Part shown: positions 1 through 25,033 of the stretch, piece by piece | How positions within the stretch are numbered: position 1 is the first letter of the stretch | Layout: every line of letters starts with the position of its first letter | From: a virus | Length of the DNA: 25,033 nucleotides | Reading direction: 5' to 3' (one strand) | Virus record (IMG/VR): IMGVR_UViG_3300030109_001482 | Coordinates: 1-25,033 of that record | Program-made: the position numbers and the translations under genes | Notes under the pieces: generated by a model | Database searches by the model: none | The model's input: only the letters and a program-made list of their open reading frames with translations | What the model was told of the DNA's origin: nothing

Positions 1-87
1 AAAATTATAATTGATTTATATGTACAAATAAAAGAAAAATACTATGAGTACCAAGATATTACAAGATATAAACTTAAATTAAAATAA
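1..87 (+). CDS. 3' end of an unknown early gene (partial)
   Basis: An open frame enters from the left edge in frame 1 and ends at TAA (85-87), leaving the last 28 residues of a protein rich in Lys, Tyr and Ile. The next gene starts 2 bases later (TAA-T-ATG), the same close packing seen in the rest of this operon, which supports a real gene end. The visible tail has no recognisable domain. It shows that the early plus-strand operon began outside the window. A chance open stretch of 28 codons in DNA this AT-rich is the main alternative. Confidence 0.55.
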   Translation, partial: KIIIDLYVQIKEKYYEYQDITRYKLKLK

Positions 88-88
88 T

Positions 89-439
89 ATGGAACTAATA
101 TGCAAAAACTATACATTCTATACAAATGGCATTGTATTAAATCGTGTCAAATATGATAGGCGCACTAGAACAACAGAGGGTTTGCCTGAATATATTGAAC
201 CACAAATAAAAATCTTTGGAACTTTAGAACAAGTACAAAAGGCGTTTGAAGAATATGAAAAAGCTACTGGACTTAATTTAAATGAAAAATTTACAATAAA
301 AGAAGAGCCAAAGTTCCACGAAGATGGAGAATTAAATTATCATTATAAAAGTGAAAAAGAAAATGAAAGAACTAAAAGATTCTTACAATCATTACATAAA
401 GAATATAAAGAAAACGGTAATAAAACTATAATAATATGA
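89..439 (+). CDS. hypothetical early protein, 116 aa
   Basis: This is a 116-residue soluble, highly charged protein (many Lys and Glu) with no signal peptide or membrane segment, and I do not recognise the family. The N-terminal half (about residues 1-60) looks like a small folded alpha/beta domain with alternating hydrophobic strands. The C-terminal half (65-110) is mostly charged and probably helical. It sits second in the early operon and its TGA overlaps the ATG of the next gene (ATGA), which points to coupled translation. The start has the A-rich leader (aaattaaaataat) common in this genome. From context a role in early takeover or DNA metabolism is possible, but nothing in the sequence shows one. 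Confidence 0.8.
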   Translation: MELICKNYTFYTNGIVLNRVKYDRRTRTTEGLPEYIEPQIKIFGTLEQVQKAFEEYEKATGLNLNEKFTIKEEPKFHEDGELNYHYKSEKENERTKRFLQSLHKEYKENGNKTIII

Positions 440-636
440 AAGAAGAAACTGAAAAATTAGTATATGTACAAGAAGTTACTTCAGTATATGCAGATAAAAA
501 AACAGGAGAAGTGCATTATACATGTAAAATAGAAGATCAAACAGTACATGTCATTATGGATTTATATGAAGCAATTCATTTACATGATAAAGAATACTTA
601 AAAACAGTATTAATCCAATATATAAACGAAAAATAA
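436..636 (+). CDS. hypothetical early protein, 66 aa
   Basis: This small acidic-to-neutral protein starts inside the stop codon of the preceding gene (ATGA overlap at 436-439). Residues 8-40 read as beta strands (YVQEVTSVYADKKTGEVHY, then a second strand pair), and a helix follows that is rich in His, Asp and Lys. I know of no family for it. The 45-base gap to the next gene is A/T-only in character and contains no consensus promoter, so this gene is probably read from the same transcript as its neighbours. Confidence 0.75.
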   Translation: MKEETEKLVYVQEVTSVYADKKTGEVHYTCKIEDQTVHVIMDLYEAIHLHDKEYLKTVLIQYINEK

Positions 637-681
637 ATTTATTATATTTAACGAAATTATTAACACAAAAGAACACAAAAT

Positions 682-1203
682 ATGAAAACTATTAAAATTA
701 GAGGAAATGATTATGTAGAAGTAAATACAAGAATCAAATACTTTAGAGAACATTACAAGGATTGGTCAATGTCTACAGAATTTGTAGAACTAACAGACAA
801 TAGATGTGTAATGAAAACAACAATTAAAAACCCTGATGACAGAATTATAGCTACAGGAATAGCATACGAAATGTTAGGCAGTAGTAATGTAAATAAAACA
901 TCATTCATAGAAAATTGCGAAACATCTGCAAATGGTAGAGCATTAGGAAATCTAGGTATTGGTATAGATAATTCTATAGCAAGCGCGGAAGAAGTTGAAC
1001 ACGCTATAATTCAATCACAACAAAAACCAAAACCAAAACCAAAATTATCTGATTCTAAATTTCAACAAATGATAATAGCAATTGGACAAGGTAAAATTGA
1101 TGTAGTAAAAGAAAGAATGACTAATTATAAATTAAACGAAAGACAAGACAAAGAATTAAGTAGAATTATTAACGAAGCGCAGATCGCTTCACAAACTAAA
1201 TAA
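682..1203 (+). CDS. putative Rad52/Erf-like single-strand DNA annealing protein
   Basis: Residues 68-105 contain the signature SFIENCETSANGRALGNLG followed by IDNSIASAEEVEHA. This form recurs in a large phage family placed near recombination and single-strand-binding genes. The A-x-GRALG-x-LG segment resembles the helix of Rad52/Erf-type annealing proteins (KRAxRxFG-like). A Lys-Pro repeat linker (about 114-121) separates this core from a 50-residue C-terminal helical tail, as in annealing proteins with a detachable tail. The inferred role is pairing complementary single strands during phage recombination and replication. The neighbouring SSB-like gene supports this. The family link is from recalled sequence patterns; a profile search could instead place it in an uncharacterised phage family. 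Confidence 0.62.
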   Translation: MKTIKIRGNDYVEVNTRIKYFREHYKDWSMSTEFVELTDNRCVMKTTIKNPDDRIIATGIAYEMLGSSNVNKTSFIENCETSANGRALGNLGIGIDNSIASAEEVEHAIIQSQQKPKPKPKLSDSKFQQMIIAIGQGKIDVVKERMTNYKLNERQDKELSRIINEAQIASQTK

Positions 1204-1212
1204 AATTATTAT

Positions 1213-1332
1213 AAGGCAGTATAGGTTGGATAACTATTTGTAGGATTAAAAAAATTCATAATTAAAGTGTTTCAAATGAGAATAAACTTTAAGCATAGCA
1301 AGTTGACGTAAAATATCCTATACTGCTTTTTT
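1213..1332 (+). ncRNA. candidate structured RNA closed by a perfect 10-bp stem and T6
   Basis: GCAGTATAGG (1216-1225) and CCTATACTGC (1317-1326) are perfect inverted repeats, and the second is followed at once by TTTTTT (1327-1332). The 91 bases between them contain TTAAAGT (1262-1268) paired with ACTTTAA (1286-1292), and a weaker GGATT/AATTC hairpin (1243-1247/1253-1257). GGATA (1228-1232) could alternatively pair with TATCC (1314-1318). No ORF longer than 11 codons fits inside. This is a closed multi-hairpin RNA ending like an intrinsic terminator, lying between the annealing and SSB-like genes. It may be a processed small RNA or a leader that attenuates the downstream genes. No promoter consensus is visible just upstream. 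Confidence 0.5.
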
Positions 1333-1365
1333 AAAAACTTTAATAATAACTAAAACTAAATAGAA

Positions 1366-1713
1366 ATGGAAATTACAGGAAAATTAATTAAAAAACTAGA
1401 TACAATAAAAGGAACTAGTAAAGCAGGAAAAGAATGGCAAAAAAATTCTTTTATTTTTGAACAAGATGATAAATTTAATACCGAAATATGTATAGATGTA
1501 TTTGGAGATTTAACAAAGGATATTAAACTTAAACTATTTAATGATCTAATAATTGGAGAACAATACAAGGTTTATGTAAATATCTCATCAAAAGAATTTA
1601 ATGGTAAATATTTTACTAATATAAATGGTTGGAATATTGTGCCTAAAGGACTTGCTGACGCAGTACATATGATAGATAAAGACAATTATAACGATATAGA
1701 TTTACCTTTTTAA
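1366..1713 (+). CDS. DUF3127-like OB-fold single-stranded DNA-binding protein
   Basis: The 115-residue protein begins MEITGKLIKKLDT, continues with a charged strand, and has residues 63-95 of the form IGEQYKVYVNIS, GKYF, then INGW. This matches the DUF3127 family of Bacteroidota, small OB-fold proteins that look like single-strand-binding proteins. The C-terminus is acidic and ends NDIDLPF. That closely resembles the SSB tip (DDDIPF) used to dock partner proteins, so the SSB role is well supported by both ends of the protein. It likely coats single strands at the phage fork and helps the annealing protein two genes upstream. It begins 33 bases after the T6 of the candidate structured RNA and ends 2 bases before the next ATG. 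Confidence 0.75.
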   Translation: MEITGKLIKKLDTIKGTSKAGKEWQKNSFIFEQDDKFNTEICIDVFGDLTKDIKLKLFNDLIIGEQYKVYVNISSKEFNGKYFTNINGWNIVPKGLADAVHMIDKDNYNDIDLPF

Positions 1714-1715
1714 TT

Positions 1716-2252
1716 ATGAAAAATATATATTACGATAGCCAAAAAGATAAGTTTATCAAATTATGCTTATTAGCTGAAAACACTTTAAAAATTCCTAATG
1801 GTTCTTTAGCATCATCAAGTAGACAACAACAAATAGTTGATGCAAGAAAAGCCGTAGCAATTATAGGTCACAAAGAACAAAAAACTCCGTTTGAAATAAT
1901 GGCGGAGGTATTAGATAAGGATAGGACATCATTTTATTATTATGTAAATAAAGCCGATAAAACTTTTGCACAGGATAAACCATTTAGGGATACATATTTA
2001 TCTATATTAAAAAAATATAAAAAAATAGATTCAGAACTAAACATATTTGCTGACAAAAGAGATATGAAAGAATTTTTACTCAGAAATGGTGTAAAAGAAA
2101 CTAAAAATAATTATGATTTTTTTATTCGTGTAACTTCAGGAGATATAAGCGTGGATATTAGCACTACATATTTTGATTATTTAGATCAGGAGAAAAAAAT
2201 CAAATTAGCTTTAATAGATTATAAATATACATACAAAATTTATTACGAATAA
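1716..2252 (+). CDS. protein with a DnaA domain-IV-like helix-turn-helix
   Basis: Residues 37-98 follow the layout of the DnaA C-terminal DNA-binding domain: a helix with VDARKAVAII, a second helix (TPFEIMAEVL), the DKDRTSFYYYVNKA stretch matching DnaA's DHTTV-x-HA signature, then a final helix. There is no AAA+ ATPase part, so this is a stand-alone DNA binder of 178 residues. The remaining 80 residues are lysine-rich with a Tyr-rich beta end and are not recognised. In phages such proteins are plausible origin-recognition or replication-recruitment factors. Here it closes the early operon behind the SSB-like gene. Its stop codon lies 4 bases from the stop of the convergent late operon. Confidence 0.65.
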   Translation: MKNIYYDSQKDKFIKLCLLAENTLKIPNGSLASSSRQQQIVDARKAVAIIGHKEQKTPFEIMAEVLDKDRTSFYYYVNKADKTFAQDKPFRDTYLSILKKYKKIDSELNIFADKRDMKEFLLRNGVKETKNNYDFFIRVTSGDISVDISTTYFDYLDQEKKIKLALIDYKYTYKIYYE

Positions 2253-2256
2253 TATA

Positions 2257-2988
2257 TTATAAAGGCATTAAAAGGTTTAAAGGTGTTTGTCCGTTATTCA
2301 TTATAACAACACAACCTATTGCGGGTTTTTTACCATATTTTGCATATGCCATTGCATAACTATCGTGATCAATTCCGCAACCAGTTTGTGTTCCAAATAC
2401 TCTAAATTTTTTTCCTACATAATGTTCAGTATAACATTGCGTATGTAAATGTCCTTGTACTGTATTCATCATATCAGCACGGCACTTAGTTCTTGCCGTT
2501 CCACCCTCTCCATGTATATATTGAACTCCATCCTGTTCGAATCTTTCTACAAAATCCCAATCAGGAACCTCCAACACTTCCTTATATGATTTGATCCATT
2601 TACTAGGTATAGCAGAAGTTTGAGCCTTACGCATTATTATACGATCATGATTTCCTATAATACAAATAGCTTTAGGAAAAGCTTCATACCAACGAGAAAT
2701 ACGCTTTATAGCCAATTCTAGCTCATCTAAGCCACCCATACCATCTGCCGAGGTTTCATGGTAGCTAGAGTAATGATTGTCTATTAAATCGCCTATAAAT
2801 ACAACCTGTGTACAATTATAAGTTACATATTGATCTTTACACCAATTAAGATAATCGTCCAAACAAAAGGGCTCATGTAAATCTCCGATAACTAATACAT
2901 TACGGATTTCATTTTCACGCATTTTTTGTAAGGCGACTATCTCGTGTGGTTTTAATCTAAATCTATTATTTTTTGTTGATGTCTGCAA
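2257..2988 (-). CDS. calcineurin-like metallophosphoesterase
   Basis: All five motifs of the calcineurin-like fold are present in order: GDLH (35-38), GDLID (66-70), GNHD (112-115), an HGEGG loop (159-163) and GHLH (179-182). These give a full set of di-metal ligands, so an active phosphoesterase acting on nucleotides or nucleic-acid ends is likely. The substrate cannot be read from the sequence. The only start before the conserved core in this frame is TTG at 2988 (an in-frame TAG lies upstream), overlapping the previous gene by 23 bases. Met23 (2922) is a shorter alternative, but it would remove a well-behaved N-terminal segment. It is the last gene of the late operon, an odd place for a DNA-metabolism enzyme. 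Confidence 0.85.
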   Translation of the reverse strand: MQTSTKNNRFRLKPHEIVALQKMRENEIRNVLVIGDLHEPFCLDDYLNWCKDQYVTYNCTQVVFIGDLIDNHYSSYHETSADGMGGLDELELAIKRISRWYEAFPKAICIIGNHDRIIMRKAQTSAIPSKWIKSYKEVLEVPDWDFVERFEQDGVQYIHGEGGTARTKCRADMMNTVQGHLHTQCYTEHYVGKKFRVFGTQTGCGIDHDSYAMAYAKYGKKPAIGCVVIMNNGQTPLNLLMPL

Positions 2989-3160
2989 CGCCTTGTCCTA
3001 ATATTAAAACTAAGAATGTTTGCCAAACTGTTTCTGCAACTTCAGGTGCCCATCCGAATTTGTTCATTAAGAAAGGAACCACTATTCCAGTTACAGCGTA
3101 AATAAACTTTTTTGAGTGTAATATTTGTCCTATTACCACTTTACTTATCCAATTAGTCAT
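2966..3160 (-). CDS. small membrane protein, holin-like, 64 aa
   Basis: The protein has two hydrophobic stretches (about residues 18-33 and 44-57) joined by a short loop containing FGWAPEVAE, and ends in the charged GQGVADINKK. The SKKF-x-YAV-x-GIVVPFL start of the first segment and the LILGQGVAD end recur in small phage membrane proteins found near lysis genes. It lies directly after a DUF5675 protein (3-base gap), so a holin or accessory lysis role is inferred. The one-TM peptide upstream at 3784-3948 competes for the same role. The start ATG has an A-rich leader. Confidence 0.6.
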   Translation of the reverse strand: MTNWISKVVIGQILHSKKFIYAVTGIVVPFLMNKFGWAPEVAETVWQTFLVLILGQGVADINKK

Positions 3161-3163
3161 TTT

Positions 3164-3661
3164 TTATCTATTTTTAATTATTAAATGTAAATCCTCTCCG
3201 CCTAAGTTAATTATTTCCTTCATTAGTAAATCCATAGCTAATCTTGAGTTACTAACAAAGTCTTGTTTACGATTTAAGCCTACAAGAATGCAACCTTGTG
3301 TATCTTTTGCCGTATTTCCTATGTGAAATAAAATATAACTTCTGTTCGGTACTTCTTGCACTAGGAGATGTAGATAATCCCTTGTAGCGCTTTCTCTTGC
3401 TAATCTCAAACGGACATTATATTGTCCATAAGGAATACAAGATATATTTTTTTGATTATCCATCCATGGATTCTCTAAGGTGTCGCACATATATTCTCCA
3501 TTTAGGTATAATTTACCTATAGTAGATTTATCTGTGAATGTATCTCTTATTAATAAAAGATTAATTTTATGATTCAAATTAGATGTAGTATAGTTTGTAA
3601 ATTTTAACCCCTTTAACTTCCTGAACAAACTCCTTACGAAATTTAGGAATGTCTTTATCAT
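3164..3661 (-). CDS. DUF5675 family protein, candidate lysis-region enzyme
   Basis: Residues 35-130 match the DUF5675 pattern: an LLLIRDTF start, T-x-GKLYLNG (47-55), DTLENPW (60-66), IPYGQY (76-81), LFHIGN (111-116) and DTQGCILVG (120-128). The invariant His, Asn, Asp and Cys suggest an enzyme. The family is common in phages, and its fold has been compared with L,D-transpeptidase-like or peptidoglycan-acting proteins, but I know of no proven activity. The first 30 residues are basic and amphipathic (FLNFVRSLFRKLKGLK) and could attach the protein to the membrane. Position between two small membrane proteins supports a lysis role. The first 83 bases overlap another small ORF (3579-3707) in a different frame, so the true start is uncertain. 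Confidence 0.65.
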   Translation of the reverse strand: MIKTFLNFVRSLFRKLKGLKFTNYTTSNLNHKINLLLIRDTFTDKSTIGKLYLNGEYMCDTLENPWMDNQKNISCIPYGQYNVRLRLARESATRDYLHLLVQEVPNRSYILFHIGNTAKDTQGCILVGLNRKQDFVSNSRLAMDLLMKEIINLGGEDLHLIIKNR

Positions 3662-3707
3662 CTTTTTTCCATTTTGGATTAGTGCTATTTAATTTGCGTT
3701 TTTTCAT
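3579..3707 (-). CDS. possible small basic ORF, 42 aa, overlapping the DUF5675 gene
   Basis: The ORF starts with ATG inside the stop codon of the preceding 27-codon ORF (ATGA) and encodes a very charged peptide (begins MKKRKLNSTNPKWKKDDKD). It runs out of frame into the first 83 bases of the DUF5675 gene. The clean ATGA junction supports translation and the long overlap argues against it. It may instead be the true upstream part of a gene whose frame was altered, or a leader ORF setting the rate of DUF5675 initiation. Confidence 0.35.
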   Translation of the reverse strand: MKKRKLNSTNPKWKKDDKDIPKFRKEFVQEVKGVKIYKLYYI

Positions 3708-3787
3708 TTACAATTTTTATCACACATATTTAAACAAATATATTTACCAGTAATCTTATATATAATACTACAAATTATTTTTTTCAT
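3704..3787 (-). CDS. possible micro-ORF, 27 aa, Cys-rich
   Basis: The ORF begins and ends in ATGA overlaps with its neighbours (3784-3787 and 3704-3707). The peptide begins MKKIICSIIYKITGKYIC and has four cysteines in 27 residues. One hydrophobic stretch (about 4-11) is too short for a clear membrane helix. Coupling on both sides argues that it is translated; its size and the AT-rich background make chance possible. No function can be assigned. Confidence 0.35.
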   Translation of the reverse strand: MKKIICSIIYKITGKYICLNMCDKNCK

Positions 3788-3948
3788 TTTATTTTATTTT
3801 TTTCGTAAATAAAAAACTTATATAATGTAAAGGCAATAGCCAAACTTAGTGAAATAAATGTTAATAGTTCATTAGCTTCAACTAAGGAGATACCTATCGC
3901 GCTACCGTTTGCTACAGCTACTTGTGCGCTGTCTTGTATTTCTTTCAT
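3784..3948 (-). CDS. holin-like one-TM peptide, 54 aa
   Basis: The ORF encodes 54 residues. A soluble N-terminal half (MKEIQDSAQVAVANGSA...) precedes a single hydrophobic segment at about 28-48 (ending in AIAFTLYKFFIY), and the tail is basic (EKNKIK). This size and layout fit small holin- or pinholin-like peptides, and I recall similar short proteins with the QVAVANGSAIG motif before lysis genes of flavobacterial phages. It sits between the last head gene and the DUF5675 protein, the expected place for a lysis cassette. The start ATG follows a run of nine A, again without a Shine-Dalgarno. Holin function is inferred from topology and context only. Confidence 0.6.
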   Translation of the reverse strand: MKEIQDSAQVAVANGSAIGISLVEANELLTFISLSLAIAFTLYKFFIYEKNKIK

Positions 3949-4024
3949 TTTTTTTTGGTTTACTTTTTAAGTAAGTTTTTAGTTTACTTATATTAATATT
4001 TTTTACTTTATACTCTTTCTTCAT
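3902..4024 (-). CDS. possible small basic ORF, 40 aa
   Basis: ATG at 4024 shares its A with the TAA of the connector gene (TAATG), giving a Lys/Arg-rich 40-residue peptide (begins MKKEYKVKNINISKLKTYLK). It overlaps the holin-like ORF by 47 bases in another frame. The first 25 codons, before the overlap, look like a normal basic peptide; the rest is Ser/Arg-rich and looks like shadow. It may be a short real peptide or a translated leader feeding ribosomes to the holin-like start. Low confidence. Confidence 0.25.
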   Translation of the reverse strand: MKKEYKVKNINISKLKTYLKSKPKKNERNTRQRTSSCSKR

Positions 4025-4599
4025 TATGTTAAGTCAGGTGTTAAAAAATTTCGTAAAGTTATTTCCGTACCCTCTTGTCTTGGTCTTTCTAAGTTCATAC
4101 CCACATAGTAAGCGTTTTTATCAGGACTAACATCTGCGCCACTATTTGTGCTATATTCTGGAAAACTAGTAGTGTTATTTACTATGTAATCGATCATTCT
4201 TTCTGTATAAAATTGTGCAGTGTACTCGATCTCCGCCCTTAAGTCTTGCGCTTCTTCTCTGGTTAATGGAGATCCATTTTCTGATGTTTTAGATACAATG
4301 TTATTATTTTGTATTTTATATCTTAAAAAAGGTAAACATTCGTAAAAGGCGTAATGCACAAGCATATCTCCTACATATTTATCCACTAAAGTTTTATATG
4401 CTTCGTTACCTACATTTCCTATTGTACCATTTTTTATTAAATCTTGCACTTTTTCAAATAAATCAGTCCCTAATTTAGTTTCTACATATTTTTTTTGTGC
4501 AACTCTTACATATGGTAAAATGTAAGATGGATCAACCGACAAATTTATTGCAGTTGAGTCTTTTAAAAATTCTTCACTTATTAGTAATACATATGCCAT
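4024..4599 (-). CDS. DUF6712-like head-tail connector protein
   Basis: The 191-residue protein starts MAYVLLISEEFLKDSTAINL, followed by helices with YVRVAQKKYVETKLG and MLVHYAFYECLPFLR, then SKTSENGSPLTREEAQDLR and a long helix (AEIEYTAQFYTERMIDYI). This is the pattern of the DUF6712 family of Bacteroidota phages, all-helical proteins that fit the gp6/gp15-type connector ring under the portal. It is encoded directly after the portal (2-base gap), as expected for a protein that docks on it. The family assignment is from recalled motifs; the connector role is inferred from fold type and neighbour. Confidence 0.72.
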   Translation of the reverse strand: MAYVLLISEEFLKDSTAINLSVDPSYILPYVRVAQKKYVETKLGTDLFEKVQDLIKNGTIGNVGNEAYKTLVDKYVGDMLVHYAFYECLPFLRYKIQNNNIVSKTSENGSPLTREEAQDLRAEIEYTAQFYTERMIDYIVNNTTSFPEYSTNSGADVSPDKNAYYVGMNLERPRQEGTEITLRNFLTPDLT

Positions 4600-4601
4600 A
4601 G

Positions 4602-6647
4602 TTATCTCGGTTCTAAAAATCCTTGGTTTTTCATTGTCTTTGGCGCTCTTGCAACCAAACTATCGTTTCTTTCTATTGTAAATCCTTCATTCCTTGCTTT
4701 TGCTACAGATATTATTTGATCATCATTTAAAGGCGACTTAGCTCCTCTTAAAGATGTTTTGTATATTCTCCTTTTCCAATAATGATAACAATTACCGCCT
4801 CCTTTATAAAGCCATATAGAATAAGTAGCCGCTCCACGAGGACCCCAACCTGGATTTACTGGTATATTTTCCATTTGTACTATATCTTCCTTACGATAAA
4901 CTTTTTTACTACTCATCATTAATCTACAAAAATCTCTAGAACTTTCAGGCGTTCCTAAAGCGTTATTTTTTGTATATATATACCTTACTTTATAAAATTC
5001 ATTATCTGATCTGTTGGTGCCATCTTGTGAACTTCTTGCATTTGGTCTAGCGGTTCCTGTTTTGACAGCCATTTCTATTTTTTCATTTGCTAAAGCGTTT
5101 AATTCTTTTTCAAAGTTAAAATCTTGGTGCTCTCCATCCACTATTTCATCATCTATTAGTTCCCAATCTTCAGGAATATCCTCTCCATATTGTTCTATAA
5201 AATTTTCTAAAGCTGTAAATTCTGATAACTCAGTTTTACAATTACATTTACTTAAATTAGTTATTTGTTCATGGTTTTCACAAGGCATATAATAAGTCTT
5301 TCCATCTTGTTTATGCTCATGATGTCCACTACAACCCATTTTTTTTGCCTCCGCCTCCGCTTCTTCTATACTATCAAATAAAGGTAATTCTACGCCATCA
5401 GTAATCATACTACCAACTTTTGCTAAGTCTTCTTTAACTTCTATTTCCTCATCAATAGGTGCTAATCCTAATTCTTCTCTTATCTCATCTTGCGACATTA
5501 CCGCTTTTAAGTCCTCGCTTGTAAATTCTAATGTGATAGGCTTAATTTGTACAAAACTTACAGGCATATCCATATTATTTACCCTAAATATTTTCCTTAA
5601 TACCTTGATTAAGTGATCTTGGAATGGCTTAACAACGGTATTTAGGTAATAGTTAGCAGCGGCGTTTAGTTCATCTACATTTGAACCTAAACCAGTTTCA
5701 TTTTTTATACCCATTAACATTGGACTAGTTACACGATGTCCTGTAAGTATATTCTGAACAAGTAATTCCTGCAAAGCTAGGTATTGCTTATCTGCATTAG
5801 TCATGGATATTGGAGTAATTTCAGGCGTCCTATTTCTATCATCACTAAATGTTAATACAAACTTTCCTGCATTATCGGCGCCAGTAAACTTTTCTTTTAA
5901 ACTATGTTCTATTGCCAATCTTTCTTCTTGTGTAGGAATTCCATTAGCGAAACTAATGAAGTAAGATCCACTAAATCCATTAGATATATTATTTAAATGA
6001 AATTCTGCAACGCGTTGATCCACGAGCGCCCAATTATTTGCCGCTAAGTAATCTGGTGTATGATATACCTGCATATTAGGAGAATATAAACCACTATATA
6101 ATATTTGGTTAGGACTTGTTCTATCTTTTAAATTGAATGCAGGTACAAAATGTGGTTTATTTATTCTAGTGTTGCTCCAATCTGCCGACACATAATAACC
6201 AGGCACCTTACCGTATTCATTAGGACGAGCCGCTCTAATTTTTTCCATAGGAATGTGGTAAATTTCACTAATTTCTGTTCTATCATTTGACCAAATAATA
6301 TTTAAAGCAAAACCTCCTTGTAATTTAAAATCAAACGCTAATTTTTTTATAATTTCATGTAAATTTTCCTCATGATTAGGATATGCCATGAATTTTTTTA
6401 GCTTAACAACCGCATCCAAATCTCTTTCGTCCTCATCATCTATAATTAAATCCTCTCCTGCAATCATTTCTGATGTTGCATTTATTATAGCCGCATGAGT
6501 TGAACTATTATAATAAAGATCAATAAGGAATTGTGGATATAAATTTTTCCAATCCTCTGTTCCATATTCTATATAGTCACGCCCACGAACTTCTTGTACT
6601 ATTGGCGCTGTTGTTGTTTCTAAATTAACTGATAATATATTTTCCAT
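4602..6647 (-). CDS. portal protein with Cys/His-rich insert and extra C-terminal domain
   Basis: Residues 1 to about 400 follow the layout of phage portal proteins: a helical N-terminal part (NLYPQFLIDLYYNSSTHAAI), the wing/clip region, an FTGADNAGKFVLTF strand pair, and a stem segment with VQNILTGHRVTSP, MLMGI and NVDELNAAANYYLNT. It would form the dodecameric ring through which DNA enters the capsid. About 280 extra residues follow: a Cys/His cluster (C439, H442, H443, H445, C456, H459, C468, C470), an acidic linker, and a compact domain at 553-628 with FKVRY-like, SRDFC, KVYRKEDI, NPGWGP and IWLYKGGGNCYHYW motifs. I recall the last domain in other Bacteroidota phage head proteins. I chose ATG 6647 because it follows the previous stop directly (TAA-AT-ATG). 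ATG 6668 would add 7 residues and overlap that gene. Confidence 0.83.
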   Translation of the reverse strand: MENILSVNLETTTAPIVQEVRGRDYIEYGTEDWKNLYPQFLIDLYYNSSTHAAIINATSEMIAGEDLIIDDEDERDLDAVVKLKKFMAYPNHEENLHEIIKKLAFDFKLQGGFALNIIWSNDRTEISEIYHIPMEKIRAARPNEYGKVPGYYVSADWSNTRINKPHFVPAFNLKDRTSPNQILYSGLYSPNMQVYHTPDYLAANNWALVDQRVAEFHLNNISNGFSGSYFISFANGIPTQEERLAIEHSLKEKFTGADNAGKFVLTFSDDRNRTPEITPISMTNADKQYLALQELLVQNILTGHRVTSPMLMGIKNETGLGSNVDELNAAANYYLNTVVKPFQDHLIKVLRKIFRVNNMDMPVSFVQIKPITLEFTSEDLKAVMSQDEIREELGLAPIDEEIEVKEDLAKVGSMITDGVELPLFDSIEEAEAEAKKMGCSGHHEHKQDGKTYYMPCENHEQITNLSKCNCKTELSEFTALENFIEQYGEDIPEDWELIDDEIVDGEHQDFNFEKELNALANEKIEMAVKTGTARPNARSSQDGTNRSDNEFYKVRYIYTKNNALGTPESSRDFCRLMMSSKKVYRKEDIVQMENIPVNPGWGPRGAATYSIWLYKGGGNCYHYWKRRIYKTSLRGAKSPLNDDQIISVAKARNEGFTIERNDSLVARAPKTMKNQGFLEPR

Positions 6648-6649
6648 AT

Positions 6650-6868
6650 TTAATCTTCTTGTGTCCATTCAGGACTATCTAGTATTTCCATGATTTGTTC
6701 ATAGTCATAAGTTGTTTTACCCTCTAAAAAACTAGGTGTATCTCCATTAAATTTTAGTAAAGCCAAACTTCTATCGTTATTATATCGTAAAGTTTCTTCA
6801 GAAGTTTCTAGCACTAGATTAAAATCTACATCCGCTACCTGTTCTGCTAATATTGTTACATATTTCAT
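6650..6868 (-). CDS. hypothetical protein, 72 aa
   Basis: This acidic small protein has a beta-rich first half (MKYVTILAEQVADVDFNLVLETSEETLRY) and a C-terminal helix (TTYDYEQIMEILDSPEW). No family is recognised. It lies between the LamG-domain gene (1-base gap) and the portal. In a head module a gene of this size could be a minor head protein or an assembly factor. There is no membrane segment. The ATG follows an A/T-only leader. Confidence 0.7.
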   Translation of the reverse strand: MKYVTILAEQVADVDFNLVLETSEETLRYNNDRSLALLKFNGDTPSFLEGKTTYDYEQIMEILDSPEWTQED

Positions 6869-6869
6869 A

Positions 6870-7604
6870 TTAATTGTTTGTTGGTGTTACTGTTGACCAT
6901 GTTGGCGTATTAACTAATGTACCATTTTTACCATTACCACTACTATCTAAAGCTGTTGTGCCTGATCCTGATTCTAATCTATAATATCCTACCAAATTAG
7001 ACATATTAGTTATGTCCATAGGATAAAAGCGTGTAGCTACGGCATTTGATCTATTTTGTATAAATTGCATATTTGCTAAAGTTAATGTACTTGTAAATAT
7101 AGCTACATTAGACAAATAACCTTTATAAAAGCCACCTCCTGTAAGGTTTTGACCTAAGTCAGCTTCTGACATTGTTCCACTAAAAGTACCTAAACCTGTA
7201 GTTGTTGCTTTTAACTGTCCATCTAAATATAGTTTTATTTCATCAGCTGATGCGTTCCATGTGGCGCCTATATGATGCCATTCTCCATCTCCCTCTATCG
7301 CTTCACTTGTAACAGCAGTTTTGTTAGTTCCTCCTGCTTTATAAGCGAATCTAAGTTCATTAGCTGAAGCGTGGTAAAGTATATTTATAAAATTATTAGA
7401 ATCTACTTTAGCTCTAAATAAATTACCTGTACTTGATACAGTGGATAACTTTGCCCACAATGACACACTACCTGCTGCACCACTTATAGATGATGCTACG
7501 GCGTCTATTGTTACACTTTCATCTGTACCATTAAATAGTAAGGAAAAGGTATCAAAGTCTTTCCTATTGGTTTCTAATGTTGATCCTTGTAGTAGTCCTA
7601 GCAT
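6870..7604 (-). CDS. LamG/concanavalin A-like lectin-domain virion protein
   Basis: Residues 20-185 form a laminin-G/concanavalin A-like jelly roll: FSLLFNGTDESVTID, VSLWAKLS, an inner strand set, GEWHHIGATWNASADEIKLYLDGQL (the clearest signature, split here at about residue 107), then GYLSNVAIFTSTLT. A C-terminal tail carries the VGYYRLESGSG and TALDSSGNGKNGTL motifs seen beside such domains. The fold binds sugars or other proteins. Lying between tail-tube-like and portal genes, it is probably a decoration or adhesion protein on the capsid or tail that touches host or environmental glycans. Its ATG shares one base with the stop of the preceding gene, which suggests coupled expression. Confidence 0.75.
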   Translation of the reverse strand: MLGLLQGSTLETNRKDFDTFSLLFNGTDESVTIDAVASSISGAAGSVSLWAKLSTVSSTGNLFRAKVDSNNFINILYHASANELRFAYKAGGTNKTAVTSEAIEGDGEWHHIGATWNASADEIKLYLDGQLKATTTGLGTFSGTMSEADLGQNLTGGGFYKGYLSNVAIFTSTLTLANMQFIQNRSNAVATRFYPMDITNMSNLVGYYRLESGSGTTALDSSGNGKNGTLVNTPTWSTVTPTNN

Positions 7605-7888
7605 TACAGTATATCTTCATAATAGCACAAAGCAACTCCACTTGTTAAAGTTATAGCGGTAACATTTAAAAAGATAGTCGTACCTGCAGGGATTGTAGTC
7701 TGTAGATTTGATATTGCACTACCTGTTGCTCCTGTAACATTAGCCGCTGCTATACTTGATATAACAGATGTTACAGGGAAATGCACTGCGTAATAATTTT
7801 TTCCTGTCATAGCGGTTGTTGCTATAACATCGCACCTGTGTTTTCCTAGTTGTTCTCTTAAAAGTTCGTTATTGTTTTCTATAGGCAT
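7604..7888 (-). CDS. small virion protein of a marine-phage family, 94 aa
   Basis: The protein begins MPIENNNELLREQLGKHRCDV and then has Ala/Thr/Val-rich strands (SVISSIAAANVTGATGS, TTIPAGTTIFLNVTAITLTSG). I recall very similar short proteins in uncultured marine phage genomes next to tail and LamG genes, where they have no assigned function. The beta-rich composition fits a small structural or decoration protein. The stop shares a base with the LamG start (TAATG type), so the two are probably made together, perhaps as partners. Confidence 0.6.
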   Translation of the reverse strand: MPIENNNELLREQLGKHRCDVIATTAMTGKNYYAVHFPVTSVISSIAAANVTGATGSAISNLQTTIPAGTTIFLNVTAITLTSGVALCYYEDIL

Positions 7889-7899
7889 ATTTTAATTTT

Positions 7900-8391
7900 T
7901 TATTGTCCGTAATATATATAATTTGACTCCTCAGGTCTAGTTCTTTGAGTATATTGTACTTGTTCTGATCCTACTTTTTCTGCCACATATAATTTTCCTA
8001 ATTCTACTCTGCCTTGCACTATACCATTAGCGTCTGCAACAGGCAATGTTTGTGTTTCTGAGATAGGAGCCGTGTCTGTTGTTAATGTAGGACTACCCAC
8101 CCAACTTACTTCGTATATCTCATACTTCCAATATCCATTAGGAACTAAATTAACATTACCTGCTAATGTATTAGCTGCGCTATCTGCTGTGGTGGTGTGA
8201 TTCCAAGTAAAATATGTATATCTATCATAAACCGCTTGTGTTAAGCCATAAACATACTTCACCGCTTTACTCATTTCATTTGTTAATTTACATAAATATC
8301 TTAATTTAGCAGTAGTAACTGCCGTGTTAATTCTATACTCTTCTGTAGTAGTATAACATTGTACCGTTGAACCATAAACCGCTTGTATCAT
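7900..8391 (-). CDS. putative virion structural protein, 163 aa
   Basis: The protein is neutral and rich in Thr, Tyr and Val, with no membrane segment. Residues 1-60 hold a helix pair (TTAKLRYLCKLTNEMSKAVK) and residues 85-150 are beta-rich (GYWKYEIYEVSWVG, then GRVELGKLYVAEKVG). The composition matches the flanking virion proteins, not the early genes. I do not recognise a family. It is the first gene after the terminator at 8430-8459. Its start is preceded by TTCTATTATATATT, the same 14 bases found before the ATG at 20999. A tail or head completion role is possible from context only. Confidence 0.6.
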   Translation of the reverse strand: MIQAVYGSTVQCYTTTEEYRINTAVTTAKLRYLCKLTNEMSKAVKYVYGLTQAVYDRYTYFTWNHTTTADSAANTLAGNVNLVPNGYWKYEIYEVSWVGSPTLTTDTAPISETQTLPVADANGIVQGRVELGKLYVAEKVGSEQVQYTQRTRPEESNYIYYGQ

Positions 8392-8429
8392 AATATATAA
8401 TAGAAATGAACTTAAAATATTTGCAATAT

Positions 8430-8459
8430 AAAAGAAAAGAGTGGCAATATTACCACTCT
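8430..8459 (-). terminator. intrinsic terminator after the tail-tube-like gene
   Basis: On the minus strand AGAGTGG and CCACTCT (8453-8459 and 8438-8444) form a 7-bp stem with an 8-base loop, followed by TTTCTTTT (8437-8430). It lies in a 100-base gap after the stop of the gene at 8492-9058, in the right orientation to end that transcript. Partial read-through is needed unless a promoter lies within the next 40 bases, and I see no consensus one. Confidence 0.65.
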
Positions 8460-8491
8460 AATCAAGAAATATATGAAAACTACAAATAATT

Positions 8492-9058
8492 TTAAGATGT
8501 TACTATGGAATTATATGTAAATGCCGCATTGTCTAATGGTGTTGTAGTGTAATCTGCAACCATAGGCATAGGATCAACCTCCTGACCATCAAATGTCCAA
8601 TCGTATCCGTTCATATCTCCAAATGCAGCTCCAGTAACATTGGTTCCTGCATTTAGCAATAATCCATTAACTCTTCCTAAGCATAATATTTTATCGTGTG
8701 TAGTACCCTCTACTAATTCATTCATTTGTACAAACACTAATAACCTATTTGCCGCTAAAAGTTTAATTTGATTCTGATCTTCTTTTGTTAATCTGTGTAA
8801 CTTGATATTAAGACTTTGAGCATAAAAAATAGTACCATTTTCAACCGATCCAGTAATAGTTTCAGTAACAGATCCTGTACCACGAGGTAATTTGTATCTG
8901 TATATATCATCTCCTGAACCTAAATCAAAATCAGTTAACTCCCCTGAAGATACAGTAGTGCTTGTCAATTCGCTATGTTGTGCGAAATAAACAAACTTAA
9001 TTCCTCCTACTGATTCTCTACAAGTTATATTTCTTCCTTTTGTTAAATTACAAGGCAT
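8492..9058 (-). CDS. putative major tail tube protein
   Basis: The 188-residue beta-rich protein has the pattern I know from Bacteroidota phage tail-tube candidates: GGIKFVYFA near the start, VTETITGSVENGTIFYAQSLNI (about 63-84), LHRLTKEDQNQIKLLAANRLLVFV, GRVNGLLL, then TGAAFGDMNGYDWTFDGQE. A repeating small beta-sandwich protein encoded next to the capsid gene and closed by its own terminator fits a highly expressed tail tube subunit. The start MPCNLTKGRNITC places two cysteines in the first 13 residues. The assignment rests on pattern recall and position. A capsid decoration protein is the alternative. Confidence 0.58.
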   Translation of the reverse strand: MPCNLTKGRNITCRESVGGIKFVYFAQHSELTSTTVSSGELTDFDLGSGDDIYRYKLPRGTGSVTETITGSVENGTIFYAQSLNIKLHRLTKEDQNQIKLLAANRLLVFVQMNELVEGTTHDKILCLGRVNGLLLNAGTNVTGAAFGDMNGYDWTFDGQEVDPMPMVADYTTTPLDNAAFTYNSIVTS

Positions 9059-9077
9059 AGTATTATGTTTTTAAGTT

Positions 9078-9108
9078 AAAAGTGGGGGTATATTTCAACC
9101 CCCTACTT
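9078..9108 (-). terminator. intrinsic terminator after the major capsid gene
   Basis: On the minus strand AAGTAGGGGGTT...ACCCCCACTT folds into a stem with five G-C pairs, about 10 bp in all with a single bulge, a loop of about 8 bases, and TTTT at its end. It sits 8 bases after the capsid stop codon and 20 bases before the next gene. It is by far the most G-C-rich stretch in this AT-rich window. It probably ends or stabilises the 3' end of abundant capsid mRNA while letting part of the transcription pass. Confidence 0.62.
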
Positions 9109-9115
9109 ATATAAT

Positions 9116-10030
9116 TTATGATTGTCTTACGATGTCAGCTCCTACTCCTGTTTGAACACCTGCTGAATATCTAGCCACTAATCTCATATTGTCACTTCCA
9201 TCCAAATTAGACATATCCATTAAAGTAATTCTAGTCATATCTGAAAGTAAGTCAGTTCCAAAGAATAAGTTACTCTTTTCTGCCGCAACCACTTGATTAT
9301 CAGCCATTCCAGGACATACTGCAATTTTGTAACCCTCGAATACAGGCTCATAGTCGCCATTCATATTGTAAGCATTAACATATCCTAATGTAGATACTGC
9401 TGAAATATAGTAAGCATAAGTCTTATTATTCATGTAGATATGTAAATCCTCTTTACCTAAAATTGGAGAAATATTATCCGCCATATCTTTAGTTAAAGTT
9501 TGTAGGTTTGCTATAATGTTTGCTGCTGAATAAGCCGCAGATGCAGATGATTGAATAACTGTAGCATCAACACCTGGTAATAAAAGACCAGTTGCCGCAC
9601 CTAAAAATCCATTGAATTTCCCTGCTACTGCAGTTCCTTCCCAAATACTTTCTTCAGTTGCTTGTGCTATAATTTCACCCATGTATGATATTACATAGTC
9701 ATCAAAAGATGCAGGTGGTGGTGCTCCTGCTCCTGCTCTCATTTGCATTGCCTCCCAAGAATCTAGTAAAGTTTTTTTACATAGATCAAGATTGATTTGT
9801 AAGTTTTTTGGCTCTAAAACCTTTTCTGTAAGTGCTAATGTACCTGCATCCGAAAAGTCGCAAGTAGCATCCGCAACTACACCTGATCCTGCCATTCTTT
9901 GTATGTTAGATTTATACTTAATGTTTTCCATTGTAGTTAAGTAATCTAACGACTTCGCCTCTTTTAAAGCTGCTGAGATATAAAACCCTGCCGCTTTACC
10001 TGCGTAGTTCGATGTTGTAGTAAACGCCAT
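9116..10030 (-). CDS. major capsid protein, HK97-like fold
   Basis: The 304-residue protein directly follows the protease and scaffold genes in transcription order, the standard place for an HK97-fold shell protein. Its features fit: an N-terminal helical arm, a stretch containing SWEAMQMRAGAGAPPPASFDDYV before a spine-helix-like segment (YMGEIIAQATEESIWEGT), and a C-terminal P-domain/A-loop region with ILGKEDLHIYMNNKTYAYYIS, VCPGMADNQVVAAEKSNLFFG and RLVARYSAGVQTG. It has no long N-terminal delta-domain, in keeping with a separate scaffold gene upstream. Hundreds of copies build the head. A strong hairpin follows its stop codon. Confidence 0.85.
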   Translation of the reverse strand: MAFTTTSNYAGKAAGFYISAALKEAKSLDYLTTMENIKYKSNIQRMAGSGVVADATCDFSDAGTLALTEKVLEPKNLQINLDLCKKTLLDSWEAMQMRAGAGAPPPASFDDYVISYMGEIIAQATEESIWEGTAVAGKFNGFLGAATGLLLPGVDATVIQSSASAAYSAANIIANLQTLTKDMADNISPILGKEDLHIYMNNKTYAYYISAVSTLGYVNAYNMNGDYEPVFEGYKIAVCPGMADNQVVAAEKSNLFFGTDLLSDMTRITLMDMSNLDGSDNMRLVARYSAGVQTGVGADIVRQS

Positions 10031-10049
10031 AATTGTTATTTTTTAATTA

Positions 10050-10748
10050 TTATTTATTTAAGTTATATAAAAATCTTTCTTGTTTAGAAAGTTTGTTGTA
10101 TTCTTTCCTACTTAATACAGGTTTTTCTGCACTAAATTTATTTGCAGTAATAGGCGCATCAGCAGGTGCCTTTGCTAATTCTGTTTTAAGTTTCTCATTT
10201 TCGGATTTAATTGCCGCTACTTCTTCTGCTGTAAATTCAACAACCTCAGTAGTTTTAGTAGTTACTGTTTTAGGACTATCTGAATCAGTAGTTTCTTCTG
10301 ACATTTCTTCTACATCACCAGTTTCTCCTATTTCTCTTTTAAGATCAGAAACAGCATCTTCCAAGTTTTTAATTCTTTTTTCCATACCAGCCCAATCGCC
10401 AACATCCGCTTCATCATCTTCGTAAGTATCCTCATCTTCTTTAGCTAATTCTTCCGATAAATCCTCTTCAGTGTCTTTTTCTTCAGTTTCACTTTCAATA
10501 AGTTCATTAACTATACCTTCCTGCTCAACTCTAAAACTTAAACCAGTATCCACCTTATAAGTTCCTATAGGTAATGGAATTGTAGTTCCATCTTCTGTTA
10601 AAACGCTTATATCAACGCCTTGTTCCAACTCTTCTGCTGTTGAAACTAAAATTGTGCCATCGTCCGTTTTGGCTTGCCATCCTAACTTGATTTCATCCTC
10701 TTTTTTATCAAGTCCTAATGCAACTAATATTTGTTCTTTTAAATCCAT
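10050..10748 (-). CDS. capsid scaffolding protein (putative)
   Basis: The 232-residue protein is strongly acidic in the middle (about 80-120, mostly Glu/Asp). A coiled-coil-like segment (MEKRIKNLEDAVSDLKREIG, and later VAAIKSENEKLKTELAKA) and a basic C-terminus (SRKEYNKLSKQERFLYNLNK) follow. A helical, charged protein encoded between the prohead protease and the capsid protein is the usual layout of a scaffold. The basic C-terminus is where scaffolds contact the shell. A first domain (1-75) is beta-rich and not recognised. The family has no sequence signature, so the call rests on composition and position. Confidence 0.68.
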   Translation of the reverse strand: MDLKEQILVALGLDKKEDEIKLGWQAKTDDGTILVSTAEELEQGVDISVLTEDGTTIPLPIGTYKVDTGLSFRVEQEGIVNELIESETEEKDTEEDLSEELAKEDEDTYEDDEADVGDWAGMEKRIKNLEDAVSDLKREIGETGDVEEMSEETTDSDSPKTVTTKTTEVVEFTAEEVAAIKSENEKLKTELAKAPADAPITANKFSAEKPVLSRKEYNKLSKQERFLYNLNK

Positions 10749-10778
10749 AGTAAATTCTTTTTTAATATAATAGGTTAT

Positions 10779-11516
10779 TTAATTATTTATTTTGTTTTTA
10801 TTCTCTTGCAATATTTCATTTAGTGCCTTAAGTATTTCTTCATCTGTTGGTTGTCTTTCAGACATTTTTTGCATTTTATCTACAAAGTAACCCTCTATAC
10901 TTAATCCTTTTAACTCTCCATCTTTTATTTTATTCCATAATTCATCATTATTAATTTTCATCTTAACAAACCATGTTCCATTAGGTAAATCATAACCATA
11001 TAATTTAGATTTATCCTGATCTCCCTCCTTAATCCAACTTTCTACTGTTAAAACTCCTGATACTCTATCCTTATGTTGGTATGTCGCTTTATGATGGTTA
11101 TTATGTTTTAAATATAATTCAGATGCTTGCCTTACAGTTTCAGGACTAAAATATACATAGTATTCTGAATCAGTATTTGGATCATACCTAAATATTTGCT
11201 TATTAGGAATAAGAGCAGGACTAACTAGCATCCTTTTTTCTTCATCTATTTTAGCAAATGTTAAGTTGTTTTTTTCTTTACCAAAGTATACAAAATCTTG
11301 CTCAATAGCAGGATTAGTAACTAAACTTATCGCATCTATTGCTAATTCTTCTGAATCATCCGCTATTACTAATTCTACAATTTTAGTAATCTTATCCATA
11401 ACTGTTTCCTCATAATTATATGGATTAGCGGATTCACATTCTGACTTAGTCGCATATTTGCACTCTCCTGTGGTTCCCCACTTATATTGTCCATCTTTAC
11501 ATTGTTTACACGGCAT
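10779..11516 (-). CDS. XkdF-type prohead protease (Peptidase S78_2 family)
   Basis: Residues 40-225 match the XkdF-like putative serine protease family: a helix with AIDAISLVTNPAIEQDF, the KRMLVSPALIPNKQI strand, YQHKD with the likely catalytic His148, VLTVESWI (156-162), GTWFVKMKIN, and the GLSIEGYF block holding the likely catalytic Ser206. It would cut scaffold and capsid arms during head maturation. The genes for both substrates follow directly. The first 30 residues are an extra Cys module (C3, C6, C19, C27; MPCKQCKDGQYKWG...) that could bind zinc. Removing it by starting at Met40 is possible but seems unlikely, because the module itself looks conserved in type. The start is preceded by TATTATATATT. 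Confidence 0.78.
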   Translation of the reverse strand: MPCKQCKDGQYKWGTTGECKYATKSECESANPYNYEETVMDKITKIVELVIADDSEELAIDAISLVTNPAIEQDFVYFGKEKNNLTFAKIDEEKRMLVSPALIPNKQIFRYDPNTDSEYYVYFSPETVRQASELYLKHNNHHKATYQHKDRVSGVLTVESWIKEGDQDKSKLYGYDLPNGTWFVKMKINNDELWNKIKDGELKGLSIEGYFVDKMQKMSERQPTDEEILKALNEILQENKNKINN

Positions 11517-11552
11517 AATATATAATATATTTAATTAATATTTATTTGGTTT

Positions 11553-13154
11553 TTAAATTGTAGCTCTTCTTCTGATATTTGCTAATTGGTTTTGACTAGA
11601 TGTCATTTCATCAGTTAATACAAATGCTTGTAATGGTGGTTGCTCTGCTTGTGTACCTGTTAAATTAAAGTTTCCACTGAACATTTCTGTTGTAGGTTCT
11701 GCATTAGCCATAGATCCTCCTGTTGTTCCTCCTCCTCCTGGTATTTCTACCTCCATAATTCTTCTAACATTAGACAAACCTTGTAAAATGATAGCGGCGG
11801 CTGCTACAGGTCCGACCATACCACCTTGTTCTAAAGCTTTATTTGCTCCTGCATATGTACTCATTATTGCTCCTGCTACGGCTAATCCTTTATTGTCATT
11901 AGCTAATCCTGCCATAGCTGTAGCTAAAGTTCCTAATGCCGCTGCTTGATCTGCTGTTGTTTCTTCCGCTAGTTCTACAGTTTGTTTAGCTGATACCTTA
12001 TTTTTTGCATCTTCTTGTGCCCTATATTTATCTTTTATTTGCTGTATTTTACCCTCCTGCGCATCTATTAACTCTGTATGCCTTGTGTAGAATTTTTTAT
12101 CCTCTTCACTAAGGTTATTATAGTATTCCTGCGCTGCATGTATTTCTGCAAAATATTTGTCAATTACATCATTTATTTCTCTTTGTTGTGCTGATACTAA
12201 CGATTGATAATAGTCATCCAAAAGTTCCTCCTGTTTTTCATTCATAGCAATTAGCCTATCCATCTCTTCTTTATCTCTTTGTAGTCTTTCTGCCGCTAAT
12301 TCTCTTTCTAATGTATTTACCTCCGTTATTACTCTCCTCCTTAATCTTGCTTGCGCTGTAATAACTTCTGTTACTCTTGCCTTTGCTTCTGCTAACGCTC
12401 TTTCATCCTCTGCCATATTTTCACTTTGAGCCATTTCTAATTCTAAAAAGTCCCTCCTTTGTTTTGCTAGTCTTAATTCTTCTGCTGTTGCTACTTTTTC
12501 TAACTCTAGTGATCTTTTTAATTGTTTTAACCTTTCTTCTGCACTTTTAGTTTCATCTTCTGCCGCTAATCTTGCTTTTTCTATTGCTTGCCTTGTTTTA
12601 GCTTTTTGCTCAATAAAGGCATTTTCATCTTTCCTTAATTGTTCTCTTTTATCTACTAAATCAGTCATTACTTCTACCTCTGTTCTAGCTTCTTCTGCTA
12701 TACCTTTAAATGCATCTTTTAATATTTGAGCACCTTCTGAGAATTTACCCTCAAAAAATATCATGGATAATCCTTCTCCTAATGATGAAAATCTATCAAT
12801 TAAAACATTTGCTATTGCTCCTATTCCCTCAAATGCCTTTTTAAGTTTTACAGCACCTCGTTGTGTATTAGTTAAGAATGATACCAATGATCCAAATGCT
12901 ACTAATAAAGCACCAATACCTGTACTTATTAATCCTGCTTTTATAGTTCCAAACATCATTTTAGCCATAGGTATTACTCTACCCATAGCTGCTCTAACAC
13001 CATTTAAAGACACACCCATAAATGTAAAATTGGATATAGCACCTTTTGCCTCCTTATTTACTTCATCCATCTCATTCTTAAAGCCCTTAGCGTCTCTAGT
13101 TGCTCCTTTGATATTACTATTTAAATTAAAGTTGAAAGTTTGTGTATTTGACAT
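11553..13154 (-). CDS. tail tape measure protein
   Basis: The 533-residue protein has the classic layout: a short N-terminal part, a hydrophobic Gly/Ala-rich segment (about 60-95, GLISTGIGALLVAFGSLVSF), a long charged coiled coil (about 155-400) rich in Glu, Arg, Lys and Ala, and an Ala/Gly-rich hydrophobic segment (about 405-455) before a disordered tail with an EIPGGGGTTGG stretch. It sets tail length and is expelled with the DNA. It follows the fibre-like gene and precedes the protease, whereas in most siphoviruses it precedes the distal tail genes. The length is short for the family. At about 0.15 nm per residue, the rule of thumb for other phages, the tail would be roughly 80 nm. Confidence 0.82.
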   Translation of the reverse strand: MSNTQTFNFNLNSNIKGATRDAKGFKNEMDEVNKEAKGAISNFTFMGVSLNGVRAAMGRVIPMAKMMFGTIKAGLISTGIGALLVAFGSLVSFLTNTQRGAVKLKKAFEGIGAIANVLIDRFSSLGEGLSMIFFEGKFSEGAQILKDAFKGIAEEARTEVEVMTDLVDKREQLRKDENAFIEQKAKTRQAIEKARLAAEDETKSAEERLKQLKRSLELEKVATAEELRLAKQRRDFLELEMAQSENMAEDERALAEAKARVTEVITAQARLRRRVITEVNTLERELAAERLQRDKEEMDRLIAMNEKQEELLDDYYQSLVSAQQREINDVIDKYFAEIHAAQEYYNNLSEEDKKFYTRHTELIDAQEGKIQQIKDKYRAQEDAKNKVSAKQTVELAEETTADQAAALGTLATAMAGLANDNKGLAVAGAIMSTYAGANKALEQGGMVGPVAAAAIILQGLSNVRRIMEVEIPGGGGTTGGSMANAEPTTEMFSGNFNLTGTQAEQPPLQAFVLTDEMTSSQNQLANIRRRATI

Positions 13155-13164
13155 ATTTTATATT

Positions 13165-14001
13165 TTAAAATGTTGCAGCGTTAGTTGCGTTCTCATAAAG
13201 ATTAACACTAGCTGACCATGATATATTTACATTAGTTGTTCCATTAACTAGAATCCTTAATAATCCTGTACCTCCTACATCCATAACTGCCGTACCAGTG
13301 GTACCATTACTGGCTATAGTTGTTTGACTTTGTGTAAGTGTTTCTACATCTGAATTGTTGTTTAATACAGCACCTGTAATTTTTATGACTTTATAATGAC
13401 CTGCGGTACCTGATGAACCACCTGTTACTAATGCTGTAACAAATACCTCAAATGCTGTTATTGAATTTTTCTGTAATCCTATACTATTCTCCTCATCTCC
13501 TTGTGTTGTCAATAAGGTATCAGAATTATTTGTAGTTTTACCACTTACCTGAACAAAAGATTGTTGCAATAATCCTTGTGTAGAATTAAAACCTCCTCCT
13601 CCTATTAATACTTCTCCTTGCCTTAATGCCTTACCCATTTTACCACCTATTATAGATGTATTATCCAAAGCATCAGATATAATATGAGATTCGCCACTTA
13701 TAAAACAATTGGTATTGTTACCTATTGCTAAATTACTTTCTCCATTCAGTATAGTGTTTTCTGTTTCTCTTCCTGTTTCTCCTCCTGAATCTATATTGGT
13801 AGTATTTCCAAATTGATTTAATAAATTATAATTAAAACTAAATGCCTGACAAGTTCCAGTAGCTTTGTTAAATTTGTATCCATATGCTTCACATGTTTGT
13901 TGGTTTGCTCTTAAATAATTTGTAGTATCATCAGTAAATAAGACTTCGCCTAATGTCGTAATCTTATATGGTTTTATTTCATATTCTTTTATATAGTCCA
14001 T
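13165..14001 (-). CDS. putative tail fibre / receptor-binding protein
   Basis: The 278-residue protein is rich in Asn, Thr, Gly and Ser. Residues 80-130 have short repeated turns (ENTILNGESNLAIGNNTN, ESHIISDALDNTSIIGG) resembling the left-handed head repeats of trimeric adhesins and phage fibres. The C-terminal 110 residues are beta-rich (SITAFEVFVTALVTGG, then HYKVIKITGAVLNNN), a form I associate with fibre tips. A trimeric fibre that touches the host is the most likely role. Its ATG shares a base with the stop of the tail-hub gene (TAATG). No chaperone or endosialidase-type cleavage domain is seen. Assignment is from composition and context. Confidence 0.6.
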   Translation of the reverse strand: MDYIKEYEIKPYKITTLGEVLFTDDTTNYLRANQQTCEAYGYKFNKATGTCQAFSFNYNLLNQFGNTTNIDSGGETGRETENTILNGESNLAIGNNTNCFISGESHIISDALDNTSIIGGKMGKALRQGEVLIGGGGFNSTQGLLQQSFVQVSGKTTNNSDTLLTTQGDEENSIGLQKNSITAFEVFVTALVTGGSSGTAGHYKVIKITGAVLNNNSDVETLTQSQTTIASNGTTGTAVMDVGGTGLLRILVNGTTNVNISWSASVNLYENATNAATF

Positions 14002-16787
14002 TATGGTATTAGTATTAGTTCAACAGTCGCTAATGAATTAGGTTTGTAGTCTATTTTATTACATCTATAATGTCTATTTCTAATCATAACAATATCATAG
14101 AATTTAAATGTATTAATATCAGCAGGAGATAAATTCATTTTTAAAATTACTTTTTTTGTATCTGGACTATATAATGAAGAATAATAAGTTAACCAATATT
14201 TATTAAATAAATTGTCAATAGGTGGTGCACCTAATCCTATAGTCTGTAATGTTTCAAAATTATAATCTATTGTAGATACAGTGGTTGGAACCTCTTTTGT
14301 ATGAGAAAATAAACCATATGTGCCTGTCTGTGCGGCTGAATCGCCATTTTGAGCAGGTATATAATATGTAGTTGAACTCATTGTACGTTCTCCTACATCA
14401 TATAAGATTCTAGGCATACTATCATAAGATGAAAATACATTAGTATATTGATTTCCTGAGTAAACATTAGGCACTACAAATTCTGCTAAATTTTGATGTA
14501 TAGGTCGCATTACAGTAGCTGCAAAAGGAGATGCTATTACTTCTTCTTTGTCTATCAATGCATTAGTTTCATAATTTATCCTATATGCGCCGCCGTATTC
14601 CTTTGTAACTGTATTTCTATATAATACACTAGAAAAATCATTTTCGTCATATTCATATTTAACTACTAATTCTTTTTTTAAGTCTGTTAAAGGTTGTAGC
14701 TTAATTTCTGTACTATCTACTTTGTCTGTCCAATATCTTGTTGTGGCATCAGAATTATTAACGAATATATCATTATATGTTTCTATTATAATATTATTTG
14801 AATTTTCAGGATCTTCTAAAGCTACTGCATTAAACATTTTCATTATACCCTTTAAAAAATCAGCTTGTGAAATATCCCCTCTTTGTGTAGTTAATAATCC
14901 ACCTTTTAATGTTGTTTGTGTAGTAACTTTCCAATTAACCTTTCTATCACTTTCAGTTGTGCTAGATACCTGCTGTGTTGCTCCACCAGTAGATGTGCTA
15001 AATTGTGTATTTTTAAATTCTGCCCATAATTGGTCACCAGTATTTAATGAGATAGCAAAACTACCCTCCCAATCTGCTCGTATTTCAGAAGATGTTGGTT
15101 GGAAATTAGTTATGGATAATTGCTCATAAGATTCAAATGATCCATCTGCTCTTTCTACTCTCCATCTAGCAAAACAATCCGCAGGTACCGATGTATTTGT
15201 ATTTTTAAATTGGAATTTATAATCTATTTCATATATTTCAACATCTTCTGTTGCTGTTATAATATAGGTACTACCATCATAATTAGGTGGTGTAGTCCAA
15301 CCTCCATCCGCTAATGCTGTTGAACATTGCCTTACTTTGGTATATGTTGCTATAGCAAAATTATTACTATCACAATTAAATGTCCATGAGGATGAAAATT
15401 CAGAATTTGACAAAATACCTGGCATTGTACCAGCTCCCCAACTAAAATCCATGTATAGCTTTTTAAAATCAGCATCATCAAATAATGTGGATGAAAAAGT
15501 ATAAGATGAATCAGCAAATATATTATCTAATAAATACCTTACATTTATCCAAGGTCTAAATGCATCCTCTAATTTTTCTAATTGTGGCATACCGCCTGTA
15601 CCAGCACTAGCAGTAGTTGCTTTTTGAATATTTCCTACCCAATTACAAAATGGATATTTTAAAACTTGTGTTCTTGTGGCTCCCTCTGCTCCTGCAAATG
15701 ATCCTGCAGGTAATGGAGTAGTTAATAACAAACCAGTTGATCCCCAAGAATCTTGTATATTTGTTCTTTTGTAACTATGCGCTAATTCTTCTAATGCAGT
15801 TAAATCGCCTATTGTTCTTTCTTTTATTTCATCAATCAAACTAATAGCTTTACAGTACAAGTTCACAGTATAACTTGTTTGATTGTCTTTTGTAAGTATA
15901 TCTGTTAATTGTAAATATCCATCAAATATTGTAAATGAATCTTGTTTTAATACAGCTTTAGTTTGTGCATAAGGGTTAAAACTAATTCCTGAATAGGTTC
16001 TTGTAACATCAAATATATTACTAAATATTTTATTGTTACGCTTAGTAGCAGGTAAGTCAAATGATTTGGAATAGCTTTGTATTTTTTCATCAAATTTAGT
16101 AAAATCATCTATACTAAGACTTAATGGAATATCCTCATCCTCATATAGATCAACTATTACTTGCCCATCTCTTAACTCTGTAAAAACGCTATTATTGATT
16201 TGTAATATGTGATCTTTGACACTAATTTCACTTATAGTAAGTCTAGTGCCATCATCATTAATATATGATATACCTAAAATTTGTGTTGATGCTAATGCTG
16301 TAAATTTTAAAGTTGTTTCTGTTACATTAGATGTCGTAGGATTATTATTAGGAGCAATAATAGGTAAATTACCATTTGCATCTGTGAAATTATCTGTACC
16401 TATTAATATGAAACCTCCTGCCGCTGCTGAGTGTGTTATAGTTAAATCATATTCATTACCTGCAATTAAATTACATAAAGTCTGATATATTCCGCTATAT
16501 GAATCGCCACCAGTTCCTGAATCTAATACCATAGCATTTAAACTACTTGTAGGAGCATCTGCTGTTGTCCAAGGGCTACCATTTGTATGATACCCACGCC
16601 ATAATCCTATTGTAGATGGCGCATTTGTAAGTCTATCTGCTAAAGGATCAGACGCTGTGGTGGTGGATACTGTGTCAATACCTGCACTAAAATTAGAATC
16701 AGCTACATATTCCAATATATTAGCAGTTGCTATTGAAGAATATTGTCCTTGATAATTTTGTGGATATAATATTAGTTGTACGCTCAT
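14001..16787 (-). CDS. large tail-tip / hub protein with N-terminal carbohydrate-binding-like domain
   Basis: Residues 25-195 form a beta-sandwich resembling a carbohydrate-binding module (LCNLIAGNEYDLTITHSAAAG and then LKFTALASTQILGISYI). Residues 205-345 carry a pattern shared by Bacteroidota phage tail proteins: VIVDLYEDEDIPLSLSIDD, SYSKSFDLPATKRNNKIF, FNPYAQTKAVL, FDGYLQLTDIL and NLYCKAISLIDEI. Residues about 640-760 (SQADFLKGIMKMFN, YWTDKVDSTEIKLQPL, KKELVVKYEYDENDF) resemble hub or tail-associated proteins of other tails. The whole is probably the distal tail/hub complex in one chain. ATGA overlap with the preceding gene and TAATG with the next put it in a tightly coupled tail-tip set. 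Confidence 0.66.
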   Translation of the reverse strand: MSVQLILYPQNYQGQYSSIATANILEYVADSNFSAGIDTVSTTTASDPLADRLTNAPSTIGLWRGYHTNGSPWTTADAPTSSLNAMVLDSGTGGDSYSGIYQTLCNLIAGNEYDLTITHSAAAGGFILIGTDNFTDANGNLPIIAPNNNPTTSNVTETTLKFTALASTQILGISYINDDGTRLTISEISVKDHILQINNSVFTELRDGQVIVDLYEDEDIPLSLSIDDFTKFDEKIQSYSKSFDLPATKRNNKIFSNIFDVTRTYSGISFNPYAQTKAVLKQDSFTIFDGYLQLTDILTKDNQTSYTVNLYCKAISLIDEIKERTIGDLTALEELAHSYKRTNIQDSWGSTGLLLTTPLPAGSFAGAEGATRTQVLKYPFCNWVGNIQKATTASAGTGGMPQLEKLEDAFRPWINVRYLLDNIFADSSYTFSSTLFDDADFKKLYMDFSWGAGTMPGILSNSEFSSSWTFNCDSNNFAIATYTKVRQCSTALADGGWTTPPNYDGSTYIITATEDVEIYEIDYKFQFKNTNTSVPADCFARWRVERADGSFESYEQLSITNFQPTSSEIRADWEGSFAISLNTGDQLWAEFKNTQFSTSTGGATQQVSSTTESDRKVNWKVTTQTTLKGGLLTTQRGDISQADFLKGIMKMFNAVALEDPENSNNIIIETYNDIFVNNSDATTRYWTDKVDSTEIKLQPLTDLKKELVVKYEYDENDFSSVLYRNTVTKEYGGAYRINYETNALIDKEEVIASPFAATVMRPIHQNLAEFVVPNVYSGNQYTNVFSSYDSMPRILYDVGERTMSSTTYYIPAQNGDSAAQTGTYGLFSHTKEVPTTVSTIDYNFETLQTIGLGAPPIDNLFNKYWLTYYSSLYSPDTKKVILKMNLSPADINTFKFYDIVMIRNRHYRCNKIDYKPNSLATVELILIP

Positions 16788-18244
16788 GCTTTGTGAGTTC
16801 TTTTCATTTTAGACTTTTCTATATTAAACATATAAGAAATTTTCTTGTCATTTTCAATTGTTTTCCTAGTGTATGATGAATCACTAATAGTAACTGGTTC
16901 TATATATCTATTGGTAACAGTTTCAGATGTATCTGTTTGAAATTCTTTAACTATATAAACTTCTAAACTATTATTTAATTCTTCAAACCATATTGCCTCT
17001 TCTTCATTAATAAAATCTGTACTTATTCTTATTCTTTCTGTATTATTTGTAAGTAAATTCTTTTTACCTCCTTGATAACCATTAGTCGTAAATACATTAC
17101 TATTCCAATTACCATGTAATTGATTATATGATACTCTATTTGTAGAAATAGTCCTTACTGATTTCATTCTAAATGTATAATAATCCCATGTACCCCATTG
17201 ATTTAACCAACATAATCTTATAGCTTCATATCCTAAACAAGCATTAGATACAATATTAAATGTATATAATTGACTAATAAGAGCGCCACTATCATCTTTA
17301 GCTTGTAATGTATAATAACTTACATTTGCTTTGTGTGTGTTCCAATCTGCATATGTACTAGGTTTTTTTATATAACCTCCATCAAAATTAGCAGGAAATG
17401 CTCCAAAATACATTAGATTTCTATTACTTCTACTACTGTTTGTAGTTTGACCTCCATTTGTCCAATTTTGATTTACATTTATATCTGATCCTAATTGTGC
17501 ACCTGCACTATTATATAATTTTATAGTTATACGATTTACTTTATTTACAGTAGCTGATCCTGATCCTATTTCTGGAAAGAAATTTAAAAAAGGCATTGTA
17601 CCATAGTCTGTAAGTCTTGTATATTGTGTTGTAGGTGCATTAGTTAAAAATTTACTATCTGAATCATTCATATATAGATTGGCAGTATCCATATTGAATC
17701 CATAATTAAAGTTATTTAAAGTAAGTACATTATCAGGTTGTAACATACCATTAAATATGGTAAATTCTACACTATTTTCTTGTGTAGTAGTGTCTTCTGT
17801 TACGGCACCAGTAGCTGTATCAGAATATTCCAAACTAAATGTAACTTGGAAATGCTTTACAGAATTATTATTTGTACTTAATATATCTATTAAATGAACA
17901 GGGTGTGGTGTATTTTCGCTATAATCTACGCCTTTATATGTACTTGCTTCGCCATATGTAGTTCCATTATAATCAGGGCTTACATAATTTTCTAATATTG
18001 TACTAAAATCAAATATAGCAACTCCTTGTCCGTTAGGATTTACTTTAGTAATAGCAACTATTTGACTTGTACTACTAGGATTTATAGCAAATTCTAACAC
18101 TCTTAGTCTTGCAATGAATTTTGTATTGAATTTATTAGCTACTATAGTGTTATTAGATACAGTAAAAACTAAATTTTGCCCTACTGGTATTGCTACTCTA
18201 TCTTTTCCAAATTGATATGGTTGTTGTTCTATAATTGTACTCAT
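16784..18244 (-). CDS. putative distal tail / receptor-binding protein, 486 aa
   Basis: This is a Thr/Asn/Ser/Tyr-rich beta protein without membrane segments or low-complexity repeats. Recognisable stretches such as TKFIARLRVLEFAIN, VAIFDFSTILENYVS, EYSDTATGAVTED and NACLGYEAIRLCWLNQWGTWDYYTF recall minor tail proteins of Bacteroidota phages that lie between the neck and hub genes. The NQWGTWDYYTF motif is a strong fingerprint of that group as I recall it. No function has been shown. It overlaps both neighbours by four bases (ATGA at each end), so it is probably made in fixed ratio with the hub protein and forms part of the tail tip. Confidence 0.6.
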   Translation of the reverse strand: MSTIIEQQPYQFGKDRVAIPVGQNLVFTVSNNTIVANKFNTKFIARLRVLEFAINPSSTSQIVAITKVNPNGQGVAIFDFSTILENYVSPDYNGTTYGEASTYKGVDYSENTPHPVHLIDILSTNNNSVKHFQVTFSLEYSDTATGAVTEDTTTQENSVEFTIFNGMLQPDNVLTLNNFNYGFNMDTANLYMNDSDSKFLTNAPTTQYTRLTDYGTMPFLNFFPEIGSGSATVNKVNRITIKLYNSAGAQLGSDINVNQNWTNGGQTTNSSRSNRNLMYFGAFPANFDGGYIKKPSTYADWNTHKANVSYYTLQAKDDSGALISQLYTFNIVSNACLGYEAIRLCWLNQWGTWDYYTFRMKSVRTISTNRVSYNQLHGNWNSNVFTTNGYQGGKKNLLTNNTERIRISTDFINEEEAIWFEELNNSLEVYIVKEFQTDTSETVTNRYIEPVTISDSSYTRKTIENDKKISYMFNIEKSKMKRTHKA

Positions 18245-18825
18245 TTTTTACCTATGTTTTTTGTTATTTCCATGAAATCTTTATTGAATGCATTTAGTAA
18301 ATCTGTAGGGAATTTTTTTAAGCCTATTCTCATTGGCGTAGTATAATAACTTATACCTTGTATTCCTCTTATCCATAAAGATCGAACAATAGCTATTTTT
18401 AATCCTTTTCTTGAAATAAATTTTCCTTGTGCATCTCTAGGCGCTATACCTTTTTTTACTATCCATTTATCTAGTGCTGTATATATACTTCCACTACCTT
18501 TACCGCTACCAAATTGATACGGACTTTTAGTTGGCGAACCTCCTTTTATATTTTTATAATATCGTACTCCACTATGACTACCTTTGTATTTACCTGATTT
18601 AAAAGTGCCACCTATTCCTGATACTCCTTTATCTACAAAATCTCCATAATCTGCTGAAAAAAATCTCAAACTATATCCTTTTGGCGTACTTATTAATTTA
18701 TATTTTATTGAATTTAATAAAGTACCAGTAACCACTTTACCTGCAGTGGATAAATTATTCTTAGCTTGTTTTGTTACCTTTCTACCAAAGCTATTTAAAA
18801 AATTTTTTATCGCCTTATCTTTCAT
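18241..18825 (-). CDS. HK97 gp10-like neck / tail completion protein
   Basis: The basic 194-residue protein has the gp10-like pattern: an N-terminal helix, TGTLLNSIKYKLI, then the signature strand RFFSADYGDFVDKGVSGIGG (about 55-74). After it come a Lys/Gly/Ser-rich loop (SPYQFGSGKGSGSIYTALDKWIVKKG), a QGKFISRKGLKIAIVRSLW helix and a C-terminal amphipathic helix. The FVDKGVSG and WIVKKG-IAPRDAQGKFISRK motifs are typical of neck proteins in Bacteroidota phages. It would seal the head-tail joint. Its place far from the portal and connector genes is unusual but fits its grouping with the tail terminator-like gene. Confidence 0.7.
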   Translation of the reverse strand: MKDKAIKNFLNSFGRKVTKQAKNNLSTAGKVVTGTLLNSIKYKLISTPKGYSLRFFSADYGDFVDKGVSGIGGTFKSGKYKGSHSGVRYYKNIKGGSPTKSPYQFGSGKGSGSIYTALDKWIVKKGIAPRDAQGKFISRKGLKIAIVRSLWIRGIQGISYYTTPMRIGLKKFPTDLLNAFNKDFMEITKNIGKK

Positions 18826-19274
18826 TATACAAGAGCCACAAACATTTCTACTTGAATATCTGTTGTTGCTGATGGTCTAGCTTGTACACTTGTAACATCT
18901 TCTAATGTTCCAAAAGCAGGTGTGGTATCTTCTTCTCCTATTGCAATATTTTCGCCTTGAAATAATATATGTGATGCGCCAGCTCTTACAGTTACTTGGT
19001 AATTAGTATTAGTTGTTACAATAGCTAATTCCATATCCTGATCTGTACTTAAATTAGTTACCCTAATATATTTAGCGTTTTCTACATCTAACGCACCTGC
19101 ACTAGCATGAGGTGTAGAAGCAAAAGTAGCTATTGTAGTAGTTTGACTATGTGCGCAAGTTAATATTCTTTCATATACATCCACTATACCAGTGGTTGTT
19201 ATTGTATTAGTAGTTCCCCTAATAGCGCCATTTAGAGTAACCGATTCTGTAATTGTTGTTGTTAAATCTGCCAT
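18825..19274 (-). CDS. small virion protein of a marine-phage family, 149 aa
   Basis: The protein begins MADLTTTITESVTLNGAIRG, followed by TTGIVDVYERILTC and a beta-rich body with AKYIRVTNLSTDQDMEL and RAGASHILFQGENIA, ending FVALV. I recall close relatives in many uncultured marine phages, always among structural genes and always without function. Beta composition and abundant Thr fit a decoration or tail surface protein. The stop shares a base with the next start (TAATG type) and only four bases separate its start from the stop of the gene before it. Confidence 0.62.
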   Translation of the reverse strand: MADLTTTITESVTLNGAIRGTTNTITTTGIVDVYERILTCAHSQTTTIATFASTPHASAGALDVENAKYIRVTNLSTDQDMELAIVTTNTNYQVTVRAGASHILFQGENIAIGEEDTTPAFGTLEDVTSVQARPSATTDIQVEMFVALV

Positions 19275-19278
19275 AATT

Positions 19279-19629
19279 TTATTTTTTGTCTATTTGTTTT
19301 AGTTTATTTATTGCCCAATTAATACCGCTACTTCCTCCCCAAGCATCCCACATTAACCCTCCACATCCTTCTGAATATGGAACATCCTTATGTTGTTGAT
19401 GTCTTTTGAATGATGCCATCCTAGCAATTGTATCTCTGCTTATATTTTCACGATTTGCTAATTGAGATGATCTTGTCCATCCTACTCTTGTGCCACAATC
19501 ACTACCATTTTCTTCTTTCCATTTTCTTGCCCTTTTAGCGTTATTAGTTGCCGCTTGTGGATAATCATTATAAGTTTCAAATTTTATACTTATTTCTTCC
19601 AATTTTTCTAGTAAATCCTCGTAATTCAT
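19279..19629 (-). CDS. small conserved phage domain protein with VGWTR and WGG motifs, 116 aa
   Basis: After a 20-residue acidic helix, residues 22-112 form a conserved module: YPQAATNNAKRARKWKEENG, GTRVGWTRSSQLANRENIS, RDTIARMASFKRHQQHKD, then GGLMWDAWGGSSGINWAINK. I recall the same module fused to prohead proteases, capsid or portal proteins in other phages, and alone in marine phages. The function is unknown; helical repeats with conserved Trp and His suggest a protein-binding role in head or neck assembly. Two cysteines (about 44 and 89) are in conserved-looking positions. Its start codon lies inside the stop codon of the 22-codon ORF upstream. Confidence 0.62.
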   Translation of the reverse strand: MNYEDLLEKLEEISIKFETYNDYPQAATNNAKRARKWKEENGSDCGTRVGWTRSSQLANRENISRDTIARMASFKRHQQHKDVPYSEGCGGLMWDAWGGSSGINWAINKLKQIDKK

Positions 19630-19694
19630 ATCTTTATTATTATTTTAAAAAATCCTATTTCTATTTTATATTTGCCTATTTTAAATTTTATCAT
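19626..19694 (-). CDS. micro-ORF, 22 aa, coupled at both ends
   Basis: The ORF starts in the TGA of the upstream gene (ATGA at 19691-19694) and its own TGA overlaps the ATG of the downstream gene (ATGA at 19626-19629), so it fills the gap between them exactly. The peptide is short, basic and hydrophobic (begins MIKFKIGKYKIEIGFF, then III and a final KI) with alternating Lys and Ile, and would form an amphipathic strand or membrane-active peptide. It may be a real micro-protein or only a translational bridge that carries ribosomes to the next gene. Perfect fit at both ends is the main evidence. Confidence 0.45.
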   Translation of the reverse strand: MIKFKIGKYKIEIGFFKIIIKI

Positions 19695-20233
19695 TTACCT
19701 GCATAATCAGTAGTGGATGGAATGTTACAAGTTTGGTAATCATTCATTAATAACACAGGCAAAGTAAATACCCAACCTACCGCAGCGTTGTCGAATCTTT
19801 CTGTAAAAGGTTCTATTGTAATATCTCCATCTTGTATAAAATAAGCGGCATCCTCATTTATTCCTATATTAGAATGGTAAAGAGCTTCTCCTGTTTTAAA
19901 TGTACTTATTATATCTTGACATATTTGTAAGCAATCAGACAATACAGTTTGTTCCTGTATTTGATCCTGATCTTGAGAAGTCGCTGTAGCTGAATTATCT
20001 TGTTGTTGTACCATATATACCAAATCCATAACAAATATTTGAAAATTCATAACCGTAGTCTTTTCGCCAAATACAGCATTAACTGGATTTATAAACATCA
20101 AAGGAAATAACGTGTTTTTTTCCAAATCAATTTCCCAAATATCTCCACTATTTACATTTTGTATTTGTTTATGATTAACGCCTATTTGCTTTAAAGTGTT
20201 AATTGTTTGATTATAGTCTTTAAATTTTGTCAT
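19691..20233 (-). CDS. putative tail terminator / tail-to-head joining protein
   Basis: The 180-residue protein has a pattern I associate with tail-completion proteins of Bacteroidota phages: a helix, GDIWEIDLEKNTLFPLMFI (about 30-48), a strand NFQIFVMDLVYM, a Gln/Asp-rich helix ending VLSDCLQICQDIISTF, DGDITIEPFTERFDNAAVGWV (135-155) and a hydrophobic strand with LPVLLMNDYQTCN. The EPFTERF-x-N-x-x-x-GW motif is the clearest. It would cap the finished tail tube for joining to the neck. It follows the tail chaperone with an ATGA overlap and precedes the gp10-like gene by three ORFs. Assignment is from remembered patterns plus context. Confidence 0.6.
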   Translation of the reverse strand: MTKFKDYNQTINTLKQIGVNHKQIQNVNSGDIWEIDLEKNTLFPLMFINPVNAVFGEKTTVMNFQIFVMDLVYMVQQQDNSATATSQDQDQIQEQTVLSDCLQICQDIISTFKTGEALYHSNIGINEDAAYFIQDGDITIEPFTERFDNAAVGWVFTLPVLLMNDYQTCNIPSTTDYAGK

Positions 20234-20475
20234 TTATTTATTGCTTTAGTTTCGTTTAAATCAGTTTCATAACTTAACCATGTTAAACATTCATATAGTG
20301 GTAAATTTGTAATTCTTTCTAAGTTCACTATTTCGCCATTTGTTAATTTATACATTATTGCAAACCATCCCCACTTCCTTGTAAATTGTTTTTCTGTACT
20401 TGCTCCACTACTTTTTTCTTGAGATTTAGTAAAAATGAGGGCAAACGTATCAACAGTTCTTTCCCTAAAATCCAA
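20230..20475 (-). CDS. -1 frame extension of the tail assembly chaperone (predicted frameshift product)
   Basis: This open frame has no ATG near its 5' end; the only start is TTG at 20475, right at a T9 run. It lies in the -1 frame of the chaperone gene and overlaps its last 121 bases. A -1 slip there would join 175 chaperone residues to these 81, giving a protein of about 256. Past the overlap it encodes RKWGWFAIMYKLTNGEI, then RITNLPLYECLTWLSYETDL, which looks like a conserved domain of its own. The layout equals the G/GT tail chaperones of lambda-type phages. The alternative is reinitiation at ATG 20355-20357, which shares a base with the chaperone stop (TAATG) and would give a 40-residue peptide lacking the KWGW part. 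Confidence 0.6.
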   Translation of the reverse strand: MDFRERTVDTFALIFTKSQEKSSGASTEKQFTRKWGWFAIMYKLTNGEIVNLERITNLPLYECLTWLSYETDLNETKAINK

Positions 20476-20999
20476 AAAAAAACCAAAGAATTATGAACAT
20501 CCCTAGCTTTCATACTCTTAAATATTTCCGCTCTTACTTCTGCTTTTGTTCCATCATAAGCTTCAATAGAATAACTATTATTTTTCTTTTCTGTTATTGG
20601 TCTATACAATACACTCATAACTTTATCCAAATTATCTTGTAATCCTGCATCTATGTAATTTTCAATGTCCGCATATTCGCCTAATGTAATAAGTTCCAAA
20701 TTAGGATGGAATCCATATTCTTTATTATCTATTTCTATAATTCTATTAAATATCGTATTTTCTTCTGCTTGTAGTTTTGATAAATATTTCATTAACTCCG
20801 CAGTGTCATTTAACGTTAATTGCTTTAATATCTTTTCAGGAATATCTGATAATAGTTTTATTGTTTCTAGCGCCTCCTTACTTTTAGTTTTAGTTTTAGA
20901 TGTTATTAATTTTGCCCATTTCTCCAATGTCACATCATTCCAACTCCTAATTACATTGTATTTTCTTTTTTTATTCTCTTTTGTAATCGTGATTTGCAT
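20355..20999 (-). CDS. putative tail assembly chaperone (G-like)
   Basis: The 214-residue, mostly helical protein has a WNDVTLEKWAKLITSKTK segment near the start, a middle with NKEYGFHPNLELITLGEYAD, then LQDNLDKVMSVLYRPITEK and DVHNSLVFFWILGKELL. A helical protein with a LTLGEYADIE/VMSVLYRPI core, upstream of tail genes and overlapped by a -1 frame ORF, fits the tail chaperones that coat the tape measure during tail assembly. It ends NNLQGSGDGLQ. The heptamer T TTT TTT at 20481-20475 lies in its reading frame. The start is preceded by TTCTATTATATATT, shared with the gene at 8391. It is the first gene after the terminase and the small-RNA gap. Confidence 0.62.
   Translation of the reverse strand: MQITITKENKKRKYNVIRSWNDVTLEKWAKLITSKTKTKSKEALETIKLLSDIPEKILKQLTLNDTAELMKYLSKLQAEENTIFNRIIEIDNKEYGFHPNLELITLGEYADIENYIDAGLQDNLDKVMSVLYRPITEKKNNSYSIEAYDGTKAEVRAEIFKSMKARDVHNSLVFFWILGKELLIRLPSFLLNLKKKVVEQVQKNNLQGSGDGLQ
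20474..20482 (-). promoter_or_regulatory. predicted -1 ribosomal frameshift site (T9 run)
   Basis: On the minus strand the sequence reads TTG GTT TTT TTT TGG in the chaperone frame. T TTT TTT (20481-20475) is a perfect X-XXY-YYZ heptamer with both tRNAs able to re-pair after a -1 step, and the new frame stays open for 81 codons. A second A6 run (20412-20417) lies in the overlap, but its phase gives G-AAA-AAA, a poorer slip site. I see no strong stem just downstream. Confidence 0.55.
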
Positions 21000-21017
21000 A
21001 ATATATAATAGAATTTT

Positions 21018-21046
21018 TTGTTATTTAGTTTAAAAATGTATATTTG
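21018..21046 (+). promoter_or_regulatory. Bacteroidota-type promoter, plus strand
   Basis: TTG (21018-21020, within TTTTTTG), an 18-base spacer and TATATTTG (21039-21046) match the -33/-7 consensus TTG-N17-23-TAnnTTTG of Bacteroidota housekeeping promoters with no mismatch. The start would be near 21052. The only thing downstream on this strand is a hairpin with six T at 21086-21110. It points against every gene nearby, so it does not serve a coding gene. Confidence 0.55.
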
Positions 21047-21051
21047 TTGCC

Positions 21052-21110
21052 TAAATGTGTTTTTGTGTTGATGTGTTATAAAGAGGTCGCTCCTAGTGGG
21101 CGGCTTTTTT
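21052..21110 (+). ncRNA. candidate short RNA opposing the late operon
   Basis: A perfect promoter match ends at 21046 and a terminator ends at 21110, so the predicted RNA is about 58 bases. It has a T/G-rich single-stranded 5' part (ATGTGTTTTTGTGTTGATG) and a 3' hairpin. It lies in the 110-base gap between the terminase large subunit and the tail chaperone, one of only two gaps over 90 bases in the late block. Its last two bases overlap the terminase stop codon on the other strand. Promoter, body and terminator together are the evidence. Its target and role are not visible. Confidence 0.5.
21082..21110 (+). terminator. intrinsic terminator, plus strand
   Basis: GTCGCTC (21086-21092) and GGGCGGC (21098-21104) pair as a 7-bp stem with two G-U pairs and a 5-base loop, followed by TTTTTT (21105-21110). 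An A-rich stretch before it (AAGAG) can extend the stem into the T run. It is one of the few G-C-rich hairpins in the window. On the minus strand the hairpin has no T run, only CTCTTTATAA, so it would be weak as an end for the terminase transcript. Confidence 0.65.
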
Positions 21111-22419
21111 ATTGCACAAAATATTTACCATAATTACTATCTATCTCATAGTAACAACGCATAGCTAATGCATCGGCATAATCAGGCGATCTTCCTAAAA
21201 TTGCTTTGATTGTGTCCTTTGGTATAATCTGTAATTTAGTATCCTTATCAGCGTCCTTTGTTCTTACTTGCTCTAGTTCTTCTATAATATCATTTTTAAT
21301 TCCTATGTCTTTACAAGTGATACCTATTTGTCCTTTATTTATTAAATCAGCTAATTTATAAAAACATTGTGTTTTTAAATTTTGATAATTTTCTCCTTTT
21401 AATGCTCTTGAATTATTTACAAATCCTTGGCATCTTAAATAATCTTTTACACCTCCACCTACTCCATCTTCATCCACAATTATATTTCTTAATGGCACTT
21501 GATTCTCTTGTTGTAATCTCCTAACCTCCTCCACAACATCATTTATAGACGATTTAAGCAAAGATTTAATATTTATAATATGTAACCCTTTCCATACCAT
21601 TATAACCGTTTTATCGCTTCCAAAACGCGCTACATCGCAACTTATATATTTATCTCCTTTTATTCCTGTTTGATTGAATAAGTTTATAATCGCATCGTAT
21701 TGAATTAAACTATCGTCTGTCGCATCATATTCCCAATTACCATATAATAACCTTTGTTTACTTAACTCATCTAAGGTTTGTAATTGTGTTTTGTAATATT
21801 TGGATATATATTGATTATCGTCTACTAAACTTTGTATAAATTTTCTATGTGGTTTTTGTTTCCCCTCTTTTGATGGTCTATAATATTGTGTATATACCCA
21901 ATTCTTAGCAGGATTACAAGTCATTAACAATTTAGGAATTATATTATATTGATCTAATTTATACCTCATTCTTGAAGAAACAATATTTTTTGCCTTTTCT
22001 GTTATTTGGTTACATTCATCTATGAAAGCGCCAGTTAATTCTAATGATCCTAAGTTGTCAAAGTTTCTGTCTGATGGATATAGGAATAAATCCTTAAGCA
22101 TTATTTCAGATTTATTATAAAATGTTATAACATTGGAACTTCCGTTAAAATGGTAATGCTTTTCTGCTTTGATTCCCCACTCTTCACATACTTCAAAAAA
22201 TGTATTTAATGTAGTTTTCTTTAATGAATCTAATTTACTTCTACCCATTAAATATCTAGTTTTAGGATATTTTAGACACATTAATATTAACCAACTACAT
22301 CCTACCCATGATTTACCTCCTCCTGCTGCTCCGCCAAATAATACTTCTGTGGTTTTTTTATCAAATAAGTACTCTATTGCCTCTTGTTGAGTGAGTGTAA
22401 ATTCTGCATTAATATTCAA
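21109..22419 (-). CDS. terL: terminase large subunit (ATPase and nuclease)
   Basis: All active-site motifs are present. The ATPase has Walker A GGAAGGGKS (29-37), Walker B AFIDE (131-135) with Glu135 as catalytic carboxylate, and the coupling motif LLMTCNP (164-170). The RNase H-like nuclease has three acidic positions: D262 (SCDVARFGSDKT), D316 (IIVDEDGVGGG) and D413/D416 (SPDYADALAM). At 436 residues it is at the compact end of the family but complete. It pumps DNA into the prohead through the portal and cuts the concatemer. Its start overlaps the small subunit by 11 bases. The stop codon overlaps the terminator of the opposing small RNA. Confidence 0.93.
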   Translation of the reverse strand: MNINAEFTLTQQEAIEYLFDKKTTEVLFGGAAGGGKSWVGCSWLILMCLKYPKTRYLMGRSKLDSLKKTTLNTFFEVCEEWGIKAEKHYHFNGSSNVITFYNKSEIMLKDLFLYPSDRNFDNLGSLELTGAFIDECNQITEKAKNIVSSRMRYKLDQYNIIPKLLMTCNPAKNWVYTQYYRPSKEGKQKPHRKFIQSLVDDNQYISKYYKTQLQTLDELSKQRLLYGNWEYDATDDSLIQYDAIINLFNQTGIKGDKYISCDVARFGSDKTVIMVWKGLHIINIKSLLKSSINDVVEEVRRLQQENQVPLRNIIVDEDGVGGGVKDYLRCQGFVNNSRALKGENYQNLKTQCFYKLADLINKGQIGITCKDIGIKNDIIEELEQVRTKDADKDTKLQIIPKDTIKAILGRSPDYADALAMRCYYEIDSNYGKYFVQ

Positions 22420-22756
22420 CGCCTTTAATATTTACGTTTATTTTTATTGGCTCATTATCAGAAGTTATGTCCAATTTATTAGTTTCGTTCCATCCTAATT
22501 GTGTTTTAGCGGCATGAATCACTACACTAGGCACCTTATCTTTTACACATTCATAATATTTAGATTTAATAAAATCCTTTGCAATATTTTGTATATCTTT
22601 TACTTTTTGTGCAAATTCTTCATCATCTTTTAACCATTTATAATAATTAGTTCGAGATAATTCTGTAGACTTCAAAGCTGTTGTGACTACTCCTAGGCTA
22701 GATTCTAGCGCATTAATCATTCTTTTTTTGTTAATCTGTGTTCTATTTTGTTCCAT
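22409..22756 (-). CDS. terS: terminase small subunit
   Basis: The 115-residue protein has an N-terminal helix-turn-helix (about 12-45, RMINALESSLGVVTTALKST followed by ELSRTNYYKWLKDD), a central oligomerisation helix pair (EFAQKVKDIQNIAKDFIK, then VPSVVIHAAKTQLGW) and a tail beginning NETNKLDITSD that ends in a short strand. The AAKTQLGW-x-E segment with the DITSD tail is typical of small terminases that precede large subunits of this type. It recognises the packaging site and loads the large subunit. It overlaps that gene by 11 bases and starts directly after the glycosyltransferase stop. Confidence 0.85.
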   Translation of the reverse strand: MEQNRTQINKKRMINALESSLGVVTTALKSTELSRTNYYKWLKDDEEFAQKVKDIQNIAKDFIKSKYYECVKDKVPSVVIHAAKTQLGWNETNKLDITSDNEPIKINVNIKGVEY

Positions 22757-24115
22757 TTATTTACAATATTTATTTAAATGTATATTATAATCAAAACCAA
22801 GTTCATTTAATATTCTTTTTATTTTATTTTGTGGAAATGCTTGGTTACCATAACCTAAACTACATATAAATTTCCTAAATTCATTAAGATCAACTATAGT
22901 TCTATTATTTAAATATTTTTTTATTTCTTCCTTTGTTTTATCTTTTTTAATTCTATCTATTACATTGCCTTTTTTGTAATAATCAGTTAATTTTATAAGA
23001 TTTTGGAAATATTTATCTATTTTTTTACTATGTGTTTCTAATAATAGTTTTTTCTTTTCTTTATAATCATAACTTCGTATATTATTTTTTAATATATCTT
23101 TTAACATATGATATTGTTCCTCATTTGTTTCAAATAGATATGGATAGTCCTTATCAACTAATTCTGGAAATGTAACTCTATTAGGCGCTACTATTACTTG
23201 GTCATTCATAATACTTTCTACTATACTTATGCAAAATGTTTCATGTCTGCTATTAATTACATTTGCATGGCATTTGGATAATTCTACTAAATAATCTGAA
23301 TGTAAGCTAAATGATTTAACCTCCGTATATGGTTTACTTTCTGCTACTGATATATTGCTCCTATCTCCTGCTGTAATTATTACTTGAAATTTTTCTCCTT
23401 CTTCCCATAATCTATCCCATACAGCAAAAGTATCTTTCCAATTTTTATATCCGTCTAACCTATGATTATATATAAAAGTAAATTTATCATATTTTTTAGT
23501 CGATTTTATTTCATTACAATATCCTCCTATATCTACTATACTTTTTTCTTTTATTTTCTCCACTTCCTTAGGTAATAAAATATCTTCCGCCTCTTCAATT
23601 AACATATTATAACAATGTTTAGTATGAAAATAATTTACATCCGCACACATACTTCCTATAATCTGATCCAACATAATATGTCTACAAGGTTCATAATTAG
23701 TAAGTCTTTCTAGGCTCCTATGTATTACATAATGATGGTAATTGAAAACTTTTACTCTTAAATCTGCATCCAGAGTGTCTATAAAATACTTAAAATGATG
23801 TCCTTGTTCTACTACATTATTCCAAATAACATCAATTGCGTATTTTTTGAATATTTCTCGTAATACATTTGTATTGAAGTGTGTAACTTGTTGCCTTTTA
23901 TTTCTAGGAAATGGCATTTGTATTACTTTGACTGAGGGGCTTAGATCATCTTTTATGTATCTCCTATTTTTATCCAATATAAGCAAAAAATTATATTTAT
24001 TAGTTTTGGCTAATTCATTGCATAATTGTTTTATTATTATATAATTGCTATCAGCATTTATATTATCTACTGAAAACATAGGATATATTAGTATATTTAA
24101 TTTTGGATTCTGCAT
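22757..24115 (-). CDS. GT-B fold glycosyltransferase (GT4-like) with extra C-terminal domain
   Basis: The 452-residue protein has two Rossmann-like halves. The N-terminal half starts LNILIYPMFSVDNINADS; the C-terminal half has FIYNHRLDGYKNWKDTFAVW (about 214-233) and the donor-binding EX7E motif with E292 and E300 (HETFCISIVES), then VIVAPNRVTFPEL. This is the retaining GT4-type arrangement. It moves a sugar from a nucleotide donor to an acceptor that cannot be read from the sequence. About 60 residues at the C-terminus (395-452, KKYLNNRTIVDLNEF, ILNELGFDYN) look like a small helical, perhaps nucleic-acid-binding, module not usual in GT4 enzymes. It sits between a ParB-like gene (19-base overlap) and the terminase, so phage DNA is one possible acceptor; host or virion glycans are another. 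Confidence 0.78.
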   Translation of the reverse strand: MQNPKLNILIYPMFSVDNINADSNYIIIKQLCNELAKTNKYNFLLILDKNRRYIKDDLSPSVKVIQMPFPRNKRQQVTHFNTNVLREIFKKYAIDVIWNNVVEQGHHFKYFIDTLDADLRVKVFNYHHYVIHRSLERLTNYEPCRHIMLDQIIGSMCADVNYFHTKHCYNMLIEEAEDILLPKEVEKIKEKSIVDIGGYCNEIKSTKKYDKFTFIYNHRLDGYKNWKDTFAVWDRLWEEGEKFQVIITAGDRSNISVAESKPYTEVKSFSLHSDYLVELSKCHANVINSRHETFCISIVESIMNDQVIVAPNRVTFPELVDKDYPYLFETNEEQYHMLKDILKNNIRSYDYKEKKKLLLETHSKKIDKYFQNLIKLTDYYKKGNVIDRIKKDKTKEEIKKYLNNRTIVDLNEFRKFICSLGYGNQAFPQNKIKRILNELGFDYNIHLNKYCK

Positions 24116-24630
24116 ATTATATTTGGATATTTTTTAGTAAAGTTTTCTATATCTTGACTTACATTTTCGTATTCATATTTAGGCATCCTTAATGTAACCA
24201 CCACTTCATTATTAGTAAAAGAATTATCCGATTCATCAAAATTTTCCTCTCCAAATACATCATCTTCATTTTTCCATACATCTAAACCGAACTCATTTAA
24301 TTTTACAGAATCCCAATCGTTAGCCAACATATCCCATTCCCATTCTCCAAAATTCACATTATCTTTTATTATAAATTCATCCTTTTGATCATCTGTTAAT
24401 CCCTCCGCTATATCTATCCATACTTCTTTTAGTCCTGCATCTTTGCTAGCTTTTAATCTCATATTACCTCCTAATACCATTAAATTTTCATCTACAACAA
24501 TTGGTCTAAGTTTTAACATCTCTGGAAATTCCTTTATAGATTTAACTAATTTTTTAAATTTATCATCTTTTATAAGTCTAGGATTTTTAGGATTTCCTTT
24601 TATCTTATAAAGTTTTACTTGTTTTCTCAT
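24097..24630 (-). CDS. ParB/sulfiredoxin-fold domain protein
   Basis: Residues 1-75 match the ParB N-terminal fold: VKLYKIKGNPKNPRLI, KKLVKSIKEFPEML, RPIVVDE (42-48), the GGNMRLKA box (54-61, equivalent to GxxR) and LKEVWIDIAEGL. The FIIKDNVNFGEWEWDMLANDWD segment that follows is seen in stand-alone phage ParB-like proteins, often next to DNA methyltransferases or other DNA-modification genes. The last 60 residues are acidic and then basic. No centromere-partition role is expected in a lytic phage without ParA. A DNA-modification or packaging-linked activity is inferred. The start is preceded by CTATTATATT. Confidence 0.75.
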   Translation of the reverse strand: MRKQVKLYKIKGNPKNPRLIKDDKFKKLVKSIKEFPEMLKLRPIVVDENLMVLGGNMRLKASKDAGLKEVWIDIAEGLTDDQKDEFIIKDNVNFGEWEWDMLANDWDSVKLNEFGLDVWKNEDDVFGEENFDESDNSFTNNEVVVTLRMPKYEYENVSQDIENFTKKYPNIICRIQN

Positions 24631-24646
24631 AATATAATAGTTTTTT

Positions 24647-24856
24647 TTATTGTTTATTTAGAAATTTTCTAGCTATACTATTTTCAAATCTTCTGTCTAA
24701 TTCTTTTGTAAGTATTTTTCTTAACTTAACTTCATTAATGTTAAATTTCTTTTGCATATGCTTAGAGCCGTTAGCATGAGGATTATTAAAATAGTATTCT
24801 ATAACATCCTTAGTTAATTTTTCCATCTGTTTTGGTGTTCTTTTTGGTCTTTTCAT
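24647..24856 (-). CDS. small basic helix-turn-helix-like protein, 69 aa
   Basis: The 69-residue protein is strongly basic. It has a helix (KQMEKLTKDVIEYYFNN), a turn (PHANGSKH), a second helix with KKFNINEVKLRKILTKEL and a basic end (RRFENSIARKFLNKQ), the outline of a three-helix DNA-binding domain. It is close in size to small phage regulators. It heads the visible ParB-like/glycosyltransferase/terminase run, with a near-consensus promoter directly before its ATG, so it may be a late regulator or a packaging-site binder. No family is recognised with certainty. Confidence 0.6.
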   Translation of the reverse strand: MKRPKRTPKQMEKLTKDVIEYYFNNPHANGSKHMQKKFNINEVKLRKILTKELDRRFENSIARKFLNKQ

Positions 24857-24861
24857 AATTT

Positions 24862-24893
24862 AAAAGTTAAGGAGAGGAACTAATCGTTACAAA
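24862..24893 (-). promoter_or_regulatory. possible Bacteroidota-type promoter for the packaging cluster
   Basis: On the minus strand TTTG (24893-24890), a 20-base spacer and TAACTTTT (24869-24862) match TTTG-N19-21-TAnnTTTG except for the last base. The -7 box lies only 5 bases from the ATG at 24856, so transcription would begin at or near the start codon, giving an almost leaderless mRNA. The rest of this 79-base gap shows no hairpin with a T run. Confidence 0.35.
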
Positions 24894-24935
24894 GTATAAC
24901 CGCTCTGTTAATATTATAATGATTAAACCCCTCCA

Positions 24936-25031
24936 TTAGTCAAAAGGTTCATTGACACCCCTTTCTCCTATTAATTTTTCTTTTGCTCCATCCCACAACA
25001 TATCCCTTTTTTTACTTAGTGTAGGTTCTGT
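24936..25031 (-). CDS. 3' end of an unknown gene (partial)
   Basis: On the minus strand one frame stays open from the window edge to TAA at 24938-24936, giving a 31-residue C-terminus with KKRDMLWDGAKEKLIGERG and ending NEPFD. The other two frames stop within six or seven codons. Composition is that of a normal charged helical protein end. A 79-base gap separates it from the next gene. Too little is visible to name it. Confidence 0.5.
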   Translation of the reverse strand, partial: TEPTLSKKRDMLWDGAKEKLIGERGVNEPFD

Positions 25032-25033
25032 TC

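Follow-up and report, generated by a model that had tools for sequence, protein, structure and literature searches.

Tail assembly chaperones of lambda (gpG and gpGT) and HK97 (gp13 and gp13-14) are made as a short 0-frame product and a longer -1 product from overlapping reading frames. In the published passages available to us, described G/GT pairs are ribosomal frameshifts or are taken as such. The same portions of the literature describe Thermus dnaX and Shigella mxiE as genes in which a homopolymer run joins two frames by slippage of RNA polymerase; these are host genes with an unrelated function. According to a review passage, bacterial RNA polymerase slips at a high level in vivo on runs of nine A's or T's, with a 9-10 bp hybrid (PMC5009743). 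In addition, proteins of Duneviridae and other phages that belong to phrog_25418 are encoded by one ORF of 259-301 aa and annotated as hypothetical. Here, we compare with these systems a pair of overlapping frames, designated G and T, in a virus of the IMG/VR collection.

The window, i.e., the whole 25,033-nucleotide stretch that was analyzed, belongs to a 29,804-base virus record and carries G and T on the minus strand. As originally predicted, their frames overlap and T is in -1 relative to G, an arrangement like that of lambda and HK97. G (20999..20355, (-)) starts with ATG, has a 0-frame product of 214 aa and matches phrog_32199, a family of unknown function. T (20490..20230, (-)) is a -1-frame domain, open from stop to stop over 86 codons, that matches phrog_38404. 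The two frames share a run of nine T's (T9; 20482..20474, (-)) followed by GG, within which lies the in-phase heptamer T TTT TTT (20481..20475, (-)). Across the run, G codons are GTT TTT TTT TGG, and the codons of T are set one base upstream of those of G. Reading in -1 from the slip gives an 81-residue T part (20475..20230, (-); LDFRERTVDTF...RKWGWF...CLTWLSYETDL). The overlap of 121 bases given in the original prediction is recovered as the distance from slip to G stop, and the stop-to-stop overlap is 136 bases. At the end of G, its stop overlaps an in-frame ATG of T in the sequence TAATG (20357..20353, (-)).

In the proposed mechanism, most expression would end at the G stop and yield the 214-aa G protein, and a fraction would slip by -1 at T9 and yield a G-T fusion of 256 aa, consisting of 175 G residues followed by 81 residues of T with ...VFFLDFR... 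at the junction. Roles would be those of G and GT in lambda and HK97: many G copies would coat the tape measure protein, and the T part of a few G-T copies would recruit the tail tube protein.

G/T is located in a minus-strand structural module that comprises small and large terminase genes, G/T, a 180-aa conserved gene, tail-completion-like and large tail proteins and, further along, a tape measure candidate followed by protease, capsid and portal genes. The terminase large subunit (21109..22419, (-); phrog_2, E 1.6e-33) is immediately upstream of G. The gene for the 180-aa protein (19691..20233, (-)) begins with an ATG that overlaps the stop of T (ATGA), and its relatives come after G/T in the other loci viewed; no homology was found between this protein and the product of the gene that follows the fused homologs described below (hhalign probability 0.3). 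A tail-completion/neck-like protein (18241..18825, (-)) had a weak match (phrog_29822, E 3.9e-12; phrog_5, E 0.0024), and the tape measure candidate (11553..13154, (-); phrog_3336, E 8.5e-5) lies ~7 kb downstream of G/T. The order of the module is unusual in that the portal gene follows those for capsid and protease and is far removed from the terminase genes (4602-10748 in the window, (-)). The protease candidate (10779-11516, (-)) also matches phrog_1530 (E 2.5e-19), which is labelled DNA methyltransferase and is perhaps a mislabelled family.

Occurrence of the slip site was assessed in relatives of this locus, of which one IMG/VR scan contained at least 576. An initial search with T identified 48 IMG/VR loci, whose similarity begins at the T run; the -1 relation and an in-phase T run are present in every one of them and in the window. 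It was followed by four more T-domain scans (profile and single query, best 80 loci each) and by phage-record searches, the two later of which returned nothing or only Nonlabens phages. In the first larger set, the -1 relation was kept in 254/254 distinct contexts, and the run in its 253 loci had the form xTT TTT TTT Tnn, or was T10 or a shifted variant. The full set contained 382 records, in none of which was a T match found without an upstream G. We dropped 55 records whose last 500 bases of T duplicated those of others and eight without a T match (L384 and seven loci of named phages, L297-L303, in which the gene is fused or broken); L001, L295 and L296 were also left out. T was in -1 relative to G in 319/319 distinct contexts (318 related loci and the window), and 318 of these had an in-phase slip run, consisting of nine T's in 277 and of ten in 41. 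The remaining context (L212) also has T9 and was set aside from run counts, as a stop occurs earlier in its G frame. No T7 or T8 run was present among the 318 kept contexts, every run having at least nine T's. Thus, conservation of a T-rich heptamer and of the frame relation, by which the original prediction could be judged, was seen in every relative examined.

Since these contexts are not independent (they include shared contigs and near-identical phages), we also give cluster numbers: the 318 kept rows represent 257 distinct T proteins, which group into 124 clusters at an identity of 90% and into 25 at 55%. The 0-frame tail past the slip varied from 6 to 88 residues in these rows and T length was steady (82-99), as expected if it is T on which selection acts, the 0-frame tail often being exempt. 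For representatives, 207 of 253 loci were kept (the others had no ATG found, N or a stop) and 79 were chosen from them; three short ones were left out of the G set by hand. All 76 G sequences match phrog_32199, and 31 of the 79 T sequences match phrog_38404, the window's T among them (E 4.4e-4). In Nonlabens phages P12024S and P12024L, the two parts are recorded as separate hypothetical proteins, in agreement with the suggestion of a family-wide, unannotated frameshift: a programmed -1 change would join them. A scan of a genome collection detected one locus (L134, PAPR01000004.1). The contig that carries it belongs to a MAG labelled Pseudooceanicola; this is probably a binning error or a free phage contig. 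Judging from named phages only, one of which was recorded from Microcystis, hosts of this phage group are probably marine and freshwater Bacteroidota.

The T run itself appears to be under selection. T9 alone is not rare, with one run on the window's coding strand vs 0.7 expected. Expectation for the three free third-base positions of the run was based on codon use elsewhere in the same G genes, where TTC accounts for 22% of Phe codons and T is the third base of only 39% of Val/Leu/Ile codons. By this measure, T at all three positions was expected at ~0.23 per locus and found in all (log10 P = -12.6; 15 cluster representatives, clusters taken as independent). T is conserved as a protein. In the window's cluster, 0-frame position 2 was the slowest before the slip (mismatches 15432/6869/24327 by codon position); past the slip, it was 0-frame position 1, which is -1-frame position 2 (1567/4778/4559). 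The slowest codon position is thus displaced by a single base at the slip, the shift predicted for a change of frame. Two other clusters (L172 and L234) had no clear switch of substitution phase in the 48 bases tested past the slip, and perhaps both frames are used there. Outside the slip site, runs of nine or more T's were depleted across 313 loci (25 vs 101 in a single dinucleotide shuffle), and runs of nine or more A's were likewise depleted (55 vs 284 in a single dinucleotide shuffle of the same loci).

Homologs that contain both parts as one uninterrupted ORF were identified in Flavobacterium, Cellulophaga, Polaribacter, Bacteroides and Microcystis phages. When the G model was used as the query of a fold search, 38 viral matches at E <=0.001 were returned, all unnamed or uncharacterized; Nonlabens phage P12024S and Flavobacterium phage 6H were among them, and the latter led to phages with the fused ORF. 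These are FPSV-F7 (293 aa), laban6-1 (301 aa), Cellulophaga phage Ingeline_1 (301 aa), Bacteroides phage BT-TP2 (270 aa), Polaribacter phage Leef_1 (259 aa) and Microcystis phage Mea-Yong924-1 (274 aa), all in phrog_25418. The fused proteins aligned with G (hhalign probability 97.1, E 5.6e-11) and with T (probability 91.7, E 7.8e-7; both E values are pairwise and not database-scaled), and the two matches occur in the same order and meet at the slip-site FF. In contrast to G/T, these proteins are encoded by one ORF that does not contain the T9 site. Three of the six fused ORFs have exactly T6 at the junction (codons TTT TTT), and these, being already in frame, need no slippage. A scan with the laban6-1 protein recovered only laban6-1. 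In 6H itself (L297, 10050-10927, (-)), the fused gene is interrupted and its sequence differs around the junction, reflecting either a real change or a sequencing error; that of FPSV-F7 is intact. The existence of in-frame fused homologs argues strongly for a covalent G-T protein as the working form.

Several lines of evidence were considered for the function of this protein. An AlphaFold2 model of G had a mean pLDDT of 84.6. When 139 PDB chains were re-aligned to it with VIA-align, the HK97 tail assembly chaperone (2ob9_B) was first by Z, its middling score of 4.6 being one that can also arise between unrelated folds and possibly reflecting only a common arrangement; 70 residues of this 104-residue chain aligned with the N-terminal part of G at an rmsd of 3.3, and the second chain had a Z of 2.9 and an rmsd of 11. 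We regard the match as supporting evidence, not proof, because the HK97 chaperone is the very protein predicted by the frame arrangement. Foldseek searches of the PDB with the G model gave no match below E 0.48, and no chaperone was among the 33 matches listed. The model of T alone (pLDDT 55.9) was too poor for structure search. Unlike the frame arrangement, sequence shows no detectable similarity to lambda or HK97 chaperones: neither G nor T could be credibly assigned to a Pfam family, and Phage_TAC (at 0.01) and phrog_344 were matched by none of the 76 G sequences, HK97 gp13 used as a control matching both Phage_TAC_1 (1.2e-60) and phrog_344. Nothing meaningful came from PDB sequence searches in which the T alignment and two G alignments, small and large, served as queries. 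Weak matches to phrog_166 'tail protein' came from 9/76 G sequences (best E 0.0014); they favor a tail role but form a weak bridge to known tail proteins. G also differs from its HK97 counterpart in size (214 vs 128 aa), and G/T differs from both chaperone pairs in having a T9/T10 slip run.

Alternative explanations of these features were weighed. Homopolymers are error-prone and related phages carry both parts as one ORF, so a sequencing or assembly error that split a single true ORF had to be considered; however, the same kind of run and the same frame relation occur in 319/319 contexts, including the isolate genomes P12024S and P12024L, and T9 and T10 loci share one frame relation, which random indels would not produce. 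This explanation has a negligible probability and is refuted for practical purposes. It is also very improbable that T is a separate protein, made by reinitiation at TAATG or from an internal codon. The window does have TAATG, an ATG is present near the 0-frame stop in 111/317 loci and gene 41 of Nonlabens phage P12024L is annotated as its own CDS. The ATG in the window (20355..20353), however, is a point on which the original prediction of a T without ATG needs amendment: there is one, and it lies only downstream of KWGWF. It could start a 41-aa T fragment, but by its position reinitiation there cannot supply the conserved part of T, as the conserved -1-frame block would be left untranslated. 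The proportion of loci with an ATG near the stop also implies that a reinitiation site is not general in the family. Most relatives have no codon at which translation of the complete T domain could start: 294/318 had no ATG, GTG or TTG between the slip and the W-x-W motif, 10 had only GTG or TTG, one did not have the motif, and an ATG in this interval, the feature that would speak against the original prediction, was found in only 13/318. No ATG occurred within the first 60 codons past the slip in 201/318. Furthermore, a separate T disregards the known fused homologs and leaves the invariant T9 unexplained. Taken together, the constant frame relation (319/319), the T9/T10 run, missing starts and fused homologs imply that the G-T fusion product is almost certainly real. 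A genuine G/G-T pair might have a role other than tail chaperoning, e.g., as a neck or head-tail joining protein in two lengths. This is unlikely, although the pair adjoins terminase and tail-completion-like genes, not tape measure, and sequence libraries contained no chaperone match. The lambda G/T gene position, between major tail protein and tape measure, differs from the terminase-adjacent, tape-measure-distant arrangement seen here, and HK97 likewise differs in this respect. Against such a role, a short product with a -1-extended form is the known chaperone arrangement, the best re-aligned fold match is the HK97 chaperone, and in Ingeline_1 two genes separate the fused gene from the annotated tape measure gene downstream of it. 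The original description of the locus as bearing the hallmark of tail assembly chaperones thus stands in moderate form: the two-product logic, tail-module setting, top HK97 fold match and Ingeline_1 neighborhood favor it and the middling score of that match weakens it, and we assign G/T as a tail assembly chaperone with moderate confidence.

A further question is which machine would slip, and here the ribosomal and RNA polymerase routes are about equal. The in-phase heptamer noted in the original prediction is present, but nine T's in any phase contain an in-phase T7; its phase is therefore not independent evidence, cannot decide between ribosome and polymerase, and was dropped as proof of ribosomal slippage. 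In the polymerase route, which falls within the G/G-T reading and does not compete with it, nine template A's would lead to one extra U in some mRNAs, and ordinary translation of these would give G-T. We consider this route only slightly short of an even chance. Tandem tRNA slippage needs only seven T's, and the run had at least nine in 318/318 kept rows, a minimum that fits slippage by polymerase. In two loci (L121 and L130), G replaces T just 3' of the heptamer and an extra 5' T is present, so that the run is still nine; these loci are related, however, and perhaps reflect a single event. The two outer T's may instead be held by protein sequence, with V/L/I/F before and mostly W/Y after in the 0 frame and Leu in the -1 frame. 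Also in favor of the polymerase route, an RNA stimulator was not found in 79 representatives: there was no downstream RNA structure beyond chance (mean z -0.36), and a Shine-Dalgarno-like motif upstream occurred in 7/79, also not beyond chance. The review passage on slippage at nine-base A/T runs (PMC5009743) is consistent with the polymerase route, but the precedent of tail chaperones, in the passages available, is ribosomal or taken so, and the depletion of long T runs elsewhere is matched by that of A runs in the one shuffle made. As in dnaX and mxiE, a homopolymer run would join two frames, but the slippage proposed for G/T, its occurrence in vivo and its rate included, is predicted.

The reading that best accounts for these data is that a short G and a slipped G-T act as lambda/HK97-like tail chaperones, for which we estimate a probability of roughly three in four (0.76). 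G/T would then be a new sequence family that works like lambda G/GT and is recoded at T9 with no detectable RNA stimulator. In the open-access literature, we found no description of a frameshifted chaperone from this group of phages. Frameshifted chaperones are a known kind; as far as found in that literature, the family, the invariant nine/ten-T site and the fused relatives are new.

These findings provide a candidate function for three families labelled unknown (phrog_32199, phrog_38404 and phrog_25418) and correct gene calls in a common phage group. They also offer a natural comparison between frameshifted and fused versions of one protein, and the nine-T minimum allows a clean test of ribosomal vs polymerase slippage in phage assembly. 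A more tentative proposal, to which we give somewhat less than even odds, is that RNA polymerase sets the tail-chaperone ratio through a mixed mRNA pool and that relatives dropped the two-product scheme by gene fusion. If the polymerase route is true, transcriptional slippage would be the means by which an entire phage group controls tail assembly.

Follow-up and report, generated by a model that had tools for sequence, protein, structure and literature searches.

The locus between the terminase gene terL and gene X raises the question of what a phage gains from a short transcription unit that seems to point against its own late operon. The DNA analyzed here, referred to as the window, is a stretch of 25,033 nt (positions 1 to 25,033) of the virus record IMGVR_UViG_3300030109_001482, on which genes were called by a simple ATG-based procedure. 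The whole record (G000) has 29,804 bases and its two ends (window 1-99 and record 29706-29804) overlap over 99 nt with one mismatch; the genome, of about 29.7 kb, is therefore probably complete and circular. A first-pass annotation had placed a self-contained short RNA gene in a real gap of the late block, on the strand opposite to the nearby genes. The gap is real: terL, which ends at 21109, and X, which starts at 20999, are both minus-strand genes. The features of the region are the following.

20355-20999, minus strand: gene X, 214 aa, phrog_32199 (function not assigned in PHROG), the constant neighbor of the small-RNA unit
21000-21034, minus strand: conserved block TAAACTAAA...TTCTATTATATATT, directly 5' of the X start codon, kept with and without the small RNA, overlapping the small-RNA promoter back to back
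21018-21020, plus strand: TTG, -33 element of the putative small-RNA promoter, inside the conserved upstream block of X and fitting the Bacteroidetes sigma-A consensus
21039-21046, plus strand: TATATTTG, -7 element of the same promoter, 18 nt away from TTG, near-invariant among 29 units less than 85% identical
21050-21112, plus strand: predicted small RNA (sRNA), about 58 nt to the T run, proposed from the promoter position, the terminator and the conservation of the unit in relatives
21055-21065, plus strand: predicted seed ATGTGTTTTTG, exact reverse complement of CAAAAACACAT at 29513-29523 of the record
21078-21112, plus strand: intrinsic terminator, a hairpin with G.U pairs whose T run (21105-21110) overlaps the terL stop codon
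21109-22419, minus strand: terL, terminase large subunit, a constant neighbor in the clade of the window and elsewhere replaced by a gene without a tblastn match to this terL

The promoter that had been annotated without mismatch, TTG-N18-TATATTTG at 21018-21046 (+), was confirmed and agrees with the sigma-A promoter published for Flavobacterium, TTTG/TAnnTTTG (PMC6847099; PMC9723704). Judging from its position, the sRNA would start at 21050-21055. The G-C-rich hairpin with its T run was recovered as well: the fold of 21053-21113 has a minimum free energy of -17.9 kcal/mol (z -4.0), which was equaled by none of 200 shuffles. The opposite strand of the hairpin region folds more weakly (-10.3 kcal/mol) because its G.U pairs turn into A.C, and a minus-strand terminator serving terL was ruled out by this weaker fold and by the missing T run on that side. 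A generic promoter and terminator scan reported neither element; its promoter model is of the E. coli sigma-70 type, which explains why the sRNA promoter was missed, and its terminator rule missed the hairpin. A search of Rfam gave no match in the window at the gathering score, the relaxed hits to the region being far under the cut-offs. No conserved reading frame was found on either strand of the unit, which rules out a conserved small ORF, whether in the RNA itself or read from the late strand. As would be expected of a trans-acting sRNA, the sequence thus holds both a promoter and an intrinsic terminator of its own.

The promoter had also been described as host-type and early, and this description holds. 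Early genes of the window genome share the TATATTTG box with the sRNA (record 29493-29500 (+) and near 29379 (-)). By contrast, a different block is found ahead of several late genes, X included. In 17 genomes this block, which ends in ...TTCTATTATATAnT followed by ATG, stands before X and, per genome, before several further late genes, frequently leaving 0-2 nt to the start codon; in the window it is also present upstream of 8391 (-). It looks like a late promoter, whose mRNAs would be nearly leaderless, or like a special start signal, and the copy at 21000-21034 (-) is probably a late promoter or start signal of X. Three further observations were made in the surroundings. X overlaps an 81-aa frame by about 120 nt near a T run (GGTTTTTTTTTGG, minus strand; window 20230-20999 (-)), possibly a tail-assembly chaperone pair expressed via programmed frameshifting. 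In the late block, terS and a ParB-like gene flank a glycosyltransferase-like gene (window 22757-24115 (-)). Finally, a hairpin, GGGGGTGTAAAAACCCCC, recurs before early or structural genes (record G000 29055-29110 (-), and also in L389, L437 and G037).

The synteny of the region was then compared in 80 viral contigs whose terL is 80-86% identical to that of the window. The conserved promoter-hairpin pair that had been proposed as a check was found between terL and X in 66 of the 80, which supports a self-contained short RNA gene. In these relatives the TATATTTG box lies at a fixed distance of 38-42 nt from the X start (45 or 52 in a few). The 66 contigs hold 49 distinct units whose stem sequences are unrelated, and 47 of these 49 fold into a stronger hairpin on the sRNA strand than on the other. 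Among representative hairpins the figure is 27/29, and the 8 nt that follow the stem contain 6.0 vs 3.1 T. The unit is cleanly absent from 13/80 relatives, where the gap measures only 30-41 nt; such genomes show that some lineages can do without it. Loss of the promoter from a gap that is itself kept, which would have spoken against the annotation, was looked for in the 80 relatives and not seen: a long gap always comes with the promoter, and both are lost together. Judged from these comparisons, the promoter-terminator unit is more than chance. In 17 genomes scanned in full it was the only conserved promoter-terminator pair (shuffles gave 0-0.4 per genome); two other hits, in G002 and G004, lie at unrelated sites of genomes without the unit, and no second intergenic copy was found at a conserved site.

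A scan with gene X revealed phages that carry the unit although their upstream gene has no match to this terL; the unit therefore travels with X and not with one terL. On the X tree, a quick tree with many weak branches, its presence and absence require at least 12 changes. A short T-rich remnant, TTTAGTTTAACGATTTTTTTTACTG, occupies the site in eight genomes without the unit (L273, L287, L306, L307, L309, L317, L319 and L320), which suggests deletion. In 11b-type phages, whose terL is 53-60% identical, the gap before the next gene is without the unit. No terL relatives were found in bacterial genome contigs and no cultured relatives above 56% terL identity. Besides, one contig (L274) has at the site of the unit an unrelated insertion, terL and X being 459 nt apart, with another flavobacterial-type promoter box.

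The anatomy of the unit was deduced from the 29 units less than 85% identical: the TATATTTG box is followed by C-N-N-C/A-G-TTTT, a leader of about 16-34 nt and the hairpin. The leader is U-rich and its sequence is not conserved family-wide, a single common leader being ruled out past the first ~6 nt. However, UUCAU, the complement of AUGAA, occurs in 18/33 leaders against 4.6 expected from dinucleotide shuffles (0/300 shuffles equal this), and attention was therefore turned to start codons. A first pairing test on all start regions gave a weak signal, and a later one p 0.01. The leaders of 26 genomes were compared with the start regions of 41 gene families, using matched vs mismatched leaders, and the best own-leader pairing among the 41 was found at the start region of the EATN family (z -5.4). 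When start regions were taken from behind intergenic early-type promoters without regard to the gene, 18 genomes gave p 1.8e-6. As computed here, the pairing signal is located in early-gene starts.

EATN is a small early gene of about 81-87 aa (in the window genome, MYSEFRLLNAINAKEAKKAI...) that lies directly behind an early promoter in many genomes. It forms an orphan family common in marine flavophages (loci L384-L449). Its protein has no match in Pfam or PHROG, and its confidently predicted structure (pLDDT 86.6) is all-helical, with no match in the PDB and one unnamed viral match. In nine discovery genomes, the ungapped genome-wide rank of the EATN start region for the own leader was 11, 1, 4, 1, 6, 7, 1, 41 and 2, against median ranks of 39-512 for swapped leaders, and the pairing exceeded that of dinucleotide-shuffled leaders (Fisher p 1.1e-8). 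The pairing of G035 is weak (rank 41, p 0.07); in G013 leader and target pair exactly over 13 nt, and in G015, where another small gene takes the lead early position, over 12 nt spanning the start codon. The KEKY family also matched the leader (p 0.001, in the discovery data, before the hold-out). For a clade with GTTTTC...AAGTTTTTGTTT leaders, from which EATN is missing, an alternative early target reached p 0.08-0.48, so that alternative early targets in genomes without EATN are suggestive at this stage.

In the window genome, 21055-21065 pairs over 11 bp with record 29513-29523, in the 5' UTR of the lead plus-strand early gene, the EATN gene of this genome. The paired site lies 6-16 nt before the AUG, the gene starting at 29529, outside the window. 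The predicted duplex has an energy of -18.7 kcal/mol, which is not the best of the genome, as 99/7375 windows do as well. Besides, two early genes on the minus strand (record 29342 and 29057) have start regions that match 21060-21069.

EATN had been selected from the 41 families prior to the hold-out, with the data already seen. New contigs with the EATN gene were therefore collected, and in 13 new leader clades the pairing was found again (p 3.6e-5; leader-swap test p 0.0014). With all 22 leader clades, complementarity gave p 2e-11 and a control for same-sense similarity p 0.98, while in a swap test of 21 clades the own leaders won with z 6.0, none of 100,000 permutations being as good (p about 1e-5); these values are to be read with the composition in mind, since U-rich leaders facing A-rich targets favor matches and shuffles and leader swaps control for this imperfectly. 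The pairing is concentrated at leader nt 2-14 and at positions -12 to +5 of the target AUG, and it overlaps the AUG in 13/22 clades. Paired change is illustrated by L404 (target AAAACAAAAACA, leader TGTTTTTGTTTT) and its relative L398 (target AAACCCAAAAAC, leader GTTTTTTGGTTT), in which bases are altered on both sides and most pairs are kept. In L437, L397, L412 and L439, no significant pairing with the own EATN start region was detected. Overall, a short seed matches distant mRNAs beyond what shuffled or swapped leaders achieve, as is expected of a trans-acting sRNA. The first-pass reading consequently stands in part: the short RNA gene, its early-type promoter and the conserved pair hold, whereas the targets it had suggested (late mRNA, host mRNA or packaging) are not supported, the leader complementarity pointing to the phage's own early start regions.

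We consider it probable, if far from certain, that the unit at 21018-21112 is a free-standing phage small-RNA gene and that its product is a seed-type sRNA acting in trans to block the translation of early mRNAs, chiefly that of EATN. From sequence we infer the production of the RNA, its pairing, the repression, and their timing and dose. In this mechanism, the host RNA polymerase would transcribe an RNA of about 58 nt from the sigma-A type promoter, consisting of a short, U-rich, single-stranded leader and the terminator hairpin. The leader seed (about nt 2-14) would base-pair in trans with the A-rich 5' UTR and AUG of early phage mRNAs, the main target being the small early gene of the EATN family, usually directly behind an early promoter. 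Such pairing would block ribosome binding and so lower early-gene expression. Translation in flavobacteria does without Shine-Dalgarno sites and starts on unstructured A-rich regions (PMC6847099); a U-rich antisense RNA covering the AUG would stop initiation at such starts. The promoter being of the early-gene type, the RNA may be present from early infection on, and its dose would climb with replication because the gene lies on phage DNA that would be constantly read by the host polymerase.

The same leader might instead be aimed mainly at host mRNAs. An anti-AUG, U-rich leader would suit many flavobacterial starts, which are A-rich and without Shine-Dalgarno sites (PMC6847099), and known phage sRNAs such as PreS act on host mRNAs (PMC12197685). 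However, the match to the phage's own early starts is genome-specific. We regard host mRNAs as an unlikely main target, although this reading is compatible with an sRNA directed at early phage genes and does not exclude it. PreS of lambda and VpdS of VP882 are phage-encoded, free-standing sRNAs that pair in trans (PMC12197685), like the predicted sRNA. They depend on Hfq, have host or mixed targets and belong to Enterobacteria and Vibrio, whereas the sRNA described here differs in host phylum and in promoters, and its leader is directed at the phage's own early starts.

A cis-acting antisense RNA, pairing over its full length with the terL-X late mRNA and steering cleavage or expression of terL or X, has well-known precedents. 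Lambda OOP, a 77-nt RNA that has a promoter and a terminator to itself and runs antisense to its neighbors (PMC5869508, PMC12197685), is built like the predicted sRNA, as is P22 sar (68-69 nt, from a gap between two genes), which prevents initiation by pairing with a translation start (PMC12197685). The predicted RNA shares with them its short length, its own promoter and terminator and its antisense orientation to the neighbors; by position it is perfectly complementary to the terL-X spacer, to which the unit is always confined, and it touches the terL stop codon. However, OOP overlaps the coding end and sar the start of its target, whereas the predicted RNA covers only a few nt of terL, its stop codon included, and the spacer, and it misses the X start, beginning about 53 nt upstream of it. 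OOP acts in cis on the overlapping cII mRNA and sar is encoded opposite its target ant; the predicted targets of the sRNA lie elsewhere in the phage genome, kilobases off, and co-vary with the leader, although pairing in cis requires no match elsewhere. OOP and the sRNA have no apparent sequence relation. Besides, the short gap of genomes without the unit indicates that the spacer only houses it. An action in cis thus appears quite improbable.

Transcription alone could also matter, with the RNA as a by-product: polymerase bound at the sRNA promoter would silence the late start of X early in infection, and the terminator would shield terL from antisense transcription. The fixed distance from the box to X and the overlap of the promoter with the conserved block agree with this, but a constant spacing is also what results when unit and block are merely joined. 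Among related phages, conservation is higher in the leader (0.78) than in the hairpin (0.71), the fourfold sites of X (0.60) or shuffled leaders (0.58), and the leader matches early start regions, which is not expected of a by-product. We therefore find this explanation hard to credit. Least likely is that the shared sequence serves as an operator in the DNA, bound by a phage regulator and inverted between its sites downstream of the early promoters and of the sRNA promoter: both promoters are host-type and inverted copies would resemble reverse complements, but the pairing spans the AUG (13/22) instead of keeping a constant position relative to the promoter, several targets (L432, L389 and L437) lack a promoter immediately before them, and same-sense similarity is absent (p 0.98).

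The preferred reading, an sRNA acting in trans on early mRNAs, finds its closest functional likeness in T4 RegA, which acts at the same site, the A+U-rich unstructured starts of many early mRNAs, and blocks initiation (PMC3014915). RegA is a protein whereas the unit has no conserved reading frame, and the likeness is functional only. More tentatively, and with slightly less than even confidence, the units may represent an undescribed sRNA family of marine flavophages: an RNA counterpart of RegA, made by the host polymerase and dosed by genome copy number, that would act on the start codons of early mRNAs to repress them, its seed co-evolving with the start regions of each lineage. Little is known about trans-acting sRNAs that lytic-type phages direct against their own early genes, and in the literature searched none was found described for phages of Bacteroidetes. 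Dozens of uncultured genomes allow the paired change of seed and distant target to be followed, and the mechanism is therefore directly testable, with a two-plasmid reporter and compensatory mutations. The proposed mode of action would show how small RNAs can act in a phylum without Shine-Dalgarno sites, namely by covering A-rich start regions.
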